NCBI RefSeq assembly: GCF_001625195.1
Contig: NC_054391.1
Coordinates: 9,686,552-9,750,551 of the forward strand
Origin: Drechmeria coniospora
Taxonomy: Eukaryota; Ascomycota; Sordariomycetes; Hypocreales; Ophiocordycipitaceae
Direction: 5' to 3'
Length of the DNA stretch: 64,000 bases
In this document: one piece after another, positions 1 to 64,000 of the stretch
Position numbering within the stretch: position 1 is the stretch's first letter
Layout: each line of letters starts with the position of its first letter
Translations under genes and position numbers: made by a program
Notes under the pieces: generated by a model
Databases searched by the model: none
What the model saw: the letters and a program-made list of their open reading frames with translations, nothing else
What the model was told of the DNA's origin: nothing

Positions 1-3000
1 TGAACCTATGTTGCTGATGACGGGTGCATGTGCTCCGTAGATCCTCATCTACTCATGATTTACCGTAGTATCGATTGTACATAAGTATGCATTTTGGTAT
101 AATTACGAGTACTTATGTATACAAATTCCGTCGGCGCCGCACTAGGCTTTACAACCCCTAGCATTTCGAACTAGCGCAGACGGGCTATCGTGTCCTCCAA
201 TGACAGGAAATTGTTAGTGCGTAAATAATTCTGTACGAAACTGGTTGGCTTTTCGAGCTTCCCAATAGCATTCGAGCAGCAAAGGGGCATTCATTTAGTG
301 CGCTGATTGCAGACATTGAACTATCCGCCATGAACTTTAAATTACCATCGTCTTGTACATTGTCATCCATCCTCCATCATATTGAAGTTATGATCTCTCT
401 GGCGTTGCAGGTGTCTCGCATTCATAGCTGAGCGGTTTCGTGCATTGCTGCCTTTCGCGGCACTTTATCAAAACCACCCCTGCTCGGCGGCCATGACGTA
501 ATATTACTACAGCTATGGATTCTTGAAGTATCTTGCCGAATCGTTATGTGCAAGCGCAGGGTTGAAGAAGCCGGGCCGATGAAGATTTTGAGACCATTCA
601 GCAGATTGTCTTCAACGTGGCGAGACCTTCTCATGCTCAATGATAATAACAGCTGCAAGGCCGCCTCTGTAGATCCCTGCCCACACGATCATTGAGACGT
701 TGGCATTTCCGTGGAGTTTGCAAAGTGATACGAACTGTAGAGCTTTAAAATTTTCTATATAGCATGTCATAGTAAATGCCCGTGGATATTAGTTAGCCAA
801 TTGATTCGACTTGTCAGTATTTATGCAGTGTACGAACCAATACCCGTTTCTGTACTAGACTTGACACCATGCAAAGTACTAAATTAGCCCAACGTGGGGT
901 ATTACGGAGAACTGTCCCTAGGTCCGATGTTACCAGCCACATTATTTCTGCCTCGCATTCTTCGTACTCCGTGCTCCGTTCTCTCTTGCAAGCAACGCTT
1001 GACTGATGTATAGGTACTTTCAAGCAGTATGGAGATGTAGGTTTGCTAAGGTCACTGTATGTACGAATAAGTACGGAGTACTCCGCATGAAATCTGAACT
1101 CCGTACATACAAGCATATACCTAGCATAATGTTTGCCAACTCTAACCGACTACAATGGTTAAACTCTGGATTGTTAGTAACCATTAGGACTGGTGTCCTC
1201 TCTTTCCTATCCAAGTACAGTATATGTACTTGTACTCCGTACATGTGCTTATTTCATTTGTACGGAGTACTCCGTACTTAGGCCGGTAATCTGGACCTCT
1301 GCTAGAACGAATCGACAGCATCATAAGAGCTCCACAAGGCCTATCTTCTGATCCACCGTTCGATATCTTGGCTCTACTTAGTGTAGTGGGCCCAAGGAGA
1401 CTTAGTAACAGGGGGTACTTACAATTTTTGGTCCACTTCGAATTGCCACTGTGAAGCCAGGGTCGAGTTGGTGCCCTCCCGAGTCCCGACGAACGGGTGC
1501 TGTTGACAATCGCCCGCTCGAGCCTGTGGAGGGCTTCCGGATGATGGGGCACTTTGACTTGTTTGTAATCAGATTCGTAGCCGCAGCCACAATATTAAAG
1601 AAGACCTAGGTAGGGGGTTCTTGCACTGCGGGGATTTGAGCAGTAGAGCCAACGGTTTCAGTCCTACCAGTTCAGAACTTGCCGCTACATATTACTCAGA
1701 ACTGCCGAGGAACACTGCCCCTTTTGGATATGCATGAGAAGCACTTCGCAAAGTAATACTTGGGAACAGAGCTCCAATCAACCGCCGTGCTACCCGCGTG
1801 TGTAATGGGAAACGATGGGCCAATTGAGACTTACTCGTGGATCGGGGGCATTGAAAATTCTTGACAGACCATTTTGAGTAATATGCGAGCCACATACGGA
1901 GGCCAGATCGCGATTACTAAATTGCAGTCCGTTGTTATGCCGGCCTCGGTGAATGCTATCTGCTCTGCATGGCGTTTATCCGTAATTGTTTATAATGTCA
2001 GGCACTACTCCCGACATGGTTGCAACCATGGCGTGCGGTACGGAGACTGAGTCCTACTGCAGCTCCGCACGATGCACTTAAGAAAGCTGAGGCAGTCAAA
2101 GTTTCCACCCAGGAGCTCAATTAATTACCGTACTGTGTACATCAAACAAGGGTACTGAGAGTCCTAGCCTTAACGGTTACTGAAGTTTTTTGTACGACTC
2201 GGTTAGTGTATGTGCTAGTCATGACCAGCCAGGCATGGGGTTAGAATAGGCGCACAGGTACCGGTGCATGCAACGTCCGTACGGATACACGTGCATCTAA
2301 GTAATATTACAATAACATTAGAGGGCTTGTAAGAGAGATACTAAGGAGAAGCATTTAATTTTATTTAGCTAAACAATTATCGAATGGATGTATTTATACT
2401 TATATTGTATATATCATTATTGTACTGAGTAAAGGTGATGTTGATATTGTATGAGCAATGCGTATTATTGTTGTGCGCGCAAAGCGTTTACTTAGTAGTA
2501 AACAGCGCATACATAATAGTATTGTAATATTACTTGCATACACGGGTACCGGTGCACCAATTGGAACCCGCAGGTATGCGTTCGAAGTTCAAACATCAAA
2601 CACAGGGATCTGTCAGAAATATGCATGGACCCATCGTAAGAATACTGTGCCTTGTGGTAAATAACCAATGTGGACCAGGTACCGACAAGGGCCATCAGCA
2701 GCTCACTTAGGTACTGCTTAACCAAAAAAATTCCCAGAAACAGGAAGAGCAGCTCTAGGGTAGCAAGAAGATATTAAGTCTATGTAGCTCTCAAGAAACA
2801 CAAATAATTACACCTCAAGCATCTACTGGAATCAGTCTATTATTTTTACGTCCATATATAGCGCATGTGTATTATAATTATAATTTAAATATAATAGAAA
2901 ATAAATATTATGGCTGTTGTGTGTGCTTGCTAATAGGGTGTAATGAATGAAGAAATTATTTTGTACTTGTTTAAATAAGACTTGAACAGTATTACTGTGT

Positions 3001-5201
3001 TGCATTGTGTGATACAAAAAAATCAATGATGTGGGATACTAGGAAGGTACAAGGCTAGTCTTGTGGACCCATAAAAAGATACCTGGACCCAGTCTATTAT
3101 TTTGGTCTACTACCAGTACACTAATAGCTGAAAGGCTTGATTCCCCGATAGCAAGCGCAGAGTGCTGTTGAAAATTTTCTGACTAAACTATTCAGAGTAA
3201 GACCATGAGTAGGAGTAGCACTAATTTATCGTCCTATTATTCTTGGCACTCTCGTTACAAAAAGCACTATACTAGATGACCTGATGCATTTCTAACATGC
3301 TACAAATATAGTGATTGCCACTGTATACTCCGTACTGTTTAATTCTTTCTTGCTGGCAATTGGAACCCTGGACTATTCCGAATTTAATTTGAATTATCCA
3401 CAGGATACATTTATAGGCAATGTGTATGGGCAGTGTGGTTGAGTAAATGCAAGACGCATGTAGTCATAGAATGACCGTGCTCTACGGCAACTCCTTTGCC
3501 TCTTTCAAATAACCTTTTGCTAAAGCTAGGCAATTGACACCATTTGCAGGCGAAGTATAATCTTAATAGCCAAGAAAAGAGTAAAGTGGTTCCGTAGCGA
3601 AACGATAATTATCCCTTGGGGTATAAGCGAACACTATTGACTGTGCATGAAGAGGTTTATAAACAATGTTGTTGAAGAGGGTATTGTGTGGAACGCGTGG
3701 CTTACGAGATATTGTGAGGCTACTGTCGTGAAATTTTGTGAAAATTGCTATACCTGCGCAATATTTACTTGCTAATACATCGCCGGGCCCAAAGCACCTT
3801 GTTGTGTCCTGCGCTGAATTAGATGAATTATACGGTAAGCAATGGCCGAGACACGATGGGGATGGGTGACCCTAATCAGTTACAATAGTTGCACCAGCCA
3901 CTATGGAAAAAGCACTTGTGCAATTGAATCTATATTTCCAGTCAATGACCTGCTTTATGCACTGTCTAAAATACTTGGTACTGTGCGTATTCCTCCCAAA
4001 TCATCTACATTAATCGTAGCTAATACGGAGTATAAGTGGGGTGCATTCGATTCTAAGAAAGATGTCTTGAAACAAGGTTACGCAGTGTCTTGTTTTAAAC
4101 AAGAGCTCGGACAATGCGTATTAAGGCACATCCTGTAATATATTTTCCTGGTTCTAGCCAATCGAGAGTGGCTAAAGGTAGCCAATACTAGCGTAGCCCG
4201 GTGCTAGTATAACTGTAACAATTCAACTCTTACCGCATGAGTTGGTGTTTGAGCCCCTGACTTTTTACTAGACAGGATGTCAGGGTATTGACACCAGTAC
4301 TAGTGCTAAAGGACGAAACTAGCTTTGCTTATCATAACGCTATATTCGCATAACTGGTGCTAAGGTGTTATTGATTTGCTACTATTATCTATTACAAGCT
4401 CCGTATAGCACTTCCAACCATTGACTAGTACCGAGCATGTCGTACATAACAAAGCCACTAATACGATATACAGTATATGCTCTGCAGAGACCATGAGTAC
4501 ATACAATATATGGCTGTAACAATCCACTGTTTCAAGATATAGAAGATCATTATGCTTCAAGGTCGTTTGCTACGCTCGTAATTATTTGATTCAAGTGCAT
4601 TGCGAAGAGAGTTATTGTGTAAAAGATACAGGCAGTATAGCTAGCATTGAATTTAAGCACGCAAGTAGACCAATATAATCGGATATTACCAAAATGCCAT
4701 TGGAATGTCGGATATATCTGAATCGTACAATAAAATGCAAGTAATAATTAAATCATCCAAGGTAGGCTTCCTGAAACAAGAACTCATTGATACTCAATGC
4801 CTGCGTTGCACGCACATGAATGAGGGATTGTATATTACATCATGGCATGAGTGAGTGGGGTTTGTCTACACGAGTCGTTGCATTGTGTATCAGTATGTTG
4901 TGTCTCAAGTAACCAGTGTGGCGAAACCACTAATAATACTGTCTGCGCAGGATTGAATTATGCGCATAACAAAAATGCAAGGAATAAGTTGAAGAATTTG
5001 CTGGATTCTTGTTCCGTTCATTTGTGTACATATAAGACATACCCCCAAGCAGACAAATATAAACCCTAAATGCATCCAATTCGTTAGTTACACCTGCTTG
5101 TAGGCTGCATCCACTACAATACATTCCCTAAACTTCCCGAAATCTTAACCTTCTCGCTATTCGAGCTACATAAATCGCCTGTTAAACTATCATCCTCAAT
5201 C
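1..5201. other. AT-rich gene-poor region
   Basis: No protein family could be recognised here on either strand. The ORFs are short, lack domain signatures and are not consistent across frames. The DNA is AT-rich and contains several copies of a GTACGGAGTACTCCGTAC-like palindrome, for example near 1071-1088 and 1259-1278. It looks like decayed intergenic or repeat DNA. Confidence 0.6.
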
Positions 5202-5825
5202 ATGAAGTTCATTAACGCAGTTTTCTTTGCTACTATTGCCTCGGCTGCTTCTTTTCGTCGCCAACAGAATCCTGCCGGCGTTCTGCTGAACATACAAAAT
5301 TCCGTCATAAACCTGAACTCGAATGTCCGCTTCATGTCAGATACGGTTGTGAGCAGCACATACCCCGAAATTCTTGATGAAAGTTTTACGGATCTTCATC
5401 AGGTTATTCAAGCCGCTACCTCATACTTTGATACAATGCCTCACCGTATCACTAAAGAAGAGACATCTACTATTCTTCCGTTCATTACAAAGTTTGACCA
5501 GTATGCTCAACATGTTGGTAGTGCTTTAACTGACAGAATTTGGGCGATCTTTAAGAGCGAATCTTGCAATTCCGTACAAAGTCAACTCAGAATCATTCAG
5601 AATGACTTTAAAGGTCTTGGTAAAGTCCTATCTCAAAAGATTGATGAACATACTATTGCTGTTCCTTTAGGATATACTAAAGATGTTACTAATATACTGG
5701 AAAACGTTATCAAGGAGTTCGCGCCAGATGCATGCAAAGCAGGTGCCGATAAGATTTCTCAGGACAAACACCGTAAAGCAGGTTCCAAAGCTTCTGGCAA
5801 GTTTAGTGCGTGGAGAGATAATTGA
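5202..5825 (+). CDS. HsbA-like secreted cell-surface protein
   Basis: This is a single-exon ORF of 207 aa. It starts with a short signal peptide (about residues 1-16, hydrophobic, ending Ala-Ser-Ala-Ala) followed by a mostly alpha-helical region of about 160 residues. The helical pattern and the Cys pair near residues 124 and about 185 resemble the hydrophobic surface binding protein A / cell-wall galactomannoprotein family. Those proteins are secreted by filamentous fungi and bind hydrophobic surfaces or lie in the wall. The last 25 residues are Lys/Ser-rich and polar. The gene is AT-rich with AT-ending codons, unlike the GC-rich genes downstream, and it is followed within 10 bp by a solo LTR. 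A second family member lies at 16227-16853 with opposite base composition. The family call rests on overall pattern and length, not on catalytic motifs. Confidence 0.75.
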   Translation: MKFINAVFFATIASAASFRRQQNPAGVLLNIQNSVINLNSNVRFMSDTVVSSTYPEILDESFTDLHQVIQAATSYFDTMPHRITKEETSTILPFITKFDQYAQHVGSALTDRIWAIFKSESCNSVQSQLRIIQNDFKGLGKVLSQKIDEHTIAVPLGYTKDVTNILENVIKEFAPDACKAGADKISQDKHRKAGSKASGKFSAWRDN

Positions 5826-5834
5826 TTAGTATTA

Positions 5835-6027
5835 TGTGTATATATTGACCAAGGCAAGTCGGTGCGTGGGCAGAGTGACCTAGACTAGAACTACGAAATC
5901 GTACCCCGCGATATGAAGAGGGGATAAGTAGGTCGCGTTAATGCAACCTCCTTTTCCTCCCTTCGTACCAATTTGATTTATTGAAAGAGATCTCTTGCTA
6001 CCAGTTTCCCCCAGAACCGAACCAACA
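5835..6027 (+). repeat. Solo LTR of the 52-kb copia family
   Basis: This 193-bp segment begins TGTGTATATA and ends AACCAACA. It is closely similar to the neighbouring copy at 6061-6253. In reverse orientation it also matches the LTR at 52161-52340: all share the CCTTTTCCTCCCTT, CATTGAAAG and CCCAGAACCGAA blocks. No retrotransposon coding sequence lies beside it, so it is read as a solo LTR. Confidence 0.75.
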
Positions 6028-6060
6028 AGTATAGTCATATTACGTAGAATACTACAAATT

Positions 6061-6253
6061 TGTGTATATAGTGACCAAGGCAAGTCAATACGTAGGCAAA
6101 GCGACCTAGACTTGGGCTACGTAATCGCAACCTTGCGACCCACTGGGGGATAAGTAGGACGCAGCAACGCAACCTCCTTTTCCTCCCTTTGTACCAAATT
6201 GAATCATTGAAAGGGATCCCTTGTTGCCAGTTTCACCCAGAACCGAAACAACA
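6061..6253 (+). repeat. Second tandem solo LTR, same family
   Basis: This 193-bp copy begins TGTGTATATA and ends AAACAACA. It has the same length and orientation as the copy at 5835-6027, separated by 33 bp of unrelated sequence. The two copies differ by scattered substitutions rather than indels. The arrangement suggests two independent insertions, or an LTR-LTR remnant after loss of internal sequence. Confidence 0.7.
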
Positions 6254-7148
6254 CTGATTAGAATTTATAGGTGCAATCGTATAAGGTGGGTATACTCCTT
6301 TACTGATCGGTTGGACCTATATTGGTGGCTGTAACATAGCTGTAATCTTAAATTGGTACTAGCCTTTGGTTAGGTCTATAATATGCTCGACCATTCTACT
6401 GCAGAGTTCTTTTCTTACCGACCGAGAAAGAGTATAAGAGTCGGATAGCAAGATTTCAATATATCTTTATGCCAACAACAATCACACGTACATCGGAGTC
6501 TATGAGAGTTCGAGATGGAGTGTTAACCGTTTTGACGGTCACAATCACTAGTACCTCTAAGGCTATAGTAGCCACACAAAGTGGCCTAGGCACAAGCTGG
6601 TCATTGCAAGGATATTGCCTTGTAGTGCATGCATTACTAAAGCGTAAGTTCAGTATGCCATTCCTGCATCCTTCTACCACGTACACGTCACGTACACGTA
6701 GAGCAGATTGGTATACACTTCGCCTTCACTGCTTGCGCTGCCTGCGCTACCTGTGGGGTATTTTACGAAACGATGACATTTTCCAATCGAACCCTTGAAA
6801 GGGATTTGTCTTGCCGTTGCCGAAAAATATTCGTCTTACCTTTAGCTAGCATAGGGTATGCGAAGCAACTGTGCGGCAAGGGGTGAATGGAAGAAGCGTG
6901 TCATGCTGGCACTGCACTATATCGCCGTTCTTTTCCACATTTCACCTCAGCACTTTACACGGCATGCATCGCCAAGGCGTGAGATTTCGCGCGCAGAAGC
7001 GTGCGTGACGAGACGGTGGACCGCGGGCGTCATCGGCGAGCTCGCTCATGCTTTTGCGCTTCGCCGCGCGCTCTTCGCCTCCTCGCTTTGGTGGACTAGA
7101 CAAGGCAAGGGAACGAAATAATTGAATTTTCGACACTACTTTTGCCGA
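6254..7148. other. Intergenic, no gene recognised
   Basis: No supported gene. A weak match to the LTR 3' part (TTGAAAGGGAT followed by TTGCCGTTGCCG) occurs near 6790-6825 and may be a third, badly decayed LTR fragment. Base composition shifts from AT-rich to GC-rich around 6.85 kb. Confidence 0.4.
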
Positions 7149-8082
7149 CTACTTTTGCAAGTAATTGGCGGCATTTTGAAGCAGATTGACCCCACCGGGA
7201 ACGTTTTGTATGTAGCGAGCGTTGAAGCGGATGATGTCCTTGACCTTGTGATACGTGTCGGCATCAATGTGCAGCGGTTGGCTGCTCACGATCCACGACA
7301 CACCCTCGGCGCACGGGGGCGTGGTGAGGGAGCCCGAGTATCTGGACGCAACGGTCAGCGAACGCGGCACGTCAGACGGTGGGACGGGGTGCGCTTGCGT
7401 GTAAATGTTGTTGTTCTTGAGGTGATTCTCGAGCTCCGTGAAGCACAGCGGGCCGGTGGCGGCATCCGAACCTGGCGTCGCGACTTGGTCGACGTTCTGG
7501 AAGACGGACGACAGGAACGGCGTGGTCGGGCCGAGGTCGATGAGGAAACCGACGGCCGTGAGGGACTTGTCTGGTGGACGGAAGGGTCAGCGGCCGCCAC
7601 GCGTGGGACTGCGTCGCGGGGGTCACGGTACCGTCGGCTTGAAAGACAAAGTGCACCTCCATGACCGAGTACTCGGACTCGATGAAGTGCTCGCTCGGCG
7701 TGTGAAAGTGAAACTGGACGAGGTGGTACGTCTTGCCGCCGTGAACCAGCGTTCCGTTCCCCGGCACCTCGAGCGTCGTGCCGAGGTTCTCCAGGACGGA
7801 GCCGTTCGGGGCGCCGTCGACCTGGAAGGAAACGGAGCTTCCCGGCGACGTCGTCGTCGACCCGTTGAGGTTGATGGGCGACTGGTGGGTTCCGGTGGCG
7901 CACAGCTTGTTGACGTTTGGGTTGAGGCCGTACCAGTTGAGGGGGCCGATCAAGCCGGTATAGCCGAACTTGAAGACGGGCACCTTGTTCTCTCTCTTAA
8001 AGTGGCTCGTGCCGTAGTGACACGACGCAAGCGCGGAGCCGGCGCACAAGGCGAACGTCGCCGCGACCGTGAGCTGGACCAT
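7149..8082 (-). CDS. Secreted alpha-carbonic anhydrase
   Basis: The enzyme hydrates CO2 to bicarbonate and a proton. The model has exons 8082-7632 and 7570-7149 with a 61-bp intron (donor GTACCG, acceptor CCAG) that restores the frame; the product is 290 aa. Residues 1-19 form a signal peptide ending before a Cys, so it is probably secreted. The alpha-class signature is complete: QSPINL near residue 67, the zinc ligands H125 and H127 in FHFHTPSEH, H144 in EVHF, and the downstream LTTPPC block that carries the active-site Thr. Without the intron, the first-exon frame runs into unrelated sequence after the third His. The start is the ATG directly before the signal peptide; an upstream in-frame ATG would add 18 non-hydrophobic residues. 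Confidence 0.93.
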
Positions 8083-10199
8083 GTTTTCAACGTAGGGGGG
8101 GTGCCGGGGAGTCGTCAGTGGATTATGCAGTGGCAAGTACCGTCAAGATGCCGCTCCAAGACGTGGGGGGACGTTCGACGGGGAGACGTATTTATAGATG
8201 CTCGCAAGGACGGCGATGGTCGGCCAGGCATCTCATCAACCAAGGGGCCGTGGAGAAGAGGAACGGCGGCAACCGGTACGTTTCCAGCCGCGTACGGCGT
8301 CGCGGGGGATGCATTTAGACGCGGCTTTTTGGAGATTTAAGCTTAACAGCTCCCGTGGCTTGGGGTGCTTCGGGAACTCACGGCCGACACGACGGCCATG
8401 GAGGTGTCGCGAACGGGCCCAAGGTATCCAGCATCTCCGGGTTCGCCATGACCAGCAGGACACGAACGAATGCGGAGCGTCAGGGAGGATGGCAGGATCA
8501 CCACTTCGCCCCTGGTGTCGCGTCGTCTTAGGATTCCGTCTCGGTTCGTAGCGGATGGCGGCGCAGGGCATCCCACGCACGGCGCGCGGTGGTGGAAGAG
8601 GCTCCTCCTCGTCACCCTTGCGGCCCCTTTTCGTCCTCTCGACTGCCACCGACGGGCACGCGCACGCAGGGCTTGCTGCCACCGTCCTCGATACCGCCGC
8701 AACGAGCCGGATTCGGACACGCGAGTTTCTCCACGACGATGGCCATCTCCCGCTCGATCGAGGGATGCCCGCGTCCGTTTTCACGCATGCAGGGTCTCGC
8801 TCCATCCTCGACGGCAAGGCGGGCGGGTGCGGCTTGCGCGAGGAGGCTTGCGCCGGCTCGAGGACCGCAGTCCCATCCGGCAAGGCATCCTCTCCATGGG
8901 CTGGATGCTGAGGGGGAAGGAATGTCGAGACCTCGATCGAGGCCCGGCCGTGGAGGAATCTGCCGACGTGTGATTCCACCCATGGCGGCTAGCGCAACGT
9001 CCTTTTCGACGGACAAACGTCGACGGCACCGCTTGCCACTCCCGAGGGTCGACGATGCGGATTCCGTAGATATTTTTTAGTCGAAATGGCGATGCCAAGG
9101 CCGCTTCGGGTCGACGCCGAGGCCGCTTCGGGTGCCAAGGCCGTTTCGGGCGCCGAGGCTGCTTCGGGCGCCAAGGCCGCATCAGGTGCCCAGCCACTCC
9201 GGCGCGGGGAACCGCTCTGCCCCACCGCCTCCGCCACAACGCCACAGCGAGCATTACCTAAGCGAGCATGGCACGCCTTGTCGCCGCCATATTCTCGTCG
9301 CCGCCGGTTTCGTTGCGGCCCATTGATTGCGTCCTCGTCTTCCCAACCACACGCGCCGTGCTCTTTCCACCAATCCTTGGACGGCAACGCTTCTCGATGG
9401 ACGTCTGCTTCGGAGCCGTCCGTCTCGCCCAGGACGACGTCTCCCGCAACCGGGGTGACTGCCGTCGAGAAGGCTACCGGTGAAGGGTACGACGGATGGT
9501 GGCGGGCACCAAGGCAACGGCCGACGGGCTCTGCACATGCCACGAGCATCTCGTGTCGTTCCGTCCAGGCACGAGGCACGACGTGCTTGACGGTCTCCGA
9601 GGCACGTGCCGAATGCCCCTTTGTCGTCGAGTGCTGCCTGCATCCGGCGCAGGTGCCTCTAGCCGGGCCCGTCTTCTCGACGAGCACGCCAGCCTCTCGG
9701 CGATGCGTTGGCGACATGCTCGGTGCGCTTCCCTGCCGGGCCCTGCTTCGTTCGCTTCGAGTGCCAGGCCCACTGTACGTTTGCTGCATCTCCAGCCGCA
9801 AGCCGTCGAGGACGTCGGTGCGCAGAGTCTACTCTCTGGCTCGACGATGCGACGAGGTCGCCCACGGAAGCATCCAGGCCGGCCCTGCGCATGGTAGTCG
9901 TATCGACTGGCCAGCTTTCAGCCCTCGACGGTCGTAGAGTGCATGGTTGGATGACGCCGCCTAGAGTGCATGGTTGGATGGCGCCGCCTGCGAGGCGGGT
10001 GACGCCGTCGAGGACTCGTACCCGTCCAAGGTTGGAGGCTCTCGAGCAAGAGGTGCCGACACATCCGAGCGTCACTCGCGACGCCGCGTTCCGTGGCAGT
10101 GGGCGAAGCGGAACAGAATGTCGAGGTCGAGGACGCCGTCGTGAGGGACGACGGGCGGGACGAGACCGGGTTGCAAGATCAATGTCGACACACCGGGTG
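8083..10199. other. GC-rich intergenic region without a clear gene
   Basis: All frames carry long overlapping ORFs because GC-rich DNA has few stops. None shows a recognisable domain, a hydrophobic core or a frame-specific codon pattern. An 18-bp minisatellite lies at 9094-9192, and a 28-bp duplication (AGAGTGCATGGTTGGATG) is near 9937-9990. A diverged gene cannot be excluded. Confidence 0.5.
9094..9192. repeat. 18-bp minisatellite, about five copies
   Basis: The unit resembles GCCGAGGCCGCTTCGGGT, repeated about five times with few changes. Because the period is a multiple of three it creates Ala-Ser-Gly-rich peptides in several frames, which explains the ORFs here without requiring a gene. 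Confidence 0.8.
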
Positions 10200-11426
10200 T
10201 CAGGGCGGCGCGAGGTCGTCGGTCATGGCGGCTTCCACCTGCGCCCACCACTCCTTGATGCCTCGCACGTCGCACCAGGCCATGTCCCAGGGATCCTCGA
10301 ACCACCAGCGGCCACCCCGCAGGCGGCGGCCGTCGCTCTCGTACTTTTTGAGGCTGCCGCCGTCGAACCGGTGGTTCTTGACGCCCGTCAGGAGGACGGC
10401 GCTGCCGACGGTCGGCGTGAAGCTCTCGGGGTCGAGGAAGACGGTGAGGTGAACGCGCTTTGAGGTCGAGGGGTCGGCGAGACGGGCGACGCGCTGGCGG
10501 TAGGGCGGCAGGTGCGACGGCTCGACGGGCGAGAGGGAGGCGACGACGACGAGCACGTTGACGGACCAGTTCTGCGGAAAGGGCAGGTTCGGGACGGCGC
10601 AGAGCGTCGTGAGCTTGAGGGGCGTCTGGGCATCGTGCCAGTCCTTGGGGAGGGGGATTGGCTGGACGGACGTGGCCACGGGATGCCGCCGGCTCGGCTC
10701 ATCCGGAAAGGCGAGGGCACCCAAGGTGTCGAAGGCGGCCTCGAGGTCGGCGTCGTCGGCGTCGGCAAAGGCGTCCGAGGACGAGACGGTGCGGCCTTGC
10801 GGGGACGGCTCCTCGGCCGGACGTTTGTCCCTACCGTGCCGGCCGTGGCCGCTCTCGTCGGCATCGTCAGATGCGTCGTCGGGCGGCATCACCAGACCTA
10901 CCGGTGCCCGCTCCTCGGTGGGCATTTCCTCTCGGCCGTGGCGGCAGTCGTCGCTTCTGTCGGCACCGGCCGCGTCCGTCTCCGGCTTCCCCAGGGCGGC
11001 CCTGACCCAGGCGTTCCACCCAACCGTGACTAGGTCCCGGACGACAAGAAACAGCACGCTTCGCTCGGCGGCGCCTCCCTCGGCGTCGTCCACGGCGGCC
11101 GTCGAGGGCACGGGCCGCCGATGAAGCTCAAAGGCGTGCAGGCGGACGTAGCAGCCGGCCGAGACGGTGCCGGCGGCGGCGAAGCGGTGCATCTTGTCGT
11201 CGAGGAGGGCCTGGACGCAGAGCTCGCCGTCGGAGAGGAGCAGGCGATTGGTCCGCCACCGGCCGTTTCTCGTCACGGCGAGGGACCGCACGTCCTCGAC
11301 GAGGAAGACGGATCCCGGGACGCAGTAGCGGGTGCGCAGGAGCTCGGCGATGACGGGCACGAGGGCAAAGGGCTCGGCGCCGGCTGCGAGGGTCACGGCG
11401 GCCGCGTCGGCATCGGGGTCGGACAT
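10200..11426 (-). CDS. Two-OB-fold protein, RPA/Pot1-like
   Basis: This is a single-exon ORF of 408 aa. Residues about 20-105 have the strand pattern of an RPA70 N-terminal-type OB fold (GSVFLVEDV, then RLLLSDGE, then a hydrophobic strand leading to LHAFEL). Residues about 150-260 form an acidic, low-complexity linker. Residues about 275-375 resemble a second OB fold of the RPA/Pot1 type, with NVLVVVASLS, a basic stretch, HLTVFLDPES and a GVKNHRFDGGSL block. Such proteins usually bind single-stranded nucleic acid and act in the nucleus. No zinc ribbon or RPA dimerisation helix is seen, so it is not the large RPA subunit itself. The family call is by pattern only. The start is the first ATG of the frame and is well placed. 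Confidence 0.72.
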   Translation of the reverse strand: MSDPDADAAAVTLAAGAEPFALVPVIAELLRTRYCVPGSVFLVEDVRSLAVTRNGRWRTNRLLLSDGELCVQALLDDKMHRFAAAGTVSAGCYVRLHAFELHRRPVPSTAAVDDAEGGAAERSVLFLVVRDLVTVGWNAWVRAALGKPETDAAGADRSDDCRHGREEMPTEERAPVGLVMPPDDASDDADESGHGRHGRDKRPAEEPSPQGRTVSSSDAFADADDADLEAAFDTLGALAFPDEPSRRHPVATSVQPIPLPKDWHDAQTPLKLTTLCAVPNLPFPQNWSVNVLVVVASLSPVEPSHLPPYRQRVARLADPSTSKRVHLTVFLDPESFTPTVGSAVLLTGVKNHRFDGGSLKKYESDGRRLRGGRWWFEDPWDMAWCDVRGIKEWWAQVEAAMTDDLAPP

Positions 11427-12254
11427 GGTGTCGGCGACGACATGAGCGGTCGTCTGGCGGTCGAGCGGTTAAGGCAGGAGACGGTTCGCGAAGCCGCCGC
11501 GGGCGCGGGAGGATGGTGAAAAGTTTGGAGGAAAGGCTGCGTCGCAGAGGAAAGTTTGCGAAGCGGAGGCGGTGAGGTTCGCAGCGTCGAGGAAGGAGTC
11601 GTCACGACACGGGCGGCCAACACGTGATGCGTGTTGCGAAAGGGCGCACAGTGCGGATGCTGCGCGTGGGCTCTCGAAGATGGCGGAGCCGTCGCGGCGG
11701 GGCTCGAGCTTGCCGCACTGTACGCAGCTCACGACCGCCCTACCCTAGAGCTCGCCTCGGGCTCGGACGACGCAGGCGACAAGGTTCGGCACGGCGTCGT
11801 CAGGCTCGCAATCGCATGCCTGTCGTTTGGCTTTTGTTTCACATGGTCGGTCATGTCCATGGCATGCCGAGAAGGTTTCCCAGCTGGCCACGGCCCGAAC
11901 GAAATAGCAAGAAGAAACGATGGCGTCGTGTGTGCCGATGCCGACCGAACAGACCGTATATTGCAGGCAAGTTACCCCATACCGTGCTTGGCTCGGACTC
12001 GACGATGCGTAGGCCACTCTCGTCTCGTCATGGGCCTGCGTCTCGGTTCGTGCCGGTCCCTCGCTTCGCCGTTCACGCCGATGCCGGCGGTGCATCGCAG
12101 CCAAGCCATCCCATACGCCGTCGGATCCGGACTCGACGATGCGTAGGCCTCTCTCGTCTCGTCATGGGCCTGCGTCTCGGTTCGTGGCGCTCCCTCGCCT
12201 TGTTTGCACGCATGTGCCCGCGGCCCGACACCCCTTGCGGCAAGCGGCCCTCCT
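11427..12254. other. Intergenic, no gene recognised
   Basis: This 828-bp gap separates the OB-fold gene from the extended SDR gene; both are on the minus strand, so it contains the OB-fold promoter side. A direct repeat sits at its centre. No coding signature was seen. Confidence 0.5.
11993..12200. repeat. Direct repeat, about 74 bp, two copies
   Basis: The copies at about 11993-12066 and 12127-12200 both read CGGACTCGACGATGCGTAGG followed by the same block, TCTCGTCTCGTCATGGGCCT and onward. They differ at only a few positions. The period is about 134 bp. Confidence 0.8.
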
Positions 12255-13274
12255 TCACTTTGTGTACACGCCCGTGCTCGAGGCGTGGTAGCCCTTGCGG
12301 CCGACGAGGTCGACGAGCTCGCTCCGCCAGGGCCGACCGTCGGCGAGCCTCTCGACGGCCCTCTCAAACGTGTACTCGGGCCGCCAGCCGAGCTCCCGCA
12401 CGGCCTTGGCCGAGTCGTAGACGCGATCGACGCGGTCGAGGTGCTTCCAGCCTCGCTCCTCGAAGACGGCGTCGACGGCGTCGCAGACGCGGGCGAAGAC
12501 GGCGGCCGGGTCGGCATCGAGGGCCGCGAGCGTCTCGGCGTCGTTGGCAAAGGGCGGCGGCGCGCTGATGATGTACTTGGCCCAGCCGAGGGCCCGGGCG
12601 CGCTTCATGGCGCAGGCGGCGGCGGAGACGACGTCGGCAATGTCGCAGCGGCGGTAGGCGAGCTCGAGCACCTTGAGGTTGTCGTCGGCGAGGGCGGCGC
12701 GGCGGTCGTCGTCGTCGTCCTCCTCAGGGAAGAAGCGGCTCAGGCGCAGGACGAGGACGGGCATGCCGGTCTGGCGGTGGACGAGGGCGCAGAGGTCCTC
12801 GGCGGCGACCTTTGTGACGCCGTAGATGTTCTTGGGCACGGGCACGACCGACTCGTCGATCCAGACGGCGGGGTGGCCGGGCTCGGGGCTCAGGGCTCGG
12901 CCAAAGGCGCTCGTGGTGCTGAAGAAGACGAAGCTCTCGACGGCGTCGCCGAGGCGGGCCGCCTCCTCGAGCAGGACGAGGGTGCCGGTGACGTTTGTGT
13001 CGACAAAGTCCGACTTGGCGTGGGTGCCGACGTGGGGCTTGTGCAGCGTCGCCGCGTGGAGGATGTGCTTGACGGGGTGGGAGGCGAGGAGGCGGGCGAC
13101 AAAGGGCCGGTCGGCGACGGAGCCGACGGCCGTGGTCGAGTCCGAGGGGACGACGTCGACGCCGAGGGGCGTGAAGCCGAGCTCGGGCAGGCGGAGCATG
13201 AGGGCGGTTCCGAGGTGGCCGGCGGAGCCGGTGACGAGGACGTCGTACGGGACGCCGGGCGGGACGTCGCACAT
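12255..13274 (-). CDS. NAD-dependent epimerase/dehydratase (extended SDR)
   Basis: A single-exon ORF of 339 aa with the hallmarks of the extended short-chain dehydrogenase family. It has a nucleotide-binding glycine motif GSAGHLG at residues 16-22 after a beta strand, and an Asp (D40) at the end of the second strand that favours NAD over NADP. The catalytic set is Ser/Thr at 119-121 with Tyr151 and Lys155 in YGVTK. Typical substrates are nucleotide sugars or related alcohols; the true substrate cannot be read from sequence. The C-terminal part contains the usual substrate-domain pattern. The protein has no signal peptide and should be cytosolic. An acidic Glu/Asp insertion near residue 190 is unusual. 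Confidence 0.88.
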   Translation of the reverse strand: MCDVPPGVPYDVLVTGSAGHLGTALMLRLPELGFTPLGVDVVPSDSTTAVGSVADRPFVARLLASHPVKHILHAATLHKPHVGTHAKSDFVDTNVTGTLVLLEEAARLGDAVESFVFFSTTSAFGRALSPEPGHPAVWIDESVVPVPKNIYGVTKVAAEDLCALVHRQTGMPVLVLRLSRFFPEEDDDDDRRAALADDNLKVLELAYRRCDIADVVSAAACAMKRARALGWAKYIISAPPPFANDAETLAALDADPAAVFARVCDAVDAVFEERGWKHLDRVDRVYDSAKAVRELGWRPEYTFERAVERLADGRPWRSELVDLVGRKGYHASSTGVYTK

Positions 13275-13339
13275 GACGGAGGGCCGGGGGTCGCGCGCGA
13301 GGGTGACGGACGAGGGGATCGCGTTGCGTGAGGCTGCGT

Positions 13340-13500
13340 CCCGTAGCCGATGTCGAGAGCGAGGATGGCTTGTCGCGTGATGGTGCGTCGGCGAGAGAGC
13401 CGCGTGAGGTTGTGTCGGCGAGAGAGGTCCTTGCCAGCTCGTAGCCGATGTCGAGAGAAGGATGGCTCGTCGCGTGATGGTACGTCGGCAAGAGAGGTCC
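13340..13500. repeat. Imperfect direct repeat upstream of the SDR gene
   Basis: Two copies of a block starting AGCCGATGTCGAGAG and continuing through GGATGGCT, GTCGCGTGATGGT and GTCGGC-AGAGAG lie about 100 bp apart. They sit in the presumed promoter side of the 12255-13274 gene. Confidence 0.7.
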
Positions 13501-13859
13501 TTTCGAGCACCGTGGTCGATGGCGAGGGCGAGGGGAATTTTGATGGCCGTCGGCGTCGGCGTCGGCGTGAGTGTGAGTCAAGGCGGGGCACGGCGCGTGG
13601 GGTCGTCGACGGCCAGCAGACGCTGCGGTGGGGGCGTGATGATGCGGGCCCGTGACGATTGGCACGACGGCCGAGCATGATGAGGCGGCAGCGAGACGGC
13701 CGAGAAGTGGGAAAAAGTAGAAAATGTAGACGGAGAGGAGGTGGACGCGGCCGAAAAAGGCCAAGGCTAGGCTCGGCTGCGGCTCGGCTGCGGTGGTCGA
13801 AAGACGACCGGCTTGTCGGGGGTCGTCGGGGCTCGTGGGGGTTGGTTGGGGCTCGTCGT

Positions 13860-14300
13860 CGGTTACCCATCCTTTTGTGCCATGGCGTCAAGGGAGAGAA
13901 AGCCAAGGACGTACAGGACGGTGTCGAGAGACGATGGGCTCGTCGTGCTCGTCGTGCTCGTCGGGGCTCGTCGTCGGTTGCCAATCCTTTTGTGCCATGG
14001 CGTCAAGGTAGAGAAAGCCAAGGACGTACGGGACGGGGTCTAGGGACGATGGGCTCCTCGTGCTCGTCGGGGCTCGTCGTCGGTTGCCTATCCATTAATG
14101 CCTTGGCGTCAAGGTAGAGAAAGACAGGACGGGGTCGAGAGACGATGGGCTCCTCGTGCTCGTCGTCGGTTGCCCATCCTTTTGTGCCATGGCGTCAAGG
14201 GAGAGAAAGGCCAAGGACGTACAGGACGTGGTCGAGAGACGAGGGGCTCGTCGGGTCTTGTCGGTTGCCCATCCTTTCGTGCCATGGCATCAAGGCCTGC
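13860..14300. repeat. Minisatellite, 85-115 bp unit, five copies
   Basis: Five tandem units each contain GGTTGCCCATCCTTTTGTGC, CATGGCGTCAAGG, GAGAAAGCCAAGGACGTAC and GAGACGATGGGCTCGTCG. Copies start near 13865, 13978, 14084, 14170 and 14263. Length variation comes from a variable number of GTGCTCGTC trinucleotide-like insertions. Confidence 0.85.
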
Positions 14301-14311
14301 CATCGCGGCTC

Positions 14312-15070
14312 CTAGCCACGCGGTCGTATCCTCAGGCGCACGACGAGGCCCCAGCCCGTCCGCGTCTCCCAGAGGCCCATGGCGGTTTCCCGCCGAAAGG
14401 TGACCTCCTCGGCCGCCACCGTCATGGCCACGTCGTCGACGGCGTCCCCGCTCGTCGGCGGCGGCGGCGGAGGAGGAGGAGGCTTCGGACGGCCAAAGAG
14501 CGGCCAGCGGCTCGATCTCTGCGTCGCCGGCGCCCCAGTCGTCGTCGGTCGAGGCGGAGGCGGACGCGGCTCGGGCTGCAGGTGGGCGGCCAGCCGTCGG
14601 GCGAGGTCCTCGTCGGCCCACCACAGCTCGTCGTCGCCCTCGCCGCCGCCGGACGCGGCCTTGACGGCTCCCTTGCTCGGCCTCGACACCCTCAGGAGCA
14701 CCCGCGTCTCGCCGGCACGCCGCTCGTCCTCGCTCGGCCGCCAGTCGTGGGCGAGGGCGAGGTCGGGCACGACGGTGGCCTCGACGAGCGTCGGCGCCGG
14801 GTCGATGGCGGCGACCGAGGCGAGGAGACGCTCGACGTGGGGCACGACGAGGGCGAGCGTGCGGTCGTCGGTGCGGTCGCGGGCCGAGAGACGCGCGTCC
14901 TGCTCGGCGTGCATGCGGCCACGCAGGCCGGCGAGGTGATTTGAAAAGTACGACGACGAGGGCGCCGCAGACGAGGGTGCCGCCGACGGAGGTGCCGCCG
15001 AATCGACGAGGGCCGTCGGCGGCGAGTAGGGCGGAGGGGGTTCAAGGTCGGGCGAAGCGGCGACGGCCAT
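14312..15070 (-). CDS. Conserved-looking protein of unknown function
   Basis: A 252-aa single-exon ORF. The start chosen is the ATG giving MAVAASPDLEPPPPYSPP; an upstream ATG would add 15 Arg-rich residues of no clear value. The N-terminal 50 residues are Pro/Ala/Ser-rich with a PPPYSP motif. Residues 50-140 are predicted helical and charged. A proline run (PPPPPPPPP) lies near residue 200. The C-terminal strand-rich segment LWETRTGWGLVVRLRIRPR looks like a folded, conserved end. No known catalytic motif, signal peptide or membrane span is visible. Frame choice is supported by this structured C-terminus and by the composition of the other frames. I do not recognise a function. Confidence 0.6.
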   Translation of the reverse strand: MAVAASPDLEPPPPYSPPTALVDSAAPPSAAPSSAAPSSSYFSNHLAGLRGRMHAEQDARLSARDRTDDRTLALVVPHVERLLASVAAIDPAPTLVEATVVPDLALAHDWRPSEDERRAGETRVLLRVSRPSKGAVKAASGGGEGDDELWWADEDLARRLAAHLQPEPRPPPPRPTTTGAPATQRSSRWPLFGRPKPPPPPPPPPTSGDAVDDVAMTVAAEEVTFRRETAMGLWETRTGWGLVVRLRIRPRG

Positions 15071-15677
15071 GATGACGGTGCGAGCGCGGCGATGGATTCG
15101 TCGACGAAGCTGCAAGTTGGCGTGGTCGAAGTGGCAAGTTGCGTCGTCGACGAACTGGCAAGTTGAGGAGGCAGCGTGGCGAGCTGCAGGGAGCTCCGGG
15201 ACGGAACATTGCTGATGCCGCAGCAGGTGCTTGCGCAGGTGCCGTAGTCAAGTACGGCGACGTATTAATCACAATGTCGGCCATGGTGCTCAACCACCGG
15301 TCCACCGTCAATGGCTGCGAGCGCACTGCACTGTACGGATACCTGGAAGCAATTGCTACGGTGCGTCGTACTTTGGGGACCAGGTCTCGCGGGTACCTGC
15401 GCGATACAAAGCGTTGACCTGCCAGGAGGCACGAGGTACCGAACGGCACCAGCCCCGACGGCCCCGCAGTACCACGCAGGACTCCCAGGTACCTACCGGC
15501 CCACGGCACGCTCGGCGCCACGCCCGTACCACCTCGGTACTGCCGTTTGCGGGACGACGCGCGGCAGGTAGATGGCCACGTCGGAGGCGGTGATGCCGCT
15601 GGCGCGACAAGTACTGGTAGGTACCGCTCGTGGGGGCCTACTGTAGTAGGCACCAGGTACGGCCTACAGCCAGACGG

Positions 15678-15960
15678 CAGGGACAATTACAGGTGGACAC
15701 CAGGGACAGCTACAGGTGGAGGGACAATTACTGAAGTACAGTACAGATGAACACCAGGGGCACAAATACAGGTGGACAGCACCAGGGACAACTACGGGTG
15801 GAGGGACAATTATAAGTAGGTGGACACCATGGACAACCACAGGCCGACACCAGGGACAACCACAGGGGGAGGGACAACTATAGGTGGACACCAGGCACAG
15901 CCACAGGCGGACACCAGGCACAGCTACAGGTGGACACCAGGGACAACCACGGCCGTACAG
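15678..15960. repeat. GGTGGACACCAGGGACAACTACA minisatellite
   Basis: Roughly ten to twelve imperfect units of about 21-24 bp are built from GTGGACACCAGGGACAA and (A)CTACAGGTGGAGG variants. The short ORFs across it are repeat artefacts. Confidence 0.85.
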
Positions 15961-16110
15961 GTACCAACCTGCCGCCAGGGGACATGATTCAGCGCGGTAC
16001 GGAGTGCAGTGGTTCGCCAAGTACATGTGCCTCGGTGTCCAAATGCCCCGAACCACAAGTACTGCGCAGGCGTGAGCACAAGCACCGAGCAGCACCCCCA
16101 CCAATAGCAA

Positions 16111-16205
16111 GCACATCCACGGCACAGGCACATCCACGGCACAGGCACATCCACGGCACAGGCACCTCCCCAGCACAAGCACCTCCCCAGCACAAGCACA
16201 CCCGC
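16111..16205. repeat. 17-bp minisatellite
   Basis: Three exact 17-bp units (GCACATCCACGGCACAG) are followed by two related units reading GCACCTCCCCAGCACAA. Confidence 0.85.
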
Positions 16206-16226
16206 CTACAGCAAGTGCAGTACAGG

Positions 16227-16853
16227 CTACGGCTCCCTGCTCGTCTCGTAGCTGACCCTTCCCTTGGACGAAGCGTACGGCCCGTGTTCGTCGTTGTGCG
16301 TCCGCGGCGACTCGGGGCTCGGCCGAGGGCCGTCATCGTCGCAGCTGCCCTGCATAAACTCCTGGACGATGCGGCCCAGGATGTCGAGCATCTGCCGGTC
16401 GAGCAGCACGGTCTCGTCCCGTCGGTGGTCGGGCACGGCGTCGACGAGGAAGCGGCCGAGGGTCAGGAACGCGTCCTGCGTGATGCGGAGCGAACGTTCG
16501 GTCGCGAAGCAGCCGTGGTCGGCCCGGATCAGCTCCTTTTGATGCCGCAGCACCCTGTGCATCGAGGTGCCGATCGTCTCGAGGTCGCCAGCGAAGCGGA
16601 AGAGGACGGCCGCGTGCTCGGGTCCGTCGAGCGTCGAGTGGATGACGTTCCGGATGCCGACCCGCACGTCGGTGATGAAGCTGTGGAAGATGTCGTTGAT
16701 GCTCACGTCCCGGAGATCGTAGGCGTTGACGTCCGAGAGGAGGTCTTGCGTCGGCCGCACGATGCCGAGCAGGAGCTCCTTGGACGGATTCGGCCCGTAG
16801 AAGAGGCCGGCCGAGGCGACGGCGGCGAAGAGGAGGGCGCCGGCGGCTCTCAT
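16227..16853 (-). CDS. HsbA-like secreted protein
   Basis: A 208-aa single-exon ORF. The start is set at the ATG at 16853, which opens a typical signal peptide (hydrophobic residues 4-15, cleavage near 16). An upstream in-frame ATG would bury the signal behind 44 basic residues derived from the 16-bp repeat. The body is helical, with spacing resembling the hydrophobic surface binding protein A / cell-wall mannoprotein family, and a Cys pair brackets its second half. The C-terminal 35 residues are polar and rich in Asp, Pro and Ser. The gene is GC-rich, in contrast to the AT-rich homologue at 5202-5825. The likely role is at the cell wall or on hydrophobic surfaces; the similarity is by pattern. 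Confidence 0.68.
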   Translation of the reverse strand: MRAAGALLFAAVASAGLFYGPNPSKELLLGIVRPTQDLLSDVNAYDLRDVSINDIFHSFITDVRVGIRNVIHSTLDGPEHAAVLFRFAGDLETIGTSMHRVLRHQKELIRADHGCFATERSLRITQDAFLTLGRFLVDAVPDHRRDETVLLDRQMLDILGRIVQEFMQGSCDDDGPRPSPESPRTHNDEHGPYASSKGRVSYETSREP

Positions 16854-16885
16854 GGTGGCGTCGACGCCGTCGCGATGCTGCGGGG

Positions 16886-16949
16886 CGAGATGTTTGGACG
16901 GCGAGATGTTTGGACGGCGAAATGTTTCGACGGCGAAATGTTTGGACCG
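16886..16949. repeat. 16-bp tandem repeat in the HsbA-like 5' region
   Basis: Four head-to-tail copies of CGAGATGTTTGGACGG lie 33-96 bp upstream of the start codon of the 16227-16853 gene. The position is in the presumed 5' UTR or core promoter, so copy number could affect expression; that is inference. Confidence 0.8.
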
Positions 16950-18469
16950 AGAGAGTCTGGTCCGCGTCGTCGGAGGCGATTCCATCTTTTATGTCACGGA
17001 ACGTTCCGTCGCCGCCCCGGTCGTGTTTTTCTTCCCACGGCGCCTTCCCTCGTGCCCGGTAATACCGTTTAAGCACTCATCACCACGGTCGGGGCAAACG
17101 AAGGGGGTGCCGATACCTCGCGCGCTCGGGCGCAGAAGTACATGTACTGTGCTTGCGTGTACACTCGCGCGAGGCCGGCGAGGAAGTGTACTTGCCGGCA
17201 AGTAGCGGCGCGCGGGCACTCGTCACGAGCACGTACCTGTACTTGCATGCTCTACCACGCCCCAAGCACTGGCTGGACGGAGTCATAGTGCTTGTATTAA
17301 CGCAAGCATGCCCTGTTCCGAGAGCCGCACACGACCCACAGACCGACTCGTAGCGCTCAAGTACAGCACATGCAAGCCCAGCTACCACTGTTTACAGCAC
17401 ACCCACTCCCCTCCTCGCACCTGTGCAAGTGCCTGCAACTGCTGCACTGCGCCGCCCCGAATTGTGCGCGCGTGCACTGAGTGCTCGTCATTACTCGCAC
17501 CCACTGTACATGCAAGTATAGTACTTGCAGAGCACCCCGATAATGCGTGCACCGACTTGTAGCTGTACAGTACGGGAAATAGTTCGCAGTATTACGTACT
17601 TGGGTGTGCGGAGTACGGAGTACATCGAGGGGTATTGAATAAATACTTGGGTGTAAGTACTCCGTACATTGAGGCGTATTAATACTTGGGTGTACGGGGT
17701 ACAAATTGAGGCGTATTAATACTTGGGTGTATCCGTAAGTACATCGACGCGTAAGTATTAATACTTGGGTGCGCTCCGTACATTGAGACGTACAGTATTG
17801 ATGCTTGGGTGTATCCGTACATCGAGCCGAATTAATACTTGGGTGTATTACTCCGTACATTGAAGTGTATTAATACTTGGGTGTACTCTGTACATTGAAG
17901 CCTATCAATACTTGGGTGTACTGTAAGTACTCCGTACATCGAGGCGAATTAATACTTGGGTGTACTTACTCAAGTACATCGAGCCTTGCATGTACATGTA
18001 CTTGCCTCATGCCTTGATCCAGTTGTGCTCGACGCAATTACGCCGTACAGTGCGAGTAATATTTCGAATCCTACCGAGCCATCGTCGTGTACCGGTACAT
18101 GTCGTCGCGGCATCCCCGCCGGCACCAAGTGTGCACAAGTAATAATGCAACTGCAGCACGTGCACATCGACACACCACGTGGGCGGCCCCCCCACGACGC
18201 GCGGCCTGATTTCGCACTGTGCGCCGTCAAACCCGTCGGCCTCGTCCTTGCCACCTCACGCTCGCAGTCATGATGCCACGAGGAGGCCACCTTTTGCCAT
18301 CGAACCCGTTGCCGGGAGCCGAAGCAGAAAACGCACGCGTCGGCCGCCGCCAGAGCCCTTGGAGCCTCTCCGGGGCGCCGATGCCAAAGTACTGGACCTG
18401 CTGATGATTTCGTCGTGCCCGTGGCGGGACCGGAGGCCGAGCAGCCATTGTCGCCTCGTGTCCGACGTC
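16950..18469. other. Intergenic, no gene recognised
   Basis: Mixed-composition DNA with many GTAC-containing words. Apart from the minisatellite at 17590-17990 nothing is recognised. Short ORFs show no domain. Confidence 0.5.
17590..17990. repeat. TTAATACTTGGGTGTA minisatellite, about ten units
   Basis: Units of about 34-50 bp share TTAATACTTGGGTGTA, an optional CTCCGTAC, then CATTGAGGCGTA or CATCGAGGCGAA. About ten units run in the same direction. Part of the unit is the CTCCGTAC half of the palindrome scattered through the window. Confidence 0.85.
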
Positions 18470-20745
18470 ACAGAGTAGCCATTGTCGTCGACACCGAGAT
18501 ATCGTCGTCGACATTGGGTAGCCATCATCGTCCGCTCCGAGACATTGTCGTCGATGCCGAGACATTATCGTCGATGCCGAGACATCATTGTCGATACCGA
18601 GACATCGTCGCCGGCACCGAGAAGCCATTGTCGTCGACTCCGAGACATCATCGTACCGAGCAGCCATTGTCGTCGAAACCGGGCAGCCATTGTCGTCAAC
18701 ACCGAGCAGCCATCATTGCCGATACCAGGCAGCCATTGTCGTCGGCACCGAGCAGTCATCGTCTTCGACACCGGGCAGCCATTGTCGTCTCGTCGGCACC
18801 GAGTAGCTATTATTGTCAATACCGGGCAGCTATCGTTGTCCACACCTAGCAGCCATTGTCGTCGATACCGGGTAGCCGTCATCGTCCGCTCCAAGACATC
18901 GTCGTCGACACCGGGCAGCCATCGTTTTTGGCTCCGAGACATCGTCGACACTGAGACATCGTCGTCAATACCGGGCAGCCATCGTCGTCGGCTCCGAGAC
19001 GTCGACACTGAGCAGCCATTGTCATCGATACCGGGCAGCAATTGTCGTCGCCACCGGCCAGCCATCGTCAACACCGGGTAGCCATCATCGTCCGCTCCAA
19101 GACATTGTCGTCGACACCGGGCAGCCATCGTCGACACTAAGACATCGTCGACACTGAGACATCGTCGTCGATACCAGGCAGCCATTGTCGTCAAAACCGG
19201 GCAGCCATCGTCGTCTCGTTTCCATCGTCATCTTGTCGGCATCGGGCAGCCCATCGTCGTCTCGTCGGCACCGAGTGGCCATTATTGTCGACACCGAGCA
19301 GCGATTGCCATCAATGCCGGGTAGCCATTATCGTCCGCTCCGAGATGTCGTTGCCGGCACCGAGAAGCCACCGTCGTCGATACCGGGTAGCCATCATCGT
19401 CCGCTTCAAGACATCGTCGCCGGCACCCAGAAGCCATCGTTATCGATGCTGAGATATCGTCGTTAATACCAGGCAGCAATTGTCGTCGATACCGGGCAGC
19501 CATCATCGTCGGCACCAAGCAGTCATCTTCTTCGACACCGGGCAGCCATCGTTGTTGGCTCCGAGACATCGCCGCCGGCACCAAGCAGCCATCGTCGTCG
19601 ACACCGAGCAGTCATCATCGTCGCCACCGGGTACCCATCGTCGTCCGCTCCGAGACATCGTCGCCGGCACCAAGAACCTATCGTCGTCGACACCGAGATA
19701 TTGTCGTCGACACCGGGCAGGCATTGCTGTCAACACTGGGTAGCCATCATCGTCCGCTCCGATACATCATCTCCGGCACCGAGAAGTCATCGTTGTCGAT
19801 ACCGAGACATCGTCGTCAACACCGAGACATCGTTGTCGTCACCGAGCAGCCATTATTGTCGACACCGGGCAGCTATCGTCATCGACACCAGGCAGCCATC
19901 GTCGTCGATACCGGGCAGCCATCGTCGCCGACACCAAGAACCTATCGTCGATACCGAGATATTGTTGTCGACACCGGGCAAACATTGTCGTCGACACTGG
20001 GTAGCCATCATCGTGCGCTCACAGACATCGTAGCCGGCACCGAGAAGCCATCGTTGTCAATACCGAGATATTATCGTCGACACCAGGCAGCCATCGTCGT
20101 CGATACCGGGCAGCCATCGTCATCAATACTGGGCAGCCATCTTCGTCCGCTCCAAGACATCGTCGCCGGCACCGAGACATCGTCATCGATACTGGGCAGA
20201 CATCGTCATCGATACCGGGTAGCCATTGTCATCGACACCGGGTAGCCATTGTCATCGACACCGAGTAGCCATTGTCGTCGACACCGAGACCTCGTCGGCA
20301 CCGAGTAGCTATTATCGCCTCGTTTCCGTGGTCGTCTCGTTTCCATCGTCATCTTGTCGGCACCAAGCAGTTATAGTCTTTAACACCGGGCAGCCTATCG
20401 TCGTCTCGTCGGTACCGAGTAGCTATTATTGCCTCATTTCCGTCGTCTCGTTTCCATCGTCGACTCGTTTCCATCGTCATCTCGTCGGCACCGAGCAGTC
20501 ATGGTCTTCGACACCGGGTAGCCATCGTCGTCACGTCGGCACCGAGCAGTCATCGTCATCAACACCGGCCAGCCATCGTCGTCTCATCGGCACCGACTAG
20601 CCATCGTCGTCTCGTTTCCGTCGTCGTCTCGTTTCCATCATCTCGTCATCACCAAGCAGTTATAGTCTTTAACACCGGGCAGCCTTTAACACCGGGCAGC
20701 CTATTGTTATCTCGTCGTCACCGAGTGGCCATTATTTGCGACACC
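18470..20745. repeat. Large minisatellite, about 2.3 kb
   Basis: The whole interval is built from imperfect units of about 24-30 bp such as CATCGTCGTCGACACCGGGCAGC, with variants CGAGACATCGTCGTCGATAC and GTAGCCATCATCGTCCGCTC. There are probably 80 or more units. Larger blocks (for example GGTAGCCATCATCGTCCGCT followed by CGAGACATCGTCGCCGGCAC) recur every few hundred bases, so there is a higher-order structure. Ser/Arg/His-rich ORFs appear on both strands in several frames; no frame is consistently open and none is proposed as a gene. Confidence 0.92.
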
Positions 20746-20954
20746 AAGCAGCCATCAAACACGGCCGAGCAAACTCTGCCTGGATTCTTGAGCGTGTACG
20801 GGTTGCACTACGTCGCGCGACATGTACAAGAGGTCTTGGGCCCAACGGCATCGTACAAAGCCCCGAAGAATCCGCTCCGCAAGCCCACCGCCGCCCCCCC
20901 GCCGGCTTGGGCCGTTCTCATTCCGCGCACCCCCCGCCGCGTCCCGCCTCGCCG

Positions 20955-21722
20955 TCAGATCCCCCCCGTCTCCGATGCGAGCGCCATCATTTCCGTCTTG
21001 ATGGCCTCGACGTCGACCGTCTTGATGGGCAGCCGGTGGCCGCCCTGCCACTCGACGAGTCGCGTCGTGCCAGGCCGGCAGTACGTCGCCATGAGCCGTC
21101 GGTGCCGCTCGAGGCCGGCGTCGAGCAGGCCGTGCACGTGGAGCGTCGGCGTGCCGATGGCGTGCTCGCCGTCGCCGTCGCCGGGCCAGTCGTCAAAGTC
21201 CATGCTCGGGTGCGCCGCGTCGGCCACGTGCCGCGGCGGCGGTTCGTCGCCCGACGGGGAGAGGGCGACGACGGGCGGGCTTCCGGCCATGACGACGCCG
21301 AAGCGGAAGCGCGCCGGCAGCGGCCGCCGATCCGACCTCTCCTGCGCCCACAGCAGGCTGACGGCAATCTTGGCGCCCTGCGAGAAGCCGAGGATGCCGG
21401 CCCACTCGCCCGCGCCGCCGTCGGCCTCCATGGCCCTCCGGCACGCACCCACGATCCGGTCGGCCGCTTCGGCGGGCGGAACCTCGGCGTGGTCGGGCCG
21501 CCAGCGCAGCCAGCGGTAAAAGGGCCCAAAGTCGCCGTAGACGCCGACGATGGCCTCGTGCGCATCCGAGTCGTAGGGCGCGTCGGCGAAGACGAGCCGA
21601 AAAGTGCCCGACAGCGCCGCCACGAGGGCGCGGCACTGCAGCCGGAAGACGGTGCCGTTGACGCCGCCGCCGTGGAGGCAGAGGATGCGGGGGAGGGCGA
21701 GCGTGTCGTCGTGCTGCGTCAT
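20955..21722 (-). CDS. FSH1-type serine hydrolase
   Basis: A 255-aa single-exon alpha/beta hydrolase. The first strand leads into LCLHGGGVNG (oxyanion region). The nucleophile elbow is GFSQG with Ser114. The acid is probably Asp201 in HVHGLLD, and the general base is His229 in GGHRLP. These features and the length match the fungal FSH1/serine hydrolase family, whose members hydrolyse small esters or thioesters and sometimes act with secondary-metabolite enzymes. No signal peptide is present, so it should be cytosolic. No biosynthetic cluster is visible nearby. The start is the ATG just before the conserved first strand; further upstream the ORF is repetitive HA-rich sequence from simple repeats. 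Confidence 0.9.
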   Translation of the reverse strand: MTQHDDTLALPRILCLHGGGVNGTVFRLQCRALVAALSGTFRLVFADAPYDSDAHEAIVGVYGDFGPFYRWLRWRPDHAEVPPAEAADRIVGACRRAMEADGGAGEWAGILGFSQGAKIAVSLLWAQERSDRRPLPARFRFGVVMAGSPPVVALSPSGDEPPPRHVADAAHPSMDFDDWPGDGDGEHAIGTPTLHVHGLLDAGLERHRRLMATYCRPGTTRLVEWQGGHRLPIKTVDVEAIKTEMMALASETGGI

Positions 21723-22126
21723 GATGCCGGCGGCCCTCGGTCGTGGGGATCGACGAGAGGGGGAGCGCCGCGGGTGAGCGTCGGGGGTAGATGTCGGGGG
21801 GTGACGACGGGGGGTGAGGTGAGCGTCGGCGTGAGCGTCGGGCGTGAGCGTCGGGCGTGAGCGTGAGCGTCGGTGGGAGAATGCCCGAGGCGGCTCGAGC
21901 CCTCCATGTGACGCGAAGCGCTGACGAGTGGGCGGGCGGGGCCCAAGGATCAACGAGTCGGCTGTGCCGTATTATTCATCTCGTAGAGTCACAATTCCTC
22001 CGTCTTACTCTTCGCCATGACCCCTGCCTTGCGTCCGAGAGCGCCGCAGATGTGGGCGCTCGCCGACGGCAAGGGGGCGAGGAGAATGCGTCGCGTGCTC
22101 ATCTCGGCGAGCCCATCATCGCGGCT

Positions 22127-23959
22127 CTACCATCCATACTTGACGTCTCCGGCGCCGGCGTGCTTGCCATCCTCCTCGTACGGCGGCGGCGGCCCCGACT
22201 CGACGACGGCCGCGCCCTCCCCGTCGCCGCCGACAGGCACCGCCGGATCGCCGCCGCTGACAGGCACAGGCACCGTCGGACGGTCGCCGCCGCCGCCGAC
22301 GCCGGCCTCGGCGCCCTTGAGAACCTCGAGCAACGTGCCGGCACCCGTCGGCCACCCGTCGGCGGCCGCTCGGCGCGGAACCTGGCCTTTGAGTATCTCA
22401 TCGACGGTGACGGCGGCGCCGAAAAATGCGGCGTTGGCCTCCTTGCGCTCGACGACGACGGTGCCGTCGACGCAGACGCCGGCGTAGAAGCCGCGCGACT
22501 TGACGTAGGAAAAGACGGGCTTCAAGCCGCCGCCGCCGACGCTACGGCGCTGGCCTCCATCGGGGCTCCCCTTCGACGCGTCCGGCTCCAGCGTCCGCGT
22601 CCGAGGCGGCAGCGGCGGCGGCACCGTCGTGGCGGCGCCCGACGGCCCAACGTCCGGCTGCTTTGCCGACCATTTCCCCTCCTTCCTGCTGCCGTCCACG
22701 GCGGTCCCGACGTCGACGGCGGCACCGGCGCCGTAGGGTCCGGCCACGACGGCGAGGTCGGTGCCCAGGCTGACGCGCGTCTTGGTAAAGGCCGCGAGGG
22801 CCGCCTCGCTGTTGATGACGCAGACGCAGTCGTAAATGTCGAGGCCGATCTGGAAGCCGCCGCCGACCGAGTGCACCTGGATGCCCGAGGGCGGGCTCCA
22901 GGAGCCGTCGGGCAGGCGGGCGACGAGCACGCCCGAGCCCGTCGAGCCCGAGAGGTGGAAGCCGGCGCGCAGCGTCGTGAAGATGGCGAGCCCGACGGCC
23001 TTGGAGACGACCTTGAGCGGGATCGTCACGAGCACCCGGCTCTTGGGCTTCTCCCTCGTCGGGTCGATGACGCCGGCCGACGACTCCTTGGCCTCCGCCG
23101 TCGTCGACGTCGGCGGGTTCCCGGCGCTCGGGTCCGCGTAGACGCCCTTTTCTGCAGGCGACGAGGATGATCAGCGTCGTCTGTGGTGCGCCCTCGTCGG
23201 GGTCTCGGAGGGCAACCTACTGCAGAAGGCTTTGAGGATGGCCGCCGTCTTGTCGCATTCCTTGTCCATGGACTCGGGGAGGAAGCTCTGGCTGCCGAGC
23301 TTGTGGGCGAGGCTGTTGACAGGCGCCGCCGCCTTGAACCCGAGCTTCGAGAAGCGTTCGCCCCAGCCCGATTTTTTTGCCGCCGCCGCCGCCGCCGTCG
23401 GCTGCTGGGCCGCCGTCTCGACGGGGAGGGCCGCCGCCTGCTGGCCACCATGCCCGGCCACCGGGGGAGGGGCAAAGGTGGGCGCTGCGGGGTCGTACTT
23501 GGGGATCGCGTATCCCTGCTGTTGCTGCTGCGCCTGGCCTGGAGGCGGCGGCGGCGGCGGAGGGAATGGGTGATGCTGCTGCTGCGTCTGCTCCGCTGGT
23601 CGCTGCTGCTTTTGCTCCGCCGGTGGCTGCTGCTGCTTTTGCTCCGCCGGTGGCTGCTGCTGCTTCTGCTCCGATGGCGGCTGATGCTGATGCTCAGCTG
23701 GCGGCTGCTGATGCTGATGCTCCGCTGGCGGCTGCTGTTGCTGCTTCTGCTCCGCTGGCGGGGGCGGCGTGCTCTCGCTCGTTGCGGGCACCGGTTGCTC
23801 GCCCGTCGTCAGAGGCCGTTGCTGTGGTGCATGGTATCGCCACTGTCCGGGATACCGGGCTTGCTCCGAGCCGTACGAGGGAGGAGGCGGCGGTGGCGAG
23901 GTTCCCTGCTGGCCCAGCTGCCGGTAGCTTTCCGGCGACTTTTCCGCGTTCGATGCCAT
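22127..23959 (-). CDS. Ysc84-like SYLF-domain protein
   Basis: Exons 23959-23221 and 23151-22127 with a 69-bp intron (donor GTAGGT, acceptor CTGCAG) give a 587-aa protein. Residues 1 to about 200 are Pro/Gln-rich with repeated PPAEQKQQQ units, followed by a basic segment. The junction restores AILKAFCKKGVY, the standard start of the SYLF (DUF500) lipid-binding domain, which continues with VLVTIPLKVV, GSGVLVARL and GSVGGGFQIGLDIYD-like blocks. Ysc84/Lsb3-type proteins bind phosphoinositides and bundle actin at endocytic sites. No SH3 domain is visible; the C-terminus is Gly/Pro-rich and ends with a PPPPYEE motif. The start is the ATG in good context (GCCATGGC). Intron placement is supported by exact phase match. 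Confidence 0.9.
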
Positions 23960-25201
23960 GGCCGTCCCTGCTTCCTTCGGCTCGAATCGAAGGGGAGGTG
24001 TCGAGGTGGAATCGAGGTGGAATGGCGGTCGGAGGAGATGGACGACCGACGTGGGACGTGGGTGACCGGAGAGACGCGGATGGCCGGCGAATGGCGGGGT
24101 TGAAAGAGCAGCTGCGGCGTCTGTGATGCTTGCTCTGTCGAGGCACGGAGCCCACGCGAGTGTCCGTCGGTCGCTGCTGATGACGTGGAAAATGCCGCGT
24201 CGTGATGATGCGAGGTTGGAAGCTTGGAGCCAAGGCTGTGCCGCTTCAGCCGTGCGGCCATGGAGCTCCAAGTGTACCTGCGTGTATAATCAATACCCTG
24301 TGCCGCTGAGCATGCACTGTCGCTCCGTTGGCTAGCATCTACAGTGGCAGAGCGCCCTGTAGAGACGCGCTACTGCATCGTTCAGGCTCCCGCTGGCGGT
24401 TGATCCGGCGGGGCCATTGCGCACTGTTCTTGCGCTCACAGTGCTTTTGGCATGGCGGGTTTGCTGACCGTGATGGTGCCGCAGCCGCCTGTAATGCTGG
24501 GGGGCACTGTTGCCTGTAGGCTGTGTTCCCAATCCCCTGCGGCGTGATAATACCCGGGAAGCGCATCAAAAGTTACGCCGCACGCACTCTGTAGGCGAGA
24601 GTGCAGTGGCACCGAAGCGCTACACCAGTTCGCCATCGCCATCAACTCGTCGGCGATGAAATGTTTCAACCGTCGTAAGATGGGATCGCACGTACGCCAC
24701 GGTTGGTCAACAATCATCTCAAGGGAACCTGATCGAATGCTGCGTCTCGGTCATGCTGGAAGGCTCCGACGGTCGAGGACATCGGCCGAACCGTTCGCTG
24801 CGTCTAGGGTTACCATCCGTTCGCACCGAATCCGCATTCTTCACGCTCATCTTGCTTGTGCGAGCACGACCGTCGAAACGCGCGGGACATGAAGCGAGGT
24901 ATTCCGACGTTGGCCGCGGTTCGGTGCCGTTTCCGCATCTCGTGGTGTCCCGCGTCCAGTGACCGGCATCATTCGCGACGGCCGAAGCGGCAGCCTACCC
25001 GGCAGCTGGGCAACCCCCGCATGGTTGGGCTGCCACACCGCCTCAAAGGAAGGGAACCAACGTCACAGATCCATCCATCGCAACAGGATGCCCCCGTACC
25101 TCGGCCGCCTGACGACGCAACCTCGCAGCATCGACGGCGCAAAACTCCAGAAAACCCTTGCGGCCTAGGGAACGAAACTCTGTCCTCGGCAACCCGCTGT
25201 C
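23960..25201. other. Divergent intergenic region
   Basis: This gap lies between the minus-strand SYLF gene and the plus-strand SDR gene, so it should contain both promoters. A 93-aa minus-strand ORF at 24436-24717 is not repetitive but matches nothing I know. No other coding signal was seen. Confidence 0.5.
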
Positions 25202-26002
25202 ATGGCCGACGACGTCGGACAGTTCGCCACCTACCCGAGCCTCGCGGGAAAGACGGTGCTCATCACGGGCGGGGCCGAAGGCATCGGCGCCTCGGCCGTC
25301 GAGCTCTTTTCGAGACAGGGCTCGCACGTCGTCTTCCTCGACATCGCCGAGGCGTCGGCCGAGGCGCTCTGCAACAGGATCCGAGGCATGCCGGGCGCCG
25401 CGCAGCCGACCTTTCTCCGCTGCGACGTCGCCGACCTGGAGCAGCTCAAGGCGCGCGCGGCCGAGACGCTTGAGAGGTTCGGCCAGGTCGACGTGCTCAT
25501 CAACAACGCCGGCTCGGCGGGGCCCGAATCGCGCGTGCCCACGTCGGGCGTGACGGCGGCGTCCTTTGCGCGCGACGTCGACGTCAACCTGCGGCACCAG
25601 TTCTTCCTGACGCAGGCCGTCGTCCCCTCGATGCAGAGGCGAGGCCGCGGCAGCATCATCAACATGGGATCCATCAGCTGGCGGATCCCGGCGACCGAGA
25701 TTCCCGTCTACACGACGGTCAAGGCGGCCGTCATGGGCCTCACGCGGACGCACGCGCGCGAGTTTGGCGCGTCGGGGATCCGCGTCAACAGCATCATGCC
25801 CGGCTCCATCGCGACCAAGAGGCAGGTGGAGACGGTGCTGACGGCCGAGTACGAGGCCGAGACGATGGCGGCCCAGTGCCTCAAGAGGCGTCTCGTGACG
25901 GCCGAGGTGGCCCGGCTCATGCTGTTCCTCGCCTCCGACGACGCGAGCGCCATCACGGGGGGGAGCTACGTCGTCGACGGCGGATGGGTCGGCGACACGT
26001 AG
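25202..26002 (+). CDS. Classical SDR, sugar-1-dehydrogenase-like
   Basis: An intronless ORF of 266 aa with a complete classical SDR signature. It has the cofactor motif TGGAEGIG at residues 22-29, NNAG at 101-104, and Ser157, Tyr170 and Lys174 (YTTVK) as the catalytic set. The segments YPSLAGK, VNLRHQFF, MGSISW and AAQCLKRR strongly resemble bacterial-type D-xylose / L-arabinose / galactose 1-dehydrogenases, which oxidise an aldose to its lactone with NAD(P). Asp47 after the second strand suggests NAD. The real substrate in this fungus is unknown; 3-oxoacyl-reductase-type annotation is a generic alternative. The protein is cytosolic by sequence. Confidence 0.9.
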   Translation: MADDVGQFATYPSLAGKTVLITGGAEGIGASAVELFSRQGSHVVFLDIAEASAEALCNRIRGMPGAAQPTFLRCDVADLEQLKARAAETLERFGQVDVLINNAGSAGPESRVPTSGVTAASFARDVDVNLRHQFFLTQAVVPSMQRRGRGSIINMGSISWRIPATEIPVYTTVKAAVMGLTRTHAREFGASGIRVNSIMPGSIATKRQVETVLTAEYEAETMAAQCLKRRLVTAEVARLMLFLASDDASAITGGSYVVDGGWVGDT

Positions 26003-29000
26003 CGGCGGTGAGGCATGAGGTGTGGATTCGGGCGTCGGAGGCGTTTCCGTCGTAGGCAACATGGACGCATGAGAAAGCCGTCGTCTGCCATGATGCACGC
26101 ACGTGAGTCGCGCGGGACGGAGCCGTCGACACGGCCGAGCGACTGGCCAAGGTCCGATTCCACGTCGGAGCACAATCGTCCAAGGACGGTGAAGGATCCC
26201 ACGGCACGCCCCCGACCGACGGACCCGTGCATGAACATGAATCTTGCGTCGAGTGCACGACTCTCGTGTACGGCGCACGAGACGGGGAATGCCGACCTCG
26301 ACCTCGGCGACGGTTCGTCCCTCCACTGGCGTCACGATAAGCACCGGCGCTGGCGAGCACGCATGGAGCGTGCCAGTCGCTTGACAAAAAGTCACGCCAC
26401 GACGTGCTCGTGCCGAGGGTGCTCGGCGTGGGATTCGGCAAGCATGGTTCGAGAGCCTTCCCGGCGACTTGGTCAAACGACCTGGTTCTTGGCACCATTC
26501 GAAACCGGACGTCGGCTGATGGGCCGAGCAGGGTAGGCCCGGGAGGTGTGAAACGAGGCACGCCGCCCAGGGCCAAGAGGGAAGCGGCGTCGACGACGAG
26601 CAACCCTTGCCTCGACGGAAGTGGCGGACAGTAGCGGCATCGGGTGGACACGTGCCGACAAAGAGCGGCAACGACGACGTCGCCGGCACCGGCATGACCA
26701 GGGACGGACCACGCAACAGCGGCGGCCACGACGGACGGGCAAGCAGCCACAGGAAGCCTCGTCGAGAGCCCGCCAAGAAGCTCGTTCCTTTGCGAGCGTG
26801 CGTAGGCATGCAGGCGAGACAGGCTTGTGCGGAACTCGGAGATGACGAGGATCGAAGCAGCCGAGAGGGAGGAAGCGGCCGATAGGCAGGAAGCGGTGCC
26901 ACGTTGACCGTCGCCCGTGCTCGTCGTACGGCGTCGTGCGTGTGACCGCCAGATTGTCCGGCGCCGCTTGCTGCCCGTCGCGGAGCCCGACTCCGATGCG
27001 GATCGATGTGGCCATGAAACGAAGCTCCTGGGTCGCGAGGATGGGAGGCGTCCGAGGCGGCGGGTGGCACGACGAAGCTTTCACCAGCGTCGTTTGATTG
27101 CGTCGCACCATTCTAATGGGAGGCCTTCCGTGCACCGAGCCGTACGTGCAGCGTGTCGGCACGCACGAGCAAGAGGCGTACGTGTCTCTCCCGCGGCCCC
27201 TGCGCCGTGCGGACACTCGATGCAGGCCCGAGGCAGCACCAGCAGACGGTCGATGGAGGGATGCCGAGCCTGCTTGCCGAGCCCATCGTCGTCGACGCAC
27301 GCATGGACAACCTTGCCGGCACGGAACGGACCCTCGTCGCAGGCATGTCAAAGGGCGCAAACGATGCGTCGCGGTGACGGTGGGCGTCGGCGATGTTTGT
27401 GGGTGATGCTTGGGCATGTTGCTTTCTCCTGGTGCCGAGAAGCTCTGCGTATTGCGTCGGTGCAGGCAGAGCAACTGAAGACGCGTCACCCTCGTCGGGG
27501 CCGCACGGTGCAGTACGTATGCTCAGTGCGCATATGCCCACGCACCGTACGCCGGCGCACCACGGCACGGCACCTGCGCACAGTGCCTGCACGGAGCGTC
27601 GACGGGCAGGTGCTCGACACGCCGCAGACTTGGGCGGCTCGTCGCTCCTGCCGATGCATCGTCGACGCTGCCGGCCACGGATCGGAGCGGAATTGCTTAA
27701 TGCCGACAGCCTCGCCTCGCCACCTCGCCTCGGTAGCTCGAAGCCAGCACCTGCTCGCCGCGGCGTGCAAGGGATGCTGTGGTGGGAGCGTGCGAGAGTG
27801 CTGTGGTGGGAGCGTGCAAGAGTGCAGTGGTGGGAGCGTGCGAGTTTGCCGTGGTGGGAGCCGTGCGAGAGTGCAGTGGTGGGAGCGTGCGAGAGTGTTG
27901 TGGTGGGAGCGAGGGTGCTGCAGTAGCAGCGTGCGAGTGTGCTGTAGTGGGATCCCGCGAGTGTGCTGTAGTGGGATCCGCGAGTGTGCTGTGGTGGGAG
28001 CCGTGCGAGAGCGCTGAAGTAGCAGCGTACGACTGTGCTGTGGTGGGAGCCTGCGAGAGTGCTGCAGTGGCAGCGTGCGCGCGTGTGCCGTGGTGGGATC
28101 CTGTGACTGTGCAGTGGTGGGAGCCTGCAATGTGCTGTGGTGAGAGCGTGCTGTGGTGAGAGCGTGCTGTGGTGAAAGCCTGCGAGTGTGTGCTGTGGTG
28201 AGAGCCTGCGAGTGTGCTGTGGTGGGAGCCTACAAGCGTGCTGTGGTGTGAGCCTGCAGTGTGCTGTGGTGAAAACCTGCAGTGTGCTATATTGCGAAGT
28301 CGCAGCGCCGGGCCTGCGAGTACCTGGCGCCTCTGCGGCCCGATCCCCGGGCTCGTGGTGCTGACCTGCGGCACAGTGCTCGCGCGAGCAGTGCACGTCC
28401 AGGTGCCGACCCGACACGTTCGGCGCTCTGTGTGCTCGTGCCGACGGTACGCGCCATGGGCATCGCTCGTGACGCCGACGTCACGCCTGTGCTGCTCGAG
28501 CGCCAATGCACCCGCGCCACAGGCGTGCCGAGTGCCTGTGCTGGTGCCGGGGCTTGTACCTGTGCGACAAGTGCCTGTGCAAGTATTAGTCGTACTCTAG
28601 CCACGGCGCTGCGACTGTAGGTACCCTGTACTCGGTGCGACGACCGTGCACCTCCTTCGACGTACCGCGGTACCTGCGCCGAGCGGTGACGGCCATGCCG
28701 AGTCAGCGTGCGAGCCCATGTAGCGTCCGTCGCGCGAGTACTTGCCTGCCCGTACCGCGCCGGGCGTCAAAGGTCCCCGGTACCTGTTCGCGTCGGTGCC
28801 GGCACGACGTACCGGCATCTTGGTCGAGGCCTCGCCTTCGCCTGTGGCTGGTGCGGCGCGGGCGTGCGGGAGCGAGGCCACGGTCTCCACAATCGACGCC
28901 CCCCCCCTGCACGGCCGCCCGCTGGGCCCGGGGTCCGCCGCGGCGCCGTAGCCCCCTCCCCCCCCCACCACCTCCACCTCCACACCCCCCAGAACGGCCC

Positions 29001-30162
29001 TCCGCTCGCCGCTAGGAGCCCCGCGCCGCCGTAGCCCCACCTCGGACGGGCCCTCCTCTCCACCGGCGTCGTCCTGGAACAGGTGGCCAACTTTGCGACG
29101 GCTCCAAAACATCCTCACCTCGTCAAACCGACCGTGGTCACCTCGGCCGCATGGCAATTGGCCTCGCCGCCTGATGGGCTGCTCACTGCCCCGTCTGGGC
29201 GCCCTGTACCGGTACTTGGCCCCGTACGCTCTCGCTGAGGCTCCCGTACCGTCTGCCGCGTACCCGATGGCGTGCACGTACGTGGAGCTGCTCGTCCGAG
29301 CTCGCCCTCGTCCACTCGCGAGCCGACGCCGATGGGTGGGTGGCATGAATTCCTGCGCCGTGGGTGAGCTCATTTTCCACCCGTGAGCTCACCTGTGAAC
29401 CCTATCGCCCGGCAGCGACGCTTGGTTGCCCTCGATGGCTCGATAGGTTGGCGGTGCGTGGCCGCCTCGTGGCTCGACGGCCGAGTCGTCGACGGCCGCT
29501 CGAGCTGCTTATTATCGAACGAACCCTCCCTCGACCTCAAGCGGTGTTGCAGCCGTCGTTCATCTTTGCCTCGTTGCCTCGCTCCGTCCGGACACGTCTC
29601 GACGTCACCTCGCTCCATCACCGCGACGCCCCTTTGCTTCATCGCGACGCCTCTTTGCCTAGCCGCCACCTCCGTCCCGTCTCTGCCCCCTGAGACGCTC
29701 ACTCGCTCTCTGCCGCCTCGTCGTCGTTTCTGCCGCACTCGTCGTCTTCGTCGAGCCCGAGCCGGTTCACTCGCACCGCCGAGCCGGCACCACCCTCGGC
29801 TGCGTCGTCTTCCGTCGCCAAGCTCGTCGCCCGCCGCAGCGTTCCTCGGCCGGCGTCCGTGTCCCGCGCGTCGCTCGGTGCAGTCTCGGCTTCGTCGACC
29901 GAGGCCCCTTTGTCTGTCGCTTGATCCGTCGACCCGACTGCGCGGAAACCTCCCCCCGCGCCGCCGTCTCGCCTCCGTCCCGCTCGTCTCGCCTCCGTCC
30001 CGCTCGTCTCGCCTCCGTCCCGCTCGCCTCGCCGCTCGCGCGCTTCGTCTTCCGTGCCCCCCGTCGAGGCGCGAGCGAGGTCTCGGTCGACGCCTTCGCC
30101 TCGTCCCGTGTCGACACGCATCCGTCGGCCTCGACGACACGCCCCTCCGCCGTCGGTCGAGC
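26003..30162. other. Long GC-rich gap, no supported gene
   Basis: More than 4 kb without a recognisable gene. Long overlapping ORFs occur on both strands (up to several hundred codons) but encode Arg/Ser/Pro-rich, low-complexity peptides with no domain. The stretch includes a 24-bp minisatellite at 27770-28290. The final 700 bp, rich in CGTCTCGCCTCCGTCCCGCT repeats near 29980-30030, should hold the promoter and 5' UTR of the GT31 gene. Confidence 0.5.
27770..28290. repeat. 24-bp minisatellite, about 20 copies
   Basis: The unit is GTGGGAGCGTGCGAGAGTGC plus TGTG. The first copies keep an exact 24-bp period; later ones vary between about 18 and 27 bp. Multiples of three keep several frames open. 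Confidence 0.9.
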
Positions 30163-31833
30163 ATGGACCTCCGTCGCTCGTCCTCGACGAGGATGAAAAA
30201 CCTCCACCTCTTCGGCCCCAAGCGAGCCATCGGCAGTAGGCACTCGTTCGCCAGAGTCTTCGCCGCCGCCCTGTGCGTCCTCCTCGTCCTCGCCGTGGCC
30301 ATGCGATCCGATTCCGTGCTGGCGCCCCGTCACCTCTTTGCCGGCAAGGGCATCAAGTCGACCCGTGCCAAGCATCGGCCCGTCGACGACGCCGGCGACG
30401 ACGACGACGGCCCGCTCCGCCTCGCGTCCGGCCGCCGGTTGATGAACTGCTCCGTCGACCTGCCCCATCTTCGGGAGCTCCAGCGACGGCACGGCCTCGC
30501 CGACAAGATCCAGTACATGCGCCGCTACGTGAGCTTCAGACGCAGGGCCGGCCTCGCGCGCGCGCGCATGACGAGCCTCTCGCAGAAGCTCCTGACGGCC
30601 CCCCTCGGCCTCGTCGACCTCAACCAGCGCCCCCCGGCCGAGGAGGAGTGCCCCGAGCCGCTCGAGGTCGACGTGCCCGTGTCGGGCCTGCCGTCGACCG
30701 TCAACGCCTCCGACTTCATCTTCGGCGTCTCCACCTCCTACCAGCGCTTCATGGATCCCGAAAAGTCGCCCGTCGACGACTGGATCTTCTGGCTCACCGA
30801 CAACCGCGGCCGCTCTAACGGCGCCAAGCTGCTGCTCATGCTCCTCGACGCCACCGACGACGAGCTGCAGGAGGTGGCCAACCTGCTCGGCGACGTCGGC
30901 ATCGACGTCGACCTCTACCACTCCGACGCCTCCCTCGAGATGGCCGTCCGCTACTTCAGCCTCGTGCCGACCCTCGTCACCCACATCGACGCGCCCTCGA
31001 AGAAGTGGTTCGTCACCTGCGACGACGACACCTTCTTCCCCAGCATGCACGGCCTCGTCGAGAGGATCGGCGCCCTCGACGACACCAAGGAAATGTACGT
31101 CGGCACCCTCTCCGAGGACGTCGGCGCCATAGAGCGCCACGGGTCCCAGGCCTTTGGCGGCGCCGGCGTCTTCCTCTCCAAGCCCATGGCCGAGAGGATT
31201 GCCGCCATGTACGACGCCTGCACGACCGAGGAAAAGGTGCTCGAGTCCAACTCGGGCTGGGGACCCCAGGGCGACATCCTGCTCCGCAAGTGCATATACG
31301 AAAACACCGAGACGCGGCTGACGACCGTCTGGGACCTCTGGCAGCTCGACTTCATGGGCCATCCCGCCGGCTTCTACGAGTGGGGCATCAAGCCGCTCTC
31401 GCTGCACCACTTTCGCGGCTGGCACAAGGCCAAGCCGGGCGAGATGGCCAAGATCGCCCACACCTGCGGTGAGGACTGCACCATGATGCGCTTCCGGACG
31501 GCCGACAACTTTGTCCTGTCCGGCTACTCCGTCGCCCACTACCCCGAGGGCCTGACCGCCGACTTTGACCAGCTCGAGGCCACCCTCTGGCCGGCGCCCG
31601 AGAACAAGGGCTGGAACCTCGACTTTGCCTTTGGTCCTCAGCGCAAGTCGCTCGAGAGGACGGGCCGCAAGATCAGCTGGGAGCTGCAGGAGTCGGCCGT
31701 GCATTCCGACGGCTCCGTCGTCCAGACCTTTACCCGGAAAAAGGACGATTCCCGTTGGGTGGACAAGGGCGGCCGGCCGATGAGTGACTCCGACGGAGTC
31801 TTTGAGCTCGTCTGGATCCCCTCCTCCTCGTAG
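30163..31833 (+). CDS. GT31/fringe-like glycosyltransferase
   Basis: A 556-aa type II membrane protein. The ATG at 30163 is followed by a basic tail and one membrane span (about residues 31-47), placing the enzyme in the Golgi with a luminal catalytic domain. The domain contains the metal-binding DxD-type motif in TCDDDTFF (Asp287-289), preceded by the KKWFVTCDDD strand. It also has GGAGVFLS and a downstream GPQGDILLRKC block, the standard order of fungal fringe-like (GT31, DUF604-type) transferases. Such enzymes transfer a sugar from a nucleotide donor onto a glycan. The reading frame is open for 780 nt further upstream, but that part is low-complexity and lies in front of a well-formed membrane anchor. 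Confidence 0.9.
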   Translation: MDLRRSSSTRMKNLHLFGPKRAIGSRHSFARVFAAALCVLLVLAVAMRSDSVLAPRHLFAGKGIKSTRAKHRPVDDAGDDDDGPLRLASGRRLMNCSVDLPHLRELQRRHGLADKIQYMRRYVSFRRRAGLARARMTSLSQKLLTAPLGLVDLNQRPPAEEECPEPLEVDVPVSGLPSTVNASDFIFGVSTSYQRFMDPEKSPVDDWIFWLTDNRGRSNGAKLLLMLLDATDDELQEVANLLGDVGIDVDLYHSDASLEMAVRYFSLVPTLVTHIDAPSKKWFVTCDDDTFFPSMHGLVERIGALDDTKEMYVGTLSEDVGAIERHGSQAFGGAGVFLSKPMAERIAAMYDACTTEEKVLESNSGWGPQGDILLRKCIYENTETRLTTVWDLWQLDFMGHPAGFYEWGIKPLSLHHFRGWHKAKPGEMAKIAHTCGEDCTMMRFRTADNFVLSGYSVAHYPEGLTADFDQLEATLWPAPENKGWNLDFAFGPQRKSLERTGRKISWELQESAVHSDGSVVQTFTRKKDDSRWVDKGGRPMSDSDGVFELVWIPSSS

Positions 31834-32638
31834 CCGACCGGCGGGACCGCCCGAAGTTGAACTTATCACCGTCTCACCGTCGAGCGCTGGACGAATGGCC
31901 GGTCCAGGTTGGCCTGCCGTTCGAGCCACGGTCCCCTCGAGCCCACTTCCAAGCCGTACCTGTGGAGGGAGCATCGGGCCCGAGGGCGAGGCGGCTCCCG
32001 GCATCGACCACGTCCAGCACGGTGCGCGTTGCATTTAGGCCTTGGCTCCCCTGTCGAGCCCTCTCGTCGTCGTCCCGTCGGCCGTTCCGTCCAGGCTCCG
32101 TCACCTCTTGTCCTCGGTCAACTATTGTTTCCGGGACGCCGTGGGGGTCCGAACATGGATGGAATCTGTGCGTCGTTTGACGAGTGCCTTTCTCTGCAGG
32201 AGGATGACCGGGCATTTCTCCCTTGCTGTCCACTTGAGCAATTTCTTCCCCCTCCGGCCCGACTAATTCGTCGAGGATACGCAGGCCGGCCGCGACGACG
32301 TAATGCCATCGTTTGTACCAACTAGACTTGCCGTGTCGTCGGCCGAGGACGCCGTCTGTTTGCTCTCCCGTGTCATCGATCCGGTTCGGAAAATGGGAGA
32401 AGGGAGGAGGGGAGGGGAGGGTTGGAAACGGGACGATGGCCTTGAGCAGCGAAAGTCGAACCGACGAGAGACGGTGGCTGACACAAGTAGAGACAATCGA
32501 TATCCTTCCGAGATGAAGCTCGATGCCAGGGCCACGTCGAGCTGTGTACCCTGCCAAGCTGTATGGAAGAGGCCGTCATCATGCTGGCCGTCATCTTGAC
32601 CGTGGAGAAAACTTTGACTTGTCCTCCGTACGGAGTAC

Positions 32639-32775
32639 AGTTGCTGCACAGTATTGCTTGTACAGTATTGCTTGTACAGTATTGCTTGTTCAGTATTGCT
32701 TGTACAGTCGCTGCACAGTATTGCTTGTACAGTATTGCTTGTACAGTCGCTACACAGTATTGATTGTACAGTGCA
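32639..32775. repeat. 14-bp CAGTATTGCTTGTA minisatellite
   Basis: About eight copies of CAGTATTGCTTGTA, two of them interrupted by CAGTCGCTGCA or CAGTCGCTACA. It begins directly after the CCGTACGGAGTACAG palindrome. Confidence 0.88.
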
Positions 32776-32849
32776 TTTGTATAGGTAAGGAGGTAGGACG
32801 TACTGTATTGCCTAGTATGCTGTAGGTACGGCGTGCACTTGTATGTGGT

Positions 32850-32930
32850 GCTAAAGAGGTACAAGTCTGACGTGCACTTTCACACCTTAGCAGCACGTAC
32901 AAGCGCACGCCGGACTTGTACCTCTTTAGC
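32850..32930. repeat. Perfect 18-bp inverted repeat, 45-bp loop
   Basis: The arm GCTAAAGAGGTACAAGTC (32850-32867) is matched by its exact reverse complement at 32913-32930. The flanks also share a direct GTACGG(C)GTGCACTTGTA-like block at about 32826 and 32940. It could be a small foldback element or a transcript hairpin; no terminator function is claimed. Confidence 0.8.
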
Positions 32931-33259
32931 AAGACGACAAGTACGGCCTGCACTTGTACCTGCTGTTAGGGAGGTCAATTATAGGGTCATCAGTGATCAA
33001 GTACACCGTGCAAGTAGGCGGCACTCGTACCGTACATTGAATAGTATGCACTGTGCAGCATTCATTGCAATAAACTGCTTCGCACTTGCCGCCGTGTTGC
33101 GTGATGCTGCTTAGTCATCAGGTTGCCCCTCCCCCTCCATCGCCGTCGACCTCGTCCGGCTTCATTTCCTCGACGATTCTCGACGTCGGCCATCTCGCAC
33201 CGGCGGCATTTAACTGTACCGCGCCCTTCTCGCGCCCTTCTGCACCCCCGGCGGTCGCC

Positions 33260-36113
33260 ATGTCGTCAACGTAAGTAGCGTCGCCGTCTGCTTCTTCCTC
33301 CCGAGCTCGAGGGACGCCCGTGGTTCTGACCCATCCCAGCACCGGCAGCGTGCTCTCGCTGCCCTTTCGCAAGTCGACGCCGCTCTCGTTGGCGTCGACG
33401 ATTCGCGAGTACGTCAGCTCAAAGTACGACCAGCACCCCGACATGTTCAAGCAGGACCTCGAGGCCGTCGACACGCTGCGCTGCGACGCCGTCAACGTCA
33501 GGGAACCCCACGTGAGCGGCATATCGAAGCTCCAGGCCTACGCGGCCCAGCTGGTGTGGATGGGAGGCAAGTTTCCCATCGACGTGAGTTCCCTCGCCCC
33601 CCTGCCGACGTCGCCTCTCCGTTGACGGCCGAAACGATGGGCGCCGAGTTCACCTGGTATCCCGCCCTCGGCTACAACACGGAGCGGCCCATGGTGCGCA
33701 ACAACCTCAAGTACGAGCTCATGAACGTCCTCTACAACCTCGCCGCCCTCTACTCCCAGGTGGCCGTCAACAACCCTCGATTGACCCCCGACAACCTCAA
33801 GGTGGCGGCCCACAACTTCAACCTCGCCGCCGGCGTCCTCACCCACGTGCAAAAGGAGGTGCTGCCCGACCTGCGGATGCCCGACCCGCCCGAGGACATG
33901 GACGAGAGCACGCTCGAGGCCTTGATACACCTGTTCCTCGCGCAGAGCCAGGAAGCCACGTGGCAGAGCGGCGTGCTGCGCGACCTCAAGGATCTCAGCA
34001 TCGCCAAGCTCGCCGCCCGCGTCTCGGACCTCTACAACGCCGCCGCCGAGGCCGCCGTCAAGAGCGAGGCCATCAGCAGCGCCTGGATACACCACATGAC
34101 GGCCAAGCACCACCACTTCGCCGGCGCCGCGCAGTTTCGCGCCGCCCGGGACTGCCTCGAGAAGCGCCGGTACGGTGAGGAGGTGGCGCGGCTCAAGGAC
34201 GCCGTCGCGTGCCTGTCCGAGGGCGTCAGGGAGACCAAGGGTGGCTACCTCAGCAGGCTGGTCGTCAACGACCTGAGCTCGCTCAAGAAGATGGCCGAGG
34301 ACGAGCTGAAGCGGTCGGAAAAGGACAACGACATGATCTTCCTCGGTAGGTCGCCGCCCGCTCCGCCGAGCGCCCCCCCCGGGCTAATCGTGGTGCAGAT
34401 CCCGTGCCGCCCAAGTCGGAGCTCAAGGTCCTCGACCGCTTCAACATGGCCGAGCCCAAGGTCCCCCCGGCCGTCGCGAGGCCCCTCGAGCATCTGGGCG
34501 ACAAGGCCAAGTTCGGGCCCGCGCTGTTCTCCCGACTCGTCCCCTTTTCCGTCCACGTCGCCCTCTCCATCTACGAGGAACGGAGGGATCGCATGGTGAA
34601 CCAGAACATCATCCTCGAGCTCGAGCAGCTCACCGAAAAGGTCCACCTGCTGCTCTCGTCCGTCGGCCTGCCCGGATCGCTGCAGGCGATGGAGAAGCCG
34701 CTCGGGCTCCCTCCCAGCCTCGTCCAGCACGCCGAGGAGCTGCGCCAGGCCGACGCCATCGGCCGCGTGCAGAGGAGCCTCGCCGACATTGACAAGCTTC
34801 GCCAGGCCGACTTGGCCGTCTTCGAGGAGGGAAAGTCGGCCTTGGCCGCCGAGCGGGACGAGGACGACCGGCTGCGGGCGAGGCACGGGACCGAACGATG
34901 GACGCGGCCCGACGGCCGAAACGACGCCCAGGGCGCCAAGCTCTGGGGGCACGCCGGCGAGATCGAGGGCTACTTTGACAGCAGCCTCAGCAGCGACGGC
35001 ATCGTCAAGGAAAAGTTTGCCGCAACCCAGCATCTCCTGCACGTCCTCTGCGGTCCGGACCGGGCGCTGCTGGCCTTTGTCCCGGCCAGCGCGCAACGGG
35101 AGACGAGCGAGGAGCTCAAGTCGTCCATTGGCAAGCTGCGCAGCGCATACAACGACGTCCTGCGGCTCGAGAGCCGGAGACGGAAAAAGGTGGAGTGGCT
35201 CCGGCAGAATGCCGTCCGCGACGACATCAAACCCGACATCCTCAAGGAGGCGGCCCGGCTCGAGAGGGCCTACCCGTCGACGGCCATCGTGCCCGCCCAC
35301 TTTGAGGACTTTTTCGAGAAGCGGCTCGATGTGCTGTACGAGCCGGAGCTGCAGTTCGTCGACAGGGAGGCGCAGGAGCAGGAAAAGGTGATTGGGCTCG
35401 TCGAACGGGCCAACCGCGAGTTTGAGGCCCAGAAGCGCAAGGTCGGCGACAGGGGCCTGCAGGAGCGAGAGCAGGCGCTTCAGAAGCTCGACAGCGCCTA
35501 CTTCAAGTACAAGGAGATTGTGAACAATCTCGAGGTCGGGAGGAAGTTTTACAACGACCTGAACAAGATTGTCGGCCAGGGATTCCGGGACGTGGCCAAG
35601 GGATGGCTGTCGCAGCGGAGGATGGAGGCGCGCGCACTCGAAGAGCAAGTTGCACCGTCGGCCGCTCGGCCACTCGTCCACGCATCTCGTCGCATACATG
35701 CTAACCGGCGTAGGGAACTGAGCATGCCGCCGCTGTCCAATCTCGATCTGTCGCACAACCACGGCGGCCAGAGCCCCTTGATGGCAACGTACGCGCCCAA
35801 TCAGCAGGCGAACTTGGTGAGCGACCCGACGCAGCAGCAGCCGCAGCAGCAGCAGCAGTTTGCGAGAGGCCCGCTGCCACAGCCCGGTACGGCGTCAGCG
35901 GCGATAAGCCCGGCGGAAGAGTCGATTCAGTCCTGGGCGACGGCGGGTCATCAGGTGCAGCAGACGCAAGCCGCGGTGTCGCAGCCGGCAAATCCGACGG
36001 GAGGCATGTGGAGTCCAGCCATGGGAATCAAGTTTGGCGGCGAGGGTCCCCGTCAGGGCACCGCCGGCGGATCTGGGACGTGGAATCCAGATGGAGGCAT
36101 CAAGTTTGGGTGA
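33260..36113 (+). CDS. palA: PalA/Rim20 Bro1-domain pH-signalling protein
   Basis: Exons 33260-33270, 33340-33583, 33649-34345, 34399-35644 and 35714-36113 sum to 2598 nt and give 865 aa in one frame. The Bro1 domain occupies about residues 5-390 (LSLPFRKS, ALGYNTERPMVRNNLKYE, MTAKHHHFAGAAQFRAA). A helical V-domain follows, and then a Pro/Gln-rich tail. PalA/Rim20 binds ESCRT-III and the YPX[LI] motifs of PacC/Rim101 to promote its cleavage under alkaline conditions on endosomal membranes. Intron 1 follows only 11 coding bases. Intron 2 lacks AG at the expected site; the next AG removes about four residues. Intron 4 has a GC donor (GCAAGT) and a GCTAAC branch site and restores EEELSMPPL. If the GC intron were not spliced the frame stays open but inserts 23 unlikely residues. 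Confidence 0.92.
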
Positions 36114-37078
36114 GCGGCTCGAGCCAGGCATGGATGCACGGCGGAGCTTGTCCCTCCGGCTCCCTCGTGTGCCGCCGTCCGGTTATGCATCCGCCAAGTA
36201 TGGTCGTCCACCCAACATGGCCGAGCTGCGAGTCGATTTGAGAGGTGACGTGCCGGCGTGCCTCTCCCGTCCCCTTTCTCTCCTCTTCGACGTTTGTCGT
36301 CAACGCCAGCCAGCCGCATCAAGTGTTGACCGAGGCGTGGCGGCCGTGGTTGACCATCAAGACAGGTGTATTGACCTTCAAGACAGGTTTTGTGCTGTCC
36401 AACCCACCGGCCACGTTGACGTCCAAGGTGGAGGCGGCGATGTTGGCATCAAAGTGCCCCCACGTTTATTCCATCGCTCATGGCGTCCATGGGCCGGGCA
36501 ACGTCGGATCGGTCGTCTACCGCGTTCCGTCAAGAGGACATCTGTGCCGGGAAAAGAGCGAGGGCGTCGGCAACGTTGAGCGTCCGAAGCGACGTACCGG
36601 CAGTATCAGAAAGCAACCGTCGATGGCGCACAGAGCTCACCAATGAGGAGCATTGCTCTTACGGTTCGGCCGCCGAAAGTCGCACGGCGCAGGCAAACAA
36701 TACCACTTTTTCATGGCTTTCGGCTTTCGGCGTACCCGGCAAAAGCGAGGACGAGGTGCAGATGGACAGACCACACGGACAGGCTTCGAGACGGCAAGTT
36801 CTATAGTACGAAATGCCCGACTGTTCGAACGGGTGGATGGATCCGTCTATTCGTCGTTTCGTTTCACGCTATCAGTACACATGAAAAACAAGCATGATGC
36901 TGGCAATGAGAGAGGAGAAATCTGAATCTTGCGTGCATGCAATCTATTCGGCACGAATCGCTATTCAACGAGGCCCGAACAACGGCAGCGTCAGAGACAA
37001 AGGAGAAATAAAGGGGGTATAAAAAGGAGAGAGCGTGCCTGCGATGCGACATTTCCGACGGTTCGACAAAGCGAGTGC
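36114..37078. other. Convergent intergenic region
   Basis: This gap lies between the 3' ends of palA (plus) and the flotillin-like gene (minus) and should hold both 3' UTRs. No gene or strong terminator was identified. Confidence 0.5.
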
Positions 37079-38644
37079 TCACTTCGTCCTGTCGGCGGCA
37101 CCGGCATCTTGGTTCACGGCCTGCATCTGCGCGTTCATGCGGCCAAACTGCCACTCGGGCAGCGTGATGCCCGTCTGCTCATTGATGGTGGTCATGAGCG
37201 GAGGGAGCATCTGGTAAATGTTTCGCATGGCCTCGGTCGGATCCCCGTTCCCGCCGCCGCCGCCGCCGCCGCTGCCCGTGTTCCAGACGGAAATCTTGGG
37301 CTCCATGCCCCGGACGGCGGCGGCGTTGGCCTTGGCCAGCTCGACGTAGGTGCCCTTTTCGATCATCATGTACTGCAGCAGGCCGGCCGGGCCGCCGAGG
37401 GCAGACGACAGCTTCGCGTAGGCGTCGGCCATGGCGCTGACACCCTCCGACTCCTTGACCTTGCGGACAATCTCGGCCTCGGCGGCCTGCTGGGTCGCGT
37501 AGGCGGCGGCGTCGGCGTCGATGCGCGCCTTGTAGGCGGCGGCGTCGGCGTCGACGCGGGCGGCGTAGGCGTCGGCGTCGGCCTGGCGCTGCTTGGCCTC
37601 CTGGTGGGCCTGGGCGTCGGCCGTGACCTCGTAGGCGGCGCCGAGGGCGGCCTGCTCCCGGCTCTCCTTGGCGATGGTGGCCTTGACGACATCGCGGGCG
37701 CGCAGGCGTTCCATCTCGGCGGCGGCGCGCTTCGTCTCGACCTCCTTCTTGAGGTCCTCGTCCTTGGACTCGAGGGCGCGCTGGGCCTCGATGCGGGCAA
37801 TGTCGACGTCGCGCGTCAGGGCCGTCTGCCTCGTGTTGAGGCGCGCCTCGGCCTGGGAGCGCTCAATGTCGCGCTCCGTCTTCTGCACGGCCGTCTCGGC
37901 GTTGATCTTGGCGATCTCGCGGTCCTGCTCGCCCTTGCGCTGGGCCTCGCCGACGTTGCCCTTGAGCTGGGCGTCGGCGACGTCGATGCGCGCCTGGTTG
38001 GTGGCGCCCTCGTGGGCCTTGCGCGAGAGGGACTCGAAGTAGACCGAGTTGGGCGCGTCCTTGAGCTCCTTGACGTTGGCGTTGTAGATCTTGAGGCCGA
38101 ACTGGTCGAGCTCGGACTGGATGTTGCGGAAGATGCGCTTCTTGAAGACCTCGCGCTCGCTGAAGATCTCCTCCATGGTCATGCTCGAGACGAGGACGCG
38201 CGTCTCGCCCTCGATGATGCCCTTGACGATGCCCGCCACGTGGGCGCGCTGCTCACCCTTGCTGCCGGCCGAGGGCGAGTCGGACTGGGCGAGCAGCATG
38301 GCGTACTTGAGGAGGGCGTCGCCGCGGTCCTCGCGGAGGCCGCCAGCGGAGCTGCCGGGGCGGGCGAGGCCGGCGTCGGCGACGTCGGAAGCGGCGGCGG
38401 CGAGCCCCGCGTTGGCGCCGCGCTGGTTGACGTCCGGGCCGACGGTGAAGACGACGGGCAGCGAGAACTGCAGCTTCTCCTTGGTCATGGCCTGGAGGTC
38501 CATGGCGTAGTCGTGCGGCTGGACCGAGAAGCGGCTGACGCGCTGGAAGGGCCAGACCCAGGCGGCCTTTGTGATCTTGACGGTGCGGATGCTCATGCCG
38601 GTGATGGCGAGGTACTCGTCGGGGGCCGAAACGATGTACAGCAT
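37079..38644 (-). CDS. Flotillin-like SPFH/band-7 protein
   Basis: A 521-aa single-exon ORF. Residues 1 to about 200 form an SPFH/band-7 domain (EYLAITG start, WPFQRVSRFSVQPHDY, LPVVFTVGP, RVLVSSMTMEEIFSER). Residues about 200-400 are a long Ala/Glu/Arg-rich coiled coil with repeated DADAYAARVDADAAAYKARID-type units, the flotillin signature region. The C-terminus has a Gly run (near residue 470) and then NIYQMLPPLMTTINEQTG. Flotillins sit on the inner face of the plasma membrane and endosomes and organise ordered membrane domains; the fungal members occur in filamentous ascomycetes. There is no signal peptide. The N-terminus begins directly at the conserved strand, so a short upstream exon is possible but none is evident. 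Confidence 0.9.
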   Translation of the reverse strand: MLYIVSAPDEYLAITGMSIRTVKITKAAWVWPFQRVSRFSVQPHDYAMDLQAMTKEKLQFSLPVVFTVGPDVNQRGANAGLAAAASDVADAGLARPGSSAGGLREDRGDALLKYAMLLAQSDSPSAGSKGEQRAHVAGIVKGIIEGETRVLVSSMTMEEIFSEREVFKKRIFRNIQSELDQFGLKIYNANVKELKDAPNSVYFESLSRKAHEGATNQARIDVADAQLKGNVGEAQRKGEQDREIAKINAETAVQKTERDIERSQAEARLNTRQTALTRDVDIARIEAQRALESKDEDLKKEVETKRAAAEMERLRARDVVKATIAKESREQAALGAAYEVTADAQAHQEAKQRQADADAYAARVDADAAAYKARIDADAAAYATQQAAEAEIVRKVKESEGVSAMADAYAKLSSALGGPAGLLQYMMIEKGTYVELAKANAAAVRGMEPKISVWNTGSGGGGGGGNGDPTEAMRNIYQMLPPLMTTINEQTGITLPEWQFGRMNAQMQAVNQDAGAADRTK

Positions 38645-38739
38645 GATGGCGGCGCCGGCCGGACGGCGCGTGCTTTCCTAGTCGTCGCAGGGGGCCTCTT
38701 GGCTGAGGTTGACGTCTCGTGCCGCTTGCACGGGTCGGC

Positions 38740-39120
38740 CTTGCAGGAGTTGACTTTGCTCGAGTTGGCTTTGCTCGAGTTGGCTTTGCTCGAGTTGGCT
38801 TCGCACGAGTTGGCTTCGATCAAGGTAGGCTCTCCACGGAGTGGTTTTTCCGGTCAATCTAGCTCGAGAAAGTCGAGGGATCAAAGGGAGAGAGTATCAA
38901 GAAAGGGAAAGCTACACGAGTTGGCTTCGCACGAGTTGGCTTCGATCAAGGTAGGCTCTCCACGGCGTGGTTTGTCCGGTTAAAATGGCTCGAGAAAGGC
39001 TCGAGTTTGCTTCGCACGAGTTGGCGTCGATCAAGGTAGGTTCTGCAAGGAGTGATTTGTCCGGTCAATCTGGCTCGAGAAAGTCGAGGGATCAAAGGGA
39101 GAGAGTATCGAGAGAGGGGA
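38740..39120. repeat. GAGTTGGCTTTGCTC array and about 100-150 bp direct repeats
   Basis: A 15-bp unit (GAGTTGGCTTTGCTC) is repeated about five times at 38757-38815. It is followed by three larger imperfect copies starting ACGAGTTGGCTTCGATCAAG near 38805, 38935 and 39016. The first and third share GTCGAGGGATCAAAGGGAGA. This lies upstream of the flotillin-like start at 38644. Confidence 0.82.
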
Positions 39121-42100
39121 AGCTCGCGTGCACCAAAAAGTCGGCGGGGGAGGAGGCGGGCAACGGTCAGCGGGAGGACGCTGTGGTTTTATCTCCGATT
39201 CGAGAGACCTCTGTCAGGCATCCGCACATCGGTCGAGGCAGCGTGGCGATGCTCGTGCCAAAGCGTCGGCCGCGAGGAGGGGAGAGACAGGCCCTGCTCA
39301 GACGTAGGGGTGCCCTCCTCCTCCTCCGCCCCATGGCACCGCTCTGCCTCTGCTTCCTTGTCCGTATTATTTGACGCATTCGAGAGCAGCCAATCGGCGC
39401 AAGCAGCGGGCAAGGGTGGTCCGGGTCCCGTGATGGGATGCTCGTTGCTCGCATCGGACCTGTCGGGAGGAGGATGACGGGCGGATGAAGGGGGTGAAAA
39501 CTCGGTTGTGAGGCGCAGCGAAGCCAAGGCGGCGAGACAGGGCAAGGCTGACGCCGCCTCACCCGGCGACGAGGCTTTCCAGCTTCGCCTTGTGGCGCGG
39601 CGGCGCCGTGACGGCCAATCCTGCCCGCCGGAGATGCTCACGCCGCCGCGCACGTGCCGGGCGCACAAGTACCGGTACATGCGTGCCCAGCCAAGCCGGA
39701 GATGCTCTTGGTGCTGGACCGCGGTCCGGCGTCGGCGGCACAAGTACCGGTACATTCGCGCGCGTGAGTAGTCGCCGGAGATGCTCAGGCTGCTCCATGT
39801 GGTCTCCTGTGATGGGGGAGCAGGTACCGGTACATGCGTACTTGGCTAAGCGAGCACACACTGCACAGTGATTGGGCGCTGTAACGGAGATGCTCGGTAC
39901 TGTACCTGCACGGCCCCAGCACAAGTACCGGTACTTGCAAGTATGCGCGACGCCCATGACAGCCAGCCATGATCTTGGTGCTGCACCATGATCCCTGTGT
40001 TGGGAGCTCAGGCACCAGTACATTCATGCACCCCAGTCCATACTTTGTAGGTGCTTGTGCCGCAATTACGTACTTGCATGCTTGCACATAATATGATACT
40101 TGTGCTGTAGTTGTGCGGAGCACTGCGAGTACGGTACTGTACTTAGTTCTGCAGCCTGCAGGTACCGTACTACTGTACATGCAAGTACAACTATTACTCG
40201 AAGGTGTACAGGAACTTGGCACTCTGGTGGAGGTGGAAACATGTTGCGCCCAATCAAGTATCTTCCCCGCCAAACAACGAGGAGAGTGACCCCCGGTAGG
40301 ATGCAGCCATTTTACCCCTCACCGTCACACTGTACAGAGTACAAGCACTGTACACCCAAGTACAATCAGTGTACAAGTGTACAACTACGGAGTACTCGGT
40401 GCTCCGTACTGTGTACTGTACGGTAAGTACGCTGTGATCGTCGCCAGTCCAGCATCTCAACCCCCCAACCGTCAACGAGAGTTACGTACAACCATTATGT
40501 CGTGATCGCCAGCCAAGCATCTTCCCCAGGTAAATCATGTGGAAGGCGACTTTTCGCGGCATGCATCCCCTTTGCCCCCCCCTGCACGGAGTGCGGTGAA
40601 CGGACATGTGTGCTCATCCAAGGTCGAGCATCTCTCCGACGCAATCATTGAGGAGTCACAGTACGGAGTGCCGGCACGTGACATATCCTCATCGCTGGTC
40701 AAGTACCGTCAACGGGCAGGCGACTTCTCGCGGCATACGCCTCTGCCTCACTCCGCCGTGCCGTGCACCGTCTGGGGCCATGCGAGTCTATCGCGAGTCA
40801 AGTACCTGTGCTGGGTAAACAGTAGGGAAAGCGACCTCGGCGGGTTACGTCCCCTCGACCCCTCACTGTACGGTGCATGGTGCGTGGACGTGTGCCTCTA
40901 TCGCGGCCCAAGTAGCGCGTCCCACCTCGCGTCGAGGCGATACTTGTGGCGCGACGGACAGGATACGGCACTTTTTGCGGCACATGGGCCCCCAGCAAGG
41001 TACATGTGCAGGCATGCCTAGACAAAAGTGACGGTTCAGTTTTGGTTGCGCGACCGCTACAAAGTGCATCGACACTTTTGTCACCCCCGCACACCTTTTG
41101 TCACCCCACTATAGTTGGCGGGCGGGCCCCCTGAAGCTGTCCACCGCGAGCGCTGCAACCTCTGCCGGAGATGCCCAGTAGCGCGCTGGGCGATGGCGCA
41201 GGCGCTGTCGATGAGTCACTATGGCGCTCGGTTTACAGGTCACGGGGACGCCCGCCAGCGCCGTCGTGGCAAAACTACGGGCCACCGTCGACTCGCAGCC
41301 TCTCCGCCCCCCACGTGTCGTTTTCGTCCTCGTTTCCATCCTCGATCCCCTCCCCCATTCCATCCTATCCTCGTTCCCATCCCCATTCCCATCCTCCCCT
41401 AGACGCTTCTCCTTCTCCGCGGCGGCACTGTTAAGCTAGCGTCTCATGGACGGCTGGAATCGTGTCTAGCTCGTCGGCGAGTTTGCAAGATCCGTCGTCG
41501 CTCCCGGTCGGTACCGTTTTTGTCGTTCCAAACGTCTTCTCGAACCAGCCCGCACCGCCTGCTCGTCCACGCCTCGACGCTCGCCGGGCCGAGTATGGCG
41601 ACTTGGCTCTCGTCCTTGACCGGTCTGGAACGTGAGTGGAGCTACGCCTGCCGTCCGCGAGGAGCCGGAGAAACGCCTGCAGAGCTTGTGCCGTTCCGTG
41701 ACCATGGCCTACGAGGAGGTGCGGTCCAATCGTCGAGGCATTCGACGCCGCCTTAACGGATGTTGGCCAGAGAGGCTGAGTCTGATCGGCCTCGCGACAT
41801 GGAATGGTCGACGGCCCTCGTTGGTCTGATTCGCAACCGACTGCTCGTCCTGCAAACGAGCCTTCCGGCGACTTGTCATGGCTTGTACTGTTTGCTGGCC
41901 TCGTCCCCAAGAGTCGTCTGGCTGCTCCCGCACACGATCCGCTCATGGATCTGGCGACTTCGGACGCTGCACACCGCTTGCCGGTCTCGTTCGCAATGGA
42001 CCTGCTCCTCCCTTGATATTCCTGCCGCCTTGAACGATCCTCCTCTGTTGGGTGATGCGTCTGGCCAAGCAGAATTTATACCGCTGGCCTCGTTTGCAGT

Positions 42101-42200
42101 AAGCTTTGCCCTCCATCAACGCACGCTGCTACGAGTTCCAACACTCTAAGATGGCGTAATGCGTCGAGCGATATGGAATCATCTGCATCTTGTTTGTCTC
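39121..42200. other. Mixed intergenic DNA, no gene recognised
   Basis: About 3 kb with no supported gene. ORFs on both strands are short, overlapping and repetitive. The 39640-40030 part carries a dispersed repeat. Between 41100 and 42150 the DNA is GC-rich and non-repetitive, so a degraded gene is possible, but no domain was seen. Confidence 0.5.
39640..40030. repeat. CGGAGATGCTC / AAGTACCGGTACATGC dispersed repeat
   Basis: Units of about 90-130 bp combine CGGAGATGCTC with GCACAAGTACCGGTACATGC. Four copies occur, near 39630, 39698, 39775 and 39886. The central AAGTACCGGTAC is nearly palindromic. Confidence 0.7.
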
Positions 42201-42659
42201 GTTGACACAGGCCTTGTGTCACGATGCTGACTAGCAGGAAGGCAGTATATGCAAAGACTGTAGAATTTTCGAACTAAGGAGGAAGAAAAGAGAAAATAAC
42301 AAGTGCGGAAAAGGAAGAGGCTATCTATATAGGGTGGTCCGTACATCACGTACCACGCAAGTCAGAAATTTGGACATATAGTACAATAACTTCTTTACTA
42401 TTGAATATATTTGAGTTACAGATATATAGATTGAATGATTGATTGTATTCATTATTTCTGCCTCCCAATCTTGGTCGGGTTAGGTAGGGTATATCCTATT
42501 ATTTTAATATATATATAGAGACTGTGTCTTTATTCTAAATAGACCCTTACATAGACTTGTCAACCGAGTCGTATGATTTAGACTTATAGCAGTCCACTAT
42601 AGCTAGTACTATATCCACCACACTACTTTCAGTATATTCCTATACAGTATAACTAATAT

Positions 42660-42779
42660 GAACATATATTTATTATACTGTATAACATATATTTATTATA
42701 CTGTATAACATATATTTATTATACTATATAACATATATTTATTATACTGTATAACATATATTTATTATACTGTATAACA
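42660..42779. repeat. 23-bp AT-rich tandem repeat, five copies
   Basis: Five nearly identical copies of AACATATATTTATTATACTG plus TAT. The array sits just inside the LTR boundary at 42802. Confidence 0.92.
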
Positions 42780-42860
42780 GCCGATCAGCCGATCTTCTAA
42801 CACTCTCCGCCCTGACCTTCAAGTAGGCCGGCTGCTCTAGCTGCATTTAGTTCGCAATAG
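42660..42860 (-). mobile_element. Copia-type retrotransposon 3' end and LTR boundary
   Basis: Read on the minus strand, the sequence ends a copia polyprotein-like peptide (AYLKVRAESV). It has a purine-rich GGGCGGAGAG tract and then TGTTAGAAGATCGGCTG, the usual start of a copia LTR (boundary at about 42802). The LTR continues to lower coordinates through the 23-bp AT-rich array; its far end is not clear. No complete internal region survives upstream. This element differs from the one at 52-58 kb. Confidence 0.55.
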
Positions 42861-44857
42861 GTACAACTGCAGTAAAGCTACTAATATAGGTTTAACTAAT
42901 CAGGAGAGGATTCGACCCGCCTTTTACAATCGTACCTATAGAGTAAGGTTGGAGAGCCTACCCTCCAATAACTAGTCAGAAGATGTAAGGGATACGGTTC
43001 CTATCCACTTAACTAGACAAAGTTTAAACTGGTCTTATTTATACTCCGGAAAGTAGCTTTCTTGTTGATCTTACGATATTGAATTCGTTAGTACCGCAGC
43101 TAGAGCGGATCTCCTACTATCTACTGCATTACTGAACTTTTAATTCGTAGCTCTAATATAACGGTTGAGAAACGGCAATTGGCATTCCGATCAATTGGCT
43201 CAAGTGGTCGACTGGATACTACGTATACAAGTTGTATTGTAGTAGTAAGTTGGCTGGCAGTAGTACTGCCGCCAGTCGCTCCGAGTCGTAGTTCGGAGAA
43301 ATAGTACGCTGTATACTATCAGTCAACTCTATATACTTATACTCGCAGTATAGTATAGTATATTTGCTAGTAGTAGTACATGATTCCCACCCACTCTAAC
43401 AAGACAAGGATTTAAACCAGTCTTATGAATGCTCCTAAAAGCGGCCATCTTGTTGATATTACGACATTATATTCATTAGTGCTTGAGCTAGGGCGGATTC
43501 ATCACTCTCTGCTGCGTTATTGAACCTAATTTTGTAGCTCAAACATGGCTGCAACCTTATTATCGGCACTGTGTCCATAACTCTAAATATGCTAATCTAA
43601 TAAGAAGCAGTCAATTAAACGGTTTAAACAATATATAGTTTTGTTTTTGGAATTAAATATAGGACAGTGTAATATATTCTTTTGGATCAGCTCTATTATT
43701 TGCACTTATCAGTTGGCGGGTTATAGAGGGTAATGAAATTAACTGCTTAATAAATACACTCTCTTTAATCGATATATAAAGCGGTCTGATTATACGTTGT
43801 TAATTCTCGTCTTGCAGTAAAGTTTGTTATATTATTCTTAATGCTATCAATACTTGCATGCTTGAAACATAAAGTACTTTAGGCCTCGTATTATTATTGT
43901 GAAGGTTTTTATTTTTTCAATTATAATAACTACACCCTTTTGAAACGATATAACAAGTAGTCTGATTTTAAGTTATGAATTCTCGCCTTGTAGTAAAGTT
44001 TATTTATAATAGTCTAAACTCTAATAATATTTACATGTTTGAAACATAGAGTGCTTTAGGACTCGTATTGTTATTTTTCAGTGATATTCCAGTTGCTACA
44101 CTTTAGAATGTTGTCCTTGTTGAATTTTAAATTCTAATAGCATCAACAGATTAATGCAAAAAGCTAATGGATAATGATCGTTATGATCAAGGACTATTCA
44201 TATCGAGTTCAAGCTTATCAAGCATTTCGCAGGGAACATCATCCTATTTCTAAATCTCAACCCCTTCTGTAGTAACGGGCATAATTTACGTTATGCAGGA
44301 TCAACTAAATCCAATAGTAAAGTCTTTGGATTTTTAATTATTACCTACGGAATAGCGACTAGTCGAATAGGACTTTACAAGGGGCAGCAAATTACAAAAT
44401 ACTAATAAATGATAGAAGCAGTTATCACTCTAGGGAAAAAGTATACAGGACATATCAAAGTATACTATTTCTAATATTAGTATTTATTTTGAATAGTATT
44501 AATATCGTTGGATTACTTTATTTGTTTTCGACCTTGTTTGATAGAAGAAACGCAAGGAAAAAAAGTACCTTCATAAGGTTATACCTATAATACAGCCACC
44601 AATTTAAGTTCAACCAGTAAGGAGAGGATTTGACCCGCCTTATACGATTGTACCTATACAGCAATATTGGATAGCAGCCCTTCTAGTAACGAGTTAGAAG
44701 TATATATAGTAGATGCAATTCCCACTTATATCAACAAGACAAGGATTTAAACCAGTCTTATCTATACTCCTGAAGGTGACTATCTTGTTAATAAACCTAA
44801 CGTACTCAATATACAGCCCATAAATCTTTAAATTTGCTATACAAGTCACAGCGCATT
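42803..44857. other. AT-rich decayed repeat region
   Basis: Several blocks recur in diverged form. AGGAGAGGATT(C/T)GACCCGCCTT is at about 42901 and 44625. ACAAGACAAGGATTTAAACC is at about 43400 and 44737, with a related copy near 43013. A block with AGTCTGATT, GTTATGAATTCTCG and AGTAAAGTTT is at about 43782 and 43951. Differences are mostly C/T and G/A, as expected after repeat-induced mutation. No open gene is seen. Confidence 0.6.
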
Positions 44858-45529
44858 ATGAATATTAAAACCTTAGCAAGATTTATCCTTGCCATCCTTA
44901 CATTGTATATGCATTTTATTTACGGAGCGACATACGATGGAGGTTTAGTGGTTGTCGAGTTTCAGCCATTTGAAATATTATGCTCCAGCATAATAATGCA
45001 AAGCAAGAGTGTTCGGTATGATTTAATTAGGGTGAATATCGTTCCTCGTAGAATGATAATGCTAAAACGGGTATTAGAACGTACACTTCGTATCCCAATT
45101 CAAATACATATACAGGACCGTTCACTACGATTAATGCCATTGGTGCAGGTACTGCACCATCTACAATATCTTTAAATCCAACAGGAACAGGGACAAGAGG
45201 AACAATTATACTAATAGACCCAAGTATAAGACAGGAAGTATTTACAGGAGAATATAAAACTATTACTGCAATTAGAACTAGTATAAATACCATTACGCTG
45301 TTACTACTGCCTTCTAGCAGGGATAAGATAGGGACGATATTTATTATCGAACCAAAATCAACATTTACCCGCCCGTATACGACAATTACGAGTAAAGGAA
45401 CGGGGTCGCTAGCATCGACCTTTACAGAGGAACCAAGGGGAACCTTTGATATAGGAACAGTCGTTATTACCGAGCCAGAAATATTAAAGTTCCTAACTAG
45501 TATTATTACAGAAACAACATACGGTCCAA

Positions 45530-48500
45530 CTGCTGGCACTAGCACTATTCCACCACGTCCAGAGTGCACAACCAATTGCATTACTTCAATTGTTATTACA
45601 GTAACAGGTGATATTATTACAGAAACAATATACGGTCCGACTGCTGGCACCAATACTATTCCACCGCCAGTAGAATGCACAGCCAATTGCATTACTACGA
45701 TTGTCGTTATTGCAACTGGTGGTATTACAACGAAAACAACACTTGGTGCAACTGTTGGCACGAGCACTTTTCCACCACCACCGGAATGCACAGCAAATTG
45801 CATTACTACAATTGTTGTTACTGCAACTGGTGGTGTTACCACTGAAACAACATACGGTCCGACTGCTGGTACAAGCACTATTCCACCAACACTAGGATGC
45901 ACAGCCAATTGCATTACTACAATCATTGTTACTGCAACTGGTGGTATGACTACGAAAACAACACTTGGTCCAACTACTGGTACAAGCACTATCCCACCAC
46001 CTCCAGGATGCACAGACAATTGAATTACTACAATTGTTATTACCGCAACTGGTAGTATTGTTACAAAAACAACATACGGTCCGACTGCAGGCACAAGTAC
46101 TATTCCACCACCAGTAGGATGCACAGCTAATTGCAATACGACTATTGTTATTACTGCAAAAGGTGGTATTACTACGAAAATAACACTTGGTCCAACTGCT
46201 GGCACAAGAACTATCCCACCAGCGTCTGGATGTAAAGCCAATTGCATTACTACGGTTCTCGTTACTGCAACTGGTGGCATTACTACGAAAACAATACTTG
46301 GTTCAACTGCTGGCACAAGCACTATCCCACCAGCGTTTGGATGCACAGCCAATTGCAAAGGATGCACAGCCAATTGTATTACCACTATTGTTGTTACTGC
46401 AACAGGTGGTATTACTACGAAAACAACATACGGTCCGACTGTTGGCACAAGTACTATCCCACCACCACTAGGATGAACAGCCAATTGCATTACTACAATT
46501 GTCGTTACTGACAACAGGTCATATTACTACGAAAACAACATACGGTCCGACTGCTGGCACAAGTACTATTCCACCACTACTAGGATGCACAGTTAATTGC
46601 ATTACCACCATTGTTGTTACTGCTACAGGTGGTATTACTACGAAAATAACACTTGGTCCGACTGTAGGCACAAGAACTATACCACCACCTCTAGGATGCA
46701 CAGCTAATTGCATTACTACAACTATTGTTACTGCTACTGGTGGTATTACTACGAAAACAACACACGGTCCAACTGCTGGCACAAGCACTATCCCACCACC
46801 AGCAGGGTGCACAGCCAATTGCTTGACTACAATTGTTGTTACTGCAATAGTTGGTATTACTACGGAAACAACATATGGTCCGACTGCTGGTACAAGTATT
46901 ATTCCACCACCACTAGGATAATTGCATTACTAGGATTGTCGTTACTACTACAGGTGGTATTACTACGAAAATAACACTTGGTCCAACTACAGGCACAAGA
47001 ACTATACCACCACCATCTGGATGTACAGCCAATTGCATTACTACAATTATTGTTACCGCAGCTGGTGTTATTACTACAGAAACAACATTCGGTCCGACTA
47101 AAGGCACAAGCACTATCGCACTACCTCTAGGATGCACAGCCAATTTTATTACGACCGTTGTTGTTACTGCAAAAGGTGGTATTACTACGAAAACAACATT
47201 CGGTCCGACTGCAGGCACAAGTACTATCCCACCACCTCTAGGATGCACAGCCAATTGCATTACAACAATTATTGTTACCGCAACTGGTGGTATTACTACG
47301 AAAACAACACTTGGTTCAACTGCTGGCATTAGCACTATCCCACCAGCGACAGGATGCACAGCCAATTGCATTACTACTATTTTTGGTACTGCAACTGGTG
47401 GTATTACTACAGAAACAACATACGGTCCAACTGCAGGCACAAGCACTATTCCACCACCACTAAGATGCACAGCTAATTGTATTACGACCATTGTTGTTAC
47501 TGCAACAGGTGGTATTACTACGAAAACAACACTTGGTCCAACTACTTGCACAAGCACTATCCCACCACCAGCAGGGTGCACAGCCAATTGTATTACAACA
47601 ATTATTGTTACCGCAACAGGTGGTATTATTACGGAAACAACATACGGTCCAACTGCTGGTACAAGCACTATTCCACCTGTAGTAGGATGCACAGATAATT
47701 GCATTACTACGATTGTCGTTAATGCAACTGGTAGTATTACTACGAAAACAACGACTGGTTCAACTGCTGGCACAAGCACCACCCCACCACCTGTAGGATG
47801 CACAGCCAATTTGTATTACGACCATCGTCGTTACTGCAACAGGCGGTATTACTACGGAAACAACATACGGTCCAACTGCTGGTACAAGTACTATTCCACC
47901 ACCACTAGGATGTACAGCTAATTGCATTACTACAATAATTGTTACCGCAACTGGTGGTATTACTACAGAAACAACATACGGTCCTACTGCAGGCACAAGT
48001 ACTATCCCACTACCTGTAGGATGTACAGCTAATTGCAATACCACTATCGTTATTACTGCAACAGGTGGTATTACTACGAAAATAACACTTGGTCCAACTG
48101 CTGGCACAAGAACTATCCCACCAGCGTCTGGATGTAAAGCCAATTGCATTACTACAATTATTGTTACTACCACTGGTGGTATTACTACAGAAACAACATA
48201 CGGTCCGACTAAAGGCACAAGCACTATTCCACCACCTCTAGGATGCACAGCCAATTGTATGATGACCATTGTTGTTACTGCAACAGGTGGTATTACTACG
48301 GAAACAACATACGGTCCGATAGCTGGTACAAGCACTATTCTACTAGTACTAGGATGCACAGATAATTGCATTACTACCATTATTGTTACTGCAACTGGTG
48401 GTATTACTACAGAAACAACATACGGTCCGACTGAAGGCACAAGTACTATCCTACCACCTCTAGGATGCACAACCAATTGTATTACGATCATTGTCGTTAC

Positions 48501-48930
48501 TGCAACAGGTGGTATTACCACGAAAACAACATACGGTCCGACTGCAGGCACAAGCACTATCCCACCACTTTCAGGATGCACAGCCAATTGCATTACTACA
48601 ATAATTGTTACCGCAACTGGTGGTATTGCTACAGAAACAACATTCGGTCCGACTGCTGGTACAAGTACAATCCCACCACCACTAGCATGCACAGCCAATT
48701 GCATTACTACGATTGTCGTTACTGCAACTGGTGGTATTACTACAAAAACAACACTTGGTTCAACTGCTGGCACAAGCACCATCCCACCACCGTCTGGATG
48801 CACAGCTAATTGCATTACTACAATTATTGTTACCGCAACCGGTGCTATTACTACGGCAACAACATACGGTCCGACTGCAGGTACAAGTACTGTCCCGCCA
48901 CTACCAGGATGTATAACCGATTGTATTACT
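45530..48930 (+). repeat. 111-bp coding repeat, about 30 copies
   Basis: Each unit encodes 37 residues of the type TTIVVTATGGITTKTT then LGPTAGTSTIPPPLGCTANCI. Every unit has two Cys (in GCTANC) and is otherwise almost all Thr, Gly, Ile and Pro. Neighbouring units alternate between TKTTLG and TETTYG forms, which suggests duplication of unit pairs. Confidence 0.92.
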
Positions 48931-51900
48931 ACAATTATTATTACTACAACTAGTGATATTATTGTTATAACAACATCTAGTCAACTACCTGATACTATTT
49001 TAACAACAACAATACCAGGTCCTACGGCCGGTACATCGACCATCACACCGCCAGCGGACTGCAAACGTCCTTGTACTACAAGTATTATTGTCATAACATC
49101 CAATGAACCTTCTGATACAGCTGTAACGAGTACAACCCTAGGACCAACGGCCGGTACATCGACCATAACACCACCAGCAGACTGTATGCATCCCTGTACG
49201 ACGAGTGTCAACGTTGTAACAACGTCCAGTCAATCTCCTGATACGGCTTTAACGAGAACAACCCTTGGACCAACGGCCGGCACATCGACGATAACACCGC
49301 CAGCTGACTGCACACATCCTTGTACTACAACTATTATCGTCATAACAACATCCAATCAACCATCTGATACAGCTGTAACGATAATAACCCTAGGACCTAC
49401 GGCTGGCATATCGACCATAATACCGCCAGCTGGCTGCATACGTCCTTGTACTACAACTATTATCGTCATAACAACATCCAATCAACCATCTGATACAGCT
49501 TTGACGATAACAACCGTAGGGCCTACGGCCGGCACATCGACCATAACACCGCCAGCAGACTGTATACATCCCTGGACGACGAGTATTATCGTTGTAATAA
49601 CATCCAGTCAATCTCCTAATACGGCTTTAACGAGAACAACCCTTGGACCAACGGCCGGCACATCGACGATAACACCGCCAGCTGACTGCACACATCCTTA
49701 TACTACAACTATTATCGTCATAACAACATCCAATCAACCATCTGATACAGCTGTAATGATAACAACCCTAGGGCCTACGGCTGGCATATCGACCATAATA
49801 CCGCCAGCTGGCTGCATACGTCCTTGTACTACAACTATTATCGTCATAACAACATCCAATCAACCATCTGATACAGCTGTAACGATAACAACCCTAGGAC
49901 CTACGACTGGCATATCGACCATAATACCGCCAGCTGACTGCATACGTCCTTGTACTACAACTATTATCGTCATAACAAGATCCAATCATCCTTCTGATAC
50001 AGCTTTGACGATAACAACCGTAGGGCCTACGGCCGGCACATCGACCATATCACCACCAACGGACTGCACACATCCTTGCACTACAAGTATTATTGTTACG
50101 CTTGTTCCAACCCAAAGTATTGCACCGTTAAATTGCACTGTTTCGGGATATTTAATACAAGATAAAACTCTGTACGGTGTGGAACTGAATACAGGTTCAC
50201 TATCTATTATCAATAATATTGTCGCTCCTGAATTTACTAGTGCTGGTGATATTAATGCCATAGGATTTAATGTTTTGGATAATTATATATATGGCATTAT
50301 ATCTGTCGGAAACATTGGGAAACTTATTCGTATTGGAGCCGCTGGAATGTCGGAAGTTCTTGATTCTGCAGACATAGCTTTCCCTGCTACAAATGATCGT
50401 TGGGCAATGGGAGATATCGATCGAAATGGTCAACTCTATGTTTCAGCAGCTTTATCTGGGCTATGGAGGCAGATAGATCTTTTTCCTGGCTCAGCCACAT
50501 ACGGTATAGTCGTTAATTCAGGCACTTCACTGCCTATTTCGCATAATATTGCTCATGATTGGGCATATGTACCAGGTGGAGGGGAGTTCTTGTACTCACT
50601 TGTCTATCGTGCTAGTGATGCAACTACTCGCTTAATGCGTTTTAGTTTGGCTACTAAGAGTTGGGATAATACCTTTACCGCACTTGGTAATCTTGGAAGC
50701 AATGTATTTGGAGCAGTATATGCAACTCCGGATGGTTATTTATATGGTGGAGAGAATCTTTCTGGGCAGATATGGAAAGTGTCTGTCCTTACGCCAGAAT
50801 CTGGCGCTCAATTTGTGTCTAATGGACCACCGTCATCTTTGAATGATGGTGCTAGATGTGTGGAGGCTTTGGCACCAATTAATACAACTACGTCTAGTCA
50901 ACCTCCTGATACTGCTGTTACGAGAAGAACCCTAGGACCTACGGCCACAACATCGACTATTACACCGCCAGTGGACTGTATACATCCTTGTACAACGAGT
51001 ATTATCGTTGTAACAACATCCAGTCAACCTCCTGCGGTATTAATAACGACAGTAACCAGCTTCCTCCCCCCTGGGACGCCACCCTATACGAGTACGGTAC
51101 CCCCTGTTGGCACCGTTGCTGGAACTGTTATTATTGGGGTCCCACAGCATATTATAACGATAACAACTACTCTTCCCTCGGGTATACCTCCCTATACAAG
51201 CACTATCCCCCCTACTGGTACTATTACCGGAACAGTCATTATTGGGTTTCCTTCGGGGGCATGTTTGCTATCGACACTGCAACCATCGTGTGCACCTACC
51301 GCTCCAATAGGATGGACTGCATACTACTATGCAAACAAATTTGGTTTTGAAGGAATTGGTTCACCTGGGGCTTTAGATGGTAGTGTTACTATTAAGGGAG
51401 GAACTCCAAACTCGTACCTAGAACAACCTAGATTGAACAAATCGATAACTAATAGGGTATCTTTTCCGCTTGTCGCTGAATATGGCCCAAGAATAGCTAT
51501 TCCTGGTATCATTCAGTTCTATTATTATACATCATATATTAGGAACATTTACGGTATGACGGTAAACGGAAATAACTTTACACTTGTTAACCAAGGATAC
51601 TATGTCCCACCGATTTCCGGACTCTATACATTTTGTGCGTATACTGACAACGGCGCGTTCCTATTCTTCGGTGATGGTAATGCATTTACCTGCAATACAG
51701 GTGCTGTAAATGCATCTTCGCAGCCACTATTATCATATTTGTTGGGGGATTTTAACCAACGTACTGGCGCAAAGAATCCGGCGGTATGTATTAATCAGAC
51801 TTTGGCGGCCGGTTATGCCTACCCATTCCGTCTTGTTTTAGGGCAGTTTGCTCAAAGTTCAGTAAATTCCTTTACTATTAACCTACCAGGCCAGCCCATC

Positions 51901-51969
51901 GTTGTACCAGGTGAGGGTATTTATAGGACTGACGATTTTACTGGTTCGGCATATCCACTCCTATGTTAA
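48259..51969 (+). CDS. Open 3' part of the adhesin: repeats, DUF6923-like and GLEYA-like domains
   Basis: This 1236-codon frame is uninterrupted, but its first Met lies inside a repeat, so it is the surviving end of the larger locus rather than a complete gene. Residues 1 to about 245 are 37-aa repeats, and about 250-610 are 42-aa repeats. Residues about 620-860 resemble the DUF6923 beta-propeller-like domain (GYLIQDKTLYGVELNTGSL, INAIGFNVLDNYIYGI, MGDIDRNGQLYV). One more 42-aa repeat and two PPGTPPYTSTVPP-type linkers follow. Residues about 1015-1180 resemble a GLEYA/PA14 lectin (GWTAYYYANKF and SGLYTFCAYTDNGAFLFFGD). GLEYA domains bind glycans and mediate flocculation or host adhesion. There is no GPI signal at the C-terminus. 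Confidence 0.78.
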   Translation: MMTIVVTATGGITTETTYGPIAGTSTILLVLGCTDNCITTIIVTATGGITTETTYGPTEGTSTILPPLGCTTNCITIIVVTATGGITTKTTYGPTAGTSTIPPLSGCTANCITTIIVTATGGIATETTFGPTAGTSTIPPPLACTANCITTIVVTATGGITTKTTLGSTAGTSTIPPPSGCTANCITTIIVTATGAITTATTYGPTAGTSTVPPLPGCITDCITTIIITTTSDIIVITTSSQLPDTILTTTIPGPTAGTSTITPPADCKRPCTTSIIVITSNEPSDTAVTSTTLGPTAGTSTITPPADCMHPCTTSVNVVTTSSQSPDTALTRTTLGPTAGTSTITPPADCTHPCTTTIIVITTSNQPSDTAVTIITLGPTAGISTIIPPAGCIRPCTTTIIVITTSNQPSDTALTITTVGPTAGTSTITPPADCIHPWTTSIIVVITSSQSPNTALTRTTLGPTAGTSTITPPADCTHPYTTTIIVITTSNQPSDTAVMITTLGPTAGISTIIPPAGCIRPCTTTIIVITTSNQPSDTAVTITTLGPTTGISTIIPPADCIRPCTTTIIVITRSNHPSDTALTITTVGPTAGTSTISPPTDCTHPCTTSIIVTLVPTQSIAPLNCTVSGYLIQDKTLYGVELNTGSLSIINNIVAPEFTSAGDINAIGFNVLDNYIYGIISVGNIGKLIRIGAAGMSEVLDSADIAFPATNDRWAMGDIDRNGQLYVSAALSGLWRQIDLFPGSATYGIVVNSGTSLPISHNIAHDWAYVPGGGEFLYSLVYRASDATTRLMRFSLATKSWDNTFTALGNLGSNVFGAVYATPDGYLYGGENLSGQIWKVSVLTPESGAQFVSNGPPSSLNDGARCVEALAPINTTTSSQPPDTAVTRRTLGPTATTSTITPPVDCIHPCTTSIIVVTTSSQPPAVLITTVTSFLPPGTPPYTSTVPPVGTVAGTVIIGVPQHIITITTTLPSGIPPYTSTIPPTGTITGTVIIGFPSGACLLSTLQPSCAPTAPIGWTAYYYANKFGFEGIGSPGALDGSVTIKGGTPNSYLEQPRLNKSITNRVSFPLVAEYGPRIAIPGIIQFYYYTSYIRNIYGMTVNGNNFTLVNQGYYVPPISGLYTFCAYTDNGAFLFFGDGNAFTCNTGAVNASSQPLLSYLLGDFNQRTGAKNPAVCINQTLAAGYAYPFRLVLGQFAQSSVNSFTINLPGQPIVVPGEGIYRTDDFTGSAYPLLC
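49005..50095 (+). repeat. 126-bp coding repeat, about nine copies
   Basis: Each unit encodes 42 residues with the core LGPTAGTSTITPPADC, THPCTT and IIVITTSNQPSDTAV. The copies keep an exact 126-bp spacing (for example 49261, 49387, 49513). A separate single copy at about 50880-51030 follows the DUF6923-like domain, so the family flanks that domain on both sides. Confidence 0.92.
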
Positions 51970-52160
51970 AAGATACGGAGTATTCGATTATACACCCAAA
52001 CTACACCTTAAAGAAGAGCATCTGGATTATATATAGAGCGCTACGACTTGGCCTTTTTCTACTGTCAAAGTCAAAGCAGCAAGTAGAATGTAACCCCGCT
52101 GCGCGCAGCTCGCGGGCCACTAGCTACTATATAACGCGGTTTTTCTAGTCGAAAGGAAAT

Positions 52161-52340
52161 TGTTGGTTCGGTTCTGGGGGAAACTGGTAATAAGAGATCT
52201 CTTTCAATGGATTCAATTTGGTACGAAAGGAGGGAAAAGAGGCTGCCCCTGAGCGGCTACTTTTATCCTCTCTGTAATCGTGCCCCACACGATTACGTAA
52301 TCCTAGTCTACTATTGGCCACTATATACATATAACACACA
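52161..52340 (-). repeat. Copia 3' LTR
   Basis: About 180 bp ending in AACCAACA on the minus strand. It is related to the solo LTRs at 5835-6027 and 6061-6253 by shared blocks (GTATATAGTG, CTCTTTTCCCTCCTTTCGTA, CATTGAAAGAGATCTCTT, CCCCCAGAACCGAACCAACA). The exact 5' boundary lies within a TGTGTGTG run and is ambiguous by a few bases. Confidence 0.8.
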
Positions 52341-52382
52341 CAGGCAGCTCTTTAAAAAGTGCCAAAAATTGTACCTACCTAT

Positions 52383-55300
52383 TTACTCCCTATCAACCCA
52401 ACCTTCAATACGTATATCTATCTGATTCGTAGATACTAGCCGTTCCAGTACCTTATTGGGCTGGACCTTTGTAATTGCATCGGTTGGGTTATCGTTACCG
52501 TTAATCCAATGGATTTCAGATATCTCCCGTCGCTCGTAGCTTTGTCGTATTGCTATAATGTCAATCATTAACCTTTTCTCGGTAGTTGATCCTAGTTTAA
52601 CTAGGCATTCGTATAGCGAATACGAATCCGTATACATAATAAGGGGGATATTCGGTATCTGTAATCGGCTGGCAATATTATTGACTGTCTGGGTTAATAC
52701 ATAGCCTATATCCAATGCCGATACTGTACCGTATATTTCGGAAGCAAGTACACTTCTAGTAACTCGTTTACACTTGGTAGATGACCAATGTATAATGTTA
52801 CCCTGTATTTTGAACTGCTTATCTGTGTGTTCTGTTTCGTTGGCCAATACAATAACATAGCCAATCTGGGAGGTCAAGTCCTGGTTATTGGTAAATGATC
52901 CATCTGCAAATATAAACATCTTTAGGTCCGTTATAGCTAACGGTAAAAATCGTATTCCGCGATCCTTATGGTCTAATTGCTATTGTATTCGTCGATTAAG
53001 TGCAATAATATCGCTATCGGTAGGTAATTGTGCCTGTGCTGCTACCGAATAGTCCGTTGCTGCCTCTGGTTGACAAATTGAGGCTAGGTATGCTCCACGT
53101 GCCCGTTGTTGGATATATTGCTGGTTGCGGTCTGGATTATTTGCGTCGACTATTTGAAGGCTATTTGCTTGACCTTTCTGGCGTGTATTAATAGTGCCCT
53201 TCTTAAGACTAATTTGTAGACCGTTAAAGTCCTTAACGGATCCATCTGTTAGTATTGTCTTTGGCTTTGCAGTAATATTGTGTTCCTATAGACTATGGTC
53301 TTCTCTTTCCATAAATGCATTGTTACCCAGTTGTATTATATCATCAGTCTGCATTCCTATAATACCAATAGCTCTACTATTGGGACGTGATACCATTAGG
53401 CATTGGTCGTAGCTGCTTTAATCCATTTCTAGTTATTCCCTATAGTGGTTTTGGTACGTAAGGAACCAATGTGCTCCAGCCTCTGGGATCCCGTATAGTA
53501 GTCGCATAACGCGGAATATAGTACCCTCTGGGTACCTATTTTTAATTTCCCGAGGTAGCCTGGCTAGGATTTTGCGGTATAATGGTGTAGCCGACTGGGT
53601 GTATGCCTGCGTAATATCCCGTAGTGCTAGTTGGAATCCGTAATGCTGTTGTAGCATTGGGGCTATAGCCAATATATGGCGTTGGCTACAGCGGAGGATA
53701 GTTGGAGACTGTATTAGAATAAACCGTTTATCGTAGTCACTATGGCCCTGTACTACTAGGCGGGATTTCTCAAACGGAACATCAGTAGCCTTATCCTTTA
53801 TTTCCCGTACTAGTCGTAGGCCAAAGAACCGGGTATTGTGTACCGTAGGGTCGAATTGGATAGGTATAATAATACTACGGCCAATTAGGCTATTAATTTC
53901 CGTAGCATCAGATAATTCAAACGGTTTTCCGGCAGTAGTAATCTTCCCTTGCGCTCGTAACTGTAGGGATAACTCCCTGTCGTTGTGTTCCTTTTGCGAT
54001 AAAAACGCACTATGCATATCCAGTATTTGTATAGTAGCAAATAACTGTGCAAATTCCTCGTTATAGGATATCTACTGCCGCGTTGTACGTAAAGGGTAAC
54101 GATATATAGTAGGTACTGTAACTGGTGTACCTGGTGTACCCGGCTTACAGTGTATAGTGTCTACTATCCCTGGTGCATCCGGGTTACGGCGGGTAGTAGG
54201 TACGGCAACTGGTGTATCTGGGTTACGGCGGGTAGTAGTTGCGGCAACTGGTGTATGTATTGTCTCTACCGTACTAGGGTCTTCGTAATACGGTTTAACG
54301 TAACTATTCCGGAAGGTCGATATCTTAGTACCAATATTTACACGAATATTAGCGCCGTTAACACCTATTACTTTGTAAGGTCCGGTCCATCCCGCCCGTC
54401 CTGATCCTTTAGCTGTACGGTATACTAGAACATTACTACCAATTGGTAGCGATAATGGTAGTACTGCAATAGTATCGGGACCGTTACGGGCCTGTAGTGC
54501 ACTATTTACCTTCATTTTAGCCTGCCTTACCCGTAGTTCCCGCATTGCATTATCCAAAGCCTTTGCGCGTTTTACTATGCCTACTGAAGGTGGTGAATCC
54601 ATATGTAGTCTTGGTAAAGCACCGAAAACAAGGAGTGTTGGTACAAGGCCATTAGGTCCTGCAGTATTATTTACAGCCTTTACAGCCATCTGTAATATTG
54701 CTTCCTTTGTAGCCAATTCTCCTAGTTCTTTACCTATAATTTGGTAGGCCCGGCGTAGTGGTCGGTAGTACCGTTCTATTTTACCAACTGACCAATGTGC
54801 CTCTGTCGGTACTTGGTTGCAAACAATTCCCATTAATCGTGCTTCTGCCCGGAATGTAGATGCAGTAAAATTAGTACCAGCATCTGTAGTTAGTACATCA
54901 GGAGGTCCTAAGTATATATCAATCCAGCATTCTCGTAACTTTTCCCAAGTAGTCTGTAGAGTCATATTGGGTAAAAATCTTGCAGCTTGAAATGCTGTTG
55001 CGGCATCCACTACATGTAGGGTTTTATTGCTGTCTAGGTCCATAACATCTACTATAATGTTATAGTTAAATTCCATATCGTCCTTTAACGTAAATTTAAA
55101 TCTAGTAGGTGCGTTCCCCTTGATTTGGCAATAGTGGCAAAATTTATTCATTAATGCAATCCGGTTATATTCGATCTCGTTACCGGAACGTTGCAATAAA
55201 TTGTATAATTTAGCAACTGATGGGTGGCTACACCGTCGGTGTATTTAACGCATTTGTACATCTGTTAAATAGATAGCTGCGTTTTCTTCAGGTCGTAGCA

Positions 55301-55465
55301 AAAACCACGGGTGTCCCCATTTCCTAGTTACTGGTATTGTAATCTTTCCGGTCTTAGTGTATTTAACGATTTTTTTTTCTGTGAATTAAAATATGCCCCT
55401 AGTCGGTCTAGGTCTCGTAGGCATAGTAGAAATAGTGTTTTCGTTCGCATAATATGGAATGTTAT
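52383..55465 (-). pseudogene. Copia pol remnant: integrase, reverse transcriptase, RNase H
   Basis: One frame runs from about 55370 to 52383. It holds an HHCC zinc-binding region (HRRCSH near 55240, CHYC near 55130), an integrase core with DVMDLDS, TTDAGTNF and a later Glu in GKIERYY, a copia RVT_2 reverse transcriptase (RDITQAYTQS, LYGIPEAG), and an RNase H domain opening FADGSFTNN. In-frame stops lie at 55245-55247, 54072-54074, 53433-53435, 53418-53420, 53286-53288 and 52980-52982. The upstream LFLLCL...DRLGAYF part (55370-55465) is shifted by one base at an A9 run (minus strand; T9 on plus at 55370-55378). Confidence 0.88.
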
Positions 55466-56405
55466 TGTTAAAATTACTGGTATTTATACTAGTAAGACTA
55501 CCCAAATAGGATACTATCCTATGCGTTGCTATTTGCAACACCGGGCAGTAGTACTACTGCTTGCCCATATACTACCACTGTACTGCACGTACAGGTAGTA
55601 TATTGAGTTAACGAATTGCACTTGCTATGCCAATTCTCCTCGCCTCGACTTAGTACAATTGATGGCAGTACTACTGCCCAGCCAATTTACTACTGTCGCA
55701 CGTTACGTGCAAGTGGTACTTGGTCGACCAAGCAAGATTATTGATCGGGCCGTTAATTAACGCGCTCCCAACTACTACTAGTAGTTGCCCGCCAACAGTA
55801 CTACTATTGTGCGGAAGGACCCACCTAACTGCAACTAGCAGTTGCTTGCCAGTAGTACTACTACTGGCCCGCTCGACTACTGCAGCACTACTGCTGTACT
55901 GTCGCGACCGAACCCTAATACTAATTAACCCTGCTAGTTGCAATCAACTGGCAGTATGACTCAACCAGAGTATTTGGAGCTGCATTGAATGTAAGCAGAT
56001 TGTTCGGAGATGCATTGTATGGAATCAAACAGAATTCCAATACGTGCACATTGCACTAATTGAGGTACTACCTCTCAGGTATAAAATGGTCCTACCTTTC
56101 CTACACTCTTAGATAGTTAGGTACACACACACGAGACACGCACACGCTGTAAAGACACACACGCACGCGCGCAAGCAAGCACAAGAAACACAACAGTCTT
56201 TCTTTTCTGAATCGTCCCTTGGTACTACTATTTGACTTGTTCAAATCTGTATTCCCTGCCCAGTTACTAACTGGTGCACTTCCTGCTATTACTAACAGCC
56301 TCGATTAATATCCATTTTGGATAGTTTGCAACTGAACTTCTACTGCGCACCCTTCCTATTTTACCCCTTTATTCCAAGAGGTATTTCCCCTTTCATTTTT
56401 TAAAA
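55466..56405. mobile_element. 940-bp solo-LTR-like insertion in the copia element
   Basis: The insertion is flanked by a perfect 5-bp duplication GTTAT (55461-55465 and 56406-56410). Removing the insertion plus one duplicate (945 bp) exactly rejoins the copia protease frame to its continuation. The insert starts TGTTAAAA on the plus strand. It has a TATA-like TATAAAAT at 56090-56097 followed by CA-rich leader-like DNA, and it contains no protein-coding sequence. This fits a solo LTR of another family. Its other end (TTTAAAA) does not show the canonical CA, so a different terminal-repeat element is possible. Confidence 0.7.
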
Positions 56406-57895
56406 GTTATTATACCAATTGGTGTATTGACTTTGACAGTCCCAATAGATTTAATAGGGTCTGTATCTCCAAATTGTATAGTTACTTCCCCTGCACGTGT
56501 TTGGTTAAGTTGTAATGTAGTTTCTTGTTGTAGTGCCCGAAACTGGTTATATCCTCCAGTTGAATGTTCTGCTGCTCCTGTATCTGGAAGAATACCTTGG
56601 AATTGGTGGTCTGAATATATGTCGATAAGGAACTGTTGTACCTGGACTACTTTATCTATAGACTTTGGAGGAGGTACTTTGCCCAATAGTACATGGTATG
56701 CTGCTTGGGTAGTTAGGTACGAGTGTATTAAGAAGGCATCCTGGACTTGATCGTTGTACTGTATAATTGCTGTATCTTCGGGTGTTTCAGTACCTGTAGT
56801 GCAGTCGTTACTATCGTTATTATCTGGTCCACCTTTATATTCAGTAATATATGTTGAAAATTGCTGTATCCTATATTTGCCTGGGAACCGGCGTTCTTCC
56901 TTCTATCGGCTTATAGCTTGTTGTTGTTCTTCTGTAGTATGGTTCCGCATCCAGCAGCCAGTCTTATTGCAAATATAGTATTTCTTCTTCCATCTTTGTT
57001 GTGGCCTATCCTGTTTGCCTTGGTAGGTGCCTTGATTGGTGCCTTTGTAGGTGCCTCGGTTGCTACCTTGGTAGGTGCCTTGGTTGCTACCTTGGTTACG
57101 GTATGTGTTATTATTATTATTATATCTCCGGTTAACAAAATAGTTTCCTTGTGTATAATTTTCTTTGTATGCTTGTATCGAAGTACGTAAATCGGCATAT
57201 ATTTCCTGGAATGTCTTAGCTGGTTTTATAAATGCCTGTGCCAATTCTGGTACTGGCTTACATGCACGGGTTATTGTAGCCATTAATTAACGTTCTCCTA
57301 AGTATTCCTGGCCTAATGCCCGTTGGTATATTTGCAGCCTTTGAATTACGATTTGTAGAATATCCTGTAGGTCTTTACCTATATTGTCTTCCTGGTCCCT
57401 AATTGACGCAGATGTAATTGTTGTCCATTTATTAAAATATTCTTCGAACCTAATTTCTGTATTAAACTCCTGTTTCAGTGCATCATACATTTGTCCAAAA
57501 GTCCATTCTTGTTGTATATTCTGTGTAGCCCATATCTGTGCATCTCCTTTCAGTATATCTTTAAATACTGTATGATACTGGCTTGGTCGTATTCCAATTG
57601 TTTTATATATGTGCTGGAAATACTTTACTTTATCGTCCAGTATATCATACATTTGTCCAGAAAACATATGTTCCGATTTCTATATCTTCTGGAATTGAAT
57701 AAAATTCCGGTGGTCAATTTCTTTATTCTGTCCGCGGTAAATCTGCAATACTTGTGGTATTGAGTTATTATTATTTTCTTGGGTTATAGTACTTGTTGGA
57801 ATTGTGTTTTGTTGAATTATATTATTTGCTGTAATTGTTGGAATTGTAGTTTGTTGAATTGTAGGATTTGCTGAATTTGTTGGAATTATAGTTTG
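56406..57895 (-). pseudogene. Copia gag-protease remnant
   Basis: A single frame runs from about 57890 to 56406. It has a Gln/Thr-rich N-terminus, a helical capsid-like region (QMYDILDDKVKYFQ to RALGQEYLG), an Asn/Gln-rich GTYQGSN repeat, a zinc-knuckle remnant (CNKTGCWMRNH), and the protease active site DTGA followed by EHSTGG. In-frame stops are at 57680-57682, 57287-57289 and 56903-56905 (TAG, TAA, TAG), and no frameshift is needed between them. The frame ends at the 55466-56405 insertion. Confidence 0.85.
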
Positions 57896-57933
57896 TTAGG
57901 GTTACCCTAGGGTTACCTAGGGTAACCTAGCCG
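57895..57933. repeat. Telomere-repeat-like tract
   Basis: The sequence starts TTAGGGTTACCCTAGGGTTA and continues CCTAGGGTAACCTAG. TAGGG and TTACC(C) words alternate, so parts read as head-to-head telomeric repeats. It sits exactly where copia homology ends. Confidence 0.6.
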
Positions 57934-58424
57934 TTATGTGGCGGGGCTTTTTCAGTCAAAAAGGAAACCCTAGGCGCGTTAGCGCGGGCGGAGCGGGGCA
58001 GGTACCGATTGGCGGGGCGCGCGCGCGAAAAGGTACTTGCGGTCGGGATCGTCGAGTCAAAAAGGTGCAGTCAAAAAGATCCACCAATACGCGGCCGCGC
58101 GGGTCGGGAAAAATACGACCGTACGGGCGGAAAAGATTGTTCGGCGAATATCACGTCGCATCGGCCGTAGCGGTGCGCAGGGCGCGGCAAAATAATCCCC
58201 AACAGTAAAAGTTTTCTTGTCGGGAATTTGGGGAATTTCGGTACGACAATGGTTGGGTAGGTGGGGGGTGGGGGGGGGGGGGGAAGTAGCGGTGTATTGG
58301 TATTGGTAGCTTTGCGGGCGGGGCTTGAAAAAAAAATCCCATCAAGGTAGCAGGGCCAGACCAATAGTAGACTGGAGTAAGTATAGTAGTACTCTATTAT
58401 CTATCCGTACGTACTTGGGTTGGA
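57934..58424. other. GC-rich spacer with a homopolymer G run
   Basis: An abrupt GC-rich island after the AT-rich copia. It contains GTCAAAAAGG-type words three times (57954, 58033, 58068) and a run of about 14 G at 58270-58284. No gene was recognised. It may be the outer end of the element carrying the helicase gene. Confidence 0.5.
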
Positions 58425-58499
58425 TTATTTCAATTGGATTGTTTCAATTGCCTTGCAAACGTATAAGTAGGTACTTGTAGCTAAGCAACAGCAATTAGC

Positions 58500-58581
58500 A
58501 ACAACAATAGCAATCGGGTCAGCAACAGCAACAGCAACAGCAACAACAACAGTAACGGCAACAGCAACAGTAACAGCAACG

Positions 58582-58634
<53 letters not shown>

Positions 58635-58963
58635 GGCACCTGCAATTGTACCAGCAACTGTCAGTACCTGCAACAGCAACAGCAACGGCAACAGCAACAG
58701 TAACAGTACCGGCACCTGCAATTGTACCAGCAACTATCAGTACTTGCAACAGCAACAGCAACAGTAACGGCACCTGCAATTGTACCAGTATCTATCAGCA
58801 CCTGCAACAGCAACAGTAACAGTACCGGCACCTGCAACAGCAACAGTAACAGTAACGGTACCTGCAATTGTACCAGCAACTGTCAGCACCTGCAACAGCA
58901 ACAGTAACGGTACCGGCAACAGTAACGGCACCTGCAATTGTACCAGCAACAGTAACGGCACCG

Positions 58964-58994
<31 letters not shown>

Positions 58995-60482
58995 TACCTA
59001 TAACAGCAACAGCAACAGCAACGGTAACAGCAACTGTACCAGCAACTATCAGCACCTGCAACAGCAACAGCAACAGCAACGGTAACAGCAACTGTACCAG
59101 CAACTATCAGCACCTGCAACAGCAACAGTAACAGTACCGGCAACAGCAACGGCAACGGCAACAGTACCGGCAACAGCAACAGCAACGGCAACAGTACCGG
59201 CAACAGTAACGGCACCTGCAATTGTACCAGTAACTATCAGCACCTGCAACAGCAACAGTAACAGTAACGGTACCTGCAATTGTACCAGCAACTGTCAGCA
59301 ACAGCAACGGCAACAGTAACAGTACCGGCAACAGCAACGGCAACGGCAACAGTACCAGCAACAGTACCGGCAACAGCAACGGCAACGGCAACAGCAACAG
59401 TAACAGTACCGGCACCTGCAATTGTACCAGTAACTGTCAGCACCTGCAACAGCAACAGTAACGGTACCGGCAACAGCAACGGCAACGGCAACAGTACCAG
59501 CAACAGTAACGGCACCTGCAATTGTACCAGTATCTATCAGCACCTGCAACAGCAACAGTAACAGTACCGGCACCTGCAATTGTACCAGTAACTGTCAGCA
59601 CCTGCAACAGCAACAGTAACGGTACCGGCAACAGCAACGGCAACGGCAACAGTACCAGCAACAGTAACGGCACCTGCAATTGTACCAGCAACTGTCAGCA
59701 ACAGCAACGGCAACAGTAACAGTACCGGCAACAGCAACGGCAACGGCAACAGTACCAGCAACAGTACCGGCAACAGCAACGGCAACGGCAACAGCAACAG
59801 TAACGGTACCGGCAAAAGCAACGGCAACGGCAACAGTACCAGCAACAGTAACGGCACCTGCAATTGTACCAGTAACTATCAGCACCTACAACAGCAACAG
59901 TAACAGTACCGGCACCTGTAATTATACCAGCAACTGTCAGCACCTGCAACAGTAACAGTAACGGTACCGGCAACAGTAACGGCACCTGCAATTGTACCAG
60001 CAACAGTAACGGTACCTGCAATTGTACCAGCAACTGTTAGCACCTGCAACAGCAACAGCAACGGCAACAGCAACAGCAACAGCAACGGCAACAGCAACAG
60101 TAACAGTACCGGCACCTGCAATTGTACCAGTAACTATCAGCACCTGCAACAGCAACAGTAACAGTACCGGCACCTGCAATTGTACCAGTAACTATCAGCA
60201 CCTGCAACAGCAACAGTAACAGTACCGGTACCTGCAATTGTACCAGTAACTGTCAGCACCTGCAACAGCAACAGCAACGGTACCGGCAATAGTAACGGCA
60301 ACGGCAACAGTACCAGCAACAGTAACGGCACCTGCAATTGTACCAGTAACTGTTGGCACCTGCAACAGCAACAGTAACGGTACCGGCAATAGTAACGGCA
60401 ACTGTACCAGCAACTGTCAGCACCTGCAACAGCAACAGCAACAACAACGGCAACAGCAACAGCAACAGCAACGGCAACAGCA
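58500..60482. repeat. CAGCAA hexamer array with a 58-bp higher-order unit
   Basis: About 2 kb of AACAGC / AACGGC / AACAGT hexamers are interrupted by CACCTGCAATTGTACCAG(T/C) and AACT(A/G)TCAG. In places (about 60110-60240) these form exact tandem 58-bp units. Thr-Ala, Asn-Ser and Gln frames are all partly open, on both strands, so the many ORFs are artefacts. The array ends four bases before the ATG of the helicase-type gene. Confidence 0.93.
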
Positions 60483-60485
60483 ATA

Positions 60486-61597
60486 ATGGGGTTTGGTACC
60501 TTCTCTTACGATGCAAGCCATCAAGTCGTCGTATGCCAGCTATGCAGGACCTGCATAGGGCCAAAGGAAACGGCCATAAGAAGCCATCTCCGAGCAGAAC
60601 CGCACCGACTCCTCGGCCAAGACCTAAAGTCGACGGTTACTTCCCTTTTAAGCTATAAATGCCGATCTGAAAAGGAACTTCGAGATAATAGGCCAAGCCG
60701 GACTATAACCTGCGTACCTATTGAGGGCCTAGCTACATTCCCTGGATACCTCTGCAATAACGGGGATAACTGCGACTTCTGTACAAGGCGGCTGGCTGCA
60801 ATGCACGACCACCTACCAAGGCACGGCAAGACACGAGCACAACACACAGAAGGTAACCCCCTATGGCGGGCCTGCTGCCTACAGACCTACTTTACGGCAA
60901 AGGGTAGGATTGACTACTTTATCGTTCAGGACCAGCAGGAACGCCAAGGGGTACCATTATCGTTATCGGTAGAGGAAGACGCCCTATTCGCCACGTTAAA
61001 GCAGGATATACAGCAAGCAACAAGGGACCTGGACGAAAAGGCAGCTACCGTACCGGATACCGACGAGACGGCTAGAACGGAGCGGCAGCCGTGGCTTGTT
61101 ATGACGGGTTTCCCCGACCACCTACGGGGGCTACAGGATTCAGAGATCCAATCGTCGTATACACTACCTGGGAAGAAGAAATATAACAGTAGTAGTGATA
61201 ACGAAGAAGACTGGCTACTGCTACAGATTTTGGAAGCAGCAGAAGAGGTACTTCGCGATGCTTATTCTGTCTGTAGCTACCGGGGCCTGGGTCAGAAGAT
61301 TACACAGCAACGGGCCACTATCCTCAGTAACTTTACAGCCGGCCAGCCGGCCGCCCGGGGCAATACTATTGCGTTCCGTAGCTTTAAGAACCAGTCTACG
61401 TTATCGACCTACTTCCGGAGGATGAAGCAGCTACTTGTCTACTACTTTCGCGTTGTGTATAGCGAGGACGGCCACTTTACAAGGGTAGGCAGCCAGGAAG
61501 AGGGTGGCCAGGTATTGCCAAAGGATATAATCCAGCCAACGCAAGCCCAGCAGGAAGCAATATTGGATGTTATTACAGCTATATACGATCAACAGGA

Positions 61598-61643
<46 letters not shown>

Positions 61644-64000
61644 GGCAACAGCAACGGTAACGGCAACAGCAACAGCAACGGTAACAGTAACGGCAGCAGC
61701 AACGGCAACGGCAACAGCAACGGTAACGGCAACAGCAACAGCAACGGCAACAGCAACGGCAACAGCAACGGCAACAGCAACGGTAACGGCAATAGCAACA
61801 GCAACAGCAACGGCAACAGCAACGGTAACAGCAACGGTAACGGCAACAGCAATAGCAACGGCAACAGCAACGGCAACAGCAACGGCAACAGCAACGGTAA
61901 CGGCAACAGCAACGGCAACGGCAACAGTAATAGCAACGGTAAAGACAATACTATAGTTAAGAAGGCTATACGAAGGCTATATATTGCATTAATCTATCAG
62001 GAAATCGGAAGCGTACCCTTTGCATCCCCACTCCTAAGTTTCTGTGCTATGCTTAGCCGGATATCAATCCAAAAGAATGGATTAACTAGGGACGGCCTAG
62101 GGGATACAAGGGTATCAATTTGGGCAGATCCAGGTAACTATAATAGTAACCTTTCTGCCCTTATCTGGTGTGCACAACTACTTGTCTTTAATTTTGTTTG
62201 CTTTCAGAAGCAGGATAACGAAAATGGGATCCCAGCCCTACTGCAAAAGCTCTGTCGACGTATGATCCATGCGGCAGCCGAGACCCCTATTGGTTATATG
62301 CTTCAATGGCGGGTATACCTCTTTGCTATACGCACATCGGCTTTTTCACGCAGCCAGGCCCGCTGGCTACTTAACGGCCAGGCCTTTGACTACCAAGGCA
62401 TAAGGCTAAGTCTCGACCAAGTCTCCCAACTTATCGTCTCAGAATACCAACAGGCATATACAATACTATACAACGACCTACTACTTGGATCGAGGGATAT
62501 AGTACCTATTGAGTCGTGGAAGCTATATGACGACCTTGACGTTGAGGACTATGGGAGTGACTGGCGTACCGATAATCGGAACGCCGAGGTACTGAGCGGT
62601 ACTGAGCAGGTCCTACTGCAGTATATCTTCCAGAACCCATCCCAACGACGGGCATTTATACAAGATAACCCTAGTGGTTCCGGAAGTTCAATTTGTCCCC
62701 GTGCTATTGCAAATTATGAGGCACAAGTACAGCTATTCCTTCAACGGATGCTTGTTCTTATGCATATCTCACCATGTCCTCCCTTACGGGCCCCTGAGAT
62801 ACTATCTATAACGTATACTAATACGGATCGGCGCCGAAGTATTCTACTATGGGAAAATACTGTTATGCTCTATGTACGGTACCATAAGAGTCTTGAGCAA
62901 ACTGGTGCACAAAAGGATAATATCCGCTTTTTACCCCAGCCTATAGGCAATCTACTTCTTACCTATCTTGCTATTGTACAGCCGTTACGACAGGTATTCC
63001 TTCGTCAACAAAGCCCTAATGCATTACTATCCCCTTTTTTGTGGTCTAATCTTAAGGGGCAGGTTTGGAGAGATACTACTGTTTCCCGGTGCCTACAGAA
63101 AGCGTGTACCCAGGCCGAGATTCCTTCCTTCCAGGTTGCCTGGTGGCGCCAGGCTGCAGCATCTATTACAAAGGAGAAATTCAGTCCCAAGGATCAGGAA
63201 AACTTTGATCTACAAGATATTACAGCAGCAGAGGTAGAAGACGAAGCCGACCTAATTGTTATGGCCGAGGCTAGTAACCACAGCTATCGGACTTTCAACC
63301 AGTCTTATGCCGGCAGTACGACCCTAGTTATGAGTACACTACTTGGCCGTGCATACCGTGCGTCGCAGAGTTGGCAGTCCCTTTTTGGTATCGACAAACA
63401 ACTTAGACTTTTACAGTTACAGCAGCAAAGGAAGCGACCACAATCTATATCAGAAGCAACAGGGCTACAACTATTGCACAAGAAGACTAGGTACCGTACA
63501 AGGCCAATAGCCGACGAGGCTAGTATTCTATTGGTAGCCCGTCGTCTACGGAACGACCCGTCCCTCCAGCTACGCCCCGGGCAACGGGAAGGACTTCTTG
63601 CAGTAGTAGGTCCACGAGCAGCCGAGCAGGCTATAGTTGTACTTGGTACAGGATGTGGGAAAACACTTATTGTTACTGTTGCTGCTTCCCTAGATGGAGC
63701 TGGAACAACAGTCCTTATTTTACCTACAGTGGCACTACGAAACGATATATGTACCTACCTTAATACTATTGGCCTCCGGTACGTTATCTGGCTACAAGGG
63801 ACAACAAAGACAGCGCCTCTTGTACTTATTTCTGCCGAGGCTGCTACAACAGAGGGCTTCCTGGAATACGTTAGCCGGCTGGAAACCCGTCAGCAGCTAG
63901 ACCGGATTGTTATTGACGAATGTCACTTAACAATTACGGCTAGTAACTACAGAAGATCGATGGTCCAGCTTGGCTGGTTTGTACGGAATATTGCAACACA
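60486..64000 (+). CDS. OrsD zinc finger + tyrosine-recombinase-like + RecQ helicase protein (3' end outside window)
   Basis: The frame is open for at least 1171 codons. The ATG at 60486 is the first after an in-frame TAA at 60393. Residues 1 to about 180 resemble the OrsD/DUF3505 zinc-finger family: CQLCRTC with Cys17 and Cys20, His34 and His40, then VPIEGL and a CNNGDNCDFC segment with H...H. Residues 372-487 are an Asn-Ser/Asn-Gly repeat. Residues about 490-1000 carry a tyrosine-recombinase-like pattern: Arg768 in PLRAPEIL, Lys801, Arg888 in AWWRQAAASI, His932 and Tyr941 spaced H-x8-Y. From about 1030 a RecQ-type motor begins: LRPGQREG, Walker A GTGCGKT (1054-1060) and DECH (1144-1147). Similar giant helicases are linked to fungal telomeres. 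The recombinase reading is inference from motif spacing. Confidence 0.88.
61599..61944 (+). repeat. In-frame Asn-Ser/Asn-Gly hexamer expansion
   Basis: About 58 hexamers (AACAGC or AACGGC, some AACGGT) encode a roughly 115-residue Asn-Ser/Asn-Gly linker inside the 60486-64000 protein. It is the same hexamer family as the array at 58500-60482. The period is strictly six, so the frame is kept. Confidence 0.93.

Follow-up and report, generated by a model that had tools for sequence, protein, structure and literature searches.

A predicted tyrosine recombinase domain in a telomere-linked RecQ helicase of Drechmeria coniospora

The gene that runs off the right edge of the Drechmeria coniospora DNA analyzed here (the window, 64,000 nucleotides, C3:9686552-9750551) is a fungal telomere-linked helicase (TLH). 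Its middle region, located between an OrsD domain and a RecQ-type helicase, is predicted to adopt the fold of a tyrosine recombinase (YR). This gene combines OrsD, a core-binding-like region, a YR domain with the residue series R-K-R-H-Y and the RecQ helicase, and we regard it as probable that it forms the coding part of a mobile element on the telomere side. Fungal chromosome ends have been recognized for many years to carry TLHs, described as "RecQ-like helicases" (UTASa/b of U. maydis, TLH1 of Magnaporthe and tlh1/2 of S. pombe, for example), and we know of no accepted account of why they sit there or how they spread. A hidden cut-and-rejoin domain of the Cre/Xer type could account for the spread of TLHs between chromosome ends, and a conserved YR together with a fixed element end would give a testable reason for both location and spread. 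Such a domain would connect mobile elements with telomere maintenance and with survival in the absence of telomerase; a YR-RecQ fusion would extend the known pairings of a DNA-cutting tyrosine with a helicase.

The sequence-only reading that preceded this analysis noted that the entire fusion looked undocumented. The combination of helicase and OrsD at telomeres is documented in excerpts of PMC5576322 and PMC10532341, and only the recombinase part of the TLH appears to be undescribed: no description of a tyrosine recombinase in telomere-linked helicases was found in the open-access PMC literature, among the matches listed.

The gene and its place in the genome

The genome comprises 32.8 Mb in 28 contigs, three of which are large (C1, C2 and C3; 12.54, 10.20 and 9.75 Mb). 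The right edge of the window lies only 664 bases from the end of C3, which is probably a chromosome end. The TLH open reading frame occupies 60486..63998 on the + strand; its 1171 open codons correspond to aa 1-1171 of 1676 and it extends past the window edge. The sequence-only reading had described a single frame of at least 1171 codons running off the window, and the rest of the gene that it sought outside is present at the left end of C1, where a complete copy encodes 1676 aa and ends in a stop codon at C1:178. The window frame is matched at 100% by C1:1696-5208 and by C2:538-4050, both at left contig ends. At three more ends (C3 left, C1 right and C2 right) there are pieces that are 99-100% identical, cut short because the contigs break off within the gene. 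Six of the six ends of the large contigs carry a TLH, with outward orientation at each. These end copies are 99.9-100% identical across 3.7-6.7 kb, except for the copy at the right end of C2 (97.7% over 4.0 kb). Exact identity among them is possibly inflated by gap filling during assembly (excerpts of PMC4792172 name PBJelly for the assembly of the D. coniospora genome, which is relevant if the assembly is the same); the boundary argument developed below also uses diverged copies. The larger TLH pieces in the interior of the contigs carry stop codons, except for the piece at C1:948k, and we label interior copies as decayed on the basis of stop codons and identity. RIP-type dinucleotide counts gave no clean separation of end copies from interior TLH copies.

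Pfam recognizes OrsD, DEAD, ResIII and Helicase_C in the TLH protein. The OrsD domain (PF12013, 4.1e-20) covers aa 5-113 (60498..60824, +) and corresponds to the C2H2-like finger of the sequence-only reading. The RecQ-type helicase starts at aa 1027; its first part occupies 63564..63998 (+), and the remainder, read from the C1 copy, extends beyond the window edge as far as about aa 1393. Within it, the DEAD domain is matched at aa 1045-1154 (Pfam 2e-7), the GTGCGKT and DECH motifs are confirmed in frame, and the profile of the TLH family matches BLM (4e-45) and also RECQ5 among the PDB sequences; the RecQ assignment made from these motifs holds. Some of the database relatives are annotated as "telomere-associated recQ-like helicase" and "tlh3". 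The RecQ and OrsD matches, the position at contig ends and the names of the relatives identify the gene as a TLH. Past the helicase, at aa about 1450-1620 of the complete C1 frame, inspection by eye finds Cys-rich stretches (CSVC, CCLYC and CWRC) that may represent the zinc-binding domain of RecQ in diverged form.

The contig ends with a TLH terminate either within the gene or in a satellite of TAAGTG type. An end array of TTAGGG is absent from the assembly, in which one interstitial near-match is seen (C2:9832583).

Predicted fold of the middle region

An in-frame minisatellite (61599..61927, +) encodes an Asn/Ser/Gly linker. It is followed by a helical region at aa ~498-620 (61977..62345, +), where XerH, Cre and lambda Int begin to align, as judged from the first and last aligned residues; in these three enzymes the starting points presumably lie in the core-binding domains. 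The YR catalytic domain is placed at aa ~621-973 (62346..63404, +) by AlphaFold2 models and fold comparison. For the two predicted models, the best superpositions belong, in an almost unbroken series, nearly all to the YR/topoisomerase IB superfamily, with Foldseek E-values that never reach 0.001. These models support a fold of this superfamily for the middle region, and the tyrosine-recombinase-like region proposed from the letters alone is upheld by this match and by the residue conservation described below.

The sequence profiles tried do not detect this domain. The YR families in Pfam, NCBIfam and PHROGs gave no match to the TLH protein, and a PDB search with the profile of the whole family returned only helicase-type proteins among the 60 of 224 matches listed. 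With hhalign, the comparison to ten known YRs reached a score of 15.1, and 22 of the 60 shuffles used as controls, as well as the reversed profile, did at least as well; in the aligned piece R768 stands opposite R148 of XerD, and K172 of XerD stands opposite H800, one residue off K801. We think that the YR domain has been overlooked because every sequence profile tried misses it, whereas fold prediction and residue conservation reveal it.

Conservation of the catalytic residues

The five residues named by the sequence-only reading are all found in frame, with the H-x8-Y spacing that it gave. Arg768 (62787..62789, +), in the motif LRAPE, is the catalytic Arg I by conservation; Lys801 (62886..62888, +) is placed by conservation and, in the AlphaFold2 model, between the strands of a beta hairpin. 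Conservation likewise identifies Arg888 (63147..63149, +) as the catalytic Arg II, His932 (63279..63281, +) as the His/Trp position and Tyr941 (63306..63308, +) as the proposed nucleophile. In the predicted secondary structure, R768 immediately precedes a short helix, two strands flank K801, and R888 lies within a helix; H932 comes before a helix that has Y941 at its end.

The residue set consists of 228 proteins (227 fetched and that of the window), 200 of which match a profile of aa 489-1010; one protein search behind the set gives the best 120 of 174 matches, scored among the 7994 candidates sharing most words. R-K-R-H-Y is intact in 153 of the 160 proteins that span all five positions, the window's own included, and the seven exceptions are P0063, P0080, P0091, P0141, P0161, P0166 and P0190. 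Among rows that could be read at the position, 176 of 178 have Tyr941 and 179 of 180 have Arg888; H932 is present in 155 of 160. Of the 519 columns, 13 reach an identity of 98% or more, and this group includes K801 as its sole Lys (of 17), Y941 as its sole Tyr (of 21), and R768 and R888 as two of its five Arg (of 39). A hand-chosen alignment of 87 rows (86 of the 227 fetched proteins, mostly long, with none of the seven exceptions included) reaches down to 23% identity, and its invariant columns are L665, D682, R768, K801, R814, H932 and Y941; all seven fall inside aa 615-980, and R888 is nearly invariant. A separate alignment of 88 rows shows R768 and K801 without exception, and conservation of at least 90% at R888, H932 and Y941. 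The Arg, His and Tyr positions are therefore conserved in homologues.

One element of the usual active site is replaced. At position 885, that of the HxxR His, the 200 proteins have Ala (106), Ser (59) or other residues (14), with 21 unread, so that Ala or Ser occupies 165 of the 179 readable rows. A His or Lys is usual here in tyrosine recombinases, yet not universal.

The protein search for distant relatives added a few more family members and plain RecQ helicases, and identified no TLH of S. pombe or U. maydis. No relative turned up when viral contigs were scanned. A Fusarium oxysporum protein annotated as ankyrin-repeat (P0098) contains part of the middle region with no helicase domain listed, and is either a true fusion or a gene-model error.

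Ends of the element

Seven gene-bearing copies, those at the six contig ends and one in the interior of C1 (C1:946.8k), have one exact left end. This centromere-side boundary lies at window position 57926 (+), where the sequence shared by the six end copies begins CCTAGCCGTTATGTGGCGG..., and it is common to the six ends and the interior copy (C1:946817) within 1-3 nt. The interior copy at C1:984k joins the shared sequence 19 bases further in. The 1-kb flanks of these eight copies are unrelated, except that C2 left and C3 right have 21 bp in common, which resemble telomere sequence; no motif is common to the left flanks. In the window the flank is telomere-like (TTAGGGTTACCCTAGGGTTACC..., 57897..57930, +), with a period-10 repeat TAGGGTTACC up to the left end. 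Across the genome, 13 of 20 left-end matches start inside the first 25 nt. With 0-1 mismatch, the 17-base boundary word occurs at seven genome sites, every one at this boundary, and two mismatches add a left end at C2:10136011 and a post-gene site at C1:978277. At up to three mismatches there are 42 sites versus 48 for the reversed control; as these are no commoner than the control, only close matches of the word count.

The left end opens with the 26-bp sequence CTAGCCGTTATGTGGCGGGGCTTTTT (57927..57952, +). In the C1:984k copy this left-end sequence recurs 3' of the gene, at C1:978277, as a direct repeat of ~26 bp with three differences (C/T, G/A and G/C), and is followed by the TAAGTG satellite; the copy's own left end is without the first ~18 bp of the repeat. 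A second right end is visible at the start of C1, where the repeat is only partly kept, and the full right end is readable in the C1:984k copy only. At the left end we also note the dyad CTTTTT-CAGTC-AAAAAG (57947..57963, +), a candidate recombinase site, and three direct copies of AGTCAAAAAG (57954..58078, +; at 57954, 58055 and 58069), which are candidate recombinase-binding repeats. A hexamer-based minisatellite of GCAACA type (58520..60483, +) lies between the left end and the start codon; related CAACAG/GCAACA hexamers form both this array and the in-frame linker.

Beyond the right end there is a ~1.8-kb hexamer satellite of TAAGTG type (L015 reverse, about 3740-5500), and similar sequence occurs at C1:901-908k, at C3:10.5k and in contig C26. 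This satellite is possibly the usual sequence separating gene and telomere. Old, diverged left ends at C2:475.1k and 458.0k have TTAGGGTTAGGG some 60-80 bp upstream, a sequence that suggests past joining at telomere sequence.

A second TLH family

Copies of a second TLH family, with ~50% protein identity to the first, are located at C1:910-920k, C3:9-19k and C1:20-30k. Two of them have a common sharp left end, CTARCTCCTATRCYGGG...TTTTTCGACGAAAC, related to that of the first family, and the C1:910k copy has two copies of CGACGAAAC near its left end. In one copy the start agrees with the first-family start at 23 of 39 bases, in a register set by hand at the boundary, and 0 of 100,000 shuffles were as good. 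The copy at C1:919.6k abuts a duplicated fragment (C1:919.6-919.9k) from a gene that resembles Ser/Thr phosphatases, as named by eye from its translation; the fragment is truncated at the left end of the element and is 98% identical to C3:3068823-3069077. The junction resembles the capping of a broken end. We rejected the phosphatase-like locus as a clean empty site: the C3 counterpart is longer, but the remainder of that gene does not follow on the far side of the element. The right edge shared by second-family copies was also rejected as an element end, since the same sequence belongs to a repeat present at 40 or more genomic sites (e.g., C1:12274068 and C3:9742206) that extends into the right side of these copies.

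A mobile element or a resident gene

The sequence-only reading proposed a mobile element that targets chromosome ends. The copies at all ends of the large contigs, the exact left boundary beside unrelated flanks, the decayed interior copies and the one terminal direct repeat speak for this proposal; target-site duplication, empty site and circular form, on the other side, were not found in this genome, and for the C1:984k copy, whose left flank is unique in the genome, the search for an empty site gave none. The element would be about 7.7 kb long. Its recombinase would recognize the left end through the CTTTTT-CAGTC-AAAAAG dyad and the AGTCAAAAAG repeats, and Tyr941 would cut there to form a 3'-phosphotyrosyl link. 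Once the left end is joined to chromosomal DNA, either subtelomeric or broken, the gene would be directed at the telomere, with the helicase unwinding DNA while joining or copying proceeds. We infer the cleavage activity, the site used and the mobilization of the element by its own protein, as well as the choice between intact and broken DNA in the joining step. With a recombinase in the same protein and a fixed end, the simplest model lets the protein act on the end of the element that encodes it, and mobility of the TLH is plausible.

The most serious competitor, which we nevertheless judge unlikely, keeps the recombinase active and makes the TLH a resident chromosome-end gene that spreads via subtelomeric recombination; the recombinase would have a role in telomere maintenance, for example in joining or resolving failed ends. 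The near-identity of the end copies, from which C2 right departs, is what gene conversion would be expected to produce, and excerpts of PMC10532341 report that the U. maydis TLH UMAG_12032 is upregulated in two telomerase-negative strains. The phosphatase-like junction, with its likeness to the capping of a broken end, fits a resident gene and an element alike. What homologous exchange would not lead one to expect is that seven copies with unrelated flanks start at one fixed left base, with the same end also in diverged interior copies: an element-defined end accounts for this single base, whereas homologous exchange explains only the high identity.

Three further explanations concern the domain itself. 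The missing HxxR His would suit a recombinase fold that serves only as a DNA-binding module, in the manner of the domesticated Crypton YRs (DUF3504 proteins) known from excerpts of PMC3212892; those proteins, however, are there described as being without the catalytic Tyr and the second Arg, the two positions that the TLH family keeps in nearly every readable row, and we find this explanation improbable. A telomere resolvase that makes or opens hairpin chromosome ends at the left-end dyad is harder still to credit: the match to such enzymes is far weaker than that to Xer or Cre, the dyad sits on the inner side of the gene, and other D. coniospora assemblies end in (TTAGGG)n according to excerpts of PMC7500977. 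We give equally little weight to a chance match, with an unrelated helical region in the middle of the protein; sequence-profile support is absent, as this explanation would have it, but two models superpose best on one superfamily and the expected residues are conserved in the expected order.

Comparison with known systems

The gene resembles known TLHs in its RecQ helicase and OrsD domain, in its place beside chromosome ends and in its outward orientation; excerpts of the TLH literature make no mention of a recombinase. In C. higginsianum, repeats with a helicase and DUF3505 (=OrsD) are present at all 24 subtelomeres as "DHX" families, one per chromosome end, in the same orientation and adjoining chromosome-unique sequence; these bear Helitron/TIR class codes, and the word "recombinase" appears 0 times in the excerpts of that paper (PMC5576322). 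Cryptons are likewise fungal DNA elements that encode a YR and have short terminal direct repeats (excerpts of PMC3212892). Their repeats are 4-6 bp, versus ~26 bp in the TLH element, where a single copy shows the repeat at its right end; GCR1_C, which goes with the YR in fungal Cryptons, has no Pfam match in the full 1676 aa of the TLH, and the RecQ and OrsD domains and the chromosome-end location are additional differences.

The TLH has in common with Xer, Cre and lambda Int the predicted fold and the order R-K-R-H/W-Y, and is set apart by the lack of detectable profile similarity and by the replaced HxxR His. In XerD of E. coli K-12 these residues are R148, K172, R247, H270 and Y279; the step from H to Y is 9 in both proteins, while the R-to-H loop has 23 residues in XerD versus 44 (Arg888 to His932) in the TLH. 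Starship captains carry a DUF3435 domain, for which the Pfam search of the TLH gave no match; the domain is too divergent for profiles to exclude distant kinship.

Helitrons have, in one protein, an HUH nuclease that cuts DNA through tyrosine and a Pif1-type helicase. The TLH is alike in uniting a DNA-cutting tyrosine enzyme with a helicase and unlike in having the YR fold and RecQ. Identity with Helitrons was rejected, as the Pfam and PDB sequence matches give OrsD and RecQ and the predicted fold of the middle is that of a YR rather than HUH or Pif1. We tentatively suggest that the TLHs of Ascomycota may form a distinct class of mobile elements, in which a fusion of recombinase and helicase caps the chromosome by attaching its left end to an end that is subtelomeric or broken, as a YR counterpart of the nuclease-helicase of Helitrons.
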